Of a DNA stretch of 61,719 nucleotides, positions 1 through 61,719 are shown in pieces. The first letter of the stretch is position 1; the number at the start of each line of letters is the position of its first letter. A model generated the notes under the pieces. That model saw only the letters and a list, made by a program, of their open reading frames with translations, searched no databases and had not been told where the DNA came from. This DNA comes from Peptoniphilaceae bacterium AM52-5BH (GTDB lineage: Bacteria > Bacillota > Clostridia > Tissierellales > Peptoniphilaceae). The DNA is taken from contig JAQEDR010000014.1 of NCBI GenBank assembly GCA_027669155.1, positions 1 through 61,719 on the forward strand, given 5' to 3'. A program made the translations under genes and the position numbers.

Positions 1-109
1 AGAAAAGCAAAATTAATTTTACTTTTCTCCTTGACTTTTGTTAGCAGGTTTCTTTGTATAAAATTAGATTTTAGATGGTATATATAAATAACATTTAAAC
101 AAAAAAACA

Positions 110-119
110 AAAACAAACA
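110..119 (+). promoter_or_regulatory. Possible distal LacR/DeoR box
   Basis: AAAACAAACA matches the complement of the lactococcal/staphylococcal LacR box TGTTTNWTTT. An identical 10-mer lies at 387-396, just before lacA, 277 bases away, which would suit a DNA loop by the DeoR-family protein encoded at 3703. The sequence is low in complexity, so a chance match is possible. Confidence 0.35.
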
Positions 120-310
120 TAAAATCTAATAAAATATAAAAGTAATTAATAGATAAAAATTATAGATAAAAAGCTAGTGTCTGTTAATATCAAGGTCTAA
201 GAGATTTTCGAAATATGCTTGGATAAAAAAATGTTTGGTAGATATTTATACATATTTTAATCCAAAGGGCTAAATTTTAATGAAGGTCCCAGGTAAGAAA
301 ATAAGAAATG

Positions 311-329
311 TTAAGAAAACGCTTGACAA
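311..329 (+). promoter_or_regulatory. cre-like site over the lac promoter
   Basis: The 19-mer TTAAGAAAACGCTTGACAA overlaps the -35 box of the lacA promoter. It differs at only two positions from 29003-29021 in front of the symporter gene. Its AAAACGCTTG core resembles CcpA cre sites, though the spacing is one base off the Bacillus consensus. A bound CcpA would block RNA polymerase. The functional call is inference. Confidence 0.5.
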
Positions 330-351
330 ATGTTCGAACCTGATGTAATAT
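323..351 (+). promoter_or_regulatory. lacA operon promoter
   Basis: TTGACA (323-328), a 17-base spacer and TAATAT (346-351) form a near-consensus sigma-A promoter. Predicted start is near 358, about 50 bases before lacA. The -35 box lies inside a cre-like site. Confidence 0.8.
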
Positions 352-386
352 AAAAATAAGCAAACAAAAAGAATAAATAAACAACA

Positions 387-396
387 AAAACAAACA
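387..396 (+). promoter_or_regulatory. Possible proximal LacR/DeoR box
   Basis: AAAACAAACA, the complement of a TGTTTNWTTT LacR box, sits between the predicted transcription start and the lacA ribosome site (GAGGAGG). It is identical to the 10-mer at 110-119. Binding here would block elongation. Inference only. Confidence 0.4.
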
Positions 397-407
397 GAGG
401 AGGTTTT

Positions 408-860
408 ATGAAGGTGTACATTTCTTCCGACAAGGATGCTTTAAAACTAAAGGATGCCTTGATCGAAGAATTAGAGAATTTATCTGTCGCTTATGAAGAT
501 TTGACAGAAGATGGTTTTGATTTCGTCGATAGCTCTAATGCAGTTTGTGAAAAGCTTTTAGAGGTAGATGGAATCTTAACAACAGGAAATGACGATGCAA
601 GTGTAGGGGTTGTACTTGACAGAACTGGAGCAGGAAGTTACATGGCTTGTTCAAAACACAAGGGCATGGTTGCTGCAGAAGTATCTGACGAGAGATCAGC
701 ACTCATGACCAAAAGACACAATGGAGCAAGAATTCTTGTAATGGGCTCAGGAATAGTAGGAGAAGACTTAGCTAAATCATGTCTAAGAAACTTCCTAAGT
801 CACGGCTATGACGGTGGCCGTCACCAAATAAGAATCGACATGCTCAATAAAATGATGTAG
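408..860 (+). CDS. lacA: Galactose-6-phosphate isomerase subunit LacA
   Basis: This is the small subunit of the heteromeric isomerase that turns galactose-6-phosphate into tagatose-6-phosphate in the cytoplasm. The 150-residue product has the RpiB/LacA/LacB fold signature, with a central TGNDDASVG segment, a Lys-rich surface patch and the GSGIVGEDLAK turn near residue 105-115, and is close to the usual LacA length (about 142). The start is fixed by a strong GAGGAGG site seven bases upstream. lacB follows after nine bases and the two products are expected to work as a complex. It is the first gene of an operon with a galactitol-type PTS, so sugar enters as the 6-phosphate and meets LacAB directly. 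A cre-like site and LacR-like boxes precede it. The family is certain; the exact partner assignment rests on gene order. Confidence 0.93.
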   Translation: MKVYISSDKDALKLKDALIEELENLSVAYEDLTEDGFDFVDSSNAVCEKLLEVDGILTTGNDDASVGVVLDRTGAGSYMACSKHKGMVAAEVSDERSALMTKRHNGARILVMGSGIVGEDLAKSCLRNFLSHGYDGGRHQIRIDMLNKMM

Positions 861-869
861 GAGGTAAAG

Positions 870-1400
870 ATGAAAATAGCATTAGGATGTGACCATATCG
901 TCACAAGTTTAAAAATGGAAGTATCTGACCACCTCAAAAGTCTGGGCCATGAAGTAGTAGACGTAGGAACTTACGATAACACAAGAACTCACTATCCAAT
1001 CTTTGGAAAAAAGGTAGGAGAATTAGTAGCAAAAGGCGACTGTGATCTAGGAGTAGTACTCTGCGGAACAGGAGTAGGCATATCAACATCAGTCAATAAA
1101 GCCTTCGGCACCCGTTGTGCCCTAGTAAGAGACTGTGCGACAGCAATTTATGCCAAAGAAGAACTAAACGCTAACGTAATAGCCTTTGGAGGCATGATAG
1201 TAGGAAGAGACCTAGCCTTTGAAATAATAGACTCATTTATCAATGCAGAATACAAGAAAACAGAAGAAAATGAGAAACTAATAGAAAAATTAATGGCAAT
1301 AGAAGAAAAATATAAAGAAGATGAAAAAGACCAAGTGTCTAATGATAAATTCTTTGATGAATTTATAGAAAAATGGGATAGAGGGGAATACCACGATTAG
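870..1400 (+). CDS. lacB: Galactose-6-phosphate isomerase subunit LacB
   Basis: This is the catalytic partner of LacA in the tagatose-6-phosphate pathway. The 176-residue protein starts with the RpiB-type [10 protein letters not shown] strand and carries the [12 protein letters not shown] loop (around residues 62-73) that holds the active-site cysteine and phosphate-binding turn in this family. It also has the ANVIAFGG strand and a long charged C-terminal helix. Length matches known LacB (about 171). An AGGAGG site lies six bases before the ATG. It sits nine bases after lacA and seven bases before the PTS IIA gene, clearly one transcript. LacB-type rather than RpiB ribose isomerase is favoured by the adjacent LacA and by lacC and lacD further on. 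Confidence 0.94.
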
Positions 1401-1406
1401 TTAGTT

Positions 1407-1874
1407 ATGTCAGAGTTAATTGTAAGAGATAATGTATATATATCTGATGCTTCTAGTAAAGAAGATCTATTTAAAGAGCTTTACGACAAACTTAAGGCGG
1501 ATGACCTGGTAAATGACAAATTTCTTCAAATGGTTGAAGAAAGAGAAAAAAATTACCCTACAGGAATGGATATGTCGCTAGTTAGTGAGAGTTTGCCTAA
1601 TATAGCTATACCTCATACAGAAGCGGAAGCCTGTAAGGTTACTAGGGTAATACCAGTTAAGTTAAATAATAAGATAAGCTTTAATAATATGATTGATCCA
1701 GAAAAAGAATTAGATGTTTCATTTATCTTCATGATATTAAATAGTGAAGGTGGAATGCAGACAGACGTTCTCGCAAAGATAATGGATTTTGTTACAAAGA
1801 CCGAGGATATAGAAAATCTTTTCGGTTTAGATAGTGAAGATAAAATTTACGAATTTATTGAGAAAAATTTTTAG
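1407..1874 (+). CDS. PTS EIIA, galactitol/fructose type
   Basis: This cytoplasmic phosphotransfer domain accepts phosphate from HPr and passes it to the IIB protein encoded next. The 155-residue protein is a single PTS_EIIA_2 (fructose/mannitol/galactitol) domain. The SLPNIAIPHTE motif places the phosphorylated histidine at residue 70. The ribosome site before this ATG is weak and the gap from lacB is only six bases, so translational coupling is likely. Galactitol-type IIA proteins are separate polypeptides, matching the separate IIB and IIC genes that follow. The neighbouring LacAB and the absence of a galactitol-phosphate dehydrogenase suggest galactose as substrate, as with GatABC-like systems reported in streptococci; that is inference. 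Confidence 0.9.
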   Translation: MSELIVRDNVYISDASSKEDLFKELYDKLKADDLVNDKFLQMVEEREKNYPTGMDMSLVSESLPNIAIPHTEAEACKVTRVIPVKLNNKISFNNMIDPEKELDVSFIFMILNSEGGMQTDVLAKIMDFVTKTEDIENLFGLDSEDKIYEFIEKNF

Positions 1875-1883
1875 GAGGAAATT

Positions 1884-2189
1884 ATGATTAAAATTTTAGC
1901 AGCATGTGGAGCAGGAGTTAATTCAAGTCACCAAATCAAGAACGCCTTAGAAAACGAAATGAAAAATAGGGGCTACGAAGTAAAATGTGATGCAGTTATG
2001 ATAAAGGATATCACAGAAGAAATGATCAATAAATATGATATATTTGCTCAAATTTCAAAAACTGATTTAGGATTTGATGTAAATATTCCTGTAGTAGATG
2101 CAGGTCCAATCCTTTACAGAATGCCAGCTATGGCAAAACCTGTTTACGATAAGGTTGAATCAATAATAAAAGAAGGAAATTTAAAATAA
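1884..2189 (+). CDS. PTS EIIB, galactitol type
   Basis: This small cytoplasmic protein is phosphorylated on cysteine by the IIA protein and donates phosphate to the incoming sugar on IIC. The 101-residue chain begins MIKILAACGAGVNSS, with the P-loop-like phosphocysteine at residue 8, the hallmark of galactitol/lactose-type IIB domains. A perfect AGGAGG site lies six bases before the ATG. It is nine bases after the IIA gene and 41 bases before IIC, in one operon with lacAB. Length is typical of GatB (about 94-100). Substrate, most likely galactose, is inferred from the pathway genes. Confidence 0.92.
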   Translation: MIKILAACGAGVNSSHQIKNALENEMKNRGYEVKCDAVMIKDITEEMINKYDIFAQISKTDLGFDVNIPVVDAGPILYRMPAMAKPVYDKVESIIKEGNLK

Positions 2190-2230
2190 ATTAGTAAATA
2201 ATAAATTAAATCAATAAATGGAGAAATAAA

Positions 2231-3649
2231 ATGAGTGGAATAATAGAATTTGCTAATACCTATTTGGGAAAATTCATGGACATTATAATACCTTCTGTAC
2301 TCATGCTTTTGGTACTTACAATTATATCTGTAATTGTAGGAGTTAAATTCTCAAAGGCCTTAGAAGGTGGTATTAGGCTTGCAATTTCAATTACTGCTAT
2401 TGGTGCAGTAATGAACATACTAACCTCAAGCTTCTCAGAAGCTTTGCAAGCTTTCGTAGGAAGAACAGGTATTGAATTAAGTATAACTGATGTGGGTTGG
2501 GCTCCTCTTGCAACGATAACTTGGGGTTCTCCTTATACCTTATATTTCTTGCTGGTAATGATAATAGTAAATATAGTTATGCTTTTACTAAATAAAACCA
2601 ATACATTGGATGTAGATATCTTTGATATATGGCATTTGGCTATAACTGGCTTATTTGCTATGTATATGGGTGCAAACCTCCTTGTAACAACACTTCTAGT
2701 AATATTTATAGGAGTACTAAAGATTATAAACTCAGACTTGATGAAGCCTACATTTAATGATCTTTTGGATGCACCAGACGAAAACCCAATGACAACTACC
2801 CATATGAACTATATGATGAATCCAATAGTCATGTTATTTAATAAGATTATTGATAAAATATTCCCATTCTTAGATAAATACGATTTCGATGCTGCAAAGC
2901 TTAACTCTAAAATAGGATTCTGGGGATCTAAGTCAGCTATAGGAATCTATCTAGGTTTATTTATAGGCCTACTTGCAGGCATGCCTTTGATGGATACCTT
3001 TACTCTTGCCTTTACAGCAGCAACTTGTTTGGAATTATTCTCTGTAATAGGTCAATGGTTCATCGAATCAGTTGAGCCACTATCACAAGGTATTGCAGAC
3101 TTTGCCAACAAGAAACTTGGAGGACGTACACTAAATATCGGTCTTGACTGGCCATTTATCGCTGGACGTTCAGAAATGTGGGCAGCTGCAAATATCTTAG
3201 CACCAATTATGCTTTTGATAGCAATCATACTTCCAGGAAACAAAGTTCTTCCACTAGGTGGTATAATAGCAATGGGACTTACTCCAGCACTTTTGGTAGT
3301 AACTCGTGGTAGAATCATTAGAATGATATTAATAGGTATATTCATGTTACCAATATTCCTATGGTCAGGTACTTTGATAGCTCCTTATGCTACTGAGGCA
3401 GCTAAATCAGTAAATGCCTTCCCAGCAGGACTATCTGAGTCAGCTCTTATCACTCACTCAACTCTCGAAGGACCAGTTGAGAAATTCGTAGCCTACTTTG
3501 TAGGACTTGGAAATGCACAAGGTGGAAAACAAATACTTATTGCTCTAGTAGTGATAGCTGTATATCTCGCCCTATTCCTATGGTATAGAAAAGAAATGAT
3601 TAAGAGAAACGAGGAATACAAAGCTGGAAAAGAAGATGTAATAGAATAA
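2231..3649 (+). CDS. PTS EIIC, galactitol type
   Basis: This integral membrane permease moves the sugar while it is phosphorylated by IIB. The 472-residue protein has about ten to twelve hydrophobic segments and the GatC family features: an N-terminal NTYLGKFMDIIIPSVLM segment, a central GWAPLATITWGSPYT stretch, and a C-terminal region ending in a lysine-rich cytoplasmic tail. Length fits GatC (about 450). Start is the ATG after GGAGAAATAAA. It is the last structural gene of the lacAB-PTS transcript and is followed by a strong terminator at 3655-3688. Galactose or galactitol import is the likely role; no galactitol-1-phosphate dehydrogenase is nearby, favouring galactose. Confidence 0.92.
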   Translation: MSGIIEFANTYLGKFMDIIIPSVLMLLVLTIISVIVGVKFSKALEGGIRLAISITAIGAVMNILTSSFSEALQAFVGRTGIELSITDVGWAPLATITWGSPYTLYFLLVMIIVNIVMLLLNKTNTLDVDIFDIWHLAITGLFAMYMGANLLVTTLLVIFIGVLKIINSDLMKPTFNDLLDAPDENPMTTTHMNYMMNPIVMLFNKIIDKIFPFLDKYDFDAAKLNSKIGFWGSKSAIGIYLGLFIGLLAGMPLMDTFTLAFTAATCLELFSVIGQWFIESVEPLSQGIADFANKKLGGRTLNIGLDWPFIAGRSEMWAAANILAPIMLLIAIILPGNKVLPLGGIIAMGLTPALLVVTRGRIIRMILIGIFMLPIFLWSGTLIAPYATEAAKSVNAFPAGLSESALITHSTLEGPVEKFVAYFVGLGNAQGGKQILIALVVIAVYLALFLWYRKEMIKRNEEYKAGKEDVIE

Positions 3650-3654
3650 TCACA

Positions 3655-3688
3655 AAAATACCGTCACTTAACTAGATGACGGTATTTT
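3655..3688 (+). terminator. Intrinsic terminator after PTS IIC
   Basis: A perfect 12-base stem (AAAATACCGTCA with TGACGGTATTTT) around a 10-base loop. It ends only 14 bases before the DeoR-family ATG, leaving no room for a separate promoter. The repressor is therefore probably made by read-through of the lac operon. Confidence 0.88.
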
Positions 3689-3702
3689 AAAAGGGAAAAG
3701 AT

Positions 3703-4452
3703 ATGCTAAAAGAAAAAAGACACGAGCTCATCCTATCTCAATTAGCAAATGATGGGATAGTTCAAGTTTCTAAACTAAGTGAGTTTCTTAAGGTCACAGA
3801 CATGACCGTAAGACGAGACTTAAAGGAATTAGAAGATAAAAATCAGCTCGTTAGAGTTCACGGAGGGGCGAAGAGTCTTGACAAGGCACTTCCTCGTGAG
3901 TTTTCTAATGAGGAGAAGATGTTAAAGAATAAGGATAAGAAAGAATATATTGCCAAAATCATCGCTTCTCTTATGGGAGATGAGGAGAATATATTCCTTG
4001 GAGCAGGAACAACTATTGAGTGTGTGAGCTCTTATATAAATAATAAGAACTGCAATATATACACGAATTCCTTGTATCTTTTTGAAAAACTTAAAAAGAT
4101 CAGAGGAGCAAGGGTTTTTCTAATTGGAGGAGAATTTAGAGAAAGTACTGGTGCTTTTGTTGGCAGCCTTGCTCTAGATCTAGTAGAGAAAATAAGATTT
4201 ACCAAGGCCTTTATTGGAGTAAATGGTATTTGCGATTCTTTTGCTTATACTTACAGCGTCGATGAAGGGGTTCTCCAATCAAAGATACTAGATAATTCAA
4301 ACAAGGCTTATCTAATTGCGGATTCGTCTAAGATCGGAGTAGAAGACTTTTATGCCTTCTATAATATAGAAAATGCTGATGTCATAAGTGATGATAAAAT
4401 AGGTGCCAATGGTATCAATCTAATAGAAAAACATACCAAACTTATTAACTGA
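3703..4452 (+). CDS. DeoR-family repressor, probably LacR
   Basis: This cytoplasmic transcription repressor is controlled by a sugar phosphate. The 249-residue protein has the DeoR plan: an N-terminal winged helix (residues 1-55, with the VTDMTVRRDLKELE recognition helix) and a C-terminal DeoRC sensor domain related to phosphosugar isomerases, with the IFLGAGTT phosphate-loop near residue 95. The start follows AAGGGAAAAG. It lies directly behind a terminator, so its level may depend on read-through from lacAB-PTS, giving feedback. Tagatose-6-phosphate is the inducer of LacR in known systems. The likely target is the lac promoter, where TGTTT-type boxes occur. The family call is certain; the LacR role is inferred from position. 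Confidence 0.88.
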   Translation: MLKEKRHELILSQLANDGIVQVSKLSEFLKVTDMTVRRDLKELEDKNQLVRVHGGAKSLDKALPREFSNEEKMLKNKDKKEYIAKIIASLMGDEENIFLGAGTTIECVSSYINNKNCNIYTNSLYLFEKLKKIRGARVFLIGGEFRESTGAFVGSLALDLVEKIRFTKAFIGVNGICDSFAYTYSVDEGVLQSKILDNSNKAYLIADSSKIGVEDFYAFYNIENADVISDDKIGANGINLIEKHTKLIN

Positions 4453-4472
4453 TTAAATGAAAACATTGGCTA

Positions 4473-4527
4473 TACTGGTTGACTAAAGAAGCTAGAGCTT
4501 ATATAATTATAGTGGTAGTTACCAGTA
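4473..4527 (+). promoter_or_regulatory. agaS promoter with palindromic operator
   Basis: TTGACT (4479-4484), a 17-base spacer and TATAAT (4502-4507) form a near-perfect promoter. TGGTAGTTACCA (4513-4524), a palindrome of the type used by GntR/HutC regulators, lies at the predicted start. TACTGGT (4473-4479) is repeated inverted as ACCAGTA (4521-4527). The GntR protein encoded at 5677 is the natural candidate to bind. Confidence 0.72.
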
Positions 4528-4537
4528 GGAGGTATAA

Positions 4538-5671
4538 ATGTTTTTAGATTTAGATTATATTAAGGAAAATGACGCTATAAATACTTATAGTGAGATTTTT
4601 CAGCAAGCTAGTATTTGGGAGCTTGTTTACGAAGATTATAAAGAAAGAAAAAGTGAAATAGAAGAATTTTTGGCTAAGGCAAAAGGCGCTAGAGTTATCT
4701 TTACTGGTGCTGGTACTAGTGAGTATGTAGGTAATATTGCCAAGGAATATCTCAAGGCCCACGGGGATTTTGAATTTGAGTCTGTTGCTACAACAGATTT
4801 GGTTTCTTGCCCTTACCTTCACTTCAAGAAAGACTGTAAGACTCTTCTAGTTTCTTTTGCAAGAAGCGGTAATTCTCCTGAGTCTCTTGCTGCGGTTGAG
4901 CTAGGGGAGAGCTTGGTGGATGATTTTTATAATCTAGCTATAACTTGTGCTGAAGATGGCAAGCTTGCTGAGAAATTATATGAAGATGAGAAATCTTACG
5001 TATTTATAGAGCCAGCTGGTACAAATGACAAGGGTTTTGCTATGACGAGCTCTTTTACTTCCATGCTTTTGACAAGTCTTTTGATTTTCGATAAGTCATC
5101 TATAGACAAAGAAGAAGCTGTAAAGACTCTAGCAAAGGCTGGAAGAGATATCCTTGATGATAAGGAAAATATCGAAAATTTAGTAAATTTTGATTTTAAT
5201 AGGATAATTTACCTAGGAAGTGGTCCTTTATATAAGCTTACCAATGAGGCAAGACTTAAGGTCCTTGAGCTTACTGCTGGTAAGGTGGCTAGTATGTACG
5301 AGTCAAGTATGGGCTTTAGACACGGTCCAAAGTCCTTTGTAGATGATAAGACCTTGATAGTATCCTTCCTATCATCAAATCCTTATACAAGACAATACGA
5401 TACGGATATTCTAGATGAGCTATGTTTAGATGGTATAGCTGAAAAGGTCATAGGAGTTTCAAGCAAAGAAGTCGAAGGAGATTTTGATAAGTTAGTCTAT
5501 AAGGTGGACGGACTAGGAGATGCTTATCTTTGTGTTTTATTTGCTATGATAGCTCAACTTATAAGTCTTATAACTTCTCTAAGGGTAGGAAATACTCCTG
5601 ACAATCCTTCTAAGTCTCACACAGTAAACAGGGTTGTAAAGGGAGTTACTATCCACGAATACGACAAGTAG
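4538..5671 (+). CDS. agaS: AgaS-type SIS-domain galactosamine-6-phosphate deaminase/isomerase
   Basis: This enzyme is expected to convert galactosamine-6-phosphate into tagatose-6-phosphate and ammonia. The 377-residue protein has two SIS (sugar isomerase) domains. The first contains IFTGAGTSEYVG and SFARSGNSPES sugar-phosphate loops (residues about 54-110). The second contains the SSMGFRHGPKSFVDD motif (about 260) typical of AgaS and of the GlmS isomerase half. Start is supported by AGGAGG seven bases upstream and by a strong promoter at 4479-4507. It begins an operon with gntR, nagA, lacC and lacD, so its product feeds lacC/lacD. A GlmS-like role is unlikely because there is no glutaminase domain. 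Confidence 0.9.
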   Translation: MFLDLDYIKENDAINTYSEIFQQASIWELVYEDYKERKSEIEEFLAKAKGARVIFTGAGTSEYVGNIAKEYLKAHGDFEFESVATTDLVSCPYLHFKKDCKTLLVSFARSGNSPESLAAVELGESLVDDFYNLAITCAEDGKLAEKLYEDEKSYVFIEPAGTNDKGFAMTSSFTSMLLTSLLIFDKSSIDKEEAVKTLAKAGRDILDDKENIENLVNFDFNRIIYLGSGPLYKLTNEARLKVLELTAGKVASMYESSMGFRHGPKSFVDDKTLIVSFLSSNPYTRQYDTDILDELCLDGIAEKVIGVSSKEVEGDFDKLVYKVDGLGDAYLCVLFAMIAQLISLITSLRVGNTPDNPSKSHTVNRVVKGVTIHEYDK

Positions 5672-5676
5672 GGCCT

Positions 5677-6378
5677 ATGAGTCTTTATTCTGAGATAGTG
5701 AAGGATATTACAGAGAAAATCTCCACTATGGAAAAGGGAGATAAGATTCCTTCCGAAAGACAGCTTTGTATTGACTACGATGTGAGTAGGACCACTATTA
5801 GAAATGCTATAGGAGAGCTAGTCAATAGCGGTCTTATAGTTCAAATTCAAGGCAAGGGGAGTTTTGTTACAGGTAAGCATAATTTGAGGGACAATCTTTC
5901 GAATTATTATTCCTTCACTCAAAGAACCATAGCCAATGGGATGAAGCCAAAGTCTGAGATAATCGACTTTAGGATCAAGAAGGCCAACAAGGATTTGGCA
6001 GGACAGATGAAGCTTGAGAATATGGACTTGGTTATTGAGCTTGTAAGGCTTAGGCTTGCTGATGATGAGCCTATGATGTATGAAACAACTTACATTCCCT
6101 ATGAGAGATTTACCAATATTTCTAGAGAGCTTGTAAGTAAAAAGCCCCTCTATGATATCTTTGATGAGTCAAATGCTGCTATTTTTACAGTAAATGAGAG
6201 ATTTTCTGTTGGGAGTTTGACTAAAAAGGTTGCAAACTTCTTGGGACAGAAGGCTGACGCCCCAAGTCTTAAGATTACTAGAAAGAGCTTCGATTTTGAT
6301 GATAATTTATTAGAATATACTATATCCTACGCCAGAGGAGACAAGTTCTACTATGAAACGAGTTATAGTCCGAGATAA
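5677..6378 (+). CDS. GntR-family (HutC/UTRA) regulator of amino-sugar genes
   Basis: This cytoplasmic transcription regulator senses a sugar phosphate. The 233-residue protein has an N-terminal winged helix (residues 1-70, with the IPSERQLCIDYDVSRTTIR recognition region) and a UTRA sensor domain ending GDKFYYETSYSP, the HutC subfamily signature shared with NagR/AgaR and PhnF. The start lies five bases after agaS with no clear ribosome site, so coupling is likely. Placement between agaS and nagA points to control of this operon, and the palindrome TGGTAGTTACCA on the agaS promoter resembles NagR-type operators. Whether it also acts on the lacAB promoter cannot be told. Confidence 0.88.
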   Translation: MSLYSEIVKDITEKISTMEKGDKIPSERQLCIDYDVSRTTIRNAIGELVNSGLIVQIQGKGSFVTGKHNLRDNLSNYYSFTQRTIANGMKPKSEIIDFRIKKANKDLAGQMKLENMDLVIELVRLRLADDEPMMYETTYIPYERFTNISRELVSKKPLYDIFDESNAAIFTVNERFSVGSLTKKVANFLGQKADAPSLKITRKSFDFDDNLLEYTISYARGDKFYYETSYSPR

Positions 6379-6392
6379 GCTAAGGAGATTAA

Positions 6393-7520
6393 ATGTATTA
6401 CTCAGCTAAATATATAGTGCTAGAAGATAAAGTTTTAGAAGATTATTACATGGAAGTGGAAGATGGGAAGGTAAAGTCATTTTCCAAAGATAAACCAGAA
6501 GATTTTGAATACTTGGGAGAGATAATAGCCCCGGGTCTTGTAGATACCCACATCCACGGTTATGCCGGCAAGGATATCATGGATTGTGAAAAGGGCTATC
6601 TTAATGAAATATCCAAGGGGATTTTGGAATGTGGAGTTACAAGCTTTCTTCCAACAACCCTTACAGATACCACAGAAAAGCTTGATAAGGCTTGTGAGCT
6701 AATTGGAGCAGAGTACGAAGGCGTAGAAGGAGCCAAGATTCGTGGAATCTTCCTCGAAGGACCATTTTTCACAGAAAAGTACAAGGGAGCCCAAAATGCT
6801 TCCTACATGTCAGATCCTTCTATAGATAAGTTAAAAAGATGGAAAGAGCTTTCCAAGGGCCTTGTAAATAAAATCGCTATAGCTCCTGAAAGAGAAGGAG
6901 CAATCGACTTTATCAAACAAGCCAACGCTATGGGCGTAAGAGTTGCCCTAGGCCATTCTGATGCAAGCTTCGAAAAGGCAGTAGAAGCAGTAGATGCCGG
7001 GGCTAATATCTTCGTCCATGTCTACAATGGCATGAGTGGCCTCCACCACAGAAATCCTGGCATGGTGGGAGCTGCTATGAGGACTGACTCTATAGGAGAG
7101 TTAATATGTGACGGCCATCACGTAAATCCTGCCGCAGCAGAGATCTTGATGGACGTAAAGGGAAGAGATAGGATAGCTCTTATTACAGATTGTATGTCAG
7201 CAGGTGGTATGCCTGAAGGAGACTACAAGCTAGGAGACTTTCCTGTAATAGTAAAAGATGGAACAGCGAGACTTAAGGATGGAGGATCTCTTGCAGGGTC
7301 TATCCTAAGACTTAAGGAAGCTGTCAAAAATGTTGTAGAATGGGAGATTGCAGATGTCTTTGAGGCTATACAAATGGCAAGCCTCATTCCTGCCAAATCT
7401 GTCGGAATCGACGATGTATGTGGGAAAATCCACGAGGGCTATGATGCAGACTTCATAGTCCTTGATGAGAACCTAGACCTACTTGCGACCTTCCTAAATG
7501 GAGAAAGGGTATTTGGATGA
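6393..7520 (+). CDS. nagA: N-acetylgalactosamine/glucosamine-6-phosphate deacetylase
   Basis: This metal-dependent amidohydrolase removes acetate from an N-acetyl-hexosamine-6-phosphate. The 375-residue protein has the NagA motifs in order: the metal-binding GLVDTHIHG (about 48), FLEGPFF with the metal-binding Glu (about 122), ALGHSDAS (about 187), HVYNGMSGLHHR (about 210), DGHHVNP (about 235) and ITDCMSAGG with the catalytic Asp (about 265). Length matches NagA (about 380). Start follows AAGGAG. The next gene overlaps by four bases. With agaS downstream in the pathway, the likely substrate is GalNAc-6-phosphate (AgaA role), although NagA-type enzymes often also act on GlcNAc-6-phosphate. Confidence 0.93.
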   Translation: MYYSAKYIVLEDKVLEDYYMEVEDGKVKSFSKDKPEDFEYLGEIIAPGLVDTHIHGYAGKDIMDCEKGYLNEISKGILECGVTSFLPTTLTDTTEKLDKACELIGAEYEGVEGAKIRGIFLEGPFFTEKYKGAQNASYMSDPSIDKLKRWKELSKGLVNKIAIAPEREGAIDFIKQANAMGVRVALGHSDASFEKAVEAVDAGANIFVHVYNGMSGLHHRNPGMVGAAMRTDSIGELICDGHHVNPAAAEILMDVKGRDRIALITDCMSAGGMPEGDYKLGDFPVIVKDGTARLKDGGSLAGSILRLKEAVKNVVEWEIADVFEAIQMASLIPAKSVGIDDVCGKIHEGYDADFIVLDENLDLLATFLNGERVFG

Positions 7521-8443
7521 TACTAACGATAACAGCGAACCCTTCTGTAGATATTTCTTACCAACTAGAGAAGTTTAATATCGACGATGTAACAAGAACT
7601 AGCGATATAGAAAAACACGCCGGTGGTAAGGGAATCCATGTTGGATATGTCCTAAAGGAATTGGGGACTAAGCCTGTACATTCGGGATTTGCAGGAGGTA
7701 AGCTTGGAGAATTTATAGAAGAAGGCCTAGAAGATAGAGGCCAAGAGGCAAGATTTGTTAAGATTAAGGGAGATACAAGAAACTGTATAGCCATCCTTCA
7801 CGAAGGAAAACAAACCGAAATCCTCGAGGTAGGCCCAACTATAAGCAAGAAAGAGGAAGAAGAATTCCTAAATAAGCTCGATCAAATAAGCGAAGGTTGC
7901 CACATAATAAATATATCAGGCTCCCTTCCAAAGGGACTTACAAGTGATTTCTACAAAGAGATAATTAAGTATGCCAAAAAGCATGACAAATTTGTCTCAG
8001 TAGATACCTCTGGCAAGACCCTTAAGGACATGATCAATGCAGAAGAAAAACCAGATCTCATAAAGCCTAACGAAACAGAAATAGCTGACGTACTAGGTAG
8101 AAAGATCGAAAAGAAAGACCTTAAGGAAATTCTAAAGCAAGAACCATTTACGGATATACCATATATAATAGTATCTATGGGAAAAGACGGGGCTATGGTT
8201 AAGATTAAAGATAAAATCTACAATGCTAAGGTTCCAAAAGTAGAAGCCGTAAATCCGGTGGGAAGCGGTGATTCATCTCTTGCGGGGGCGCTTTTTGCAA
8301 TAGATGAAGGAAAATCTGATGAAGAAATAATAAAGACTTCAATGACTTGCGGTCTATTAAATGTTCTCACAGAAGAAATCGCCCATATAGAAATAGAAAA
8401 GTTTGACAAATATTTCGAAGAAATAAAAGTGGAGGAAGTATAA
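7517..8443 (+). CDS. lacC: Tagatose-6-phosphate kinase
   Basis: This cytoplasmic PfkB-family kinase phosphorylates tagatose-6-phosphate to the 1,6-bisphosphate using ATP. The 308-residue protein shows the N-terminal ITANPSVDISY strand, the substrate loop AGGKGIHVG (about residues 34-42), and the C-terminal PfkB signature NPVGSGDSSLAG (about 249-260) with the catalytic aspartate. It overlaps nagA by four bases and shares one base with lacD (TAATG junction), indicating strong coupling. LacC and 1-phosphofructokinase (FruK) are hard to separate by sequence alone, but the partner genes decide in favour of LacC. It collects flux from both the LacAB and AgaS branches. Confidence 0.93.
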   Translation: MILTITANPSVDISYQLEKFNIDDVTRTSDIEKHAGGKGIHVGYVLKELGTKPVHSGFAGGKLGEFIEEGLEDRGQEARFVKIKGDTRNCIAILHEGKQTEILEVGPTISKKEEEEFLNKLDQISEGCHIINISGSLPKGLTSDFYKEIIKYAKKHDKFVSVDTSGKTLKDMINAEEKPDLIKPNETEIADVLGRKIEKKDLKEILKQEPFTDIPYIIVSMGKDGAMVKIKDKIYNAKVPKVEAVNPVGSGDSSLAGALFAIDEGKSDEEIIKTSMTCGLLNVLTEEIAHIEIEKFDKYFEEIKVEEV

Positions 8444-9426
8444 TGAAAATTTCACAAGAAAAACTAGAAAATCTCAAAAAATTAGTAAATGAAGACGGAG
8501 CTATAGCAGCCCTTGCCATAGACCAAAGAGGATCAATGGAAAAAATGATGGGAGCAGCTAACCCTGATCTTAACAATGTCGAAGGAATCGGAGCCTACAA
8601 GGAATTAGTTTCAAAAGAACTAACACCATTTGCCTCATCAATCCTACTTGACCCAATCTATGGCGAAAAGGGAATTGCTGCTAAGGCAGAAGGAACTGGA
8701 CTCATCCTAAGCTATGAACAAACAGGTTATGATGAATACGATGAAGGAAGACTTCCAAGACTTATCAACTTCATGAGCGTACTTAGAGCAAAAGAAATGG
8801 GAGCTAACGCTATTAAGACTCTTCTCTACTATGATTGCGATGATGAAGAAGAAACAAATGACATCAAAAAAGCTTGGGTAGAAAGAGTTGGATACGAATG
8901 TGAAGGCCTAGGACTTCCACACTTCTTGGAAATTATCACCTATGATAGAAATATGGAATCTGAGAAAAACGCTGAATATGCAAAGGTAAGACCACACAAG
9001 GTAAATACTGCTATGAAAGAATTCTCTGATCCAAAATACAAGGTAGACGTTCTTAAGGTTGAAACACCAACTAACATGAACTTCGTAGAAGGACTTGGCA
9101 AGGAAGAAGCAGTATATACAAGAGAAGAAGCAATCAAACACTTCAAAGACCAATCAGACTCAACTGACCTACCATTCATCTTCCTATCAGGTGGAATTAC
9201 AGCAGAACTATTCCAAGAAACATTAAAACTTGCCAAAGAAGCAGACTCACAATTCAACGGAGTTCTCTGCGGTAGAGCAACTTGGAAAGACTCTGTAGAA
9301 ATATATGGAAAAGATCAAGAAGAAGCTAAAAAATGGCTAGAAACAACAGGAAAAGAAAACATTCAGACCCTAAATGAAGTTCTAAAAGAAACAGCTCACT
9401 CTGTTTTTGAGAAAATAGAAGAATAA
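8443..9426 (+). CDS. lacD: Tagatose-1,6-bisphosphate aldolase
   Basis: This class I, Schiff-base aldolase splits tagatose-1,6-bisphosphate into glyceraldehyde-3-phosphate and dihydroxyacetone phosphate. The 327-residue protein has typical LacD features: AIDQRGSMEKMM near residue 25, LLDPIYGEKG near 66, the KTLLYYDCD segment near 125, and VDVLKVETP near 200 where the Schiff-base lysine lies. C-terminal LSGGITAELF and LCGRATW match LacD. Length equals known LacD (about 326). Start follows GGAGG five to nine bases upstream and overlaps the end of lacC by one base. It completes the tagatose pathway, and a bidirectional terminator follows at 9432-9473. Confidence 0.95.
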   Translation: MKISQEKLENLKKLVNEDGAIAALAIDQRGSMEKMMGAANPDLNNVEGIGAYKELVSKELTPFASSILLDPIYGEKGIAAKAEGTGLILSYEQTGYDEYDEGRLPRLINFMSVLRAKEMGANAIKTLLYYDCDDEEETNDIKKAWVERVGYECEGLGLPHFLEIITYDRNMESEKNAEYAKVRPHKVNTAMKEFSDPKYKVDVLKVETPTNMNFVEGLGKEEAVYTREEAIKHFKDQSDSTDLPFIFLSGGITAELFQETLKLAKEADSQFNGVLCGRATWKDSVEIYGKDQEEAKKWLETTGKENIQTLNEVLKETAHSVFEKIEE

Positions 9427-9431
9427 AAAAT

Positions 9432-9473
9432 AATGCAGGAAGCAAGGAGATTTTGCTTTCTGCATTTTATTTT
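9432..9473. terminator. Bidirectional terminator between lacD and lipoprotein gene
   Basis: AATGCAGGAAGCAA (9432-9445) pairs with TTGCTTTCTGCATT (9453-9466) with a single mismatch. Runs of T follow on both strands, so it can end lacD on the plus strand and the lipoprotein gene on the minus strand. Confidence 0.88.
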
Positions 9474-10158
9474 AAGAAGAAATACTAGCGCTTTTGACAA
9501 GTCCATTTTCGATTACGAGTACAAGGCCTAGACCTGTGTCCTTACATTCTTCTAGGTAGGCGTTAAACTCATCTACTGTCATGATTTGAGGCTCGGCCAT
9601 GCCGCTTGTGGCTTGAAAGACTGTATCCTTATCAAAGGAGAAGTCATAGGTCGAATTTGCCATTATTTGGTAGTCATCGAAGGATCCGACCTCTTCGCTA
9701 TAGGATAGGCTACCCTTTATAGTAAAAGTGCTTGTAGAAGCATCTGCGAAGGCTTCTTGGCAATAGCCTATAGTACCCTGGGCTTCTCCGCCGCTTTCAG
9801 AGGCAAGGATCGTCAAATATTGGCCGTTAGCTAGGAAATCTCTGTTTTCTGAAGTAGAGTCCTCTTGGATTTTTTTATCTTCAGAAGGGCTTTCTTCTTG
9901 CTCATTCTTATTTTCCAAATCCTTATCCTTAGGAGCTTCTTTTTTTTCTTCCTTTTTCTCCTCTTTATCTTTCTTTATTTTTTCCTCATCCTTGGATTTT
10001 TGCTCTTCCTTTTTTTCTTCATTCTTAGATTTTTGATCAGCTTTTTCTGTAATCTCTGCCTTACTATTTTTATCTTCTTTATTTTCTTTATTACTACATG
10101 AGCTAATAAATAGGGATAAAGCTAGTAAGATGCATATATTTTTAATTGATTTTTTCAT
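9472..10158 (-). CDS. Putative lipoprotein with Lys/Glu-rich linker
   Basis: The 228-residue product is exported and lipid-anchored: a short positive N-terminus, a hydrophobic stretch and the lipobox FISSC with the modified cysteine near residue 21. Residues about 23-110 are a very charged, low-complexity Lys/Glu linker, probably an extended spacer through the wall. The C-terminal 115 residues (from about LANGQYL) look folded, with alternating hydrophobic strands (TFTIKGSLSY, LVLVIENGLVKSASI). I do not recognise the domain. It stands alone between convergent lacD and the divergent acyl-CoA dehydrogenase gene. The N-terminal plan resembles the lipoprotein encoded at 50979-52148, but the C-terminal domains differ. 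The start follows AGAGGTG. Confidence 0.8.
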   Translation of the reverse strand: MKKSIKNICILLALSLFISSCSNKENKEDKNSKAEITEKADQKSKNEEKKEEQKSKDEEKIKKDKEEKKEEKKEAPKDKDLENKNEQEESPSEDKKIQEDSTSENRDFLANGQYLTILASESGGEAQGTIGYCQEAFADASTSTFTIKGSLSYSEEVGSFDDYQIMANSTYDFSFDKDTVFQATSGMAEPQIMTVDEFNAYLEECKDTGLGLVLVIENGLVKSASISS

Positions 10159-10452
10159 GTTTACACCTCTAGGCTATTTTACCCCTATTTCGAATCTTTA
10201 GTATATTTATAAAAAATAAACGATTAAAAGTATTAGAATTGGGCTATATATAGACTAGGAAAAGCTTTTTAGATTTGCTTTCAATTTATCCTAAAATATA
10301 GTAGAATTTCTTAGCTAAGATTAAACTATTTCATAAAAATTTTAGATATATTAGTAAGAATTTTATAAATATTTTGACAGGTAAATATATTTGACAAATC
10401 TTTTTATTAAGGCTACAATTTAAGTAGATGACAATTATAAAAGGAGGATTTT
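10159..10452. other. Intergenic region, divergent genes
   Basis: This 294-base AT-rich gap holds the acyl-CoA dehydrogenase promoter at its right end and presumably the lipoprotein promoter on the other strand at its left end. I see no other structure or small gene. Confidence 0.55.
10391..10419 (+). promoter_or_regulatory. Promoter of acyl-CoA dehydrogenase fusion gene
   Basis: TTGACA (10391-10396), a 17-base spacer and TACAAT (10414-10419) make a strong sigma-A promoter. The start would fall near 10426, giving a short leader before the AAAGGAGG ribosome site. Confidence 0.8.
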
Positions 10453-12381
10453 ATGCTTTTTAAGACAACAGATCAACATGAGGCCCTACGTAAAAAAGTT
10501 AGAGCTTTTGCTGAAGAAAAAGTAAAACCAATAGCATTCGACCTAGATCAAAAAAATGAGTTCCCAGATGATATAGTTAAAGAAATGGGAGAATTAGGAT
10601 TTTTAGGAATACCTTATCCTAAAGAATATGGTGGTCAAGGTCTTGACGTTATTTCTTATGCAATCGTTGTAGAAGAATTATCTAGAGTAGACGGCGGTGT
10701 TGGTGTAATTTGTTCAGCACATACATCTTTGGGTTCATGGCCAATTTTTGCTTTTGGTACAGAAGAACAAAAGAAAAAATACCTAACTCCACTTGCTAAG
10801 GGTGAAAAACTTGGTGGATTTGGACTTACAGAAGAAAACGCAGGTTCAGATGCTGGTGGAACAGAAACTACAGCAGAACTTGATGGCGATAATTACATCC
10901 TTAATGGTAAAAAAATATTCATTACAAATGCTCCAAAAGCTGATACATATGTAGTATTCGCAGTTACTACACCAGGTATAGGAACACATGGAATTTCAGC
11001 TTTCATAGTAGAAAAAGACTTCGAAGGATTTACCTTCTCTGATCACTACGACAAGCTAGGTATCAGATCATCTTCTACAGCTGAACTTCACTTTGAAAAT
11101 GTTAAAGTTCCAAAAGAAAACTTACTAGGTAAGGAAGGTCAAGGATTTAAGATTGCTATGGCTACCCTAGACGGTGGTAGAATTGGTATAGCATCTCAAG
11201 CTTTAGGTATAGGGCAAGGCGCTTATGAATCTGCACTTGCTTACGCTAAAGAACGTGAACAATTTGGTCTTCCAATAGCTCACTTACAAGCAAACACATT
11301 TAAACTTGCTGATATGGCAACTCACCTACATGGTGCAAGACTTATGATTTATCATGCAGCAGAACTAAAAGAAAATCACGAAAGATACTCTGCAGAAGCT
11401 GCTATGGCTAAACAAGTTGCATCAGACCTTGCTATGAAGATTGCGACAGAAGCTGTACAAATCTACGGTGGTTCTGGATTTATCAAGGGTGTCGATGTTG
11501 AAAGATTCTTCAGAGACGCTAAGATTACACAAATCTATGAAGGTACTAACGAGATCATGAGAGTTGTAGTTGGTGCTAATACCGTAGGTCGTGCTCCAAA
11601 GATGAAAAGAGCGGGGGGAAGAGGCAAGGATGCCGGCCCAATAGCAGGCTTGCGTAAGAAAGAAATCTACACAGGAGATCCAAAAGAAGCAGTTAAAAAG
11701 CTCGTTGCAGCTCTTAAAAAAGACGGATATGACTTCACAGTTGGAATCGATCCAAATACACCAATCCCAGAAGCACAAAGAGTAGTTGTAGCAGGTCGTG
11801 GTATTGGTGAGAAGAAAAACATGAAACTAATCGAAGATTTAGCTTACCAAGCAGGTGCAGCTATTTCATCATCAAGACCAGTTGCAGAAACACTTAAATA
11901 CGTTCCACTAGAAAGATATATCGGTATGAGTGGTCAAACCTTTAAGGGTAACCTCTACATCGGAGTCGGAGTATCAGGAGCAGGCCAACACTTAAAGGGA
12001 ATGAAAAACGCTTCAACAATCGTTGCAATCAACAGCAGTGCTAATGCTCCAATCTTTAACAACTGTGACTACGGTATCGTAGGAGATGCTATGGTAATCC
12101 TTCCACTGCTTATCAAAGAACTTGATAATGGAGAAGACAAGAAGCCAGCACCACCAATGAAGAAGATGAAAAGATCTAAACCAAGAAAAATGGCTCCCAA
12201 AGAAGATATTTACGTGGATTTGGGATCTGGTTACGAATATGACCCAGAAGTAGGCGATCCTACACAAGGAGTTGAACCAGGAACACCATTTGACAAATTG
12301 CCAGATGAATGGGTAAGTCCAGTTTCTGGAGAAGCTAAAGAAGAATTCATCAAAGTAGAATTCCCAGAAGACAGAAAGTAG
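10453..12381 (+). CDS. Acyl-CoA dehydrogenase / EtfA C-domain / degenerate rubredoxin fusion
   Basis: This 642-residue protein joins three redox modules. Residues 1-378 are a short-chain acyl-CoA dehydrogenase with [13 protein letters not shown] (FAD/substrate loop) and [10 protein letters not shown], whose Glu363 is the catalytic base. Residues about 385-556 match only the C-terminal FAD-binding domain of electron-transfer flavoprotein alpha ([21 protein letters not shown] and [15 protein letters not shown]); the EtfA N-domain and EtfB are absent. After a Lys/Pro linker, residues 585-636 align with rubredoxin ([25 protein letters not shown]). All four iron-ligand cysteines are replaced, by Asp589, Ser592, Ser622 and Ser625. 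The next gene, 12 bases away, encodes a flavodiiron protein, the usual partner of rubredoxin. Expected path: acyl-CoA to FAD to ETF-FAD to oxygen reductase. How electrons leave without a Fe centre is unknown. Confidence 0.92.
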
Positions 12382-12393
12382 TAGGAGGATTTA

Positions 12394-13638
12394 ATGTATA
12401 CAGTTAGAAAAGTAACAGATGATTTATATTATGTAGGTGGGGACGATAGAAGACTTGCCTTATTTGAGAATATATTTCCTATTCCTCAAGGAGTCTCTTA
12501 CAATTCATACCTACTAATGGACGAAAAAACAGTCCTAATCGACTCAATAGATTGGGCTGTAACAAGAGAATATATGGTAAATATAGCAAGAGTTCTAGAC
12601 GGTCGTGACCTAGACTACATGATAGTTCACCACATGGAACCTGACCACTGCTCAGCTATAGAGCTTATGCTACAAAGATATCCAAACATGAAGATAATCT
12701 CTTCTGAAAAGGGAGTTATGTTTATGAGACAATTTGGTTATCACGTAGATGATAGATACATCGAAGTAAAAGAAGGCGACACCTTTAGCTTTGGTAAACA
12801 CGAATTTACTTTCGTAGAAGCTCCAATGGTTCACTGGCCAGAAGTACTAATGAGCTATGATAGCACAGACAAAGTATTATTCTCAGCAGATGCCTTCGGT
12901 TCATTTATAGCAAACAACGGTAGACTATTTGCTGACGAAGTAGATTGGGACAGAGACTATCTAGACGAAGGACGTAGATACTACACAAATATCGTAGGTA
13001 AATACGGTACATTCGTACAAAAAGCCCTAGAAAAAGCTGGTGGCCTAGATCTTAAATATATCTGCCCACTTCACGGACTAGTTTGGAGAGATAACTTCGG
13101 ATATATTATCGACAAATACGTTCACTGGGCAACTTATGAGCCTGAAAAAGAAGGTGTATTGATTGTATATGCATCAATGTACGGTAATACAGAATTCGCA
13201 GCTCAAGCCCTTGCGAGCAAACTATGCGAAGCGGGAATTACAGATATCTCACTAAGAGACGTATCAAACACAGATGTTTCTACTCTAATAGCAGAGACAT
13301 TCAAATACTCCAACCTAGTACTTGCATCTGTAACCTATAACCTAGGCATCTATCCAAAGATGAAGGACTTCCTAAACGATATGGCTGCTCTTAACGTACA
13401 AAACAGAGCTGTTTCAATCATAGGAAATGGTACATGGGCTCCACAAGCAGCAGAAAAAATGGAAAAATTCCTTGACGAAGAAATGAGACTAATGGACGTA
13501 CTTCCAGAAGGACTCGATATAGTATCAAGCCTTAAATCATCAAAAGAAGGCGATATGGACGCTATAGTTGAAGGAATCAAAGACTCTATGAAGAAACGTA
13601 GAGAAGAAAAAGAAAAGGCTGCTTCACAAAAGAAATAA
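12394..13638 (+). CDS. Flavodiiron protein (FprA-type oxygen/NO reductase)
   Basis: This cytoplasmic enzyme reduces oxygen to water (or NO to N2O), protecting anaerobes. The 414-residue protein has a beta-lactamase-like diiron domain with all ligands visible: HHMEPDH (His80, Glu82, Asp84, His85 region), His147 in MVHWPEV, Asp166 in SADAFGS and His227 in CPLHGLVW. A flavodoxin domain follows from about residue 254 (VYASMYGNTEFAA FMN loop), and a short Lys/Glu tail ends the chain. The start follows AGGAGG. It lies 12 bases after the dehydrogenase fusion and shares its promoter, implying that the fusion supplies electrons. A terminator follows. Oxygen versus NO preference cannot be read from sequence. 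Confidence 0.94.
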   Translation: MYTVRKVTDDLYYVGGDDRRLALFENIFPIPQGVSYNSYLLMDEKTVLIDSIDWAVTREYMVNIARVLDGRDLDYMIVHHMEPDHCSAIELMLQRYPNMKIISSEKGVMFMRQFGYHVDDRYIEVKEGDTFSFGKHEFTFVEAPMVHWPEVLMSYDSTDKVLFSADAFGSFIANNGRLFADEVDWDRDYLDEGRRYYTNIVGKYGTFVQKALEKAGGLDLKYICPLHGLVWRDNFGYIIDKYVHWATYEPEKEGVLIVYASMYGNTEFAAQALASKLCEAGITDISLRDVSNTDVSTLIAETFKYSNLVLASVTYNLGIYPKMKDFLNDMAALNVQNRAVSIIGNGTWAPQAAEKMEKFLDEEMRLMDVLPEGLDIVSSLKSSKEGDMDAIVEGIKDSMKKRREEKEKAASQKK

Positions 13639-13674
13639 ATCAAGTATTATATATTATGCTGTTTAACTCAGAAG

Positions 13675-13703
13675 ACCTCCCAGATTCGGGAGGTTTTTGT
13701 TTT
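13675..13703 (+). terminator. Terminator after flavodiiron gene
   Basis: ACCTCCC (13675-13681) pairs with GGGAGGT (13688-13694) around a six-base loop and is followed by TTTTGTTTT. Confidence 0.9.
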
Positions 13704-14212
13704 GGAAATCATATGTAGTATTCAAATATAAAGGGCTTATAAAATTATGGGAAACAGGGGATTTGACTTAAGTTTTTCTAAAATTAGCGAGCTTTTGCTT
13801 ATAAAGATTTGACTGATTCAGGAGTTGTAGACTCTAGATAAGAAACTTTAAGAGTTTTGATAATACTAGCTTCTTGTAAGATACAAATATCCCCCAAATA
13901 GGTGATTTCTAAAATTTTTTAAAAGAAAAATAAGCTATAAATTCAATCAAAAAAGGGACTGCTAAAAATATGAATAATCATCGCACTACCACTCGAAGCT
14001 CCTCTTAGGAAAATTCACCTATCCTGGCCGCTAGGTCAATTAAAGCCTGCCGGCTGATGGAGGCAAGCCTGCCGGATAATGAGGCTACCTGCAACAGCTC
14101 GTGGAGGCAATAGGCTCATGGCTTAGTGATTCTTTCCGTGGAGTTTCTTCTGAGGATAATGGTAGAATTTATTCATTCTTAAACAGTCCCTTTAATTAAT
14201 GGAGAGAATATA
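13704..14212. other. Gene-free stretch containing a structured element
   Basis: About 500 bases between convergent genes with no credible coding region. The left half (13704-13951) is AT-rich and unremarkable. The right half is the 242-bp inverted-repeat element listed separately, which has a distinctly GC-richer centre than the surrounding DNA. Confidence 0.6.
13952..14193. repeat. 242-bp hairpin-forming element (MITE, IS remnant or structured RNA)
   Basis: The ends are perfect 10-base inverted repeats, AAAGGGACTG (13952-13961) and CAGTCCCTTT (14184-14193). Further matching arms lie inside in mirror order: ATGAATAA (13970-13977) with TTATTCAT (14169-14176), CTACCA (13986-13991) with TGGTAG (14160-14165), and TCCTC (14000-14004) with GAGGA (14152-14156). 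The centre is GC-rich and holds AAGCCTGCCGG twice (14043-14053 and 14065-14075). No transposase fragment and no clear target duplication is visible. It could be a miniature inverted-repeat element, a deleted insertion sequence, or a stable non-coding RNA. Confidence 0.6.
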
Positions 14213-15727
14213 CTATTTAATTAGTTTCATAAATTCATCGTAAACAGCTTGGACTTGTGGTCCTATGATTACTTGGACAGACTTAGGACCTGGCTTCATA
14301 ATTCCAGCGACCCCTGCTTCCTTTATTCTTTCGTCATTGACCTTTTCTTGGTCGTGGACTGTTAGTCTAAGTCTTGTTGTACAATAACTTGTTGTGTCTA
14401 TATTTTCTTTGCCACCTAGACCTTCTAGGATTATTGCTGCTGTTTTCTCGTAAGAATTTGAGTGAACGATCCTCTTCTCATTTTCTTCTTCTAGTGCGCT
14501 TTTATCATCTGGTCTAACTTTTCCTGTATTTTCTGTCTTCCTACCTGGTGTAGCTATATCCCATTTTTCTATCAAAGCACTAAATACAAAATAGTAAAGA
14601 GCAAAATACACTATACCCATAATTATAAGGATTAGGATATTGGCGTGCATTGGGTTTTTCAATGAAAGTATAAAGTCTACTAGTCCTGCAGAAAAACCAA
14701 ATCCTGCGTAAGCCTTTAGACTTGCTGCAAGAAATGCAGATATGCCTGTAAAAGCAGCGTGGATTAGGTAAAGTTGTGGAGCTGCGAACATAAATGAGAA
14801 TTCAAGTGGTTCTGTAACTCCTGTTGCAAAAGATGCTAGAGCTGCCGCTATCATTATGGCCTTAGTTGATTGTTTCTTATCATTATCAGCCTTTTTGATA
14901 ATAGCAAGGGCGGCTCCTGGAAGTCCAAACATCATGATTGGGAAAAATCCTGCTTGATACATGCCTGGGTGATATACTTTTGTGATTGATTCTTGAACGT
15001 TTCCTAAGAAGTTAGGAATGTCGTTGATTCCTACTAGATCGAACCAGAATACTTGGTTAAGAGCATGGTGAAGACCTGTAGGTATTAAGAGTCTGTTAAA
15101 GAAAGCATATATTCCTGCGCCTACTGGACCGAGATTTAGGAGGATTTGTCCAAAATTAACAAGTCCTACGTAAATGATTGGCCAGAGGATAAAGAGGATT
15201 CCTGAAGCGACCATGGCCATAAATGAAGCCATGATTGGAACAAGTCTCCTACCTGAGAAAAATGCTAAGAAATCAGGGAGTTTTGTTGAGAAGAACTTGT
15301 TGTAAGAAAATCCACCTAGAATACCTGATAAGATTCCAATAAATACATTGCCGTTTCCCATTGTGCCAAAGGCGGTTGCCCTAAATTCATCAGCTGCAGT
15401 CCATGCTTCTAAATCCAAGCCTGAAAGCATGGCTACTGTGTTTGGAGCGAGCAATCTTATAATAGTTAAAAATGATACAAGACCTGCTAGAGAACTTGCT
15501 CCGTGGTTGTCGTGAGCTATACCAAATGCTATACCGACTGCGAAAATAATACCTAAATTGTCGAGGATTGATCCTCCAGCAGAGATTAAGAAAGCTGCTA
15601 TTGGTGATCCGCCTCCCCATAAGTCTGGGTCGATTGCATAACCTATACCCAAAAGAAGAGCTGCAAGAGGCATTACAGCGACTGGTTGCATTAGGGATTG
15701 CCCTAATCTTTGTAGTTTTTCTTTAAT
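14213..15727 (-). CDS. PTS EIICB, glucose/N-acetylglucosamine family, probable ATT start
   Basis: This membrane permease imports and phosphorylates glucose, GlcNAc or a related sugar. The IIC domain (about 400 residues, ten or so membrane segments) has the GTMGNGNVF, PTGLHHALNQ and GVTEPLEFSF motifs of the Glc family. After a charged linker, a C-terminal IIB domain carries the phosphocysteine in TSYCTTRLRLTV. No IIA domain is attached. The first ATG (15689-15691) lies 41 bases from the only AGGAGG site. The frame stays open upstream through KEKLQRLGQS, the normal amphipathic start of the family, to an ATT codon (15725-15727) five bases after AGGAGG, and a stop precedes it. I therefore place the start at ATT (504 residues). 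A cre site and a good promoter lie just upstream. Confidence 0.87.
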   Translation of the reverse strand: MKEKLQRLGQSLMQPVAVMPLAALLLGIGYAIDPDLWGGGSPIAAFLISAGGSILDNLGIIFAVGIAFGIAHDNHGASSLAGLVSFLTIIRLLAPNTVAMLSGLDLEAWTAADEFRATAFGTMGNGNVFIGILSGILGGFSYNKFFSTKLPDFLAFFSGRRLVPIMASFMAMVASGILFILWPIIYVGLVNFGQILLNLGPVGAGIYAFFNRLLIPTGLHHALNQVFWFDLVGINDIPNFLGNVQESITKVYHPGMYQAGFFPIMMFGLPGAALAIIKKADNDKKQSTKAIMIAAALASFATGVTEPLEFSFMFAAPQLYLIHAAFTGISAFLAASLKAYAGFGFSAGLVDFILSLKNPMHANILILIIMGIVYFALYYFVFSALIEKWDIATPGRKTENTGKVRPDDKSALEEENEKRIVHSNSYEKTAAIILEGLGGKENIDTTSYCTTRLRLTVHDQEKVNDERIKEAGVAGIMKPGPKSVQVIIGPQVQAVYDEFMKLIK

Positions 15728-15739
15728 AACTACCTCCTA

Positions 15740-15754
15740 TGATAAACGTTTACA
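15740..15754 (-). promoter_or_regulatory. cre site (CcpA) before PTS EIICB
   Basis: On the minus strand TGTAAACGTTTATCA fits the cre consensus WTGNAANCGNWNNCW at nearly every position. It lies between the -10 box and the ribosome site, where CcpA binding would block transcription. Confidence 0.7.
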
Positions 15755-15759
15755 CCTTT

Positions 15760-15789
15760 ATTTTAACACATTATCAAAATATAAATCAA
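15760..15789 (-). promoter_or_regulatory. Promoter of PTS EIICB
   Basis: On the minus strand TTGATT (15789-15784), an 18-base spacer and TAAAAT (15765-15760) form a reasonable sigma-A promoter directly ahead of the cre site. Confidence 0.65.
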
Positions 15790-15865
15790 GAACTTTGATA
15801 AAAAGATCACATTTCAAACAGCCTTGTATATTATTTTATAAATCTAAATTTACTATTAAACACAC

Positions 15866-15895
15866 AAAAAAGCAGGAATTAATTCCCGCCTTTTT
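15866..15895 (-). terminator. Terminator after PepSY lipoprotein gene
   Basis: A GC-containing palindrome (GCAGGAATT with AATTCCCGC, one mismatch) flanked by an A-run and a T-run, so it can act in both directions. It lies 31 bases past the PepSY lipoprotein stop on the minus strand. Confidence 0.75.
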
Positions 15896-15925
15896 AGTAA
15901 TTATTTAGTAATTTGAAAAATCGTA

Positions 15926-16552
15926 CTAGTCTTGTAGGATATCGCCTGTAAGAGCATCAACTTCTTTATCATCACCATTATCGATATCAAATTCATATTT
16001 TGTCTTGCCATCATCTGTTGATAGACTCCATTCAACAACTTTGGCATCTTCTTGACCTGTAAGGGCCTTATCCATAGCTTCTGTTGGGCTTATGATTGAT
16101 GCAAAGTCGATTGGCTCAGCAGTTTTGTTGTCGTCATCATCTTCTTCGCTTTGAGCCTTTATATCAGCTGTGTTTGCATCAAGAGTTAGGTGGTATTCCT
16201 TATTGTCTTTCCTACCTTCGATTTCGTATTCGTATTCTCCGTTTTCAAGTTCTAGAGAAATACTTTCTATTGCTATTTCTTCGTCAGAGAAAGTTTCTTT
16301 GAATTTGTTAACTGCTCCATCGAGGTCGATTTTTACTTCTTTGATGTCGCTTGTTGCAGTTTTTACTGCAGTTTCTACATCATCTTTTGTTTCTTTTGCA
16401 GAATCTTTTGCATCTTTTGCAGAATCTTTTATATCTTCTACTTTTGTTTCTGCTTTTTCGCTAGCTTTATTAGTATTTGTATCTGTATTGTTGCCACAAG
16501 CTGCAAAAATCATTCCTGCAGAAAGGGCAAGGGCTAAAAATTTCTTGTTCAT
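15926..16552 (-). CDS. PepSY-domain lipoprotein
   Basis: The 208-residue product is a lipid-anchored extracytoplasmic protein: MNKKFLALALSAGMIF then lipobox FAACG with the anchor cysteine at residue 19. Residues about 22-70 are an alanine/lysine/aspartate-rich helical linker (KDSAKDAKDSAKET). Two PepSY-like domains follow, about 70-135 (YEYEIEGRKDNKEYHLTLDANT) and 145-208 (WSLSTDDGKTKYEFDIDNGD, ending in DALTGDILQD). PepSY proteins are often found next to two-component systems and protease-control systems, and a response regulator/kinase pair lies divergently at 17171. Start follows GGAGATAAT. The linker resembles the neighbouring lipoprotein at 16688, suggesting related ancestry of their N-terminal halves. 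Confidence 0.85.
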   Translation of the reverse strand: MNKKFLALALSAGMIFAACGNNTDTNTNKASEKAETKVEDIKDSAKDAKDSAKETKDDVETAVKTATSDIKEVKIDLDGAVNKFKETFSDEEIAIESISLELENGEYEYEIEGRKDNKEYHLTLDANTADIKAQSEEDDDDNKTAEPIDFASIISPTEAMDKALTGQEDAKVVEWSLSTDDGKTKYEFDIDNGDDKEVDALTGDILQD

Positions 16553-16649
16553 ATTATCTCCTTTTGCGCTTCTGTTTCTAAAGATATTATAACATAATAT
16601 TAATAAATGTAAAGTATTGTTTTAAAATATCAATTTATAGGCTTATAAT

Positions 16650-16675
16650 TAAAAAGAGCTGACCTAAGTCAGCTC
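16650..16675 (-). terminator. Terminator after helical lipoprotein gene
   Basis: GAGCTGAC (16656-16663) pairs perfectly with GTCAGCTC (16668-16675), four-base loop, followed on the minus strand by TTTTT. Confidence 0.85.
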
Positions 16676-16687
16676 AATAGGATGAAA

Positions 16688-17014
16688 CTATTTGTTTTCT
16701 CCTGCGTTATCATCTTTTTCTAATTCGTTTTCTGCAGCGTCTTTTGCAGCGTCTTTAGCGTCGTCAGCTTTTTTATCTACAGAGTCTTTTGTATCTTCAG
16801 CTTTTTCATCTACTGCGTCTTTTGCATCTTCAGCTTTTTCATCTATAGCATCTTTTTTGTCTTCAGCGTTTTTGTCTACAGATTCTTTTGCGTCAGTTGC
16901 TTTTTCTTCAACTTTTGTTTCAGCTGGTTCAGCTTCTTTGTTAGCGTTGTTTCCACAACCTGCAAGTGCAAATGATGCAACTAGTAACATTGCTGCTAAT
17001 TTGTTTGTTTTCAT
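16688..17014 (-). CDS. Small lipoprotein with 11-residue helical repeats
   Basis: A 108-residue exported protein: MKTNKLAAMLLVASFALAGC gives a signal peptide with the lipobox ALAGC. The rest is one long charged helix made of 11-residue units of the pattern DEKAEDAKDAV, like LEA-type or apolipoprotein-like amphipathic repeats. The start at 17014 is chosen because AAGGGAG is eight bases before this ATG; a GTG nine bases upstream overlaps the ribosome site. The protein has no enzyme motif. It probably extends into or packs against the cell envelope. It stands between the PepSY lipoprotein and the two-component genes, each apparently with its own terminator. Function unknown. Confidence 0.82.
   Translation of the reverse strand: MKTNKLAAMLLVASFALAGCGNNANKEAEPAETKVEEKATDAKESVDKNAEDKKDAIDEKAEDAKDAVDEKAEDTKDSVDKKADDAKDAAKDAAENELEKDDNAGENK
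16758..16889 (-). repeat. Four tandem 33-bp coding repeats
   Basis: Units at 16758-16790, 16791-16823, 16824-16856 and 16857-16889 each encode one 11-residue helical repeat of the lipoprotein. Partial units flank the array on both sides. The two central units are nearly identical, so copy number may vary between strains. Confidence 0.8.
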
Positions 17015-17136
17015 TTTTATCACTCCCTTATTTTCGTTAACAATAAATTGTTACGTATTAATTATATACCCAAATCATTTTTTGTAAAACATTTTTTAAA
17101 ATAATTAATAATTCTTAACTAGAAATTAATCTGTTT

Positions 17137-17146
17137 GTGATATAAT
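17137..17146 (+). promoter_or_regulatory. Extended -10 promoter of two-component operon
   Basis: TGATATAAT (TG at 17138-17139, TATAAT at 17141-17146) is an extended -10 element. No good -35 box is present at 17 bases. The AGGAGG ribosome site follows. Confidence 0.55.
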
Positions 17147-17170
17147 TTTTAATTAACAGGAGGAGAATAG

Positions 17171-17842
17171 ATGAAAGTACTGATTGTTGAAGATGAAAGA
17201 AAACTTTTGAGGCTTCTTGATGAAGGCCTAAGCCTTTTAGGCTATGTTACAGATACGGCAAAGGATGGGAGGGAGGCGATAGACCTTGCCTATGTCGAAG
17301 ATTATGACATTATTATCCTAGACATTAACTTGCCTAAGAAAGACGGATTTGAGGTTCTAAGAGATATAAGGCAATTTGATAAGGAAGTAAATATTATAAT
17401 GCTTACAGCAAGAAGTGATATAGATGATAGGGTAAGAGGTCTTGATTTTGGAGCTAATGATTATATGACCAAGCCCTTCGATCTTAAGGAGCTTGATGCG
17501 AGGATGCGTTCTCTTTTAAGGAGAAAGTCTATCATGGAAGAAAAAGATATCACAATTAACGGCATAACCTTCGATACTGTAAAAAGAGAAGTAAGATTTG
17601 AGGGAAAGCCACTTACTCTTACAGCCAAGGAGACTGGAATTATCGAGTATCTTTTCCTAAATAGGGAAAGGTATGTGAGCGTGGAGGAGCTTATGGATCA
17701 TGTGTGGGATTCCAATGCTGATGACTTCTCTAATACTGTAAGGGTCCATATGTCTTCTTTGAGAAAGAAGATTAAGAAGGCTACTGGCAAGAATTTCATA
17801 GAAAATGTGATAGGCAAGGGTTATAAGATTTATGAAAAATAA
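17171..17842 (+). CDS. OmpR/PhoB-family response regulator
   Basis: This cytoplasmic transcription factor is activated by phosphorylation from the kinase encoded next. The 223-residue protein has a receiver domain (1-115) with the acidic pocket Glu7/Asp8, phospho-acceptor Asp51 in DIIILDINLP, the MLTARS threonine switch and the TKPF lysine. A C-terminal winged-helix domain (about 130-222) contains LTAKETGIIEYL and VHMSSLRKKIKK. Start follows AGGAGG six bases upstream. It overlaps the kinase gene by 11 bases. Neighbours (PepSY lipoprotein on one side, an extracytoplasmic thiol-redox cluster on the other) suggest an envelope stress role; this is inference. Confidence 0.95.
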   Translation: MKVLIVEDERKLLRLLDEGLSLLGYVTDTAKDGREAIDLAYVEDYDIIILDINLPKKDGFEVLRDIRQFDKEVNIIMLTARSDIDDRVRGLDFGANDYMTKPFDLKELDARMRSLLRRKSIMEEKDITINGITFDTVKREVRFEGKPLTLTAKETGIIEYLFLNRERYVSVEELMDHVWDSNADDFSNTVRVHMSSLRKKIKKATGKNFIENVIGKGYKIYEK

Positions 17843-18941
17843 GAAATCTTACGATTCTATAGTAACAAGATTAATTTTCTCAATCGTAATAATCTTCATA
17901 CTGATGGTTATAGTTTCAAACTTTCTTATAAATAGGAAGCAGATTATGATAATGGAGGAAGTCTTCGAAGGATTTTCTAGAAATTTTCCAGAAAATAATG
18001 AGTCGGTAGTCCTTCTTATAGACAGCGCCCAGGTCCAATCCACAAGTTCCTTCAGGGTCTATTTGGGACTGGTAGTAGCTTCAGTTGTGCTAATTGGGTC
18101 TTTGGCCTTTGTTTTTATAATCAAAAAAACCCTAGAGCCTTTAAAGAAACTAGAAGAGAAGATAGGAAGGGTAGATATAGAAAATCCGGATAGCTTTTCA
18201 GAAAGGCTCGTTCTAGTCGATGGACCTACTGAGATTAAGGAGCTTTCCGAGAAGTTTGATGATTTAATCCAAAGGATCTATAAGGATTACAAAAAGCAGA
18301 AAGAATTCTCATCAAATGTTGCCCACGAGCTAAGGACACCCATAGCTATAATGCAGGCCCAGGTCGATGTTTTTAGCGAGAAGAATACAGATGAAAATAA
18401 TTTAGAATTTATTGAAACTATGGATGCTAATCTAAAGAGGCTCAAAAAGCTTATTGATTCTGTCCTACTTTTAAGCAAGAGGAATAAAATAAAAATTAGA
18501 TCTGTAAGTCTTGATGATATGATAGATGAGATTTTTCTTGACCTAGATGACTTTGCTTCTAGTAAAAATATTAGCCTCGACTATCATTACTCTAATATAA
18601 GTATTAATTCAGATGATGTCCTAATCCAAAGGCTTATCTTTAATATAATAGAAAATGCAATCAAATATACAGAAGATGGCGGCTTGGTCGATGTTAGTGT
18701 TCTTCAAGATGAAAAAGAGACAATAATAAAAATCGCCGATAATGGAATTGGAATAAGCGATGAGAAAAAAGAAGCGATATTTGATCTTTTCTATCAAATA
18801 GATGACTCAAGAAACAAGGAAGGCTTTGGCATAGGCCTTTCCCTATCCAAGGATATAGCAGAAAGTCTGGGGGCTGTTATAGAAATAGAAGACAATAATC
18901 CTAAGGGAACAATATTTTTGATAAAATTTAGAAATATTTAA
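17832..18941 (+). CDS. Membrane sensor histidine kinase
   Basis: This membrane kinase senses an envelope signal and phosphorylates the response regulator overlapping its start. The 369-residue protein has TM1 at about 12-32, a short external loop of about 44 residues, TM2 at about 77-97, a HAMP-like linker, the HisKA box SSNVAHELRTPIA with phospho-histidine 165, and an ATPase domain with N-box ENAIKYTEDGG, G1 IADNGIGI and G2 GFGIGLSLS. The small external domain suggests sensing in the membrane or through a partner, perhaps the PepSY lipoprotein. Its signal cannot be read from the sequence. Confidence 0.95.
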   Translation: MKNKKSYDSIVTRLIFSIVIIFILMVIVSNFLINRKQIMIMEEVFEGFSRNFPENNESVVLLIDSAQVQSTSSFRVYLGLVVASVVLIGSLAFVFIIKKTLEPLKKLEEKIGRVDIENPDSFSERLVLVDGPTEIKELSEKFDDLIQRIYKDYKKQKEFSSNVAHELRTPIAIMQAQVDVFSEKNTDENNLEFIETMDANLKRLKKLIDSVLLLSKRNKIKIRSVSLDDMIDEIFLDLDDFASSKNISLDYHYSNISINSDDVLIQRLIFNIIENAIKYTEDGGLVDVSVLQDEKETIIKIADNGIGISDEKKEAIFDLFYQIDDSRNKEGFGIGLSLSKDIAESLGAVIEIEDNNPKGTIFLIKFRNI

Positions 18942-18987
18942 CATAAATTTAACAAGTCCTATGCTAAGATATAATCGAGGTAAGGAT

Positions 18988-19134
18988 ATGATATACAAAA
19001 AAAGAAGAAATGTTGGAATTTTACTTTTACTAATCTCAATAGCTTTCATTACTTATGGAGCTATGAGAGGAGAGATGGATACGGTTTTAGGAAAGGCGAT
19101 TAAGTTATGTTTGGAGTGTATAGGAATTGGATAA
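18988..19134 (+). CDS. CD1871A-type small CXXC membrane peptide
   Basis: A 48-residue peptide: a lysine/arginine-rich start, one membrane helix (GILLLLISIAFITYGA, residues 10-25), a short GEMDTVLGKAI segment and the C-terminal CLECIGIG with a CXXC pair. This matches the CD1871A family of tiny CXXC proteins known in Clostridia, recognised by the conserved ...KAI..CLECIGIG end. The ribosome site GAGGTAAGG fits the ATG. It overlaps the next gene by eight bases, so the two are translationally coupled. The CXXC end may exchange thiols or hold metal together with the Fe-S membrane protein and the TlpA-like lipoprotein that follow. No biochemical role is established that I know of. Confidence 0.85.
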   Translation: MIYKKRRNVGILLLLISIAFITYGAMRGEMDTVLGKAIKLCLECIGIG

Positions 19135-19984
19135 GATAAAAAATATAAATCGTATGGCTATCCAAGCTATAGCGAGTCTACTTACAAATATCCATATCCC
19201 AAACTTCTTTAAAGGAAATATCTATACAGGCTCAACGAAAAGGGCTTGCGTACCTGGACTTAACTGTTACTCCTGCCCAGGAGCTGCTGGATCTTGCCCC
19301 ATAGGATCTATGCAAGCTGTAATGGGTGCCAAAAAATACAAGTTTTCCTACTATGTTATAGGATCTATGATGTTTTTTGGAGTAATATTTGCAAGGCTTA
19401 TCTGTGGATTTCTTTGTCCCTTTGGTTTCTTCCAAGATTTATTGGCAAAGATTCCTTCTAAGAAATTAAGTACTAAAAAACTAAAGCCCTTGCGCTATGT
19501 TAAGTATCTGATTCTAATAGGACTAATACTTGCTATGTCACTTGTACTAGGCGATAAGTACGAGGTGGTTCCTCCCATATTTTGCAAGTACATTTGTCCT
19601 CAAGGAATCATAGAAGGCGCGATACCACTTGCTATCAAAAACCCATCTCTAAGATTAGGACTAGGAAGCTTATTTAACCTTAAGCTTACGATTTTGATCA
19701 TAACGATTATCCTATCTATAGTATTTTACAGACCATTCTGTAAATGGATTTGTCCATTGGGAGCATTCTACTCCCTTTTTAACAAGTACTCCTTCTATCA
19801 GATGGACGTAGATAAGCACAAATGCATAGACTGCGGCAAATGTGCTAGGGTTTGTAGGATGGATGTAGATATAAGAGAAAATGATCACCATCTAGAATGT
19901 ATAAGATGCGGTGATTGCAAGAAGAATTGTCCAACAAAGGCCATATCTTCCTCATTTAGGCAAAGGAGAGAAAATGAAGAATAA
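19127..19984 (+). CDS. NapH/NosR-like 4Fe-4S membrane polyferredoxin
   Basis: This integral membrane electron carrier has 285 residues and about five membrane helices. Conserved cysteine motifs include CVPGLNCYSCPG near the N-terminus, three CXXXCP turns at helix ends (CGFLCPFG, CKYICPQG, CKWICPLG), and two cytoplasmic [4Fe-4S] ferredoxin motifs (CIDCGKCARVCRMD and CIRCGDCKKNCPTK). The start is TTG at 19127, overlapping the CXXC peptide gene; an ATG 24 bases later is the alternative. It overlaps the TlpA-like gene by 11 bases. The arrangement suggests it passes electrons from cytoplasmic ferredoxin across the membrane to thiols outside, taking the place of CcdA/DsbD. That is inference from context. 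Confidence 0.9.
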   Translation: MDKIKNINRMAIQAIASLLTNIHIPNFFKGNIYTGSTKRACVPGLNCYSCPGAAGSCPIGSMQAVMGAKKYKFSYYVIGSMMFFGVIFARLICGFLCPFGFFQDLLAKIPSKKLSTKKLKPLRYVKYLILIGLILAMSLVLGDKYEVVPPIFCKYICPQGIIEGAIPLAIKNPSLRLGLGSLFNLKLTILIITIILSIVFYRPFCKWICPLGAFYSLFNKYSFYQMDVDKHKCIDCGKCARVCRMDVDIRENDHHLECIRCGDCKKNCPTKAISSSFRQRRENEE

Positions 19985-20669
19985 AATAATATTTGCCCTA
20001 ATTTTAGCCCTAGGTCTTACGTCTTGTGGCGACAGCTCACAAAATATGGACGATAAGGCTAATGATAAGGGAGAAATGCAACAAGAAGAAGTCAAAAAAG
20101 ACGAAAAAGACGACAGCAAAGATGCAGATATGAAAGAAGAAGCAGTAAAGGCTGATGATAAAGAAAAAACTGAGTCTGTAGATGCTTCTAAGGCTGGAGC
20201 TAAAATGCTTCCAGACTTTACATCCAAAGACCAAGATGGCAATCCATATTCTAAAGAAGATATAGCAAAAAACGATGCGACCGTAATAAACTTATGGTTT
20301 ACAGGTTGCTCTGCTTGCGTAGAAGAAATGGATGATCTAAACGAATATTCTAAAAAACTAAAAGAGCAAGAGGGAGTTGACTTTGTATCAATGTGTACAG
20401 ATGTAAACTACGATGATTCAACCAAAGAAGCCTTTGAAAGAATCATAAAAGATAAAAAGCCAACCTACCAAAATCTTGCGGTAGACTACGAAGGAGAAAT
20501 GAAAGATTTCCTAGAAAATATCTTCGTATATCCAACAACAATCGTAGTTGACAAAAACGGCAATGTAATAGGAGATCCAGTAGAAGGAGCCCTAAACATT
20601 CCAGAACAACAAGAAAAACTCCAAAAGAACATTGACGCGGCTATAGAAAGTAGCAAAATGGCAAAATAA
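19974..20669 (+). CDS. TlpA/ResA-like thioredoxin lipoprotein
   Basis: An exported, lipid-anchored thiol-disulfide oxidoreductase of 231 residues. MKNKIIFALILALGLTSCG gives the signal peptide and lipobox with the anchor cysteine at 18. A charged Lys/Glu/Asp linker runs to about residue 70. The redoxin domain (about 80-225) has NLWFTGCSACVEEMDDL with the active CXXC pair (Cys-Ser-Ala-Cys) and the VYPTTIVVDKNG cis-proline strand. The frame opens further upstream, but the ATG at 19974 follows AAAGGAG and starts a proper signal peptide. It overlaps the polyferredoxin gene by 11 bases. It probably keeps exported proteins, or a partner such as methionine sulfoxide reductase, reduced using electrons from that gene's product. 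Confidence 0.91.
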   Translation: MKNKIIFALILALGLTSCGDSSQNMDDKANDKGEMQQEEVKKDEKDDSKDADMKEEAVKADDKEKTESVDASKAGAKMLPDFTSKDQDGNPYSKEDIAKNDATVINLWFTGCSACVEEMDDLNEYSKKLKEQEGVDFVSMCTDVNYDDSTKEAFERIIKDKKPTYQNLAVDYEGEMKDFLENIFVYPTTIVVDKNGNVIGDPVEGALNIPEQQEKLQKNIDAAIESSKMAK

Positions 20670-20695
20670 TTTCATAAACAAATCATAATATCTCA

Positions 20696-20750
20696 GACCC
20701 CACACAAGAAACCCCATTCCTTAACAGAAATCTTGTGGGGTCTTTTGTTT
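20696..20750 (+). terminator. Terminator after TlpA-like gene
   Basis: GACCCCAC..AAGA pairs with TCTTGTGGGGTC with a two-base bulge, followed by TTTTGTTTTG. Confidence 0.85.
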
Positions 20751-20784
20751 TGTTTACTACTTTATGGTCGAAATTTCCTTATTA

Positions 20785-20793
20785 TGATATAAT
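20785..20793 (+). promoter_or_regulatory. Extended -10 promoter of wall-binding protease gene
   Basis: TGATATAAT (20785-20793) is an extended -10 element; no convincing -35 box precedes it. The ribosome site AAAGGAG follows. Confidence 0.5.
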
Positions 20794-20817
20794 ATTTGTA
20801 TACTAAAGGAGTAGAGC

Positions 20818-22602
20818 ATGAATAATAAAAAGAAGATAATTGCTTTGTTGATATGTTTATCTAGCTTTACAAGCTTAAGTCCTTCATTTGCTGATGGAGG
20901 GGAGAATATAGGGGATAAAGTAGATCAAGAAAGCCTATATAATGAATCTGTTGATAATATAAGAGAAGATGTAGATGAAGTTAATATAGTAAAAGAAGAT
21001 ATTTCTAGCGAAGATAATCTTGGTGAAGAAATTGAAGACGATCTTACAGAAAAAGCCATTGATGAAGGAGAAATTCGTAAGATATTAAAAGAAATCGAGG
21101 AAGAAGATCCACTATCTTATGAGCAGAGAGAAGAAGTCGAAGAGATAGAAAAGGATCCTAAATCCAACACAGGAGATACAAGTAGACTTCCAATAGTCTA
21201 TTACGATAAGTCAGATATAGATGAAATATTTAAGAAAAATAATCAACCAGCTGAAGATAAGATCAAGGTGGGCGGAGATTATAAATTAATCGATAAGGGT
21301 AATTCGACCTATCTTTATGACAAAGCTGGCAAGAAACTTTCTGGTAAAAGAGAGCTTTCTGGCAAGTCCTATTACTTCGATAAGGAAAAGGGCCTGGTAA
21401 AGGAAAGTGAAGTCATAGCTGATGGGGGAAAATTTGCCGCAAACTCTAGTGGAGAGCTTTCTCTAGTAGAAAAATCTAAGCCAGGTTGGATAGACCTAGA
21501 AGGCAGGAGCTATTTCTTCCAAAATGACGGCAAGCTTGCCAGAGGACTTTACGACACGGGAGCTAACAGGTATTTCTTCGACAAAGAGACTGGAGCCATG
21601 GCTCGTAACGAGATTAACACTAAGGGCTTTGATAGGATATATTCTGAGGCCAACGGCATAGCCCACTACATAGGATGGGACTATTCCAAGGGCAAGCTTG
21701 GATATTTCAATGAAGATGGAACCTACACCAAGGGTCTTAAGACAATCGACGGAATCACTTACGGTTTTGATGAAAATGGTAAGATTTTTAATAGGCAATA
21801 CAAGAAGTTTGGCAATCAATGGTACTATTTCAATAAGTACGGCGAAGCTAGCAAGCATTCAGGAAAGTTTGCCACAGGTTGGGTTGGAGACAGATATTAC
21901 TTCTCCGATGGAAAGCCTGCAGAAGGCCTACAAAAAATCGGTGGAGTAACATATATATTTGATGAATTAACCAAGGAGACCTTGACTAATACGACCAAGG
22001 TAGTTAACTTTAACAGATACAAGCTAGATAATTATGGCCGTGCGACCCTTATCGGAAAGATCGACACTAGACAAGCGGTTAAGGGAACCAGAGGGCTCTT
22101 TGAGCCAGGATTTTCTCAGTATCTTAATAGGAAAACTCCTTACTTCACCCAGAAAGACCCTAGATGGGCTAACAGAAGATTTTCAAATGGAACATTTTCG
22201 GGCTATGGATGCGGACCAACTGCCATGGCTATGGTCTTATCAAGAGAGCTTCATAGAAATGACATCTACCCAACTAATACAGCCATAGATGCCAATGATT
22301 ACGAAAACGATGGAACCGAATGGCAATATTTCATGGAAGCTCCAAGGATGTATGGACTAAATTCTTATGACGTGCCAGTAAACAAAAAAGCCTTCATCCA
22401 AGCCCTAGAGACAGGAACTATGGTAGTAAGAGTTGGTCCTGGTTATTTCATAAACGGTGGCCATTTCATGGTAATAGACTCCTACAAGGACGGATATTTT
22501 ACAATAAATGACCCATACTACTCAAATAGAAATACCCTAGACAAACATACTTTTGAAAGATTAAAGGCGGAAGTGACAGTAGGCTGGGTAATCAAAAAAT
22601 AA
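20818..22602 (+). CDS. Secreted wall-binding protein with C39-like peptidase domain
   Basis: A 594-residue exported surface protein. Residues 1-26 are a signal peptide (cleavage after SFA likely). An acidic linker (27-120) is followed by LPIVYYDKSDIDE (124-136), a segment also seen in the secreted protein at 47190. Residues about 150-420 hold choline/glucan-binding-like repeats with aromatic-rich turns (YYFDKEKG, YFFQNDGKLARG, WYYFNKYGEA, YYFSDGKPAEG). The C-terminal domain (about 440-594) is a C39_2-type papain-like peptidase: GYGCGPTAMAM with nucleophile Cys465, GGHFMVIDSY with His549, and INDPYYS with Asp565. It probably cleaves peptides or peptidoglycan stems at the wall. Lone gene with its own promoter and terminator. 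Confidence 0.88.
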   Translation: MNNKKKIIALLICLSSFTSLSPSFADGGENIGDKVDQESLYNESVDNIREDVDEVNIVKEDISSEDNLGEEIEDDLTEKAIDEGEIRKILKEIEEEDPLSYEQREEVEEIEKDPKSNTGDTSRLPIVYYDKSDIDEIFKKNNQPAEDKIKVGGDYKLIDKGNSTYLYDKAGKKLSGKRELSGKSYYFDKEKGLVKESEVIADGGKFAANSSGELSLVEKSKPGWIDLEGRSYFFQNDGKLARGLYDTGANRYFFDKETGAMARNEINTKGFDRIYSEANGIAHYIGWDYSKGKLGYFNEDGTYTKGLKTIDGITYGFDENGKIFNRQYKKFGNQWYYFNKYGEASKHSGKFATGWVGDRYYFSDGKPAEGLQKIGGVTYIFDELTKETLTNTTKVVNFNRYKLDNYGRATLIGKIDTRQAVKGTRGLFEPGFSQYLNRKTPYFTQKDPRWANRRFSNGTFSGYGCGPTAMAMVLSRELHRNDIYPTNTAIDANDYENDGTEWQYFMEAPRMYGLNSYDVPVNKKAFIQALETGTMVVRVGPGYFINGGHFMVIDSYKDGYFTINDPYYSNRNTLDKHTFERLKAEVTVGWVIKK

Positions 22603-22610
22603 AGATGTAA

Positions 22611-22636
22611 GGCGGGCCCTGGGCTCGTCTTTTTGT
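22611..22636 (+). terminator. Terminator after wall-binding protease gene
   Basis: GGCGGGCC pairs with GGGCTCGTC (two G-U pairs) and is followed by TTTTT. Confidence 0.75.
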
Positions 22637-22694
22637 TCGTGTTGATTAATTATTAGCCCACATATAACTTTGACCAATACAGGAATATTATAGT

Positions 22695-24311
22695 ATGAGA
22701 AGGTATTTAAAAATAGAGAAGAAAAATTTAATAATTTATTTGATAATTTCATTGATTGCTGCCATTTTAATAGCGGGAACTGCATTTATTTACCTAAAAA
22801 TTACAAGTTACGCTACTAATAAAAACTATGATAGCTTAATAAGGATGGCGCTTATATCTATTCCATATTTTTTAATAGAAGCAAGCTTTGATTATCTACC
22901 CCAAAGATACATATCCATAATCACAAACAACATTAAAAACAATATTAGAGAAGATATTTTAACAAAAATGCAGAGGGAAGGGTCTTACAATATAGGGGAA
23001 GCTTATAAGGTAAAGCTAAATGAAGTTATGGTAAATGATTTAGAAATGTCAGCTGTCTATATCAGAAACTTAGTATCTCTTGTCTTATATGTATCAATGT
23101 TTATTATATCCTTACTTTCTGCCATATATATTCAGTTTTATCTCACTTTGATAATGCTTATTTTATCACTTTTACCCCTTATGGCTCCCTTTATAAATAA
23201 AAAAATCTTATCGAATAAGAAAGCTAGGGAACAAGAGGAAAAAAATAATTTCTTGGGGATTTTTAATGATTTTATTGGAAATATCTTATACCTAAAATTA
23301 TCGAACTTAGACTCTTACTTCAAAAATAAATCCATAGAAGCTAGTAAGAATCTTAACCAAGCTTCGAAAAATTATGAAAAATCTTTGAGGAAAACTTACG
23401 CTATATCCTACGGTATGGGAAATATTCTCTACACTGGGACATGGATTATCGGAGGTATATTTGTCTATTATAACAGAATAGATTTACCAGACCTTATTGC
23501 TATGACAAGTCTTATGATTACAATAGCTGGTCCAATCCAAACTATAGCAGATGTCTATAGCGAGCTTGTATCCTCAAAGAAAATCTTCGATAAGTTGATG
23601 ATTTTTCTAGAAAAAGATGATTACAAGCCTAAAGATACGGGAGAGAAGGTATCCTCAATAGATAATGTAGTTATGAATAAGGCTTTTATAAAGTATGATG
23701 ACAGTCTTGTGTTAGAAGATTTGAACTTTTCTTTTAAGAAGGACTATAAATACTTGATAGTAGGGGAGAGTGGGTCTGGTAAGTCTAGTATATTAAAGCT
23801 ACTACTGGCTAACTTCAAATATATGGGAGATTTGGTGAGAGTAAATGGCAAAGCTTTAGAAGATGTTAATTTATATTCATATTATTCAAATATATCTTAC
23901 ATTCCTCAAGATACCACTATATTTACAGCAAGCCTTATAGATAATATCAGTTTATTTTCCCAAAATACAGATAGGAAGAAGGCGGAGGAGGTTTTAGACC
24001 TTGTGGGTCTTTCTGATTTAATATCAAAGAGGGAAAATGGACTAGATTCTATGATAAATAAAAATGATCTATCAGGAGGAGAAAAGAAGAGGCTTGACTT
24101 AGCTAGGGCCCTATATCAGGATAGGGATCTTATTATAATCGATGAAGTAGATTCAGGCTTAGATTATGAGAATCAGAATAAAATATCTGAAATAATAAAA
24201 GAGATTGAAGGGAAGATACTTATATGCGTAAGTCATTCGACTAATTCAAATTTTAAATCTTCTTTTGATAAAATATTAAGTATAGAAAATAAAAAGCTAG
24301 TGGAACTTTAG
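22695..24311 (+). CDS. ABC exporter, fused membrane and ATPase domains
   Basis: This half-transporter of 538 residues probably works as a homodimer in the membrane. Residues 1-300 hold six membrane helices of the type I exporter fold. The ATPase domain (about 320-538) has Walker A GESGSGKSS, Q-loop in ISYIPQDTTIF, signature LSGGEKKR, Walker B LIIIDEVDSGL and H-loop VSHST. The chain is shorter than most (about 570-600), with a trimmed N-terminus. The start follows no strong ribosome site (ATATTATAGT), so translation may be weak. It stands alone, with no bacteriocin peptide or second half next to it. Substrate unknown; lipid, peptide or drug export are all possible. Confidence 0.88.
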   Translation: MRRYLKIEKKNLIIYLIISLIAAILIAGTAFIYLKITSYATNKNYDSLIRMALISIPYFLIEASFDYLPQRYISIITNNIKNNIREDILTKMQREGSYNIGEAYKVKLNEVMVNDLEMSAVYIRNLVSLVLYVSMFIISLLSAIYIQFYLTLIMLILSLLPLMAPFINKKILSNKKAREQEEKNNFLGIFNDFIGNILYLKLSNLDSYFKNKSIEASKNLNQASKNYEKSLRKTYAISYGMGNILYTGTWIIGGIFVYYNRIDLPDLIAMTSLMITIAGPIQTIADVYSELVSSKKIFDKLMIFLEKDDYKPKDTGEKVSSIDNVVMNKAFIKYDDSLVLEDLNFSFKKDYKYLIVGESGSGKSSILKLLLANFKYMGDLVRVNGKALEDVNLYSYYSNISYIPQDTTIFTASLIDNISLFSQNTDRKKAEEVLDLVGLSDLISKRENGLDSMINKNDLSGGEKKRLDLARALYQDRDLIIIDEVDSGLDYENQNKISEIIKEIEGKILICVSHSTNSNFKSSFDKILSIENKKLVEL

Positions 24312-24331
24312 TTTATTAGGATGTATATGGT

Positions 24332-24360
24332 TGCAATTTTAATCATTGCATCTTTTATTT
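24332..24360 (+). terminator. Terminator after ABC exporter gene
   Basis: TGCAAT (24332-24337) pairs with ATTGCA (24345-24350) around a seven-base loop, followed by TCTTTTATTT. A short but plausible hairpin. Confidence 0.6.
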
Positions 24361-24391
24361 TGTATTTTATTCTCAAATTGCGGGAATCATA

Positions 24392-24420
24392 TTCAAAAAA
24401 ACCTTTTCTTGAGTTATAAT
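24392..24420 (+). promoter_or_regulatory. Promoter of aspA operon
   Basis: TTCAAA (24392-24397), a 17-base spacer and TATAAT (24415-24420), with AGGAGG shortly downstream. Confidence 0.6.
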
Positions 24421-24439
24421 AGATGTATAGGAGGATAAT

Positions 24440-25858
24440 ATGCAAAATTTTAGGATTGAAAGTGACTCATTAGGAGAAATTAAGATAGAAAAGGAAGCTT
24501 ATTACGGAGCTAATTCTAAGAGGGCCTTGGATAACTTCCCTATAACCGGAAGACCTATGGATCCGTTTTTGGTAAGGGCTATAGTTGAGGTGAAGAAGGC
24601 TTGTGCTATTGAAAATAACAAGGTTGGAATACTTTCTGACAGGAAGATGAATGCCATAGTTTCTGCATGTGAGAAGGTTTTGGCTGGCGAGTTTCTGGAT
24701 AATTTTGTAGTAGATCCCATCCAAGGAGGAGCTGGCACTTCTTTTAATATGAATGTAAATGAGGTTATAGCAAATATTGCCAATGAAATTATGGGCGGAG
24801 GAATCGGAACTTATGAGTTTATCCATCCCAATGATCATGTAAACAAGGGCCAATCTACTAACGACGTAATTCCTTCTGCAGGAAAAATCGCCTTAATTCG
24901 CTATATAGTTGAGCTTAAGGAAGAAGTTAACAATTTAATTAAATCTTTGGAAAATAAGGCTCTCGAATTCGATTCATATATCAAGATGGGTAGGACCCAG
25001 TTACAAGATGCTGTGCCAATAACTTTAGGTCAAGAGTTTAGGGCCTATTCTAGGGCTATAAGGAGAGATTATGAAAGATTAGGAGCTGCTATTCGCCAAC
25101 TTTCCTATCTAAATCTTGGGGGAACTGCGATTGGAACAGGTCTCAATGCTGATGACAGTTACATAAAAGAGGTAGTGCCAACCTTATCTAAGATTTGTGA
25201 CATAGACCTTTACCAAGCAGAAGATCTAGTAGATGCGACACAAAATCTCGATTGCTTCTTGTTTGCTTCATCAGTCCTTAAGGCTTTGGCTAGCAATCTT
25301 TCAAAGATTTCTAACGACCTAAGACTCTTATCTTCAGGACCAACAACAGGAATTAGCGATTATAATCTTCCAGCCAAGCAAGCTGGATCATCAATCATGC
25401 CAGGCAAGGTAAATCCAGTTATACCAGAGGTGGTAAACCAGGTTGCCTTTTTGGTTATAGGAAATGATATGACTGTCACAATGGCAGTTGAAGGAGGTCA
25501 GCTTGAGCTTAACGCCTTTGAGCCAATAATATTCTACAGCCTCTTTGAATCACTTAAGAGCTTAAAGGCTGCAATCCACACCCTATATACAAATTGTATC
25601 GATGGAATCACATCTGATAAGAAAAAGTTAGAAAAGAGGGTAGAAAATTCTGTCGCAATCATAACTCCTTTTGCCCCACATATAGGCTATGATAGGGCAA
25701 GTAAGGTAGCCAAGGAATCTTTGAGGACGGGAGTTTCTGTAAGGGAGATTTTAATTCGAGATAAGATCATGACAAGTGATGAGATAGATAAGATATTGGA
25801 TTATGAGAATATGACCAAGCCAGGAATCTTGGACGAAGATCATATAAGTAGGGATTAG
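24440..25858 (+). CDS. aspA: Aspartate ammonia-lyase
   Basis: This cytoplasmic enzyme deaminates aspartate to fumarate and ammonia. The 472-residue protein belongs to the fumarase/aspartase superfamily. Motifs include QGGAGTSFNMNVNE (about 98-111), HPNDHVNKGQSTND (about 137-150), the TTGISDYNLP region and the signature GSSIMPGKVNP with the catalytic serine loop (about 318-328). VVNQVAFLVIGNDMTVTMA after the signature is aspartase-like rather than fumarase-like. AGGAGG precedes the ATG. The next gene, a paralogous fumarase, begins two bases after the stop. Together they carry aspartate to malate, typical of amino-acid-fermenting anaerobes. A closely related ammonia-lyase activity cannot be fully excluded. 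Confidence 0.9.
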   Translation: MQNFRIESDSLGEIKIEKEAYYGANSKRALDNFPITGRPMDPFLVRAIVEVKKACAIENNKVGILSDRKMNAIVSACEKVLAGEFLDNFVVDPIQGGAGTSFNMNVNEVIANIANEIMGGGIGTYEFIHPNDHVNKGQSTNDVIPSAGKIALIRYIVELKEEVNNLIKSLENKALEFDSYIKMGRTQLQDAVPITLGQEFRAYSRAIRRDYERLGAAIRQLSYLNLGGTAIGTGLNADDSYIKEVVPTLSKICDIDLYQAEDLVDATQNLDCFLFASSVLKALASNLSKISNDLRLLSSGPTTGISDYNLPAKQAGSSIMPGKVNPVIPEVVNQVAFLVIGNDMTVTMAVEGGQLELNAFEPIIFYSLFESLKSLKAAIHTLYTNCIDGITSDKKKLEKRVENSVAIITPFAPHIGYDRASKVAKESLRTGVSVREILIRDKIMTSDEIDKILDYENMTKPGILDEDHISRD

Positions 25859-25860
25859 AT

Positions 25861-27225
25861 ATGGACAAGAGAATTGAAAGAGACAGCCTAGGTGAGATAG
25901 AAGTCGATAATGACAAGTATTGGGGAGCCCAAACTCAAAGGTCTTTTATGAACTTCCCCAAGGACTTAGATCTTATGCCAAAAGACGTGATAAGAGCTCT
26001 AACTCTGATAAAGAAAGCCGCAGCTATAGTCAATTTTGATTTAGGTAAAATTGATGAAGGAAGAAAGAATCTCATTGTCTACGCAGCAGATAGGATTCTT
26101 GCTTGCGAATTTGACGACCAATTCCCGCTTACGGTTTGGCAAACGGGTTCTGGCACCCAAAGCAATATGAATGTGAATGAAGTCATAGCCCATATTGCCA
26201 ATGAAAAGTGCGGAGAAAACTTGATCCATCCAAACGATCATGTCAATAAGTCCCAAAGCTCAAATGACACCTTTCCTACAGCCATGCATATGGCAAGCCT
26301 TAATCTTTTGGAAAATGAACTTTTGCCAGAAATAGATGAATTTATAGGTGCGATTGAGAATAAGGCTAGGGAATTTGAGGGGATAATAAAAACAGGAAGG
26401 ACTCACCTCCAAGATGCAACTCCCCTGGCCCTATCGAGTGAAATCGGCGCCTATAGTGAGATTATTAGAAGGGATAAAGATGCCTTAATTGACCTAATGG
26501 AAGATCTTCGTAGACTTCCAATCGGAGGAACAGCTGTGGGAACTGGACTTAATGCACCAGAATCTTATAGCAGGAAGATGATTATTGCTCTTGAAAAGCT
26601 CAGTGGCCTAAGACTAATCGAAGATTCCAACAAATTCGTAGGTTTATCCTCTAAACAAGCCATGGCGAGAGTCCACTCTGGCCTTAAGGTCCTTGCCGAA
26701 GACCTTAATAAAATAGCTAATGACTTAAGATTTCTATCCTGTGGACCAAGAACTGGCATAGGGGAATTAATTCTTCCAACAAATGAACCAGGCTCGTCAA
26801 TTATGCCAGGTAAGGTTAATCCTACCCAAGTTGAGATGATGACTATGGCAGCTATCCAAGTTATGGCCAACGATACAGCTATAGCTATAGCCAATGCGAG
26901 TGGACAACTGGAGCTTAACACCTATATGCCTTTAATAATTTATAATATGGTTAAGTCTATCAAGCTTCTAACTAAGGCTATGACTTCCTTTAGGATTCAT
27001 CTAATCGAAGGACTTGTAGCAAACGAAGAAAAGATCAGAGAAAATCTCGATAAGTCTTTAATGCTTGTGACTTCTCTAAGCCCAGTTATAGGCTATGATA
27101 AGGCGGCAGAACTTGCGAAGTTTGCCCACAAGAATAATCTTAGCCTAAGAGAAGCTAATAAAAAGTTAGGATTTGTATCCGATACCGACTTTATTAAAAT
27201 CGTAGATGCCAAAAAGATGATATGA
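25861..27225 (+). CDS. fumC: Fumarate hydratase, class II
   Basis: This iron-free fumarase interconverts fumarate and malate. The 454-residue protein starts with the family phrase RIERDSLGEIEV and KYWGAQTQRSFMNFP, and has TGSGTQSNMNVNEV (about 97-110), HPNDHVNKSQSSND (about 125-138), GRTHLQDATP and the signature GSSIMPGKVNPTQVEM (about 304-319). TQVEM and the GTQSNMNVNEV form are fumarase-specific. It starts two bases after aspA and overlaps the HAD gene by four bases, so aspA-fumC-HAD is one transcript. Being paralogous to aspA, the pair shows how neighbouring superfamily members have kept separate roles. Confidence 0.93.
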   Translation: MDKRIERDSLGEIEVDNDKYWGAQTQRSFMNFPKDLDLMPKDVIRALTLIKKAAAIVNFDLGKIDEGRKNLIVYAADRILACEFDDQFPLTVWQTGSGTQSNMNVNEVIAHIANEKCGENLIHPNDHVNKSQSSNDTFPTAMHMASLNLLENELLPEIDEFIGAIENKAREFEGIIKTGRTHLQDATPLALSSEIGAYSEIIRRDKDALIDLMEDLRRLPIGGTAVGTGLNAPESYSRKMIIALEKLSGLRLIEDSNKFVGLSSKQAMARVHSGLKVLAEDLNKIANDLRFLSCGPRTGIGELILPTNEPGSSIMPGKVNPTQVEMMTMAAIQVMANDTAIAIANASGQLELNTYMPLIIYNMVKSIKLLTKAMTSFRIHLIEGLVANEEKIRENLDKSLMLVTSLSPVIGYDKAAELAKFAHKNNLSLREANKKLGFVSDTDFIKIVDAKKMI

Positions 27226-28370
27226 AAACATATATCAAAAGATTAAATTGGGAGGAGAGTCTTTATATAGCTATCAACAAGCTTATAGGAAAACATGGTA
27301 AGGACAATAAGGCCTACAATCCAGCTAAGAAACCCTTCGCAGTCTTTGATTGGGATAACACTTCAATCATAGGAGATGTGGAGGAAGCCCTTCTTTACTA
27401 CATGGTTAGGAATGTAAGCTTCAAGATGAATCCAGAAGAGTTCTATGATTTGATTAGAAAAAATGTAGATAAGAAAGACTATCCTAAAGAATTTAATAAT
27501 ATAGCCAATCAAAGGGTAAATATTGACCTGATTTCTCAAGATATAAAGAGAGCTTATGAGAAACTCTACGAAAATCTCGATACATTTGAAGGGGAAAAGG
27601 GTCTGGAAGAAGTCCAAGGGACTGATTATTACCAGGAATTTGTAAGCAAGATGCTCTACAGATACAGGGCGAGCTCTTTTGATAAAAACGCTGAAGACCC
27701 TTATTGTTGGATGAGCTTTCTTCTTAAAAATTACAAAACTGAGGAAGTTTACAATCTTTGTGAGAAAGCTTACGCTTCCATGACAAAAGAAAAGATTAGA
27801 GTAGAAGAATTTATATCTCCAGAAATTAAATCGGCGGCAGGGAGAATTTCTATTAAATATTTCGTAGGAATAAGGTCCTTGGACGAGATGGTAGATTTAT
27901 ACCAAAGTCTTGAGGAAAATGGCATAGATTGCTATATAGTTTCCGCATCCTTCATAGATATAGTGAGGGCCTTTGCGACAGATCCTAGTAATAATTATAA
28001 AATGAAAGGGGAGAAGGTCTTAGGTTTAAGACTTATGAAAGATGATGAGGGAAAGATTCTTCCAAAGTTCGATAAAGATTTTCCAATAAGCATAAGAGAA
28101 GGCAAGGTCCAAACTATTAATAAACTCATCAAAAACGACAGAAATTACGGGCCTATAATGGTTGGTGGAGATAGTGACGGAGACTTCGCCATGCTCAAGG
28201 AATATGATCAAACGGATATTTCCCTGATAATTCACAGGACAAATTCTGGCTTAATAGATGATTTAAGACAAAAGGCTCGGAATGGATCTCTTAGGTACTA
28301 CTCTCAAGGAAGAAATCTACTAGAAGCTTCTTTCATCCCTAGTAAGAAATCAGAAGGATATAATGAATAG
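27222..28370 (+). CDS. HAD-superfamily phosphatase (phosphoserine phosphatase-like)
   Basis: A cytoplasmic phosphohydrolase of 382 residues. HAD motif I is FAVFDWDNTSI (about 40-50; Asp nucleophile then Asn in place of the usual second region), motif II VSASFID (about 246), a conserved lysine region and motif IV VGGDSDGDFAML (about 315-326). The large insert between motifs I and II (about 200 residues, mostly helical) forms a C1-type cap. The substrate is unknown. It overlaps fumC by four bases (ATGA junction), so it is co-expressed with aspartate/fumarate metabolism. Similar long HAD proteins are annotated as phosphoserine-phosphatase-like. A terminator follows immediately. Confidence 0.82.
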   Translation: MKTYIKRLNWEESLYIAINKLIGKHGKDNKAYNPAKKPFAVFDWDNTSIIGDVEEALLYYMVRNVSFKMNPEEFYDLIRKNVDKKDYPKEFNNIANQRVNIDLISQDIKRAYEKLYENLDTFEGEKGLEEVQGTDYYQEFVSKMLYRYRASSFDKNAEDPYCWMSFLLKNYKTEEVYNLCEKAYASMTKEKIRVEEFISPEIKSAAGRISIKYFVGIRSLDEMVDLYQSLEENGIDCYIVSASFIDIVRAFATDPSNNYKMKGEKVLGLRLMKDDEGKILPKFDKDFPISIREGKVQTINKLIKNDRNYGPIMVGGDSDGDFAMLKEYDQTDISLIIHRTNSGLIDDLRQKARNGSLRYYSQGRNLLEASFIPSKKSEGYNE

Positions 28371-28377
28371 TAATTTA

Positions 28378-28410
28378 AATCTCGTGAGCATATCTTGCGA
28401 GATTTTTTTT
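28378..28410 (+). terminator. Terminator after aspA-fumC-HAD operon
   Basis: AATCTCG (28378-28384) pairs with CGAGATT (28398-28404), followed by a run of T. Confidence 0.82.
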
Positions 28411-28441
28411 GATTTAGGGTATGAAGTTACTAGGAGGATAT

Positions 28442-28888
28442 ATGTTTTTTGAAGATTATGAAATTGGACAAGTTTTTGATGAGGAAATAGAAGATGTAAT
28501 CTTTAGCGAGGAAGAGATTATAGAAGTATCTGAGAAGTACGACCCTAGAGATATCCATGTCGACAAAAAAGCCGCTAGGGAAAGTAGATTTGGCGAGCTA
28601 ATAGCTCCTGGTGCTTATGCCAACCTAGTCTTGTGGGCAGCTTGGGTTAGGACAGGAATCGATAGGGATGGAGTTATAGCAGGAACAGCAGTTCTATCTT
28701 GCAAGTGGCTAAGACCTATTTTGGCAAATGTAAGATATAAGGTTAAGGTTGAAATAGTAGGAAAGAATAAGAGAGAAGGCAAAGATAAGGGCCTAGTAGA
28801 TTTTAAAATGACAGCAGCAAATCCTCAAGGAGAAATAGTAACAGAATATACAGCCCAGGCCTTGGTTAGATCTAGGGTAAATTTTTAG
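28442..28888 (+). CDS. MaoC-like hot-dog dehydratase
   Basis: A 148-residue single hot-dog domain of the MaoC/R-hydratase type. The active-site pattern is visible as YDPRDIHVDKKAARESRFG, with the conserved Asp and His near residues 41-46, followed by ELIAPGAYANLV. Family members hydrate enoyl-CoA or related unsaturated acyl groups. The start at 28442 is chosen because AGGAGG lies six bases upstream; an in-frame ATG 21 bases earlier sits before that site. It stands alone between a terminator and a divergently regulated symporter. A link to the acyl-CoA dehydrogenase elsewhere in the window is possible but not shown by position. Confidence 0.85.
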   Translation: MFFEDYEIGQVFDEEIEDVIFSEEEIIEVSEKYDPRDIHVDKKAARESRFGELIAPGAYANLVLWAAWVRTGIDRDGVIAGTAVLSCKWLRPILANVRYKVKVEIVGKNKREGKDKGLVDFKMTAANPQGEIVTEYTAQALVRSRVNF

Positions 28889-29002
28889 GAAAAAGATTCT
28901 ATATATCTTGATAATTATTTAGCAGGATAAACAAGTGTACAAGGAAATCCTGCTATTCAAATACATCTAGAAATCGCTTGATTTACAAATAATTACTTGA
29001 AA

Positions 29003-29021
29003 TTAAGAAAACGTTTGATAA
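29003..29021 (+). promoter_or_regulatory. cre-like site before symporter promoter
   Basis: TTAAGAAAACGTTTGATAA is the same 19-mer as 311-329 with two changes. It ends five bases before the -35 box. Likely bound by CcpA or a LacI-family regulator; inference. Confidence 0.5.
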
Positions 29022-29026
29022 AAATG

Positions 29027-29055
29027 TTGACATTAATTTATCTTTCTTGTATAAT
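29027..29055 (+). promoter_or_regulatory. Promoter of symporter-serine dehydratase genes
   Basis: TTGACA (29027-29032), a 17-base spacer and TATAAT (29050-29055): a perfect consensus sigma-A promoter. Confidence 0.9.
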
Positions 29056-29064
29056 TAAGTTCTG

Positions 29065-29148
29065 AAGAAGATGTTAGTTAAGATTTCATAAACATATATT
29101 ACTTTTATTATAAAAGCAATTTTACATAAGCATCTTCTTTATTGATGC
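29065..29148 (+). promoter_or_regulatory. Structured 5' leader with alternative pairings
   Basis: AAGAAGATG (29065-29073) can pair with CATCTTCTT (29131-29139), enclosing the small hairpin CTTTTA/TAAAAG (29102-29116). The same CATC bases can instead join GCATC (29130-29134) to GATGC (29144-29148). Two exclusive folds suggest a switch acting on translation. No known riboswitch aptamer is recognised. Confidence 0.45.
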
Positions 29149-29184
29149 AAAGGTTTACAACAATGCGATTAAAAAGGAGTACTT

Positions 29185-30411
29185 ATGCAAAAAACTAAAA
29201 AAATTGGACTAATCCCAAGAATGATTCTTGGTATTTTAGTCGGTATTTTGGTAGGTTTATATCTACCAATGTGGTTTACAAGAATCACAGTAACATTCTC
29301 GTCGATCTTTGGAGCTTTCCTAAACTTCATAATCCCACTTATGATTTTAGCTTTCGTTACCAAGGGTATAGCAGACCTAGGCGAGGGGGCAGGTAAACTT
29401 TTAGGAGTAACAGTTTTACTTGCTTATGTATCAACACTAATTGGTGGATCCTTGTCATACTTTATGGCAAGCTCAATTTTCCCTGGATTTATTTCGCCTG
29501 AACAAGTTAATGCCATTCAAAGCTCTAACGAAGTCAGTATAGATCCATACTTCGAGGTGCCTATCACACCATTTTTTGATGTGACTAGTGCAATTATCTT
29601 TGCTTTCATGCTAGGTATATCAATATCTTGGCTAAGAAAGACTAAGCAAGGAGACATCCTTTACAAGGCTGTTGGTGAATTTAATATAATAATTACCAAC
29701 GTTTTGGCTAAGGCTATAGTTCCACTTCTACCATTTTTCATCCTAGGAAACTTCGCTAAAATGGCAAAATCTGGATCAGTATTTGCAGTATTATCTATCT
29801 TCTGGAAGATATTTATCTGCGTTATAGCACTTCACTTGGTATATACAACTGTATTATTTATAATTTCAGGATCATATACAGGAAAGAATCCGTTTGCTAT
29901 GCTTAAGAACCAAGTAAGAGGTTACTTGACAGCTGTCGGAACCCAATCATCTGCAGCTACTATTCCAGTTAACTTACAATGTGCGGAAAACAATGGTGTA
30001 AGTCGTGAGATTGGTGATTTTGTAATTCCACTAGGAGCAACAGTTCACATGCCAGGATCAATGATTACAATTACTGCTTGTACATTTACAATCCTTACAA
30101 TGTACGATATGCCACACTCTTATGGACTTATCCTAAGGCTTATTGCAATCTTAGGAATAGCAATGGTTGCAGCACCAGGAGCGCCAGGTGGAGCAGTAAT
30201 GAGTGCCCTACCATTCTTACCAGTTGTAGGAATCTCACCAGAATCAACAATGGCAAGCTTACTAATAACCCTATACCTAACCCAAGACTCATTTGGTACA
30301 GCTGCTAATATTTCTGGAGACACAGCACTTGCAGTAGCAGTAGATAAAATTTATAATAAGAAGATACTAGGTAAAAAAGACTGGCAACCAGATCCAGTCA
30401 AAACTAAATAG
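29185..30411 (+). CDS. DAACS-family cation symporter (serine/dicarboxylate type)
   Basis: This membrane symporter of 408 residues imports an amino acid or dicarboxylate with sodium or protons. It has eight or so membrane helices and two re-entrant loops. The family motifs are visible: serine-rich AVGTQSSAATIPVNLQCA (about 250-267) and the VIPLGATVHMPGSM loop (about 280-293), plus SFGTAANISGDTALAVAVDK near the end. The genes that follow encode serine dehydratase, so serine/threonine uptake (SstT-like) is the best guess, with glutamate/aspartate as the alternative because aspA is near. Start follows AAAGGAG. A perfect promoter and a folded leader precede it, and a terminator/attenuator follows. 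Confidence 0.88.
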   Translation: MQKTKKIGLIPRMILGILVGILVGLYLPMWFTRITVTFSSIFGAFLNFIIPLMILAFVTKGIADLGEGAGKLLGVTVLLAYVSTLIGGSLSYFMASSIFPGFISPEQVNAIQSSNEVSIDPYFEVPITPFFDVTSAIIFAFMLGISISWLRKTKQGDILYKAVGEFNIIITNVLAKAIVPLLPFFILGNFAKMAKSGSVFAVLSIFWKIFICVIALHLVYTTVLFIISGSYTGKNPFAMLKNQVRGYLTAVGTQSSAATIPVNLQCAENNGVSREIGDFVIPLGATVHMPGSMITITACTFTILTMYDMPHSYGLILRLIAILGIAMVAAPGAPGGAVMSALPFLPVVGISPESTMASLLITLYLTQDSFGTAANISGDTALAVAVDKIYNKKILGKKDWQPDPVKTK

Positions 30412-30444
30412 GCTATTAGCCTTATTACCTTTGCAAAAAGAATG

Positions 30445-30466
30445 GGGCGGCAGTGCTGCCCTTTTC
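30445..30466 (+). terminator. Terminator or attenuator before sdaAB
   Basis: GGGCGGC (30445-30451) pairs with GCTGCCC (30455-30461) around AGT, followed by TTTTCTT. It separates the symporter from sdaAB by only 84 bases, with no evident promoter between, so partial read-through is likely. Confidence 0.7.
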
Positions 30467-30495
30467 TTGACTTAAGAATTTTAAAAGGAGACGAT

Positions 30496-31158
30496 ATGAC
30501 AGTTAATGTATCAGTTTTTGATATAATCGGACCAAATATGGTTGGTCCTTCAAGCTCGCATACAGCTGGAGCTTGCAAAATCGCTCATACAGCTAGACGT
30601 ATGGTAGATAGAAATTTCAACGAGGTTATCTTCTACCTCCACGGATCATTTGCCAAGACCTACAAGGGTCACGGTACAAATAGGGCCTTGGTTGGAGGAG
30701 TTTTGGGCTTTGACCCAGAAGATGAAAGGATTATCAACGCCTTCGAATACGCCGATAAGGCAGGAATTAAATATTCTTTTGTAGAAACTGACCTTGGAGA
30801 TGTTCATCCAAACACGGTAAACATAGTGTTCAAATATCCTGACAGGGACGCCCTTTCAGTTCAGGGCTCATCCATAGGTGGTGGAGCTATAGTTATTACA
30901 AAGATGAATGGTAATTCAATCGAGTTTAAGGCAAACAAGCCAACTCTTTTCATGAGCTATGCTGAACAAAAGGGAGTAATAGCATTTGTTTCAGGAATTC
31001 TTTTCGATAATGGCTACAATATCAACACTATGAAGACTATTAAAGAAGATAATAATGTAATGTTAGTTTGTGAGCTAGACGAACCACTAAGAGACGATAT
31101 TTTGCAAAAAATTAGAGATGGTAAAGATTTTACCTTTATCAAATATATAGGGGTATAG
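30496..31158 (+). CDS. sdaAB: L-serine dehydratase, beta subunit
   Basis: This is the beta subunit of the iron-sulfur, PLP-independent serine dehydratase that makes pyruvate and ammonia from L-serine. The 220-residue protein begins VSVFDIIGPNMVGPSSSHTAGA, the conserved N-terminal substrate loop, and ends in an ACT domain (about 145-220). The start at 30496 is used because AAAGGAG lies upstream; the frame opens 54 bases earlier inside the preceding terminator. sdaAA begins two bases after the stop. Together with the symporter, this forms a serine uptake and catabolism unit, a major energy route in peptidophilic anaerobes. Confidence 0.94.
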   Translation: MTVNVSVFDIIGPNMVGPSSSHTAGACKIAHTARRMVDRNFNEVIFYLHGSFAKTYKGHGTNRALVGGVLGFDPEDERIINAFEYADKAGIKYSFVETDLGDVHPNTVNIVFKYPDRDALSVQGSSIGGGAIVITKMNGNSIEFKANKPTLFMSYAEQKGVIAFVSGILFDNGYNINTMKTIKEDNNVMLVCELDEPLRDDILQKIRDGKDFTFIKYIGV

Positions 31159-31159
31159 T

Positions 31160-32035
31160 ATGTTAACAAAAATGAAAAATTTAAAAGAAAGATGTGAAGA
31201 AAAAAACTGCGAGCTTTGGGAAATTGCTCTAGAAGATGAGATCAAAATCACTGGCAAGAGTGAGGAAGAAATCTGGGATAGACTCCAAAGAACCCTAGAT
31301 GTAATGAAAAAGTCAGCCCAAGCAGCTCTTGAAACTGAAATAGTTTCAGTTACAGGCATGACTGGAGGAAACGCTAAAAGCATGCACGATTATTTCCTCA
31401 AGGGAGAATCTGTACTTGGCGATACTCCAGCCCTTGCAATGGCTATGGCTCTTTCTACATCAGAAATAAATGCGGCAATGGGTATAATTGCTGCAGCTCC
31501 AACTGCTGGATCGTCGGGAATACTTCCAGCAACACTCATGACTATGTATAAGAAATACGGCTACAGTGACGATGAACTTAAGAAGGCTCTTCTTGTAACA
31601 AGTGCAATCGGTCAAGTAATTTTTGACAATGCGACTTTCGCAGGAGCTGAGGGTGGATGCCAGGCAGAAACAGGCTCTGCTGCTGCAATGGCAGCTGCCG
31701 CTGTTTGTTTTTTAAGAGGATATGACATCCAAACTCAAGAAAATGCAGCTACAGCAGCTATACTAAATATCCTAGGACTTGTGTGCGACCCTATAGGTGG
31801 CATGGTTGAGTTCCCATGTAACTTAAGAAATGCCAACGGAGTTATGAATGCCCTTGCAAGTGCAGACATGGCTATGGCTAATGTCAAGATGATTGTAACC
31901 TTTGATGAAGCAGTAGATGCCTTAAAGAGAGTAGGAGACGTCCTACCAGCAAGATTAAGAGAGACAGGTGAAGGCGGAATAGCCGTTTGCCCATCAGCCC
32001 TTAAACTTAAGGCAAAATATATAGACGGTGAATAG
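31160..32035 (+). CDS. sdaAA: L-serine dehydratase, alpha subunit
   Basis: This is the iron-sulfur catalytic subunit partnering SdaAB. The 291-residue protein contains TGMTGGNAKSMHDYF (about 70-85), AAPTAGSSGILPA (about 113-125), and the cluster-binding cysteines in GGCQAETGSAAAMAAAA (about 170), LVCDPIGGMVEFPC (about 211-224). The [4Fe-4S] cluster is oxygen-labile in the family, consistent with an anaerobe. Length matches SdaAA (about 290). It starts two bases after sdaAB, with a strong coupling signal. A bidirectional terminator follows at 32044-32073. Confidence 0.95.
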   Translation: MLTKMKNLKERCEEKNCELWEIALEDEIKITGKSEEEIWDRLQRTLDVMKKSAQAALETEIVSVTGMTGGNAKSMHDYFLKGESVLGDTPALAMAMALSTSEINAAMGIIAAAPTAGSSGILPATLMTMYKKYGYSDDELKKALLVTSAIGQVIFDNATFAGAEGGCQAETGSAAAMAAAAVCFLRGYDIQTQENAATAAILNILGLVCDPIGGMVEFPCNLRNANGVMNALASADMAMANVKMIVTFDEAVDALKRVGDVLPARLRETGEGGIAVCPSALKLKAKYIDGE

Positions 32036-32043
32036 ATAATAAA

Positions 32044-32081
32044 ACCCTAGCCAGGAGACATTCTAGCTAGGGTCTATTTTT
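32044..32081. terminator. Bidirectional terminator, sdaAA and alanine symporter
   Basis: ACCCTAGC (32044-32051) pairs perfectly with GCTAGGGT (32066-32073). T-runs follow on both strands, serving the two convergent genes. Confidence 0.88.
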
Positions 32082-33486
32082 ATTTCCAATAATCTAATTC
32101 TTCTTTAATTCCAATATTCTTTGCGACAAAGCTTGGGTCCTTGCCTTCTTTTCTTTGAGCCTTGTAATCTTTCAAGCAGGCTATTAATTTATTTGATAAG
32201 ATCAAAATCGTTGGTAGATTTATCAGAGCCATTATGCCCATAAATAGGTCTGAAAGGTTCCAGACAAAGGCTTGTTCTTGGATAGCCCCAAAAAATATTA
32301 GGAAGGCTGCAATAATCCTATAAGGGATTCTTTGTTTCTCATCGAGTTCCTTTTTGGCAAGATAGTCAAAGTTTGAATCTACATAGTAGAGATTTCCTAT
32401 AAAGGTTGTAAAACCAAAAAGCACGAGAGATGCTGATATAAAGTAATATCCCAAGTTGCCGAAGACACTCGCTAGGGCCTCTTGGATAAAAGGAGCTCCC
32501 TCAAGGGCAGGACTTGGATCGATGCCAGAGCTTAGGCCCATAAAGGCTGTTGCGGAGCAGATCAAAAGGGTATCGATAAATACTGAAAGCATTTGAACGA
32601 GTCCTTGCTTTACAGGATGGCTTACTTCAGCGGCAGCGGCAGCATTTGGTGCAGAACCTATACCAGCTTCGTTAGAATAAAGCCCTCTTTTCATACCCAA
32701 AATCATGGATGAGCCGGCAAGACCTGAAAAAATCGCCTTGAAGTTGAAGGCGTCTTCTATGATTTTCCTAAATACTTCGGGAATCCTTCCTATATTTAGA
32801 CCAATCATTATAAGAGAAACTAAAACAAAGATTATTCCCATAAAAGGAACTAAGCTTTGGGTGATTTTAATTATTCTCTTTCCTCCTCCAAGAATGACAA
32901 AGGCAACCGCAAGGGCGAAGAATCCTCCGATAATTTTTGGACTAACTTGAGGATTGTAAATCCCGTAAGATTGGAAGGAAGATTGAAGGTTGAAGCTTGC
33001 AAGCATATTAAAGCCAACAGCATAGCACACTATAAGGGCGATAGAGAAAACTACTCCGAGTTTTCTGCTCTTTAAACCTTCTTCTATGTAGTAAGATGGG
33101 CCACCGTAAGAACTGTGTTTTCCTTTTTTCTTATAAATTTGGGCAAGGGTTGACTCAGCAAAGGCACTAGCTGAACCTATTATAGCCACAAGCCACATCC
33201 AAAATACAGCTCCATAGCCTCCTAGACATATGGCAGAAGATACTCCAACTATATTTCCAGTTCCTACTCTTGATGCTGTTGATATCATCAAAGCTTGAAA
33301 GCTAGATACATCTGATTCATCCTTTGGTTTTTCCTTGATTACTTTGAAGGCTTCCTTTAAGAGGCTTACTTGGATAAAGCCTGTTCTTATTGTAAAATAT
33401 AGGCCTACAGCAATAAGTAAGACTACAAGGATGGGGAAATACAAGACAGTATTAATCTTTCCTATAATAATATTCAAATTTTCCAT
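32080..33486 (-). CDS. Sodium:alanine symporter (AGCS family)
   Basis: A membrane symporter of 468 residues for alanine or glycine with sodium. About ten or eleven membrane segments are seen. Family motifs include TRVGTGNIVGVSSAICLGGYGAVFWMW (split across about 70-97), the GGPSYYIEEGLKSR stretch and MKRGLYSNEAGIGSAPNAAAAA (about 266-287). Length fits AGCS (about 450-480). Start follows AAGGAG. It converges with sdaAA and shares a terminator with it. I looked for a glycine riboswitch upstream, common for this family, and found none. Alanine may be taken up or exported as a fermentation end product. Confidence 0.92.
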   Translation of the reverse strand: MENLNIIIGKINTVLYFPILVVLLIAVGLYFTIRTGFIQVSLLKEAFKVIKEKPKDESDVSSFQALMISTASRVGTGNIVGVSSAICLGGYGAVFWMWLVAIIGSASAFAESTLAQIYKKKGKHSSYGGPSYYIEEGLKSRKLGVVFSIALIVCYAVGFNMLASFNLQSSFQSYGIYNPQVSPKIIGGFFALAVAFVILGGGKRIIKITQSLVPFMGIIFVLVSLIMIGLNIGRIPEVFRKIIEDAFNFKAIFSGLAGSSMILGMKRGLYSNEAGIGSAPNAAAAAEVSHPVKQGLVQMLSVFIDTLLICSATAFMGLSSGIDPSPALEGAPFIQEALASVFGNLGYYFISASLVLFGFTTFIGNLYYVDSNFDYLAKKELDEKQRIPYRIIAAFLIFFGAIQEQAFVWNLSDLFMGIMALINLPTILILSNKLIACLKDYKAQRKEGKDPSFVAKNIGIKEELDYWK

Positions 33487-33822
33487 TATTCTTCTCCTTA
33501 TTTAATTTCAAATTAAGCTATGCTTAGTAAATAACTTTAACAAACTAACATAATGATAGATTATACCGCTCTTAAATAAAAATTTAAATATCATAACTTA
33601 TTTTTATTCTTTTGAAAATCACCAAAAATTATTGTACTGTTTATTCCTTATGATGGAAATACTTGGACTTTATATTAAGTTTTAAATAAATATAGTATTT
33701 GAATTCCTAGATATACTTATCTAAAAATCATATAAAAACTTTGTCTTTGGCCAAAATAATTGTTCAATAATAAAAAGCTAATATAATCTATAGAGAAATA
33801 TTATTTGAAAGAGAGGCGAATT
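33487..33822. other. Intergenic region between alanine symporter and MATE pseudogene
   Basis: A very AT-rich 336-base gap between divergent genes. A weak minus-strand -10 box (TATAAT, 33565-33560) may serve the symporter. From about 33686 rightward the sequence is a copy of 44993-45128, carrying the MATE promoter (TTGTTC 33760-33765, 16 bases, TATAAT 33782-33787) and a TTTGGCCAAA palindrome (33746-33755). Confidence 0.6.
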
Positions 33823-34807
33823 ATGAATCAGAAATTAGACCTTACCAGAGGCCCTATCTGGCAAACCTTGATTAAGCTTTCAATTCCCCTAGCCTTAACA
33901 GCTTTTATACAAATTGCTTACGGTTTTGTAGATATGATTTGGATATCAAGGCTAGGAACAGATGCTGTTGCAGGTGTGGGTATTGCTGGATTTGTTTTTT
34001 GGATAGCTAACTCCCTAGTTTTAATCCCTAAAGTTGGCGTGGGGTTTTTGCCTCCCAATCCTATGGACATAGGGATGAGAGTGAAACTGTAAGGGTTATC
34101 AATAATGGATATATCCAGGATTTTTTGCTAGGAACAGGCTTTACTATTTTTGTCTTACTTATTAGGAATATATTTATAGAGGCTTATTCCTTGGGAGATT
34201 AGGTAGAGATGGCAGCTAAAGATTATTTATAGTTGCTCTTGGGCTTATATTTTTCTTTTTAAATCCTATATTTTCTCAAAGCTTCACAGCCCTTGGAGAT
34301 TCAGTAACTCCATTGAGGGGGTCAAAGTAGGAATACAAGCCCTAGTTGGTCAAAATTATGGGGCGGGTCTTTATGAAAGAGTAGTTGAGATTATAAAAAC
34401 ATCCTTTAAACTAGTTTCTGATATAGGCTTTGTTGCTATGAGTGTTTTATTTATATTTAGGTTTAGACTATTTCACCTATTTACACCGACTGATATCAAG
34501 GCTATAGAACTAGGGGAAGATTATTTGCTTATATTTTCTATGCTCCAACTTCTAATGGCAGTAGAGATAGGCCTTGCAGGGGCTTATAATGGACTATCAG
34601 AAACAAAAACTCCAGCAGCCATAGGTAGTTAGCATGAACCTATTAAAAATCCCCTTAGCCCTTGTACTCATGACTTTTTTGGGGGTTCATGGAGTTTGGG
34701 TAGCCATGAGCACAAGCTACAACCTCAAGGGTTTGTTAAGTATGATATTTTTAAGAAAGAAAGTTAGGAAATTAAAGGATGGAAAATATAAAAAAGCTAG
34801 CCTGTAG
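33823..34807 (+). pseudogene. MATE efflux pseudogene
   Basis: A decayed copy of the intact MATE gene at 45129-46496. The promoter, ribosome site (GAGAGG) and first 70 codons are preserved. A one-base deletion near 34045 shifts the frame and leads to a stop at 34090. Further in-frame stops appear near 34200 (GATTAGGTAG where the intact gene reads GATGCTGCG). About 390 bases are missing near 34310, joining sequence equivalent to 45625 with that equivalent to 46005. Recognisable coding sequence continues to the TAG at 34805-34807. Any product would stop after about 90 residues, so no transporter is made. Confidence 0.9.
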
Positions 34808-34815
34808 ACTAGCTT

Positions 34816-34860
34816 AGAGTCGACAAACCTACTAATAAATCGGGTTTATCGACTCTTTTT
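34816..34860 (+). terminator. Terminator after MATE pseudogene
   Basis: AGAGTCGA.AAACC pairs with GGTTT.TCGACTCT and is followed by TTTTT. A second small hairpin, AAGCTAG/CTAGCTT, precedes it. Confidence 0.82.
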
Positions 34861-34871
34861 CTATATTTATT

Positions 34872-35558
34872 TTAAAATATATTATTTTTTAAAATTTTAG
34901 AATCTTTAATTTTTTCTATATTCATAAGGTTGGCTTGATCTAGTGTTAGGTCAGCCTCTTTTACTATATCATCCCATTCACCCTTATTGTGTGGGAAGTC
35001 TTTTACTCCTATAGTTTTTATACCAGCAGATTTGGCTGCCTTTATTGCATAAAGAGCATCATCAAATAGGACTAATTGGTCTGGCTCTAGGCCATGCTTA
35101 CTTATTGAATACTCCCAATATTTTTTGTCAGCCTTGGTTAGATTTGTTATATCAGGAGTTGCAAAAAACTCAAAGTAGTCAAAAATACCAAGTCTTTTTA
35201 GGGCCATTTCAAGGAATTTAAAATCTGTTGAAGATGCAACAGACATCTTTATATTCTCTTCTTTTAATTTATCTAAAAATTCTCTAATACCAGGTTTTAA
35301 TTCTAGGCTATTTTTGTAAGAATCTTCTATATTAGATTTCAAATAGTCAATTACATCATCAAAGCTCATATCAGTAGCTAGATTATCAGCTATAAAATGG
35401 CACATATCAGAAAAACTATAGGACTCTAGCTCGCCTTTTTTCTCTTTGGGTAGGTCAGATAGTTTAAAATTATATTTTTCAAAAAGTTCATCCATGGGAT
35501 TTAACCAAACATGCATAGAATCTAGCAAAGTTCCATCAACATCAAAAATTATATTCAT
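34872..35558 (-). CDS. HAD phosphatase (beta-phosphoglucomutase-like), left paralogue
   Basis: A 228-residue cytoplasmic phosphohydrolase. Motif I is IIFDVDGTLLDSM, the helical cap follows (about 15-85), then VASSTDFKF (motif II), the conserved lysine near TKADKKYWEYS and LVLFDDALYAIKAAKSAG (motif III/IV). These are features of the subfamily IA (Gph/PGMB) group. The start at 35558 follows AAAGGAGATAAT; the frame opens 36 bases further up without a ribosome site. The protein is clearly a paralogue of the one at 46519-47175, roughly half identical by eye, sharing PKEKKGE, VASSTD and FDDALYAIKAAK. It carries about ten extra residues at the C-terminus. Substrate unknown, a sugar phosphate is likely. 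Confidence 0.85.
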   Translation of the reverse strand: MNIIFDVDGTLLDSMHVWLNPMDELFEKYNFKLSDLPKEKKGELESYSFSDMCHFIADNLATDMSFDDVIDYLKSNIEDSYKNSLELKPGIREFLDKLKEENIKMSVASSTDFKFLEMALKRLGIFDYFEFFATPDITNLTKADKKYWEYSISKHGLEPDQLVLFDDALYAIKAAKSAGIKTIGVKDFPHNKGEWDDIVKEADLTLDQANLMNIEKIKDSKILKNNIF

Positions 35559-35876
35559 ATTATCTCCTTTTATTCTCCTGAATATTGTACCCACTTTATC
35601 AGAAAGTAATAATCATAATCTTGTTAAATATATGTAAAGACCTAACCTAGGTTAAATTTACATGATATTTATTTTTTATTAATATAGATTTTACAAAACC
35701 TAGGTTTTGTTTTACTTTTGCAAAATTTTCAATCAAAATATTTACTACTTTGGCAGAAGAGTATAAAATAATCTTCTGCTTAAAATATTTAGCATGATTT
35801 TTAAAATTTTACATTAAGTTTTAAAAAATTTAACAAATATTACCTATAATAATAAATAGTAAAAAAAGAGGTGGAT
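35559..35876. other. Intergenic region before the ABC transporter operon
   Basis: A 318-base gap between divergent genes. It holds two AACCTAGGTT palindromes (listed separately) and a candidate -10 box TATAAT (35845-35850) without a clear -35. No small gene is visible. Confidence 0.55.
35643..35710. promoter_or_regulatory. Twin palindromic operator candidates
   Basis: TAACCTAGGTTA (35643-35654) and the perfect 18-base palindrome ACAAAACCTAGGTTTTGT (35693-35710) share the core AACCTAGGTT. Their centres are 53 bases apart, close to five helical turns. They sit between the HAD gene and the ABC operon and could control either or both. No regulator is encoded in the operon. Confidence 0.6.
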
Positions 35877-36314
35877 ATGATTATTATAGATAAAGAATAT
35901 AAATTTGATAGCTCTTTTAACCAAACTCACAAGCTAATCCCCTTTAGTTTGGATGAAGATTATAAAGCTTTAGAGGTAGAATTTTCCTATGGCCCAAAGT
36001 TATGTGAGGGTCCTCTTACTGATTTGGCTAAAAAAGAGGGCTTTGAAAAATTAAAGGCAGAAAACCCAGAAATTAGTGATAGTCTTATGGATTCAAATAT
36101 TTTAAATCTAATTAGTTTATCTGTTAGAAAAGATGGTAGGTTTTTAGGTAATTACCACAACCATAAGAGTGAGCAAGAAATTCTTATAAGTAAGGATAAG
36201 TCCTCTTTTGGGTTTAATAGGACTGATATAAGTAGGGGAGATTATGAAATAATCCTAAGTTTTCATAATATTCTAACAGATGTGACTTTAAAATTAAAGG
36301 TTGGTTTAAAATGA
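35877..36314 (+). CDS. Hypothetical beta-sandwich-like protein
   Basis: A 145-residue soluble protein with no signal peptide and no motif that I can assign. It has alternating hydrophobic strands (ALEVEFSYGP, LISLSVRKDGRFLG, YEIILSFHNILTDVTLKLKV) as in an immunoglobulin-like or jelly-roll domain. It overlaps the PHP phosphoesterase gene by four bases. Such an N-terminal beta domain is sometimes found fused to CehA/McbA-type metallohydrolases, so this may be the detached first half of that enzyme. The ATG at 35877 follows AGAGGTGG; a GTG six bases earlier overlaps that site. It is the first gene of the nine-gene ABC operon. Confidence 0.75.
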   Translation: MIIIDKEYKFDSSFNQTHKLIPFSLDEDYKALEVEFSYGPKLCEGPLTDLAKKEGFEKLKAENPEISDSLMDSNILNLISLSVRKDGRFLGNYHNHKSEQEILISKDKSSFGFNRTDISRGDYEIILSFHNILTDVTLKLKVGLK

Positions 36315-37288
36315 AAAGACTAAAATATGAGCCAGTTGAACTTCATACTCATACAAAAAATTCAGATGGGAGCTTTGAAAGATCAGAGCTTTTGAAAAAT
36401 GCAGAAAACTTTGGCTACAAGGCAATTTTTATAACTGACCACAATACCAACTCTGCCTTTGACACTTACAAGCAAGATAAAAATAGTCCTATCAAGGCTT
36501 TTAAAGGTTTTGAACTTACTACTTTTTATGGCCACATCCTTATCCTTGGAGCAATTAGTCTTTATGATTTTACAAAAATTAAAAAGGATAATTTAAAAAC
36601 TTTCATAGAAAAAAGTAGGGCAGATGATTATATAGCAGTTGGTCTAGCCCATCCCTTTGAAGAGGGTTCTCCATTTTGTACAGGTTGCCATTATGATTTT
36701 GAAGATGTTTCTTATGAAATATATGATTATATAGAATTAGCTAATGGGCCAAATCCTCAGGATAATAATGCCAATAACCTAGCCTACAAACTTTGGGAGA
36801 AGAAATTATTGGAAGGCTATAAATTAGCAGCCTTAGCTGGTAGGGACTGGCATGGTCTAGAGGATATGGATACTAACTTTTATGTAAATATGCTAGGGCT
36901 AGAAAGTTTAGATGAAAAAGAGGCTATCTCTGCTATAAAAAATTCCCACACCTATATTAGCATGGAACCTATCCTAGATTTTACAATAAAGGCAGCTGAT
37001 AAATATTTAGAATTCGGGGATGTAACATCTGACCCTAGCCTAGATATAGAATTTTCAATAAAAAAAGGGGATTTTCTGAATAATAAAAATTTCTACATAG
37101 CTCCTAAAAGTCTAAGGGTAATAAACAATGATAAAAAAATATTTGAAGGGCCTATTACTTATGAAAGCTTTGTAAGAGATAAAATAGATGTAGAAAATGG
37201 CTTTGTAAGATTTGAAATCCTTGGTGATATCAAAGATAAGTTTACAAGGCTTGTAGTAACATCACCAATATTTATAAAGGAGAATTGA
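36311..37288 (+). CDS. PHP-domain metallohydrolase, CehA/McbA type
   Basis: A 325-residue cytoplasmic metal-dependent phosphoesterase. The PHP metal motifs are in place: ELHTHTKNSDG (His-X-His, about residues 11-21), ITDHNTNSAFD (about 37-47), GLAHPFEEGSPFC (about 116), ALAGRDWHGLED (Asp-X-His, about 176). The C-terminal 100 residues form a beta-rich domain. CehA/McbA relatives hydrolyse carbamate or phosphoester bonds. It overlaps its neighbours by four and one bases, so it is embedded in the ABC transporter operon, suggesting it acts on an imported phosphoester. Exact substrate unknown. Confidence 0.85.
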   Translation: MKRLKYEPVELHTHTKNSDGSFERSELLKNAENFGYKAIFITDHNTNSAFDTYKQDKNSPIKAFKGFELTTFYGHILILGAISLYDFTKIKKDNLKTFIEKSRADDYIAVGLAHPFEEGSPFCTGCHYDFEDVSYEIYDYIELANGPNPQDNNANNLAYKLWEKKLLEGYKLAALAGRDWHGLEDMDTNFYVNMLGLESLDEKEAISAIKNSHTYISMEPILDFTIKAADKYLEFGDVTSDPSLDIEFSIKKGDFLNNKNFYIAPKSLRVINNDKKIFEGPITYESFVRDKIDVENGFVRFEILGDIKDKFTRLVVTSPIFIKEN

Positions 37289-38493
37289 TGATAAGGTTAG
37301 AGCATGTATATAAGGACTACAATCCAGGAGAGCATGTAGTTAGAGATTTCAATTTAGAAATTGAAGAAGGGGAGTTTATAGTTATAGTTGGACCATCTGG
37401 TTGCGGCAAGTCAACTACCCTAAGAATGATAGCAGGACTTGAAGATATAACCAGCGGCAAGTTATATTTTGATGATAAGCTAATGAATGATATCCATCCA
37501 AAAGATAGGGATATAGCCATGGTATTTCAAAACTATGCTTTATACCCTCATATGAGTGTTGCTGAGAATATGGGTTTTGGCCTTAAGATGAAAAAAATCG
37601 AGCAAAAAACAATAGATGAAACAGTAGCAAAAACCTCAAAGATGATAGGTCTAGAATCCTACCTAGATAGGCTTCCCAAGGAACTATCAGGTGGTCAAAG
37701 ACAGAGGGTAGCCCTTGGCCGTGCTATTTCAAGAAATCCCAAGGTATTTTTGATGGATGAGCCATTAAGTAACCTAGATGCCAAACTTAGGGTTCAAACC
37801 AGGTCTGAAATCTCAAATTTAAGTAAGCAATTTAATAACACAACCATCTATGTAACCCATGACCAGGTTGAGGCTATGACCATGGCTGATAGGATAGTCC
37901 TAATGAAGGATGGAGTTATCCAACAAGTATCAACCCCTAGAGAAATCTACCTTCACCCTAATAACCAATTTGTAGCAGGCTTTATGGGATCACCTGCCAT
38001 GAACTTTATAGATGTCAAAGTTTTAGAAAATTCCCTAGCAACTAAAAACCAATCCTTTGACTTAAGGAACGATATTTTAAATGACCTATCTGAGAAAGGA
38101 TATAAGGATAAGGATATAATTCTTGGAATTAGACCTGAAAATATCCACCTACAAAAAGATATAGATATAACAGATGATAGGTACTCCCTATTTTCAGTAA
38201 ACTTAACTCTAGCAGAAATGCTTGGTAGTGAGACTCTTTTACACTTTTTAATAAATGATGCATCAGTTATTGCCAAAATAAATACCTTTGAAAAATTTGA
38301 TAGAGACCAAAAAGTTGACCTAGCTATAGATATTGACTTTATCCACTTTTTTGATAAGGAAAGTGGCGATAGAATAGATATAAAATGTCATGGTGAGTAT
38401 AAAAAAGTCATAGAAGAAGGGAGTGATTTAAATGCAAGTAGGAAAGATAGAAGGGGAGAAATCCTTACTAAAGAAAAGGCAATATACAAATAA
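37288..38493 (+). CDS. Carbohydrate ABC transporter ATPase (MsmK/UgpC type)
   Basis: The cytoplasmic ATPase that drives the permeases encoded downstream. The 401-residue protein has Walker A VGPSGCGKSTT (about 35-45), Q-loop MVFQNYALYPHM, signature LSGGQRQRVALGR, Walker B VFLMDEPLSNLDAKLR and H-loop VTHDQVEAMT. A C-terminal TOBE/OB domain (about 235-385), with ILGIRPENIHL, is typical of sugar importers. The ATG at 37288 shares one base with the PHP stop and follows AAAGGAG; a TTG just ahead is unlikely. It overlaps the next gene by 62 bases in another frame. LplABC-type importers usually lack a local ATPase and share MsmK, so its presence here makes the system self-contained. Confidence 0.92.
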   Translation: MIRLEHVYKDYNPGEHVVRDFNLEIEEGEFIVIVGPSGCGKSTTLRMIAGLEDITSGKLYFDDKLMNDIHPKDRDIAMVFQNYALYPHMSVAENMGFGLKMKKIEQKTIDETVAKTSKMIGLESYLDRLPKELSGGQRQRVALGRAISRNPKVFLMDEPLSNLDAKLRVQTRSEISNLSKQFNNTTIYVTHDQVEAMTMADRIVLMKDGVIQQVSTPREIYLHPNNQFVAGFMGSPAMNFIDVKVLENSLATKNQSFDLRNDILNDLSEKGYKDKDIILGIRPENIHLQKDIDITDDRYSLFSVNLTLAEMLGSETLLHFLINDASVIAKINTFEKFDRDQKVDLAIDIDFIHFFDKESGDRIDIKCHGEYKKVIEEGSDLNASRKDRRGEILTKEKAIYK

Positions 38494-39445
38494 AAATATC
38501 AACAATGATAATGATCCATACTTTAAGCCTATAAAAAAGAGCCTATTAAAACAGATGGCCAGGTATAAGACCTTTTATTTTATGTTAATACCAGCCATAA
38601 TATCTTATTTAATTTTCTCTTACTGGCCAATGTTAGGAAATATTCTAGCCTTTAGAAAATTTTCCTTTAACTCTGGTATGTTTGGAAAGGGGTGGGTTGG
38701 TTTACAATATTTTAGAGAGTTTTTTACAAATATAGAAACTCCAGGATATATAAAAAACACCCTTATTATTTCAGCTATTAAGCTATTTATCTACCTGCCA
38801 TTTCCAATCTTACTGGCCTTAATATTTAATGAGATCCTAAATCATAAACACAGGTCAATATTTCAATCAATCTCCTACCTACCCTACTTTATATCCTGGG
38901 TGGTAGTTGTAGGAATTTTAAATAAATTATTTGCACCAAACACAGGTATTGTCAATGAGATACTAAAAAATTTGGGTCTTAGTGATGGAACTAAATTTTG
39001 GATGATGGAAAACTCCTTCTTTTATCCAGCAGTATTTGGATCCTACTTATGGAAGAATATAGGTTGGGATTCTATAATCTATTATGCAGCTATAATGGGC
39101 ATTTCTCCATCTTTATATGAGGCAGCAGCCATAGATGGGGCAGGCAGATTAAAGCAGACTAGACATATAACCCTACCTGGTATATCAAAAACTGTTATGA
39201 TTTTATTTATCATCTCCCTAGGTGGAGTATTATCAGCAGGTTTTGACCAAGTATATTTGATGCAAAACCCAGGAAACTATCAGGTATCAGAAATCATAGA
39301 TACCTATGTTGTAAAGACCGGACTAGAAAAAGCCAGATACGGCCCTGCAACTGCAGTTGGCCTTATTCAAGGCTTGGTAGGATTGTTTGTAACTGTAATT
39401 GTAAATAAGATCGCTGATAAACTTGGCGATAGCGCCCTATGGTAA
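38432..39445 (+). CDS. ABC permease, LplB type
   Basis: A membrane permease subunit of 337 residues with a 45-residue cytoplasmic lead and six helices beginning at FYFMLIPAIISYLIF. The coupling motif is LYEAAAIDGAGRLKQTRHITLPG (EAA loop, split around residue 230), which contacts the ATPase. The ATG overlaps the ATPase gene by 62 bases; a GGGAG site eight bases upstream supports it, and the next in-frame ATG (MARYKT) has none. LplB/LplC permeases work with large lipoprotein binding proteins on oligosaccharides or glycan fragments. The solute-binding gene follows after 11 bases. Confidence 0.9.
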   Translation: MQVGKIEGEKSLLKKRQYTNKNINNDNDPYFKPIKKSLLKQMARYKTFYFMLIPAIISYLIFSYWPMLGNILAFRKFSFNSGMFGKGWVGLQYFREFFTNIETPGYIKNTLIISAIKLFIYLPFPILLALIFNEILNHKHRSIFQSISYLPYFISWVVVVGILNKLFAPNTGIVNEILKNLGLSDGTKFWMMENSFFYPAVFGSYLWKNIGWDSIIYYAAIMGISPSLYEAAAIDGAGRLKQTRHITLPGISKTVMILFIISLGGVLSAGFDQVYLMQNPGNYQVSEIIDTYVVKTGLEKARYGPATAVGLIQGLVGLFVTVIVNKIADKLGDSALW

Positions 39446-39456
39446 AAGGAGATTAA

Positions 39457-41199
39457 ATGTTTAATTTTAAAAAAATATTTTACGCTGGAATGGGACTTGT
39501 TCTAAGTCTATCCCTAACAGCTTGTGGATCAAATAACACTAACGAAGATGATAGCAAAAAAGAAACAAAGACTGAACAAAGTGCAGATGATAAGGCTAAA
39601 GATAATAACAAAGATCATCCTGATACATGGATAGCAGATAGAGAAATTACTCTTTTAGTATTTGAATCAGCATCAGATTCAGGAGAGGGAACTATGAGTC
39701 CTGAAATAGCTGATTATATCAAAGAAAAAACAGGTATAACCCTAAATATCCAATCAGTATCAAATGATAACTCAACAGAAGCCCTATCAGCAGGTCTTGC
39801 CTCAGGTGACTTACCTGATGCTATAGCTTTTTACCTAGATAACTCTGGTAGACCTGAATTTCCTATGCTACTTCAAGCAAGCAATGAGGGAATGTTCACA
39901 GACCTAGCCCCATACCTTAAAGAGAGCAAAATTTATAGCAAATACTTTGAAGATGGATACCTACCAACTGATACAAAGAAAAATATTATGATGAGAGATG
40001 ACCAAAACAATGCTACCTACCTAGTTCACATGGCTATTAACAGAAAGCCTGCAGATCCAGGCAATAAAACCATCGGTGGTATGTATATAAGAGCTGATAT
40101 AGCTGATAAACTAGGAGTAAAAACAGGAGATATCAAAACAACAGAAGATATGGATAAGCTATTAGAAAAAATAGCTGACGGAAACTTTACTGATGATAAT
40201 GGTAAAGCTGTTAGCCCACTAGGCCCAACAATTTGGGGAGGATCAGATAGGGCATGGCCTTACCAAGATATGGTATGGCAAGGAGCAGGTGCTCAAAAAT
40301 TTGCCAAAGACGGTGATAAGGTTAAGCATGAATCAATGACAGACTTTGCAGAAAAAAGAGTTGCGAAAGTTCGTGAGTGGTTAGATAAAGGATTAATGAA
40401 TCCTGAATATTATACAATGGAAGAAACCAGGGCCCAAGAGGGTATAGCAAATGGATCATTTGCAATAATAGCAGATAGTCATAACTATAGACCAGAAATG
40501 CAAGATCTAAGATATATCCCATTAGGAGACCTAAATAGAGCTGATGGAACTAATAATATGGTAATTTCATATAAGTCAGGATATACAGGTTGGGCTATAC
40601 CTAAAACAACCAAAAACCCAGAAGAGATAGTTAAATTTGCAGACTGGATGGCATCTAAAGAAGGAAAAATGCTTTACTTCTATGGTCTAGAAGGAAAACA
40701 CTATGACCTAGTAGATGGTAAACCAGTACCTAAAAAAGAAATGATAGATATGGTAGATAATGAACCTGAAAAAGCCAAAAAAGAAGGCTTTAGAGCAGGA
40801 AGAGCTTTCTGGGGTGAACACTTTGCCTATACAGATATGGACCAAATGGAAGATTTTGGAGAACTTTCATGGGGTGAAAATGAAAGAGGTGAAGAAAACA
40901 AGGGTGCTCAAAAAATTATAGATATGTATGACTATGATAAAAAATACGAAGAAGCTACTGTAATAGATGGTCTATACCCAAGAGCCTATCTATTTGAATT
41001 TGAAGGTTCTGATGGAGACCTAGCCCAAGCTTTAGATGATTGGGATGAGGACCTAGTAAAAGCATATTATGCAAAAGATGATGATGAAGCTAAACAAATA
41101 ATAGATCAAGCTAAGAAAAAACTAAAAGATGCTAAAATAGAAGAGTTCTGTAATTTCCTAGAAGATAAGGAAAAAGAAGGAGATACTATATTCTATTAA
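39457..41199 (+). CDS. ABC solute-binding lipoprotein, LplA type
   Basis: The extracellular receptor of the importer, 580 residues. The signal peptide ends at lipobox SLTACGS (anchor Cys near 23), followed by a charged Asn/Asp/Lys linker and a large type II binding fold. It has motifs common in family 1 binding proteins: SGLASGDLPDAIAFY (about 111), GGMYIRADIADKLG (about 208), GYTGWAIPKTTKNPEEIVKFADWM (read as two parts, about 375-395). Its length is typical of LplA (about 500-560) rather than of small sugar receptors. Genes for the two permeases flank it. The natural ligand cannot be told; neighbouring phosphoesterases hint at a phosphorylated glycan. Confidence 0.9.
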   Translation: MFNFKKIFYAGMGLVLSLSLTACGSNNTNEDDSKKETKTEQSADDKAKDNNKDHPDTWIADREITLLVFESASDSGEGTMSPEIADYIKEKTGITLNIQSVSNDNSTEALSAGLASGDLPDAIAFYLDNSGRPEFPMLLQASNEGMFTDLAPYLKESKIYSKYFEDGYLPTDTKKNIMMRDDQNNATYLVHMAINRKPADPGNKTIGGMYIRADIADKLGVKTGDIKTTEDMDKLLEKIADGNFTDDNGKAVSPLGPTIWGGSDRAWPYQDMVWQGAGAQKFAKDGDKVKHESMTDFAEKRVAKVREWLDKGLMNPEYYTMEETRAQEGIANGSFAIIADSHNYRPEMQDLRYIPLGDLNRADGTNNMVISYKSGYTGWAIPKTTKNPEEIVKFADWMASKEGKMLYFYGLEGKHYDLVDGKPVPKKEMIDMVDNEPEKAKKEGFRAGRAFWGEHFAYTDMDQMEDFGELSWGENERGEENKGAQKIIDMYDYDKKYEEATVIDGLYPRAYLFEFEGSDGDLAQALDDWDEDLVKAYYAKDDDEAKQIIDQAKKKLKDAKIEEFCNFLEDKEKEGDTIFY

Positions 41200-41214
41200 A
41201 ACTTAGGAGAGAAA

Positions 41215-42117
41215 ATGAGCTTAAAAAACGCAACACAAACTAGTAAGGTTTCTAGGATAATCTTTTATATCCTACTAATCTTATTATCTCTTGCGATAAT
41301 TCTACCCTTCCTACACATCTTGGCCCTATCATTAAACTCGGGCCAAGATGCTGCTAGGGGTGGGGTTACATTTTTTCCAAGAGATATAACCCTTGATAAT
41401 TTCAAAGAAGTATTCCAACAAGATAACCTAGTAAATGCATTTTTTATATCTATTTTTAGGACAGTGCTTGGAACTATAACTGGAGTATTTTTGATGAGTA
41501 TGGCAGCCTGGGCCCTAACTATACCTAACCTGCCAGGCAAGGGAAAGATAACATTTTTTATATTCTTTACCATGTTATTTGGGGGAGGAACTATTCCTTA
41601 CTACCTAGTATTAAGTGAGCTTGGGCTAACAAATACTATTTGGGTTTATGTAATACCGGGATTATATTCAGTAACTAATATTCTTTTACTAAGAAGCTCA
41701 TTCCAACAAGTACCCCACTCCCTGGTAGAGGCTGCTAGAATAGATGGGATGAGCGAATTTAGGATATTTACCGATATCGTCCTACCTATGAGTAAACCTA
41801 CCCTTGCAACAGTTACCCTATTTACAGCAGTAGGCCATTGGAATGATTGGTTTGCTGGAAGTTTTTATGTTAGAAACCAAAACCTAAAACCTCTTGCAAC
41901 TATTTTACAAGATATGCTAACTAGGCAAAAAGGCTTGGCTGATGTTCTTGCGAAAACAGCGGGAGCCAACTACAGGGCTCTAGATTCCATAAAAATTACA
42001 GGAGATTCCTTGCAAATGGCTACCATTATTGTAGTTATATTACCAATAGTAATTATGTATCCATTTATCCAAAAATACTTTGTCCAAGGTATCACCATAG
42101 GAAGTGTAAAGGAGTAA
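41215..42117 (+). CDS. ABC permease, LplC type
   Basis: The second membrane permease, 300 residues and six helices starting with ILLILLSLAIILPFLHILALS. The EAA loop is VEAARIDGMSEFRIFTDIVLP (in two pieces around residue 180). The GSVKE C-terminus, ending KYFVQGITIGSVKE, is the standard LplC/YtcP ending. It starts 15 bases after the receptor gene behind AGGAG and ends one base before the phosphoesterase gene. It pairs with the permease at 38432 to form the channel. Confidence 0.92.
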   Translation: MSLKNATQTSKVSRIIFYILLILLSLAIILPFLHILALSLNSGQDAARGGVTFFPRDITLDNFKEVFQQDNLVNAFFISIFRTVLGTITGVFLMSMAAWALTIPNLPGKGKITFFIFFTMLFGGGTIPYYLVLSELGLTNTIWVYVIPGLYSVTNILLLRSSFQQVPHSLVEAARIDGMSEFRIFTDIVLPMSKPTLATVTLFTAVGHWNDWFAGSFYVRNQNLKPLATILQDMLTRQKGLADVLAKTAGANYRALDSIKITGDSLQMATIIVVILPIVIMYPFIQKYFVQGITIGSVKE

Positions 42118-42118
42118 T

Positions 42119-42994
42119 ATGAAATTTTCAAAAGATAAATTTAAAATTCTACAACTAACAGACACCCATTTTGGATCCTTACCAGAAGCAGAGGATGACT
42201 TTAAGACATATGATCTAATAGATAAGGCCATTAAAAATGAAGATGTAGACTTAATAGTTCATACTGGAGACATAATATGGTCAGAGGGTATAGATGATCC
42301 CTCAGCCATATTTAAAAAGGTAATGAAAAAGCTAGACTCCTATAATATCCCTATAGCTATAACCTTTGGTAACCACGACAGTGAAGATAATATCACAAGA
42401 AGCGAGCTAAGGGAAATATTTGATAGTCTAGTTACAAATAAAGCTGAAAAAACAGACTCATTTATTATAGATGATAAAGAAGCTTATACTATAAAATTAG
42501 AAGATGAAAATGGGATAGTTAGTATTATATATATGATAGATTCATCTGACTATGATCCATTAAATCTAGGTATCTATGCTTATAACTATCCTGAACAAGT
42601 AGATTGGTTTAGAAAAACATCAAATAAGTACAAGAAAAATGAGAATATCAAAAGATCAATAGTTTTCCAACACATACCCCTAGTTGAATACTGGATGGCT
42701 AGTGATTATATAATAGATGGGGTATGTCATGAAACAAATGAAATGATCTCTTCTCCTAAACTAAATACAGGTTTATTTTCTGCTATGGTATTAAATGGGG
42801 AGATATGGGGGATGAGTGTTGGTCATGACCATGAAAATAACTTTGATAGCATCTATCAGGGTATCCACCTAAAATATGGCAATTCTACCGGTTTTCAAGC
42901 CTATGGCGAGCTAGCCAAGGGTGTTAGCATATTTGAGATAGAAAAAGATCCCTTCAAAATAAGCTCTAGAAATATTAGTCATAATGAATATTAA
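42119..42994 (+). CDS. Calcineurin-like metallophosphoesterase
   Basis: A 291-residue phosphoesterase with two-metal centre motifs: LQLTDTHFG (Asp-X-His, about 12-20), VHTGDIIWSEG (about 41-51), ITFGNHDSED (about 80-89), VFQHIPL and GHDHENNFD near 226-238. No signal peptide is present, so it acts in the cytoplasm. It resembles the YkuE/purple-acid-like group (DUF-type phosphoesterases near sugar loci). It starts one base after the permease gene and overlaps the MATE gene by 11 bases. Together with the PHP enzyme it makes two phosphoesterases in one import operon, pointing to a phosphodiester or phosphomonoester substrate. Confidence 0.88.
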   Translation: MKFSKDKFKILQLTDTHFGSLPEAEDDFKTYDLIDKAIKNEDVDLIVHTGDIIWSEGIDDPSAIFKKVMKKLDSYNIPIAITFGNHDSEDNITRSELREIFDSLVTNKAEKTDSFIIDDKEAYTIKLEDENGIVSIIYMIDSSDYDPLNLGIYAYNYPEQVDWFRKTSNKYKKNENIKRSIVFQHIPLVEYWMASDYIIDGVCHETNEMISSPKLNTGLFSAMVLNGEIWGMSVGHDHENNFDSIYQGIHLKYGNSTGFQAYGELAKGVSIFEIEKDPFKISSRNISHNEY

Positions 42995-44321
42995 AAAACT
43001 ATTTACAAAAACTTATAGGGACTTATTTATCCCCCTAATTATAGAGCAGGCCTTTTTAACCTTAATCGCAAATTTTAATGTATTTTTATTTTCATTTTTT
43101 AGTGATGGGACAGTAGCAGCCATTGGAATATCAGATCAAATCCTAAATATAGGAGCCATGGTTGCTAATATAGTCGTCCTAGGCTCAACAATTTTAATAA
43201 TCCAGCATGCTGATAAAAATAACCTTTCCTATGTAAGAAGTGTTATAAAAGAATCCGTAAGCCTAAATTTACTTATAGGCCTTTTAATAATGGCAATTGT
43301 CTTTATATTTGATATGAATTTATTAGATTTAATGCAAACACCAATAGAGCTTAAAAAAATTTCTGCATCTTACCTTAGGATTGTATCCATTAGCATAATT
43401 TTTCTAAGCCTATCATCCCTTGCACTGTCCATTCTAAGGGCATTTTCCTATGTTAAGGTAGCTGTTAGGATATCTGTAACAAATACCATCATCACTATCT
43501 TGGGTAACATAGTAGTAGTTATCATGGGCCTAGGTGGGATCAAGGGAGTAGGTTTTGCTACCCTCATCACTAGATTTTTAGGTATGCTTCTTAGCTTTTT
43601 TATACTTTTTATAAAAATTCCTGGAGTTAAGGGCTTTATAAGGGATAAATTTAACAAAAATATCCTAAAAGATATCCTAGCCCTGGGTCTGCCATCAGCC
43701 ATGGAGGGGATAAGTTATAACATATCTAATACTATAATTACAGCCATAATAGCAAGCATAGGTACAGTTGGACTTACCAGTATGATTTATACAAAGACTA
43801 TAACATCCTTCATATTTTCTATTGGAGTATCAGCAGCCCTAGCAGGCCAAGTTATTATAGGACATATGCTTAGAGAGGGCCAGTTAAAAAAGATAAATGA
43901 TTTTTCCCTAAATAATGCTAACTCTATTAGTTTAATAGCAGGCTTTATCAACCTAATCATAGCCTTAGGAGGAGGGCTTATAGTTAACCTTTTTACCAAG
44001 GATCCCTCAATAACATCCCTTGTAAAAACCCTTCTTTTCCTACAGATATTTCTAGATCCTTCAAGAGTCGCCAATGAAATTTTGGTAAATGAATTAAATG
44101 TTTTAAAAGATGTAAAGTATCCTGTAACAATCGGTATAATATTTACCTACGCATTTGTAATACCCATATCCTTCTTATTTGTCAGAGTATTTCAGTTGGG
44201 TATTATAGGTATATGGACAATTTCAATCTTAGATGAACTTATTAGAAGGATTTTACTATCTAGAAGAATAAAAGGATTAAAGTGGAGAAAGATAAACGAA
44301 AATGAATGGAATAAAGTTTAG
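42984..44321 (+). CDS. MATE-family transporter inside ABC operon
   Basis: A 445-residue membrane protein with twelve helices and two-fold MATE symmetry (for example IIEQAFLTLIANFNVFLFS near residue 20 and LGLPSAMEGISYNISN near 240). MATE proteins usually export drugs or metabolites with sodium or protons. This one differs in sequence from the duplicated MATE pair around the operon. No strong ribosome site precedes it; the 11-base overlap with the phosphoesterase gene suggests coupling. It also overlaps the YesL-like gene by 20 bases. A role in disposing of a product of the imported compound is possible; inference. Confidence 0.87.
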   Translation: MNIKKLFTKTYRDLFIPLIIEQAFLTLIANFNVFLFSFFSDGTVAAIGISDQILNIGAMVANIVVLGSTILIIQHADKNNLSYVRSVIKESVSLNLLIGLLIMAIVFIFDMNLLDLMQTPIELKKISASYLRIVSISIIFLSLSSLALSILRAFSYVKVAVRISVTNTIITILGNIVVVIMGLGGIKGVGFATLITRFLGMLLSFFILFIKIPGVKGFIRDKFNKNILKDILALGLPSAMEGISYNISNTIITAIIASIGTVGLTSMIYTKTITSFIFSIGVSAALAGQVIIGHMLREGQLKKINDFSLNNANSISLIAGFINLIIALGGGLIVNLFTKDPSITSLVKTLLFLQIFLDPSRVANEILVNELNVLKDVKYPVTIGIIFTYAFVIPISFLFVRVFQLGIIGIWTISILDELIRRILLSRRIKGLKWRKINENEWNKV

Positions 44322-44949
44322 AAAAATAGCCTATCACATATTTACAAAAGTATATCACTATCTTGTTATATCAGCCCTATTTGGCTTAAGTATTTTAGCC
44401 GGTCTAGGATTTTTTACTCTAATACCAGCTCTAGTAACATCCTTTTATATAATAAAAAGGTTAAGAAGAGAAAAATATAAGCAAAAAGTCAAAATCTTTA
44501 GCCTATATAAGAAAAATATCATAATAAATTTAAAAAAATATTGGCTAGCGTCCTTAACTTCTACCCTTTTAGTATTTTTTGTAAGTTTTGACATCCTATA
44601 TTTTAACCTAGGAATATCTGCTATATTTACCTATCTTTTTTATGTATTTATAATCCTAGATTTTTTTATCCTAACGGCTATAAGCCTTGGATCATACCTT
44701 CTAGCCTGTGGGTACAAGCTAGGTATTAGGGACCTAGTCAAAAATATAGTATCGATAATAATAGTAAATTTTATAGATATCCTATTTTTAAGTGTGGCAA
44801 GCGTGGCCTTGGCCTTAATACTAGAAAATATCTCGGCCATTTTAATAATAATCCTAGTGCCTAGCATATATATTGACTTTGCTAGTTTTATCTATCAAAA
44901 GATTCTAGATAAAAAATCAATAACCTACTATCTTTTCAATTTAAAGTAA
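44302..44949 (+). CDS. YesL/DUF624-like membrane protein
   Basis: A 215-residue membrane protein with about five helices (LVISALFGLSILAGLGFFTL, LASLTSTLLVFFVSFDILY, AIFTYLFYVFIILDFFIL and others). Length, topology and operon position match the DUF624/YesL family, which commonly accompanies LplABC-type importers; no function is known for it. The start overlaps the MATE gene by 20 bases; GAGAAAG upstream may serve as ribosome site. It is the last gene of the operon, followed by the right copy of the duplication. No clear terminator is visible after it. Confidence 0.78.
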   Translation: MNGIKFRKIAYHIFTKVYHYLVISALFGLSILAGLGFFTLIPALVTSFYIIKRLRREKYKQKVKIFSLYKKNIIINLKKYWLASLTSTLLVFFVSFDILYFNLGISAIFTYLFYVFIILDFFILTAISLGSYLLACGYKLGIRDLVKNIVSIIIVNFIDILFLSVASVALALILENISAILIIILVPSIYIDFASFIYQKILDKKSITYYLFNLK

Positions 44950-45052
44950 GACTTTTAAAGAAGTTTTGCTTTAATTTTACAACTTATCTTTCATAAATAT
45001 ATTTTTTGAATTCCTAGATATACTTATCTAAAAATTATATAAAAACTTTGAC

Positions 45053-45094
45053 TTTGGCCAAAATAATTGTTCAATAATAAAATGCTAATATAAT
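45053..45094 (+). promoter_or_regulatory. MATE promoter with TTTGGCCAAA palindrome
   Basis: TTGTTC (45067-45072), a 16-base spacer and TATAAT (45089-45094). TTTGGCCAAA (45053-45062) lies just upstream of the -35 box. Both elements and their spacing are conserved in the pseudogene copy (33746-33787), suggesting a real operator. Confidence 0.6.
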
Positions 45095-45128
45095 CTATAT
45101 AGAAATTTATTTGAAAGAGAGGCGAATT

Positions 45129-46496
45129 ATGAATCAGAAATTAGATCTTACAAGAGGACCTATCTGGCAAACCTTAGTTAAACTTTCGATTCCTCTAGCC
45201 CTAACTGCCTTTATACAAATTGCTTATGGCTTTGTAGACATGATTTGGATATCAAGGCTTGGGACCGATGCAGTTGCAGGTGTGGGGATTGCTGGATTTG
45301 TCTTTTGGATAGCCAACTCCCTTGCCCTTATACCAAAGGTTGGTACAGGAGTTTTCGCATCCCAATCCTACGGCCAGGGTAGTGAGAAGGAGACTGTTAG
45401 GGTAATAAATAATGGAATAATCCAAGCGGTGATTTTAGGTTTTTCTTTTACTATTTTTGTCTTAATTATTAGAAATATATTTATAGAAGCTTACCATTTG
45501 GGAGATGCTGCGGAGCTTGCTGCAAAAAGATATCTTTTTATAATAGCTTGCGGGCTTATCTTATTTTTTATAAATCCTATGTTTTCCCAAGCCTTCACGG
45601 CCCTAGGAGATTCTATAAGCCCCTTTAAGATAAATGCAGTAGGCCTTCTTGCAAATATGATACTAGATCCAGTTTTGATCTTTGGCTTTGGACCCTTCCC
45701 AGCCTTGGGCATAAGGGGAGCTGCTATAGCGACTATCTTCAGTCAGTTTTTGGTTAGCCTATGCTTTTTATTTGTTATCATAAGGCAGGACGATATAATA
45801 AAAAAGGCCATATCTAGGATTGATTATAGAATGAATTGGCAGAAGGAAATATTTAAGCTAGGTCTTCCGGCAGGAGTTTTGAGTGGTTTTCATGCTTCGA
45901 TTTCTATGATATTAAATAGATTTATGGCAAGCTTTGGCCCAGTTCCCGTTGCAGTAGCTTCAATCGGAGCTCAACTTGAGTCGATTTCATGGAATACGAC
46001 AGAGGGAATCCAAGTAGGAATCCAGGCTCTTGTCGGACAAAATTACGGAGCTAAGAAAATCGATAGGGTAGTAGATATTATAAAGGTAAGCTTTAAGCTT
46101 GTGGCAAGCATTGGCCTTATAGCAAGCCTTGTCCTATTTTTCTTTAGATACAATCTCTTTAGTCTCTTTACTCCAGGAGATAGTGAAGCCATAAGCTTAG
46201 GTGCTGATTATCTCTTGATCCTTTCCCTAAGCCAACTTATGATGGCAATAGAGATTGGCCTTGCTGGAGCCTTCAATGGTCTTTCTGATACCAAGACGCC
46301 AGCTCTAATAGGTCTTGTGATGAATACATCGAGAATCCCAATTTCCTTAATCCTCATGCCATTTTTGGGTGTTCATGGAGTATGGATTGCCATGAGCTTA
46401 AGCTCAAACTTCAAGGGGGTTCTTGCTATAATTTTCCTAGCTAGGAAGGTTAAGAAATTAAAAAATGAAAACTACAAAGAGCCAGTACTTAATTAA
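45129..46496 (+). CDS. MATE-family efflux transporter, intact copy
   Basis: A 455-residue membrane transporter with twelve helices and the NorM/DinF-like MATE pattern: LTRGPIWQTLVKLSIPLALTAF (first helix region), AVAGVGIAGFVFW near 45, and the second-half repeat KLGLPAGVLSGFHASIS. It exports cationic drugs or metabolites with sodium or protons. The start at 45129 follows GAGAGG six bases upstream; the frame opens 18 bases earlier at a TTG inside that region. A decayed copy is at 33823-34807. The final codons overlap a terminator stem. It converges with the HAD phosphatase gene. Confidence 0.92.
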   Translation: MNQKLDLTRGPIWQTLVKLSIPLALTAFIQIAYGFVDMIWISRLGTDAVAGVGIAGFVFWIANSLALIPKVGTGVFASQSYGQGSEKETVRVINNGIIQAVILGFSFTIFVLIIRNIFIEAYHLGDAAELAAKRYLFIIACGLILFFINPMFSQAFTALGDSISPFKINAVGLLANMILDPVLIFGFGPFPALGIRGAAIATIFSQFLVSLCFLFVIIRQDDIIKKAISRIDYRMNWQKEIFKLGLPAGVLSGFHASISMILNRFMASFGPVPVAVASIGAQLESISWNTTEGIQVGIQALVGQNYGAKKIDRVVDIIKVSFKLVASIGLIASLVLFFFRYNLFSLFTPGDSEAISLGADYLLILSLSQLMMAIEIGLAGAFNGLSDTKTPALIGLVMNTSRIPISLILMPFLGVHGVWIAMSLSSNFKGVLAIIFLARKVKKLKNENYKEPVLN

Positions 46497-46510
46497 GCTG
46501 GCTCTTTTAG
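46476..46510 (+). terminator. Terminator overlapping the MATE stop codon
   Basis: AAAGAGCCAG (46476-46485) pairs perfectly with CTGGCTCTTT (46498-46507). The left arm encodes the last residues of the MATE protein. Confidence 0.82.
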
Positions 46511-46518
46511 AATATTTA

Positions 46519-47175
46519 TTATAAGTTTTCAATATCGAAATTAGAAATCTCATCTACAAAGTAATCTGCTTCTTTTTTGATATAGTCCCACTCCTTTTCA
46601 TTCCAAGGAAAGTCCTTTATGCCGATTGTCTTAATTCCTTCTCTCTTCGCAGCCTTTATGGCGTAGAGAGCGTCATCGAATAGGATTAGATTATCTGGAA
46701 ACTTACCGTGTTTTTTGATTGAATATTCCCAGAAGTCTTTTTCTGACTTATTGTAACCTATCGTATCTGGTGTAGCTACAAAGTCGAAGAGGTCGAATAT
46801 TTCAATTCTTTTTAAGGCTTTTTCTAGATATTTATAGTCAGTGGAGGATGCTACAGAAAGTATGTAGCCCTTTTTCTTTAAGTCTTTTAGAAAATCTACA
46901 GCTCCATTTTTAGGCAAGAGATCATTTGCGTAGGCATTTTCTATGGTTTGCTCAAAATATTCGATGACTTTATCCTTTGTCATATCCATTGCTATATTTT
47001 CCGCTAGAAATTCACACATATCATAGAAGGGAAGGGCCTCAATCTCTCCCTTTTTTTCTTTAGGGATTTTATTTAAGTCATAGCCGTATTTCTTAAAGAT
47101 ATCTTCGAGGGGCTTTATCCAAATATGCATGGAATCTAGAATCGTTCCGTCAATATCAAATATTAGTCCGTACAT
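46519..47175 (-). CDS. HAD phosphatase (beta-phosphoglucomutase-like), right paralogue
   Basis: A 218-residue subfamily IA HAD phosphatase: motif I LIFDIDGTILDSM, a helical cap, motif II VASSTDYKYLEKALKR, lysine region NKSEKDFWEYS and LILFDDALYAIKAAKREG. It is the paralogue of the protein at 34872-35558 and keeps the same convergent arrangement with a MATE gene. The start follows AAAGGATACAA. It lies 14 bases downstream of the sunset-domain gene on the same strand, so those two may be co-transcribed. A sugar-phosphate substrate is likely but unproved. Confidence 0.87.
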   Translation of the reverse strand: MYGLIFDIDGTILDSMHIWIKPLEDIFKKYGYDLNKIPKEKKGEIEALPFYDMCEFLAENIAMDMTKDKVIEYFEQTIENAYANDLLPKNGAVDFLKDLKKKGYILSVASSTDYKYLEKALKRIEIFDLFDFVATPDTIGYNKSEKDFWEYSIKKHGKFPDNLILFDDALYAIKAAKREGIKTIGIKDFPWNEKEWDYIKKEADYFVDEISNFDIENL

Positions 47176-47189
47176 TTGTATCCTTTCGT

Positions 47190-47732
47190 CTACCTTTGTG
47201 CATGTCTGTAGCCTTTGCTGATGGCTTCATCTTCTGAGTAAAACCAGGTTACATTTTCTACAGAAATCTTGTTATAGTCCCTCTGACCCGGGGTGTGATA
47301 TTTTCCTGTAAGTCTATTGCCCTTGATTGGACCTTCTGTAGAATCTGCTGTATAGTTTTTCTTTCTGCTGGTGTAAGGTCTAGTTTTTTGGTTTTCAATT
47401 GGCCTATCTCCAGCTGGATATGGGAAATTGTCCCTTGATCCTTGACTAGAATCAGAAGAGTCACTAGATCCAGAAGGACTTTCGTCCTTTTCTTCTCCAG
47501 AAATTTCATCTTCGATAGAAGCTGTAGCTTTTCCTAAATCTTCGTCAATATCATCCTTTTTTCCTGGATCAGGAGTAGAATCGTCCTCTATAAGTCCAAG
47601 GGCTTCGTCTAGGTCGTAGTCCTCGTAGTAGACAATAGGAAGCTCTTCTGACTTATTATCTGCTAGACTGGTTGTCACAAAGCCCAAGGCTCCAAGACAC
47701 AAGAAGAGAGCGAGTATGTTTTTCTTTTTCAT
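47190..47732 (-). CDS. Secreted protein with C-terminal sunset domain
   Basis: A 180-residue exported protein. The signal peptide runs to about residue 25 (ALGFVTTSLADN, cleavage after SLA). ELPIVYYEDYDLDE (about 30-43) matches the LPIVYYDKSDIDE segment in the wall-binding protease at 20818. A Ser/Asp/Glu-rich linker follows. The last 45 residues (IKGNRLTGKYHTPGQRDY, ENVTWFYSEDEAISKGYRHA) match the short sunset domain found at the end of secreted nucleases and wall proteins in Firmicutes. There is no enzymatic domain, so this may be a binding or assembly factor. Start follows AGGAGGATAATT. Confidence 0.82.
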   Translation of the reverse strand: MKKKNILALFLCLGALGFVTTSLADNKSEELPIVYYEDYDLDEALGLIEDDSTPDPGKKDDIDEDLGKATASIEDEISGEEKDESPSGSSDSSDSSQGSRDNFPYPAGDRPIENQKTRPYTSRKKNYTADSTEGPIKGNRLTGKYHTPGQRDYNKISVENVTWFYSEDEAISKGYRHAQR

Positions 47733-47778
47733 AATTATCCTCCTTCAAATATATATCCATTATACCATACGAAAGGCT

Positions 47779-47807
47779 TTGCCTCTGACTTAGATTTATA
47801 ATATAAT
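47779..47807 (+). promoter_or_regulatory. Promoter of chromate transporter pair
   Basis: TTGCCT (47779-47784), a 17-base spacer and TATAAT (47802-47807). AAGGAG follows before the ATG. Confidence 0.6.
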
Positions 47808-47825
47808 TAGCTGTAAGGAGATATT

Positions 47826-48365
47826 ATGAACACTTTATTAGAACTATATTTAATATTTTTTAAGATGGGTCTTTTCACCTTCGGCGGAGGTTATGCCATG
47901 CTTCCTCTTTTGGAAAGAGAAGTGGTTGATAAAAAGGGTTGGGCAAGCCATGAGGAAATCTTAGACTATTATGCAATCGGCCAATCGACTCCAGGAATTA
48001 TTGCCATTAACACCTCGACCTTTTGTGGTTACAAGGTAGGTGGAAACATTGGAGGGATTGTAGCAAGCCTAGGCTTTATTAGTCCATCTATAATTATTAT
48101 TTCTATTATAGCTAAGTTTTTACAAAGCTTCAGTCATCTAGCCATAATCCAGCATGCCTTTGCCGGCATAAGGGTTGCAGTTTGTGCCTTGGTTTTCTAT
48201 TCTGTACTTAAGATGATAAAGAAAGATGCCAATACAGGACTTAAATTTATGGTATTTGTTTTGACCTTTGTGGCCATAGGATTTTTATCTATTTCGCCAA
48301 TTGTAGTTGTGGTAACGGTTGGAGTTTTTGGAATACTTTTAGGAAGGGGAAAGAAAAATGCTTAG
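47826..48365 (+). CDS. Chromate transporter ChrA-type, first half
   Basis: A 179-residue membrane protein forming one CHR domain: LYLIFFKMGLFTFGGGYAMLPLL (the GGG motif near residue 20), YAIGQSTPGIIAINTSTFCGY (about 52-72) and four to six helices. In many Firmicutes the two CHR domains are separate genes that work together; the second half overlaps this gene by eight bases. Despite the name, many such pairs transport other anions or have unknown substrates. Start follows AAGGAG. No terminator separates the pair. Confidence 0.9.
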   Translation: MNTLLELYLIFFKMGLFTFGGGYAMLPLLEREVVDKKGWASHEEILDYYAIGQSTPGIIAINTSTFCGYKVGGNIGGIVASLGFISPSIIIISIIAKFLQSFSHLAIIQHAFAGIRVAVCALVFYSVLKMIKKDANTGLKFMVFVLTFVAIGFLSISPIVVVVTVGVFGILLGRGKKNA

Positions 48366-48918
48366 GTTGATGTGGGAGTTTTTTAAAATTGGACTTTTTG
48401 CAGTAGGTGGAGGAATGGCTACCATTCCCTTTCTTTATGAAATAGGGGAGAAGTTTGGCTATTTCTCAAATGAAGAGCTTTTAGATATGATAGCTGTATC
48501 TGAATCGACTCCTGGAGCGATTGGGATAAATATGTCTACTTATGCAGGAATTAACGCCCAGGGATATGTGGGAGGAGTCCTTGCCACGATTTCTCTAATT
48601 ACGGGACCTGTAATAATAATCCTACTTATAGCTAGAGCCATGGATAAGTTTAAAAACTCTAAAGTCGTAAAGGATGCCTTCGTAACCCTTCGTCCTGCTA
48701 CAGCTGGCCTTATCCTTGGGGCTATGAGCTCGGTTTTGTTTGTAACTTTGTTTAACCTAGAAGCCTTTAGGCGAAGTGGGAATATAATAAATATAGTAAG
48801 ACCAATTCCTCTAGTATTATTTGCAATATTTTTAGGCCTATTATTAAAATTAAAAAAAATAAATCCTATTCTCGTAATCATAATAGGAGCTTTTCTAGGA
48901 ATTATCCTAAAACTCTAA
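48358..48918 (+). CDS. Chromate transporter ChrA-type, second half
   Basis: A 186-residue partner of the preceding CHR-domain protein: LMWEFFKIGLFAVGGGMATIPFL with the GGG motif, IAVSESTPGAIGINMSTYAG (about 46-65) and a C-terminal hydrophobic half. It overlaps the first gene by eight bases, so the two are coupled and likely assemble as a heterodimer with opposite membrane orientations. Chromate or another oxyanion is the presumed substrate. The ketopantoate reductase gene begins 43 bases later with no terminator, so read-through is possible. Confidence 0.9.
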   Translation: MLRLMWEFFKIGLFAVGGGMATIPFLYEIGEKFGYFSNEELLDMIAVSESTPGAIGINMSTYAGINAQGYVGGVLATISLITGPVIIILLIARAMDKFKNSKVVKDAFVTLRPATAGLILGAMSSVLFVTLFNLEAFRRSGNIINIVRPIPLVLFAIFLGLLLKLKKINPILVIIIGAFLGIILKL

Positions 48919-48961
48919 TCTCAACTGGGTATAAGTAGAAGGTAAGAGAAAGGAAGATAAA

Positions 48962-49885
48962 ATGTTAGTTTATATAGCAGGAAGTGGAGCTATGGGCTCA
49001 ACCATAGGCTATCACATAGAAAAAAATACGGACAGCCAAGTTATCTTACTAGATTACTGGCAAGACCATATAGATAATATCAATGAAAATGGACTCAAAG
49101 TTTCTGGCAAAGTCGAAGATAAGATTAAAATTAAGGCTATGAGGCCAGAAGAGGCTAAAGAAAAAGCCGACCTAATTGTAGTAATGACCAAGTCGATGGC
49201 CCTAGAATCTATGATGGAAGCTATTAAGGGAATTATTGGAGATAATACTCAAATTCTTTGTCTCCTAAACGGTATGGGCCATGAGAAAATCTTAGAAAAA
49301 TTCGTTGATAAGAGCCAAATCAATATGGGAGTTACTATATGGGCTGCAGGACTTACAGGTCCTGGGGAAATAGAAATTACAGGCAAAGGCACAATAGATG
49401 TTCAAAATATAGGAGACGATGAGGAAAATGGTAGAAAGATTGCTGATCTCTTAGATAAGGCAGGCCTTGGAGCAAAATACGATACAGACGTAATGTTTGC
49501 GATCTGGAGAAAGGTTATGGTAAATGGAACTATGAATTCTATGACCACGCTTATGGAATGCACTATAGGAGAATTCTTCGATTCAGACTCCTCCAAGGAG
49601 ATTATAAGTGAATTAGTAAAAGAATTCACAGAAGTAGGCCGTGCTGAAGGTATCAATCTAGATAGTAGAAAGATTCTAGAATACATTTACAAAACAGCCG
49701 AAGAAGCCAAAGACCACCACCCTTCAATGTATCAAGACCTCATAGAAAGAAACAGAAAAACAGAAATCGACTTTATTAATGGGTCAGTAGTAGAAAAGGG
49801 TAAGGCTCATAACATAGCTACTCCATATAACAAGATAGTGACTCAGCTAATCCATGCCAAGGAAGATATTAGAGGAGCAAAATAA
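48962..49885 (+). CDS. panE: 2-dehydropantoate 2-reductase
   Basis: This cytoplasmic NADPH enzyme reduces ketopantoate to pantoate, a precursor of coenzyme A. The 307-residue protein has the Rossmann motif VYIAGSGAMGSTIGYH (residues 3-18), VVMTKSMALESMM with the conserved lysine region, LLNGMGHEK (about 101-109) and the second-domain IWRKVMVNGTMNSMT with the catalytic lysine and Asn (about 181-195). The start follows GGAAGATAAA. It is distant from the panD-panC genes at the other end of the window. Some family members act on other 2-keto acids, so the panE symbol is likely rather than certain. A terminator follows. Confidence 0.85.
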   Translation: MLVYIAGSGAMGSTIGYHIEKNTDSQVILLDYWQDHIDNINENGLKVSGKVEDKIKIKAMRPEEAKEKADLIVVMTKSMALESMMEAIKGIIGDNTQILCLLNGMGHEKILEKFVDKSQINMGVTIWAAGLTGPGEIEITGKGTIDVQNIGDDEENGRKIADLLDKAGLGAKYDTDVMFAIWRKVMVNGTMNSMTTLMECTIGEFFDSDSSKEIISELVKEFTEVGRAEGINLDSRKILEYIYKTAEEAKDHHPSMYQDLIERNRKTEIDFINGSVVEKGKAHNIATPYNKIVTQLIHAKEDIRGAK

Positions 49886-49891
49886 ATATTC

Positions 49892-49916
49892 AGAAGTCCG
49901 AAAGGGCTTCTTTTTT
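49892..49916 (+). terminator. Terminator after panE
   Basis: AGAAG.CC pairs with GG.CTTCT over a GAAA loop, followed by TTTTTT. Confidence 0.82.
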
Positions 49917-49974
49917 ATTATGAAACATTATCGGTATAGTAGTAGATGAACTATTCCTAGGATAAGGAGAGAAA

Positions 49975-50925
49975 ATGGATTATATTTACAAATTTGATAC
50001 GGATAATGGTTTTGAGAAAAGTGATATAAAAAGTTTTTATGATGTTATAGAAGATGATGATTTTTACTTGATGTATTTGGGCAAGGATAGTTTTATCGAT
50101 TTTGCAAAGACTTATAAACTCGACAATGCTATTATAGACTTGTTAGTTTCGGATATTTCTACTAAGACCTATATGGCGGTTGAGGATAATTATACTTTTG
50201 CAATCCTTGAGATGCTCGATATAAAGGGAAATCTCGATACGTCAGACCTTGTTGGCTTCTACATAGAAAATAATAGACTTATCATAGTAGATCTCTATGA
50301 CAGGGATGCTTCCACCTCGGTTGCCTTTAGGAGGATGATCAATAAAAAAACAGCGGCAAGATCTCCAGGAAGACTCCTTAAATTTTTTATAGCAGCCCTA
50401 ATCAGCAACCATACAAGGGTTTTTGAAGATATTAAGAACCAAACAGCTGCTGTTGAAGATGGGATTATAAAAAATAGGAAACTAACAAGCAGCATTGATA
50501 TTATCACGGATAATAGGCACAAGGCCCTAAACCTTTATACATCTTACGAGAGACTAATAGATACCTTGGAGCTTCTTACAGAAAATGAGAATGATATTTT
50601 TGATGAAGATGATATCAAGCACCTTAAGTCAATTACCTTTAGGGTGGAAAGATATTCGTCAAACATCACCTATCTTAACGATTATATTAACAATGTCAAG
50701 GATTCCTACACATCTAAGATGGACCTATCTATGAATAACACCATGAAGATCCTCACTGTAATTACTGCGATTTTTACGCCAATTACGATTATCACAGGTT
50801 GGTACGGGATGAATTTCAACAATATGCCGGAGCTTCAATGGAATTTTGGTTATATCTATGTCATAGTCCTATCCCTAACTAGTATTATTTTAGGATTTAT
50901 TATTTTTAAAAGGCTTGATAAGTAA
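49975..50925 (+). CDS. CorA-family divalent cation transporter
   Basis: A 316-residue membrane channel, working as a pentamer, for magnesium or related ions. The soluble N-terminal domain (1-255) has mixed strands then a long helix. Two C-terminal membrane helices hold the signature GWYGMNFNNMPEL (GMN motif, about residues 279-285), followed by FGYIYVIVLSLTSIILGFIIF. Length is typical (about 316). A good AAGGAG site precedes the ATG. It stands alone, ended by a bidirectional terminator. Zinc or cobalt transport is possible in this family. Confidence 0.92.
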   Translation: MDYIYKFDTDNGFEKSDIKSFYDVIEDDDFYLMYLGKDSFIDFAKTYKLDNAIIDLLVSDISTKTYMAVEDNYTFAILEMLDIKGNLDTSDLVGFYIENNRLIIVDLYDRDASTSVAFRRMINKKTAARSPGRLLKFFIAALISNHTRVFEDIKNQTAAVEDGIIKNRKLTSSIDIITDNRHKALNLYTSYERLIDTLELLTENENDIFDEDDIKHLKSITFRVERYSSNITYLNDYINNVKDSYTSKMDLSMNNTMKILTVITAIFTPITIITGWYGMNFNNMPELQWNFGYIYVIVLSLTSIILGFIIFKRLDK

Positions 50926-50928
50926 AAT

Positions 50929-50969
50929 AAAAGCGGAAGAGACTTCGATTAAGTTTTCATTCCGCTTTT
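50929..50969. terminator. Bidirectional terminator, corA-like and lipoprotein genes
   Basis: AAAAGCGGAA (50929-50938) pairs perfectly with TTCCGCTTTT (50960-50969). A and T runs on both sides let it serve both convergent genes. Confidence 0.88.
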
Positions 50970-50978
50970 AATTTATTA

Positions 50979-52148
50979 TTATTCGACTACATTAACTTCA
51001 AGCATCCTTGGAGCATCCACCGGTAGACTAAAGTCAGATTGCCAGTAGCCGTCATCAGGGCCGAAGCTAATTGTTATATTTTGGTCTTGGTAGATATCCA
51101 TATCAGAAGGAAGGCTTATTATATCGGCACTTTTCGTGAAATAGCCACCTCCACCGCCTGAAGGAAGGGTAACATCAACTACTTCGTCTGCAAGAAGAAC
51201 TACATAAGATTCTCCCATATCTGTAAGAGACTCAGGATTTATGTCTTGGTATTCGACCATTTCATCATGATTAAATACCCTTACTACACCTGAAACGACA
51301 GTTTGATTAGAATCTACTTGCTCTTGGCTTACGCTTTGTGTATCCTCTTCTTTTACGATACTATCCTCGTTATTATCAGCTTCTTCCTTTTTCTTTATTT
51401 CGGATAGGACCTTTCTAAAGTCTTCGTTTTTGTTTGAAGCTAAGCTTTCAATCTTTTCCCTATCATCTATATCAGAGAAATTAATCTCGTGGGCCTCGTC
51501 CTTAGGCTCGTCATCTATCATTCCTTCCCATAGGGTTTTCTTATCTAACTTGAGCAAATCATCTTCGATAGATGTCTTAAGCTCTTCTTTCTTAGCCTCT
51601 CCCGTTCCTGACATGAAACTTGTATATAGGAGGGAAGTGTAGTCGGCATTTTGTGAAATCACTCCTCTAAAACCACCGGCACTTGCGACTCCTATAGTTA
51701 TGATTTCATCAGTATAAAGCTCTTTGGAAAAATCATCCTTATGAGAAAATATCTTAAGATAGGATAGGCCGTATTCTGTATTTTGGGCGACCAATAAATC
51801 AGGAATATCGGAAGATTTTGTATAGATCAAATCATAAGTATAAGTGATCTCTGCGTCTTCTCCTAAGTCGCTAAATTCGTAAGAGTCTATATTATCTAAG
51901 ATTTTATTATATAAGAGACCTGCTTTCTTATAGTTATAAGACTTATCTATCTCTTCCTTCTTATCCTTAGCTTCTTCCCTTTTCTCTAGCTTATCTTTCT
52001 CTTTATTTTCATCTTTCTTAGCTATTTCCTCAGTTTGTGACTTCTCTCCTGAGTCTTCGACCTCTTGTTTTTCCTTGTTTGAGCAAGAGCTTAGGGCTAA
52101 ACAAAGGCACAGTGCAAGGCTTGTTAGACGAATTATTCTTTTGTTCAT
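50979..52148 (-). CDS. Large putative lipoprotein, unknown function
   Basis: A 389-residue lipid-anchored protein. MNKRIIRLTSLALCLCLALSSCS has the lipobox ALSSC with anchor Cys near 22. Residues about 24-70 are a Lys/Glu linker. A folded region about 70-215 (YNKILDNIDSYEFSDLGED, DLLVAQNTEYGLSYLKIFSH) reads like a domain reporting calculated values in lipoproteins of this group. A second charged linker and a C-terminal beta domain (about 290-389, VSGVVRVFNHDEMVEYQDIN, SYVVLLADEVVDV) follow. I do not recognise either domain. Start at 52148 follows GGGGAGG; 18 in-frame codons upstream lack a site. Its N-terminal plan is like the lipoprotein at 9472. Lone gene. Confidence 0.8.
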   Translation of the reverse strand: MNKRIIRLTSLALCLCLALSSCSNKEKQEVEDSGEKSQTEEIAKKDENKEKDKLEKREEAKDKKEEIDKSYNYKKAGLLYNKILDNIDSYEFSDLGEDAEITYTYDLIYTKSSDIPDLLVAQNTEYGLSYLKIFSHKDDFSKELYTDEIITIGVASAGGFRGVISQNADYTSLLYTSFMSGTGEAKKEELKTSIEDDLLKLDKKTLWEGMIDDEPKDEAHEINFSDIDDREKIESLASNKNEDFRKVLSEIKKKEEADNNEDSIVKEEDTQSVSQEQVDSNQTVVSGVVRVFNHDEMVEYQDINPESLTDMGESYVVLLADEVVDVTLPSGGGGGYFTKSADIISLPSDMDIYQDQNITISFGPDDGYWQSDFSLPVDAPRMLEVNVVE

Positions 52149-52291
52149 ATTTCCTCCCCAATAAATAAACATAATTACTGCATACATTCTATCAAATAAC
52201 ATAAATTATTACAATGAACATAAGCCAAGTACTCTTTTATTTAGGAAAAGTATCCTATATTTGCTAGTAGGCATTTAGAAAAATTGGACAT

Positions 52292-52325
52292 AAAAAGGAT
52301 AGATTATGCAATCTATCCTTTTTGT
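52292..52325 (-). terminator. Terminator after P-type ATPase gene
   Basis: AAGGATAGATT (52295-52305) pairs perfectly with AATCTATCCTT (52310-52320) over a four-base loop. T-runs lie on both strands; position fits the ATPase gene on the minus strand. Confidence 0.85.
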
Positions 52326-52333
52326 TTTATTTA

Positions 52334-55006
52334 TTATTTTCTTCTAACAACTTTTGAAATCTCACCTAGGACAAGTGGGATTAGGGAAAGTATTAGAACT
52401 GGTATCCATTCCCAACCTAGAGCTACTACTTCAAAAAGCTCTCTTAGAACTGGTACATATATTACCACTAGTAGTAGGGCAAATGATAGGATGGTTGCCT
52501 TGATTAGTTGTGGGTTTGAGGCAAATCCTAATTCCTTTAAGGTGAACTTCTCTGATCTTACTGAGAAGGCCCTTAGAAGCTCACTTGTGATAAGTGTTGC
52601 AAATACCATTGTGTGTGCTCCCTCAATTGAGTTAGGGAAAATCCACTTAAGTCCAACTAGATAAGCTGCAAGCACAGCTATTGTTATAAATATTGATTGA
52701 GAGATAAGATTTGTCTTTGTCTTTCCTGAGATTATAGATTCTCTTGGATCTCTTGGATCTTCTTCCATGATGCCTGGCTCTGCTGGTTCAACTCCTAAGG
52801 CTAGGGCTGGGAAGGCATCTGTTACAAGGTTAAGCCACAAGAGTTGGATTGGTGTAAGTGGGCTTGGAAGGCCGAAAAGTATTGACAAGAATACTATTAG
52901 AACTTCTGCTATGTTACAAGATAGGAGGAAGGAGACGAACTTTTTTATATTTGCAAAGATTACTCTTCCTTCTTCTACCGCATTTACTATTGTTGCGAAG
53001 TTATCATCTACAAGAATCATATCTGCAGTATCTTTAGCAACATCTGTTCCTGTAATTCCCATTGATATACCAATGTCAGCGTTCTTGATAGCTGGAGCAT
53101 CGTTTACTCCGTCCCCTGTCATGGCTACTATTTCCCCATTTTGGCCTAGGGCCTTTACAAGTTGAACCTTGTTTTCTGGAGAAACTCTGGCAAAGATTCT
53201 CTTTGTCTTTACTATTTCTCTAATTTCTGCTTCAGTCTTGTTGTTAAGTTCGCTTCCTTGCATAGCTTGGTCACGGCTTGTAGCAATGCCTAAGTCCTTG
53301 GCTATGGCGAGGGCTGTCTCGAAATAGTCTCCTGTAATCATTATTACATCGATTCCTGAAGCGTGGCATTCCTTAACAGCAGCCTTAGCTTCTGGCCTTG
53401 GTGGATCGATCATTCCTGTAAGTCCAACGAAGATCATATCACGTTCGATATTTTCTGTAGTAAGCTCTTGGTCAAGACTATCTAGGCTTCTAAAGGCATA
53501 GGCCATAACACGTAGGGCAGAGCTTGCAAGGCTAGTGTTTTCTTCTAGGGCCTTTTTCTTAAGCTCTTCTGTGAAGTCTACGATTTCGCCATCTATTAGG
53601 GTCTTACTACATTTATCTATGATTACATCTGGGGCACCCTTGGTAAATGAGTAGTAATCTCCTTCTTTTTCATGGAAGGTGGTCATCATCTTTCTTGTTG
53701 AATCGAATGGGATTTCCTCAAGTCTTGGGTGGTTTTCGTTTAGGTTTTCTTGGTTGATGTTCCATTTTTCAGAAAGGGTAAGCATAGCGCCTTCTGTAGG
53801 ATCGCCTGTGATCTTGTAGATGTCGTCTTCTCTTATGAGATTGGCATCATTACATAGACTTGCTATAGTCATGAGGAGCTTGATTTGATCGTGGTTTTCT
53901 ACGATTTCACCCTTCTCATCTCGGATATCTCCCTTTGGCTCGTAACCTGAACCTTCTACTTCAAATTCCTTGCCATCTGCGTAGATTTTGGTGATGGTCA
54001 TCTCGTTTTGAGTGAGGGTTCCTGTCTTATCTGAGCAGATAACTGTAGTTGAACCTAGGGTTTCTACTGAAAGAAGGTTTTTAACTATGGCTTTTCTTTC
54101 TGCCATCCTGTTCATTCCGATTGATAAAACAATAGTTACAACTGCGGTGAGTCCTTCTGGTATAGCAGCGACTGCAAGTGATACTGCAACCATGAAGTTA
54201 TCCAATAGATCCATTTCAGATCTAAAATATCCTACAACAAATACTAGGATGCAAACTATTACTACAAGCACAGCAAGGAGCTTGGATAGCTTCTTTAGTT
54301 GTTTTTGTAGAGGTGTATCTTTTGCTTCTACATTTTCTAGACTTGTTGCGATTTTACCGATTTCTGTTTCATGGCCTGTTGCTGTGACAAGTCCCTTGCC
54401 GTGGCCATAAGTTACTATAGATGATGAAAAGGCATAGTTATCCCTATCTCCAATTCCAACGTCTTCATTAAATTCCTTACTAAAGTCCTTTTCTACTGCG
54501 ACAGATTCTCCTGTAAGGGATGATTCGTCGATTTGTAGGTTGCTTGATTCGAGAAGTCTCATATCAGCTGGGATGATATCTCCAGTTTCTATGATTACAA
54601 CATCTCCTGGTACAAGCTCTTCTGCCTTTAGTTTTTTCCTGCTTCCATCACGTATGATGGTAGCTTCTGGCGAGCTCATCTTTTGAAGGGCTGCCACAGA
54701 GTCTTCTGCACGACCTTCTTGGATGATAGACATAATAGCATTGATTACTACGATTGCAATTATGATCGCACATTCTACAGCATCTCCTGTAAAGGCTGAT
54801 ACGATTGCAGCTATTACAAGAAGGATTACCATAGGATCTGCTAATTGCTCGATGATTTTCTTGGCAAGAGACTTTTTGTTGGATGATTCGATAATGTTTT
54901 TGCCGTACTTATCGAGTCTTTTACTTGCCTCATCGGAAGTAAGACCGCGGTTTGGGTCACTATTATGTTTTTTGATTACTTCATTTAAACTTCCTTTGTA
55001 GTCCAT
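52334..55006 (-). CDS. Cation-transporting P-type ATPase (P2 type), under Mn riboswitch
   Basis: An 890-residue membrane pump. Phosphorylation motif CSDKTGTLTQNEMT has the acceptor Asp (about 330). PEGLTAVVTIVLSIG in M4 is the P2A/P2B ion-binding signature of calcium-type pumps; TGES is in the actuator domain; MTGDGVNDAPAIKNADIGISMG is the hinge. Length fits Ca/Mn ATPases. The start at 55006 is chosen because GGAGG lies four bases upstream; the frame opens earlier within the leader. A yybP-ykoY riboswitch and terminator precede it, so manganese should turn it on. It is therefore a likely manganese (and perhaps calcium) exporter, like riboswitch-controlled pumps in streptococci. Metal specificity rests on the riboswitch. 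Confidence 0.92.
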   Translation of the reverse strand: MDYKGSLNEVIKKHNSDPNRGLTSDEASKRLDKYGKNIIESSNKKSLAKKIIEQLADPMVILLVIAAIVSAFTGDAVECAIIIAIVVINAIMSIIQEGRAEDSVAALQKMSSPEATIIRDGSRKKLKAEELVPGDVVIIETGDIIPADMRLLESSNLQIDESSLTGESVAVEKDFSKEFNEDVGIGDRDNYAFSSSIVTYGHGKGLVTATGHETEIGKIATSLENVEAKDTPLQKQLKKLSKLLAVLVVIVCILVFVVGYFRSEMDLLDNFMVAVSLAVAAIPEGLTAVVTIVLSIGMNRMAERKAIVKNLLSVETLGSTTVICSDKTGTLTQNEMTITKIYADGKEFEVEGSGYEPKGDIRDEKGEIVENHDQIKLLMTIASLCNDANLIREDDIYKITGDPTEGAMLTLSEKWNINQENLNENHPRLEEIPFDSTRKMMTTFHEKEGDYYSFTKGAPDVIIDKCSKTLIDGEIVDFTEELKKKALEENTSLASSALRVMAYAFRSLDSLDQELTTENIERDMIFVGLTGMIDPPRPEAKAAVKECHASGIDVIMITGDYFETALAIAKDLGIATSRDQAMQGSELNNKTEAEIREIVKTKRIFARVSPENKVQLVKALGQNGEIVAMTGDGVNDAPAIKNADIGISMGITGTDVAKDTADMILVDDNFATIVNAVEEGRVIFANIKKFVSFLLSCNIAEVLIVFLSILFGLPSPLTPIQLLWLNLVTDAFPALALGVEPAEPGIMEEDPRDPRESIISGKTKTNLISQSIFITIAVLAAYLVGLKWIFPNSIEGAHTMVFATLITSELLRAFSVRSEKFTLKELGFASNPQLIKATILSFALLLVVIYVPVLRELFEVVALGWEWIPVLILSLIPLVLGEISKVVRRK

Positions 55007-55035
55007 AATTCCTCCATTAATATTAACAAAAGGTA

Positions 55036-55068
55036 TAAAAAAAACTTTTGGCAAATCCTGCCAAAAGT
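55036..55068 (-). terminator. Riboswitch-controlled terminator
   Basis: ACTTTTGGCA and TGCCAAAAGT (55068-55044) form a perfect 10-base stem followed by eight T on the minus strand. Its first arm is also the 3' arm of aptamer stem P1, so ligand binding should prevent termination. Confidence 0.88.
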
Positions 55069-55144
55069 CTTGCCACCTTCTAGGGTTTATCCAACCGGGA
55101 AAATTCCGTTTTGACGATTGAATAATTGGGCTACTCCCTTTTGC
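55060..55144 (-). promoter_or_regulatory. yybP-ykoY manganese riboswitch aptamer
   Basis: The minus strand shows the conserved blocks in order: AAAGGGAGTAGCCC, ATCGTCAAAACGG, CCCGGTTGGATAAACC, and GGTGGCAAGACTTTTGGC. Stem P1 is GCAAAAG (55144-55138) with CTTTTGGC (55067-55060). These match the yybP-ykoY family, which senses Mn2+. P1 and the terminator are mutually exclusive, which implies an ON switch. Confidence 0.88.
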
Positions 55145-55152
55145 TTACTTAT

Positions 55153-55180
55153 ATTATATAACAAATTGCCTTTATTACAA
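55153..55180 (-). promoter_or_regulatory. Promoter of riboswitch-ATPase transcript
   Basis: On the minus strand TTGTAA (55180-55175), a 16-base spacer and TATAAT (55158-55153). The predicted start coincides with the first aptamer stem. The promoter lies directly after the M42 peptidase stop. Confidence 0.65.
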
Positions 55181-55182
55181 GA

Positions 55183-56205
55183 CTATTTTTGTACAAAGTG
55201 TAAGAGCAAATTGTAAAGGCCCATAAGTCCTTTTTCGTGAGTTCTCTCATAACCGTGACTTGCTGCAACTCCGCTTCCTACAAGGGCGTGGCGGAAGTCA
55301 TTATCGCTTGATACCGCAGCTGAGGCGTCAGATCCATAGTAAGGATAGATGTCTAGGCCGTAGTCTATATCAAGACTTTGAGCAATCTCTACTAGCTCAT
55401 TGGTCAAATCATAATTGTATGGGCCAGAAGAGTCCTTGGCACAGATTGAGACCATGGTCTCATCACAGGCGAGATCTCCATAGACAACTCCCATATCGAC
55501 AGCGACCATATCCCTAATTCCTTTTGGATGGCCGCTTGCTGCTCCGTGGCCTACTTCTTCATAGATAGTAAAGGTCATGTAGAGGGGTCTGTTTATCTTG
55601 ATATTTTTCTCTTTGATTTCCTTAGCTAAGGCTAAGAGGACTCCTGCACTTGCCTTATCATCGAGGTGACGAGATTTGACAAAGCCATTATCTATCCTAA
55701 ATCTTGGATCAAGAGAGATAAAGTCTCCGTTAGTAATGCCAAGAGCCTTGGTCTCTTCTGCAGATTTTGTTATAGCATCTACTACAACTTCCATAGTGCT
55801 ATCATCTCTTTTGGCATCTTTTGGGTCAGATGAGCCGTGAACAGCAGGTTCATTTAATCTGAAAACTCCTGTATAAGTTTTGCCAGACCTGGTGTGGATT
55901 GTGACATTTTCTCCTTCTGCGTAGTTAAAAGGATAGCCCCCAAGGCTTGTAACCTTAAGTCTACCGTTAGCCTTTACACTTCTTACCATAAGGCCCAGGG
56001 TATCTACATGGGCAGAAAGTAAGAGGCCATTTTCTTCTCCCTCTACTATAGGAACGACTACATTGCCCTTGTTGGTTTGGTAAGGCTTATAGCCTAAGTT
56101 TTCAAATACGTCCATGAGATACTTCTCAGCAAGTTTTGTAAAGCCAGTTGGCGATGGTGTATTGGTAAGTTCTTCGATGTATTTTGTTATTGTTGATATT
56201 TCCAT
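55183..56205 (-). CDS. M42-family aminopeptidase
   Basis: A 340-residue cytoplasmic metallo-aminopeptidase, usually a dodecameric tetrahedron. Metal ligands are visible: LLSAHVDTLGLMV (His-X-Asp, about 63-75), RHLDDKASAG (Asp ligand, about 180), the catalytic YEEVGHGAASG (Glu-Glu, about 215) and AVDMGVVYG. A C-terminal HGYERTHEKG holds the last ligand His. Members trim peptides from the N-terminus, fitting a peptide-fermenting anaerobe. Start follows AAGGAG. It lies nine bases after the LURP-like gene, likely one transcript. No terminator separates it from the riboswitch promoter, so some read-through into the ATPase leader is expected. Confidence 0.9.
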   Translation of the reverse strand: MEISTITKYIEELTNTPSPTGFTKLAEKYLMDVFENLGYKPYQTNKGNVVVPIVEGEENGLLLSAHVDTLGLMVRSVKANGRLKVTSLGGYPFNYAEGENVTIHTRSGKTYTGVFRLNEPAVHGSSDPKDAKRDDSTMEVVVDAITKSAEETKALGITNGDFISLDPRFRIDNGFVKSRHLDDKASAGVLLALAKEIKEKNIKINRPLYMTFTIYEEVGHGAASGHPKGIRDMVAVDMGVVYGDLACDETMVSICAKDSSGPYNYDLTNELVEIAQSLDIDYGLDIYPYYGSDASAAVSSDNDFRHALVGSGVAASHGYERTHEKGLMGLYNLLLHFVQK

Positions 56206-56214
56206 TCTTTCTCC

Positions 56215-56718
56215 TTAATTATTATTCATAGTTGCTTCCTCTTCCATGTCCTTGATGTTATTTAAGGATAGGCAAAGGGCTATGAGCTCTTCTGTAAAAT
56301 TCTCGTCGTGGACTTTAAGCTGATATTGGTCGGTGAAGGATAAAATTTTCTTGCCAACTTCTCCTATCAATTCACCCTCAAAGTAGGCCTTGAATTCATA
56401 ATCCCACAAGTTTCCCTTAACATTAATCTTGCCCTCTTCGCTTATGACATCAATTGACTTTCTAAAGACAGAAATATTAGACTTTATAGTCATTTTCTTC
56501 TTAGAATCCTTAAAATCAATCTGGTATACTGGAAGGAAGGAGATGAGTTTTCTATTTATAGTAAAAATTTCTAGATTATTTGCATTAGAAACAGTCGCCT
56601 CATAGCCAAGAAACTTAAATTTTTGGTCTACAAAGAAGGCCTTTCTTCCATTATCATCAAGGATGGGGTAGTGGTCTGTAATTTTGAAAAATTTCTCTTT
56701 GAAATAATATTTTTTCAT
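56215..56718 (-). CDS. LURP-one/tubby-like protein
   Basis: A 167-residue soluble protein with the LURP-one-related (tubby-like) beta-barrel pattern: MKKYYFKEKFFKITDHYPILDD, then repeats of strand pairs with phrases like FKFLGYEATVSN, SFLPVYQIDF, GNLWDYEFKAYFEGELIGEV and the closing DQYQLKV. Bacterial members are small and of unknown function, perhaps binding lipids or membranes. It ends nine bases before the M42 peptidase and starts 64 bases after the LacI-family gene on the same strand. Start follows AAAGGAATTGTT. Confidence 0.82.
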   Translation of the reverse strand: MKKYYFKEKFFKITDHYPILDDNGRKAFFVDQKFKFLGYEATVSNANNLEIFTINRKLISFLPVYQIDFKDSKKKMTIKSNISVFRKSIDVISEEGKINVKGNLWDYEFKAYFEGELIGEVGKKILSFTDQYQLKVHDENFTEELIALCLSLNNIKDMEEEATMNNN

Positions 56719-56782
56719 AACAATTCCTTTTATTTTTTATTATACCCAAAATAGTAGAGGCAAATTTGAAGGAAAAACATAA

Positions 56783-57751
56783 TTACTTAGCAGAATCCCT
56801 CAAGATAAGTCTTGCTTCTGCTGGTTCTATTATCTCCTTTTCATTTCCTTCGATCTGATTGATGAGACTTTTGATAGCATCTGTCCCAAGCTTTTCGTAA
56901 GGGAAGTCAACCGTGGTAAGGGCGGGATTTATTATGGAAGATATTTCATAATTGCCAAAGCCTGCAACAGAAATATCATCTGGAATCCTAATCTCCTTCT
57001 CCCTAAGAGCCTCAATAATTCCAAAGGCTATATTATCGGTAGCTCCTAGGTAGAAGGTCGATTCTTCCTTGGCAAGAATCTCCTTGGCCTTTTCGTAGGC
57101 GGTCTTTTTGGTAAAGTCGAAATGGTGGTGGTTGATCTTTATATTTTTATCCCTTAATCCATCACGCAAGCCTAAAAACCTATCTCCTACAGCTTCATCA
57201 TATTCTCCTACATCAAAATAAGAAATCTCTGTGTGGGAAAGGGTCTTGATATAGTTTGCCATAAGTCTTCCTGCCTTATAATCGTTGGCTGTAATTGAAG
57301 TAAAGCCATCAAGCTTTTGGCCGAAGATTACAAGGGGGATTGTTAAATCTTTTATAATTTCCCTGTGTCTTTGAGTTATATTTGAGGCAAAAAGGATAAT
57401 ACCTTCTACATTAAGCCCTGCCATTTCTTCGATTATCCTTATTTCTTCGTCCATATCGTCATTGGAAGAAGATAGGAGCATGGAGTAATCAGTTTCCTTT
57501 AAGTAGATATTAATAGCATTTAGGGCGGTGTTTTTGGTATAGCCTATAAAGTTTGGGATAATAATTCCTATGATATCGGTATTCGTTTTTTTGAGATTTC
57601 TCGCATAGGAATTAGGAACATAGCCAAGCTCGTCGATCGCTTCTTTAATTTTCTTTTTTGTCTTCTCGCTTACTGAACCATTGTTTAAATATCTGGAGAT
57701 TGTAGATTTTGAAAAACCTGTTAGCTCAGCAATATCTTTAATGTTTGCCAT
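56783..57751 (-). CDS. LacI-family repressor
   Basis: A 322-residue transcription repressor. The N-terminal helix-turn-helix is IKDIAELTGFSKSTISRYLNN, followed by the hinge helix ELGYVPNSYARNLKK and a periplasmic-binding-protein-like sensor domain (about 60-322, starting DIIGIIIPNF). Start follows GGAGG. It is divergent from a PTS IIBC gene, with the palindrome AACGGAACCGTT in the shared 128-base gap, the usual layout for a local sugar-phosphate-responsive repressor. It probably controls that PTS and itself. Similarity to ScrR/CcpA-like repressors prevents naming the sugar. Confidence 0.92.
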   Translation of the reverse strand: MANIKDIAELTGFSKSTISRYLNNGSVSEKTKKKIKEAIDELGYVPNSYARNLKKTNTDIIGIIIPNFIGYTKNTALNAINIYLKETDYSMLLSSSNDDMDEEIRIIEEMAGLNVEGIILFASNITQRHREIIKDLTIPLVIFGQKLDGFTSITANDYKAGRLMANYIKTLSHTEISYFDVGEYDEAVGDRFLGLRDGLRDKNIKINHHHFDFTKKTAYEKAKEILAKEESTFYLGATDNIAFGIIEALREKEIRIPDDISVAGFGNYEISSIINPALTTVDFPYEKLGTDAIKSLINQIEGNEKEIIEPAEARLILRDSAK

Positions 57752-57800
57752 AAATCCTCCACTCTTATAATATCAAATAAATAATAATTTTAAAAATGAT

Positions 57801-57848
57801 TTGACAAAGTAAACGTTTTTGCTATAATCATATCAACGGAACCGTTCC
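57801..57848 (+). promoter_or_regulatory. PTS IIBC promoter with LacI operator and cre-like site
   Basis: TTGACA (57801-57806), a 16-base spacer and TATAAT (57823-57828). Within the spacer AGTAAACGTTTTT is cre-like. Overlapping palindromes AACGGAACCGTT (57835-57846) and GGAACCGTTCC (57838-57848) lie at the predicted start, a typical LacI-family operator, matching the divergent repressor gene. Confidence 0.8.
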
Positions 57849-57879
57849 CAATCATTTGTAATTATTTAAAGGAGAAATT

Positions 57880-59289
57880 ATGGATTACAAAAAAGCAGCA
57901 GAAGGGGCCATAAGGGCCGCTGGAGGAAGAGAAAATATTTCCTCAGTCGCACATTGTGCAACCAGACTTAGAATCGAAGTCTACGATAAGGACAAAATCA
58001 ATATGGACTTGGCCAATGACCTTGAAGGAGCCAAGGGTGCAATGTTTAATGAAGGTCAACTTCAAATCATCTTTGGAACTGGAACAGTAAACAAGGTCTA
58101 CGATGCCTACGAGTCTTTAGAAAAGGAATCGCCAGATGAGTTTTCTAAAATTCACGATAAGGCAATGGCAAATAAAACTAAAAACCAAAAGAATCCACTA
58201 AAACGTGCTATAAAAACTTTTGGCGACGTATTTGTTCCTATAATCCCAGTCCTTGTAGCTACAGGACTTTTCATGGGACTAAGGGGACTCCTCACCCAGG
58301 AGGAAGTTCTTAAAGTTTTCTCTATGACGCCAGATGATATTTCCCAAAACTTCTTGATGTGGACACAAATTCTAACAGATACAGCCTTCGCTTTCTTGCC
58401 AGCTCTAGTGGCCTGGTCAGCCTTTAAGGTATTTGGAGGAAGCCCTGTTATAGGAATCGTCCTAGGCCTTATGCTAGTTCATCCTAACCTACCTAACGCC
58501 TACCAAGTAGCAAGTGGAGACGCGAGCCCTATCATAATGTTTGGATTTATACCAGTTGTAGGATATCAAGGGACAGTACTTCCTGCCTTTATTTCAGGCC
58601 TAATTGGAGCAAAACTTGAGAGAAATCTAAGAAAAGTAATACCAGATAGCTTAGACTTACTTCTAACTCCTTTCTTAGTTTTGGCTATAATGAGTGTGCT
58701 TTCCCTATTTGCAATTGGACCAGTCTTCCACCAACTAGAAGTCGTAGTACTTGAGGCAACTAAGTGGGCTCTAGGACTTCCTTTTGGTATAGCAGGAATC
58801 CTAATAGGAGGACTCCAACAACTAATCGTAGTTACAGGAATCCACCACATCTTTAACTTCCTAGAAGTCCAACTTCTAGCAGATAATGGAAGAAATGCCT
58901 TCAATGCTCTTTTATCAGCAGCGACAGCAGGTCAAGCAGGAGCAGTTCTTGCAGTAGCTATCAAGACCAAGGATACAAAGATTAAACAAATCGCCTACCC
59001 ATCAGCCCTATCAGCAGCCTTAGGTATCACAGAGCCAGCGATTTTCGGCATCAACCTAAGATTTGTCAAACCATTTGTAATGGGCATGGTTGGTGGAGCA
59101 GCAGGAGGATTTTTTGCATCAATCTTTAAGATAGAAGGAACAGGAATGGCAGTAACAGTTATTCCAGGTATGCTCTTGTACCTAGACAATCTACTAATGT
59201 ATATCCTAATGCTTCTAATAGCAGGAGGAGTAAGTTTTGCCCTAACTTATACCATAGGATATTCAGATAAGATGCTTAAAGAAAAGTAA
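57880..59289 (+). CDS. PTS EIIBC, sucrose/trehalose/beta-glucoside family
   Basis: A 469-residue membrane permease. The N-terminal IIB domain (1-85) has phosphocysteine 26 in SSVAHCATRLRIEV. The IIC domain (about 105-469) has about ten helices and the motifs GTVLPAFISGL, VVTGIHHIFNF and LGITEPAIFGINL of the Glc superfamily. No IIA domain is attached, so a IIA of glucose type from elsewhere must serve. Unusually no glycosidase or phosphoglycosidase gene adjoins it, so the sugar cannot be named; sucrose, trehalose or a GlcNAc-MurNAc-type sugar are all possible. Start follows AAAGGAG. A LacI operator lies in the promoter. Confidence 0.88.
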   Translation: MDYKKAAEGAIRAAGGRENISSVAHCATRLRIEVYDKDKINMDLANDLEGAKGAMFNEGQLQIIFGTGTVNKVYDAYESLEKESPDEFSKIHDKAMANKTKNQKNPLKRAIKTFGDVFVPIIPVLVATGLFMGLRGLLTQEEVLKVFSMTPDDISQNFLMWTQILTDTAFAFLPALVAWSAFKVFGGSPVIGIVLGLMLVHPNLPNAYQVASGDASPIIMFGFIPVVGYQGTVLPAFISGLIGAKLERNLRKVIPDSLDLLLTPFLVLAIMSVLSLFAIGPVFHQLEVVVLEATKWALGLPFGIAGILIGGLQQLIVVTGIHHIFNFLEVQLLADNGRNAFNALLSAATAGQAGAVLAVAIKTKDTKIKQIAYPSALSAALGITEPAIFGINLRFVKPFVMGMVGGAAGGFFASIFKIEGTGMAVTVIPGMLLYLDNLLMYILMLLIAGGVSFALTYTIGYSDKMLKEK

Positions 59290-59295
59290 GATATG

Positions 59296-59330
59296 AAAAA
59301 GACGAGAATTCTTAAGATCTCGTCTTTTTT
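59296..59330. terminator. Bidirectional terminator, PTS IIBC and panS
   Basis: AAAAAGACGAGA pairs perfectly with TCTCGTCTTTTT, with T-runs on both strands for the two convergent genes. Confidence 0.88.
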
Positions 59331-59338
59331 GATGCTTA

Positions 59339-60268
59339 TTATTTATGTTTTCTTCTGATTGATGCAAAAATTGACCCGGATATATTATGCCATATTGAAA
59401 ATATTGCACCAGGTAGGGTTGCCAGTGGATTTAGGGCGAAATTTGCTGTTGCAAGTTGAATGGCAAGTCCGCTATTTTGCATGCCGACTTCTATAGCAAG
59501 GGCTGTTTCTTTGTCGTAGTCCATCTTTGCAAGTTTTCCTATAAAGAGTCCTCCAGCAAGGCCTAGGGCGTTGTGGATCATAACTATGAGTAAGACTATA
59601 AGACCTGATTGTCTTATTTTTTCTGAGTTAGCTCCGATAATACCTGCGATTATTAGGATAATTGCCAAAGATGAGATCAAAGGAAAGATGTCCTTTGACT
59701 TTTCTACACCCTTAGGACTTATTTTTTTGGCAAAAATTCCAAGAAGCACAGGTAGGAGGATTACTGTCACAACTGATTTAAACATAGCAAATATTGAAAC
59801 TTCGACCCATTTACCAGCTAGTAAGTAGACTAGAAGGGGAGTTACTATTGGGGCCAGGAGGGTGGAGAGGATGGTCATCGATACAGATAAGGATACGTCT
59901 CCATTTGCTATGTGGCTTATTACATTTGAGGCAGTTCCTCCGGGACAGGATCCAACTAGAATTACCCCAAGGGCTATGTCCTTGTTTAAGCCGAAAACTA
60001 CGGAAAGCAAGTAGGCTAGAATAGGCATAATAGTAAATTGGGCTAGAGAGCCTATAATTACTTCCTTGGGATTTTTAAGAATTCCAGCAAAGGAATCTCC
60101 GTCAATACTAGTTCCCATCCCAAACATGGCAAGGGCTAGGAAGATGGTGGTATAATTTGTCATCCAAGAAAAATAAGCTGGAAGAAAGTAGGCTATTACA
60201 GAAAAAACTATAATTATTAGGCCGATATTTTGGGTGATTTTTCTTGAAAGTGAAGATATTTTTTCCAT
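59339..60268 (-). CDS. BASS-family transporter, probable pantoate transporter PanS
   Basis: A 309-residue membrane protein with about nine helices in the bile acid:sodium symporter (BASS) fold. Family motifs include LAMFGMGTSIDGDSF (about 43-57), GVILVGSCPGGTASNVISHIA (about 99-119, the sodium-site crossover) and VGMQNSGLAIQLA (about 261-273). It begins five bases after panC, in one transcript with panD and panC, so it likely imports pantoate or ketopantoate as shown for PanS of Salmonella. The bile-acid name is only historical. The start follows AGGGGTTAGGTC on the minus strand, a fair ribosome site. Ends at a bidirectional terminator. Confidence 0.84.
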   Translation of the reverse strand: MEKISSLSRKITQNIGLIIIVFSVIAYFLPAYFSWMTNYTTIFLALAMFGMGTSIDGDSFAGILKNPKEVIIGSLAQFTIMPILAYLLSVVFGLNKDIALGVILVGSCPGGTASNVISHIANGDVSLSVSMTILSTLLAPIVTPLLVYLLAGKWVEVSIFAMFKSVVTVILLPVLLGIFAKKISPKGVEKSKDIFPLISSLAIILIIAGIIGANSEKIRQSGLIVLLIVMIHNALGLAGGLFIGKLAKMDYDKETALAIEVGMQNSGLAIQLATANFALNPLATLPGAIFSIWHNISGSIFASIRRKHK

Positions 60269-60273
60269 AAGAC

Positions 60274-61113
60274 CTAACCCCTGTAGATAAAGTTATCTAT
60301 TAGACGAGTTTTACCTATATAGACAGCTATAGCTACTAGCCTATCTCCGTCAAAATCACTCGCATCCTCCATGGTTTTAAGATTGACAACACTGATATAA
60401 TCTATCTTTGAAAGCTCTTCGCTATCGATTATTTCTTCCATTTTCTCGATTACTTCTTCTACACTTCCACCCTCCTTAGCTAGTTTTTCTCCAGCAAATA
60501 TGGCTTTGGATAGGCAAAGGGCAGCTTTCCTTTCTTCTTTTGATAAGTAGGTGTTTCTAGATGAAAGAGCAAGTCCGTCTTCTTCTCTAATTATAGGGCA
60601 AGGGATTATTTCGATAGGAATATTTAGGTCACTTACGAGTTTTTTGATTATTGCGACCTGTTGGGCATCTTTTTGCCCAAAATAGGCTCTGTCAGCTCCA
60701 GTAATATTAAACAATTTGCTACAAACTGTAAGCACTCCTCTAAAATGTCCTGGACGTTTTGCCCCACACAAGTGATCAGACATATCTTCTATATCTACAA
60801 AGACTTTTCTATCTTGATACATTTCACTTGCTTCTGGTGCAAAAATATAATCTACTCCGATTTCTTCGCATATTTTGCTATCAGCTTCTAAGTCTCTTGG
60901 ATAGGTAAGTAAGTCCTCATTTGGTCCAAATTGGATAGGATTTACGAAGTCAGATACAACTACTATATCATTGTCTTTCCTAGCCCTTCTTATAAGACTA
61001 GCGTGTCCTTCATGTAAATATCCCATGGTAGGTACAAGACCTATAGATTTACCCTCGATTTTTGCTTTCTTAAGATTTTCTCTTAGTTCATCAATACTTT
61101 TGATAATTTTCAT
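60274..61113 (-). CDS. panC: Pantothenate synthetase
   Basis: This cytoplasmic ATP-dependent ligase joins pantoate and beta-alanine to give pantothenate. The 279-residue protein has the nucleotidyltransferase motif VPTMGYLHEGHASLI (HEGH, about 29-43), FVNPIQFGPNED (about 63-74), YFGQKDAQQVAIIKKL (about 146-161) and LALSSRNTYLS (about 183-193) with the KMSKS-like region. The start at 61113 follows AGAGGAGAATTT; the frame opens 42 bases earlier without a site. It starts about 50 bases after panD and ends five bases before the transporter, so panD-panC-panS is one operon. Confidence 0.95.
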   Translation of the reverse strand: MKIIKSIDELRENLKKAKIEGKSIGLVPTMGYLHEGHASLIRRARKDNDIVVVSDFVNPIQFGPNEDLLTYPRDLEADSKICEEIGVDYIFAPEASEMYQDRKVFVDIEDMSDHLCGAKRPGHFRGVLTVCSKLFNITGADRAYFGQKDAQQVAIIKKLVSDLNIPIEIIPCPIIREEDGLALSSRNTYLSKEERKAALCLSKAIFAGEKLAKEGGSVEEVIEKMEEIIDSEELSKIDYISVVNLKTMEDASDFDGDRLVAIAVYIGKTRLIDNFIYRG

Positions 61114-61165
61114 AAATTCTCCTCTAATTTTATTAGAGATAGCTCTAAACACCACTTGTTTTTAT

Positions 61166-61549
61166 TTATGATAAAGTTCCGTATTTCTCGTAATTAGACA
61201 CCTTAGTAATTTTATTATCATCATCTACAAAGACAACTCTTGGCTTGTAATCCTTAAGCTCATCTTCGCTATAAGAAGCATAAGCCATGATAATTACCTT
61301 ATCCCCAGTAGAAAATAGTCTTGCAGCAGCTCCGTTTAGACATATTACTCCGCTATCTTTCTTTCCTGCTATTGTGTAGGTAGTTATTCTATTTCCATTA
61401 TTAACATCGACAACTTGCACTTTTTGATATTCTCTAATGCCAGATTCTTCTAGTAAAGAAATATCAACTGTTATAGATCCTACGTAATCGAGATTGGCCT
61501 CGGTGACCGTAGCCCTATGGATTTTTCCTTCTAACATTTCTATATTCAT
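61166..61549 (-). CDS. panD: Aspartate 1-decarboxylase (pyruvoyl)
   Basis: This enzyme decarboxylates aspartate to beta-alanine for pantothenate synthesis. The 127-residue proenzyme has the self-cleavage site DYVGSITVD; cleavage between Gly24 and Ser25 makes the pyruvoyl group on the new N-terminus. [16 protein letters not shown] and the [19 protein letters not shown] region match PanD throughout. Length is normal (about 127). The start follows GGGAGAATGT. It is the first visible gene of panD-panC-panS, and aspartate links it to the amino-acid metabolism in the window. A terminator-like hairpin lies just upstream. Confidence 0.95.
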
Positions 61550-61556
61550 ACATTCT

Positions 61557-61613
61557 CCCTAAAAAATAAGGCTATCAATAGTTTATTTTTTAACAATAAA
61601 AATCGATAGCCTT
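61557..61613 (-). terminator. Terminator-like hairpin upstream of panD
   Basis: On the minus strand AAGGCTATC (61613-61605) pairs with GATAGCCTT (61576-61568) across a long loop, followed by ATTTTTT. It is either the terminator of a gene beyond the window or a leader attenuator of the pan operon. No promoter is evident between it and the panD ribosome site. Confidence 0.6.
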
Positions 61614-61719
61614 TAAGTAACAAAATATTTGAGTCTTATTAGCTAACTATATAAGCTCGTTTTTAAAAGATAAGTTGTAAAATTAAATGCGACACTAGAA
61701 TAAAATAGAAAACTCATAC
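61614..61719. other. Right edge, no gene seen
   Basis: The last 106 bases are AT-rich and show no coding region or clear signal. Confidence 0.5.

Follow-up and report, generated by a model that had tools for sequence, protein, structure and literature searches.

A rubredoxin-like domain without its four iron ligands in a predicted acyl-CoA-oxidizing fusion protein of the Anaerococcus group

What becomes of a rubredoxin domain, fused into an electron-transferring enzyme, when every residue that would hold its iron has been replaced? The question is raised by a gene at positions 10453..12381 (plus strand, as are all features given below) of the window, by which we mean the whole stretch of 61,719 nucleotides analyzed here from Peptoniphilaceae bacterium AM52-5BH (contig JAQEDR010000014.1). 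The gene encodes a BCR-type fusion of 642 amino acids, 99% identical to an Anaerococcus marasmi protein (locus L001), an identity that most likely assigns the window to the A. marasmi group. In this fusion Pfam finds PF02771, PF02770, PF00441, PF00766, and PF00301 in that order on one chain. The first three families cover an acyl-CoA dehydrogenase part (residues 1 to 380; 10453..11592), where E363 of the YEGT motif is retained, a residue that is nearly invariant across 64 aligned rows. An EtfA FAD-binding domain (residues 438 to 558; 11764..12126) matches PF00766 and EtfA chains of the PDB with E values down to 2.6e-27. A Lys- and Pro-rich linker (residues 559 to 585; 12127..12207) leads to a rubredoxin-fold domain without cysteines (residues 586 to 632; 12208..12348), recognized by profile match, PDB matches, and alignment. 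Directly downstream is a gene for a flavodiiron protein (FDP; 12394..13638) with ODP beta-lactamase and flavodoxin domains. Two consecutive TAG codons close the fusion, and in the same frame, three codons on, stands the start codon of the FDP (12379-12396). A promoter-like site, TTGACA-17-TACAAT (10391..10419), found by a consensus scan with 11 of 12 matches, stands 33 bases upstream of the fusion start codon; it is weak evidence, because the region holds 16 such sites against 11.7 expected. Farther upstream (5677-9426), genes judged by eye from their translations run in one direction; their putative products are a GntR-type regulator, a protein resembling N-acetylglucosamine-6-phosphate deacetylase, a PfkB-type sugar kinase, and an aldolase.

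Judged by sequence, the fusion and the FDP form a pair of the butyryl-CoA oxygen oxidoreductase (BOOR) type known in Fusobacterium. According to the available parts of PMC12288474 and PMC12630350, BOOR of Fusobacterium nucleatum consists of BCR and FDP, encoded by FN1423-FN1424. The complex of the BCR fusion with the FDP is described, in the accessible text of the review PMC12288474 and also of PMC12630350 and PMC13404960, as oxidizing butyryl-CoA and reducing O2 to water, a recently described removal of O2 by anaerobes with acyl-CoA electrons (PMC12288474, PMC13404960). The pair in the window shares with F. nucleatum BOOR the order acyl-CoA dehydrogenase, EtfA C-terminal domain, rubredoxin, as well as the co-encoded FDP. 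The fusion of Fusobacterium gastrosuis (locus L067) is 69% identical to that of the window. However, L067 has four cysteines and S-A-I at residues 446, 504, and 507, whereas in the Anaerococcus group the four iron ligands are replaced and these three residues are changed. The primary BOOR paper is reportedly that of Bystrom and Wolthers in 2024. The literature listings searched, which covered few subscription journals, contained no description of a BCR whose rubredoxin domain lacks its cysteines. The Anaerococcus-group enzyme is a new variant of a system that is itself already known.

The four positions at which rubredoxin has its ligand cysteines are occupied by D589 (12217..12219, codon GAT), S592 (12226..12228, TCT), S622 (12316..12318, AGT here and TCN or AGY among species), and S625 (12325..12327, TCT). 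Both CXXC-type iron-binding pairs are thus absent, and D-S-S-S is read in all 30 Anaerococcus-group rows. The preliminary description had placed D..S and S..S in a rubredoxin-like domain at 12202-12375; the exact residues are confirmed, and the bounds fit. Searched alone, the domain matches PF00301 with an E value of 3e-15 and 56.4 bits, against a cut-off of 23, and matches PDB rubredoxins with E values down to 8.7e-16. It resembles the family in profile score, aromatic core, and Gly, Pro, and Lys positions, but cysteine is missing from all four ligand positions. Six aromatic core positions are invariant across the 30 rows; the available part of PMC3945938 assigns such a cluster an important role in stabilizing Pyrococcus furiosus rubredoxin, and the mapping of that cluster onto the fusion was made in this analysis. 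Residues inside the ligand loops have turned hydrophobic: position 590 (12220..12222) is leucine in 28 of the 30 rows and mostly P, N, or Q in 55 family relatives, and position 624 (12322..12324) is valine in all 30 and mostly E or K in the relatives.

We strongly infer from these replacements that the domain is iron-free. It would likely still fold, because PFRD-XC4 (PDB 1qcv), a laboratory rubredoxin without its cysteines, folds without iron according to the accessible text of PMC3945938. That protein was made in the laboratory, whereas the fusion domain occurs in nature as a module of an enzyme, with Asp and Ser at the ligand positions. In the alignment, three of the four positions in 1qcv are Thr, Ala, and Thr, whereas the available text of PMC3945938 says serine. 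Modeling of the domain from D-S-S-S rows (hereafter DSSS) alone gave a rubredoxin-like structure of middling confidence (pLDDT 73, pTM 0.47, with two of five models below 50), which Foldseek superposed on rubredoxins at about 6 Å rmsd. The 50 rows listed by a Foldseek search of the full-length model against the PDB were all acyl-CoA dehydrogenases and were uninformative on the rubredoxin part.

The ligand loss is a fixed, selected feature of one genus group. Full-length fusions were found in 29 of 31 Anaerococcus-group genomes, and all 29 read D-S-S-S; G018 and G031, genomes of unstated completeness, showed none. A 201-row set, assembled from the window, 80 genome loci, and the best 120 of 6113 protein relatives, with many rows from the same species, contained 85 DSSS rows, 116 rows with four cysteines (CCCC), and no mixed states. 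A family search over 130 genomes yielded, among the matches listed, full-length fusions outside the Anaerococcus group from 58 genomes. Four cysteines are carried by all 55 of these relatives that were aligned, which overlap the 201-row set, and the remaining three genomes (G009, G010, and G011) are likewise CCCC. L166, whose genome also contains L014, is the closest of these cysteine-bearing relatives, with 79% identity. In a tree of 70 rows, computed with the rubredoxin columns and residues 446, 504, and 507 left out, the nine sampled DSSS rows formed one clade (support 100) nested within cysteine-bearing fusions, and a single loss on the stem of the Anaerococcus group, since kept, is therefore most likely. 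In a class-wide sample of 391 genomes, no other lineage with a serine-type loss was seen: all 26 readable motifs among the 27 new loci, which represent best matches only, were CCCC (14 fusions and 12 free rubredoxins), and L271 gave no readable motif.

A sequencing error or a private defect is excluded, since all 29 genomes agree and the codons vary synonymously. The 30 rows use GAT and GAC at 589; TCA, TCT, and AGT at 592; TCA, AGT, AGC, and TCT at 622; and TCA and TCT at 625, so that both serine codon families (TCN and AGY) occur and the amino acids stay constant. The broader proposal of either a sequencing or assembly error or a functionless domain in decay has a negligible probability in our estimate: nothing was found in its favor, the same four residues recur in 29 genomes and 70 protein clusters, and the domain has evolved under purifying selection, with a dN/dS of 0.083 within the Anaerococcus group (29 rows). 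In the same rows, the dehydrogenase part gave 0.057, the EtfA domain 0.088, and the first linker 0.133; 18 cysteine-bearing relatives (from L188-L206) gave 0.158 for rubredoxin, 0.109 for the dehydrogenase, 0.130 for EtfA, and 0.194 for the first linker. These values come from a simple counting method with dS near 1 and are rough. All domains have lower values in Anaerococcus, and the ratio of rubredoxin to dehydrogenase is 1.46 in the Anaerococcus group and 1.45 in the cysteine-bearing relatives; the constraint on the rubredoxin domain relative to the dehydrogenase is therefore about equal with and without the cysteines.

The replacement of the ligands is more than chance would give. Fourteen columns of the domain are invariant in the 55 cysteine-bearing relatives; of these, the four ligand columns and no others differ throughout the 30 Anaerococcus-group rows, which retain the remaining ten; given that 4 of 14 invariant columns changed, the chance of hitting exactly the ligands is 1 in 1001. 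Across the whole protein, 213 columns are invariant in the 55 relatives and five are changed in all 30 rows, namely the four ligands and residue 504 (A to G) in the EtfA FAD domain; nine further such columns are altered in only part of the 30 rows. Selection on the shape of the domain, suggested earlier from the single sequence, is now well supported by comparison among homologues, through purifying selection, the ten other invariant residues and six aromatic positions that are kept, and fixation in the genus group.

Could the D-S-S-S site have exchanged its iron for another, hard metal ion, such as Zn, Ca, Mg, or ferric iron bound by oxygen, which stabilizes the fold, whether redox active or not? 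The fixation of D and S in 30 of 30 rows despite codon drift, with both TCN and AGY at 592 and 622, would fit such a site. However, 33 of the 47 positions of the domain are invariant within the Anaerococcus group, so that fixation of D-S-S-S by itself proves no special role of the side chains, and the neighboring positions have turned hydrophobic, as L590 and V624. A set of three serines and one aspartate would, moreover, be unusual for binding a metal, and we regard the hard-metal site as quite improbable.

The partner gene has been kept with the fusion. In all 14 DSSS loci examined, no more than about 16 bases separate the fusion from an FDP gene that lies downstream in the same orientation. 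The FDP has the make-up of class A, with ODP beta-lactamase and flavodoxin domains and with H80, E82, D84, H85, H147, D166, and H227, which we take from the family to be the seven di-iron ligands and which are intact in all 30 Anaerococcus-group rows. Docking of the rubredoxin domain to the neighboring FDP is plausible, because the pair is co-encoded in all 14 loci and because the F. nucleatum proteins form a complex, as the available part of PMC12288474 describes. Three FDP differences are fixed in the Anaerococcus group, N17D, E91L, and H307N; the residues replaced occur in 53, 51, and 54 of the 55 relatives, respectively. Taken with the loss of the carrier described for the step from the EtfA flavin to the FDP, these differences lend something to the idea that the pair is no longer an oxygen reductase, either because the dehydrogenase is uncoupled from the FDP or because the domain is regulatory or switches partners, with electrons going elsewhere. 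Such a loss of function is improbable in our view, given the intact di-iron ligands, the gene pair held together in 14 of 14 loci, and the low dN/dS of the dehydrogenase and EtfA parts. Among 12 FDPs located near fusions that lack a rubredoxin domain, position 91 is E in only one; N is found at position 17 in 11 and H at position 307 in 10, so that positions 17 and 307 do not track the absence of rubredoxin. In G006, a second FDP beside the fusion (G006:C1:877802-878393) looks broken, lying in two pieces in different frames with an internal stop in one, and the corresponding copies in G005 and G007 sit in open frames of normal length.

The EtfA flavin domain differs as well. Residues V446 (11788..11790), G504 (11962..11964), and V507 (11971..11973) correspond by alignment to human EtfA residues S220, A277, and I280, and 446 and 504 fall in predicted strands 443-447 and 501-505. 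The three read V-G-V in all 85 DSSS rows of the wider set and S-A-I in 115 of its 116 CCCC rows. Taken singly in CCCC rows, 446 is S in 116 of 116 rows of the wider set and 54 of 55 of the family set, and G in 3 of 18 of a third set; 504 is A in 115 of 116, 55 of 55, and 18 of 18, respectively; and 507 is I in all 116 of the wider set, with V in 3 of 55 family rows and 1 of 18 in the third set. Residue 398 is A in all 30 Anaerococcus-group rows and T in 53 of 55 family relatives. A test for correlated change between iron loss and EtfA had five independent pairs and gave median P values of 0.125 for 446 and 0.5 for both 504 and 507; the match is not significant, because the independent pairs are too few. 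The informative pairs ran in one direction for 446 and 504 and nearly always so for 507, where some pairings were reversed. Rows without a rubredoxin domain (87, including many close Anaerococcus kin and a few fragments) have G504 in 72 and a nonserine residue at 446 in 75, and S-A-I is kept in 8. Rows without the dehydrogenase part, mostly stand-alone EtfA and including at least one fragment, have S-A-I in 29 of 31.

Gene conversion from a rubredoxin-less paralogue was considered as the source of V446, G504, and V507 and is not supported. An EtfA-only tree, built on few columns, grouped the nine DSSS rows with two cysteine-bearing ones, 11 rows in all (support 96). Identity to the cysteine-bearing L166 exceeded that to L167 and L170 in eight of nine 20-residue stretches between 381 and 559; in stretch 501-520 it was 0.80, versus 0.70 for L167 and 0.75 for L170, and in 401-420 the order was reversed (0.50 versus 0.70 and 0.65).

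Anaerococcus and some relatives also carry shorter fusions, of about 560-590 residues, in which nothing follows the EtfA domain. Of 21 such rubredoxin-less loci, 12 lie near an FDP (L167-L170, L175, L176, L240, L241, and L243-L246), most directly adjoining it, with L246 about 1.5 kb off. Like the fusion in the window, these have the dehydrogenase and EtfA domains, a nearby FDP, and mostly G504 and a nonserine 446; they differ in having no rubredoxin domain, in being only about 60-66% identical to it, and in that the FDP is mostly on the opposite strand (11 of the 12). L244, from a genome outside Anaerococcus, has the fusion and then the FDP on one strand, which is the BOOR gene order, and no rubredoxin gene was found in the 6.8 kb examined there. 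Eight of the 21 loci had no FDP in the stretch examined (L171-L174, L183, L184, L239, and L242); among these, L171, L173, L183, L184, and L242 make up a second rubredoxin-less class at 50-53% identity, with A-G-I at 446, 504, and 507. At L216 (genome G068), a rubredoxin-less fusion and a cysteine-bearing one form a tandem with a single FDP. The 70-row tree requires five changes to account for the rubredoxin-less state, and branches with good support force at least four of these. The existence of rubredoxin-less fusion and FDP pairs suggests that the fused rubredoxin is not indispensable, although these pairs do not establish direct transfer, because every family genome searched for a free rubredoxin also has one.

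The free rubredoxins bear on a further explanation, in which the fused domain no longer carries electrons and a free, cysteine-bearing rubredoxin relays them in trans from the EtfA flavin to the FDP; the fused domain would then only maintain the shape of the complex or help bring in the free protein. A short-frame match to free rubredoxin was present in all 31 Anaerococcus-group genomes, which makes such a relay possible and counts against a direct route, and the Anaerococcus sequences examined have four cysteines. However, the stretches examined around L167, L170, and L244 contained no free rubredoxin gene close to the fusion or the FDP, and the free rubredoxins at L177, L179, and L181 occupy other neighborhoods. 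The A. marasmi genome has two of them in tandem (L177, 6712-6894 and 7046-7204), away from the fusion. Four cysteine-bearing relatives (G008-G011) also have a free rubredoxin, so that its presence does not track ligand loss, and the retained domain probably fills the site that a free rubredoxin would need. No genome with a rubredoxin-less fusion yet no free rubredoxin was found among those searched; among the genomes checked, only that of F. gastrosuis (G012) shows no free rubredoxin, and its fusion is cysteine-bearing. We consider relay in trans doubtful.

The reading that we favor, with a probability of about one half, is that of a BOOR-type pair whose fused rubredoxin has lost its iron and whose electrons pass directly from the EtfA FAD to the FMN of the FDP. 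An acyl-CoA donor, butyryl-CoA or similar, would be oxidized by the fusion, and O2 would be reduced at the di-iron site of the FDP. The iron would have been lost from the rubredoxin domain in the group's ancestor, the cysteines giving way to D-S-S-S in a fold held without metal, and the residues next to the former iron site becoming hydrophobic. The iron-free domain may have been retained as a structural or docking piece of the complex. Electrons of the dehydrogenase FAD would then reach the EtfA FAD and move straight on to the FMN of the FDP, skipping the rubredoxin step, and the changes at 446, 504, and 507 may reflect an EtfA flavin domain adjusting to its new acceptor. Within this scheme we infer that one flavin passes electrons directly to the next, how the EtfA changes are to be read, and that O2 serves as the acceptor in this genus. 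A more specific version, put forward tentatively, is that the domain is a metal-free clamp, that the EtfA pocket was retuned (S446V, A504G, and I507V) for direct FAD-to-FMN transfer, and that several other lineages may have come to the same result by dropping the rubredoxin domain altogether.

Anaerococcus offers a natural mutant in all ligands. Its near relatives can serve as cysteine-bearing controls, and the genus itself also has paralogues that lack the rubredoxin domain; whether rubredoxin is an obligatory wire or partly a scaffold in BOOR is therefore testable with purified proteins. It is a clean natural case of an electron-transfer domain that is without its metal site and still under selection, comparable to the iron-free rubredoxin made in the laboratory. 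If the favored reading is true, a metal-free rubredoxin would have arisen naturally inside an oxygen-reducing enzyme, and its electron chain would have been shortened.
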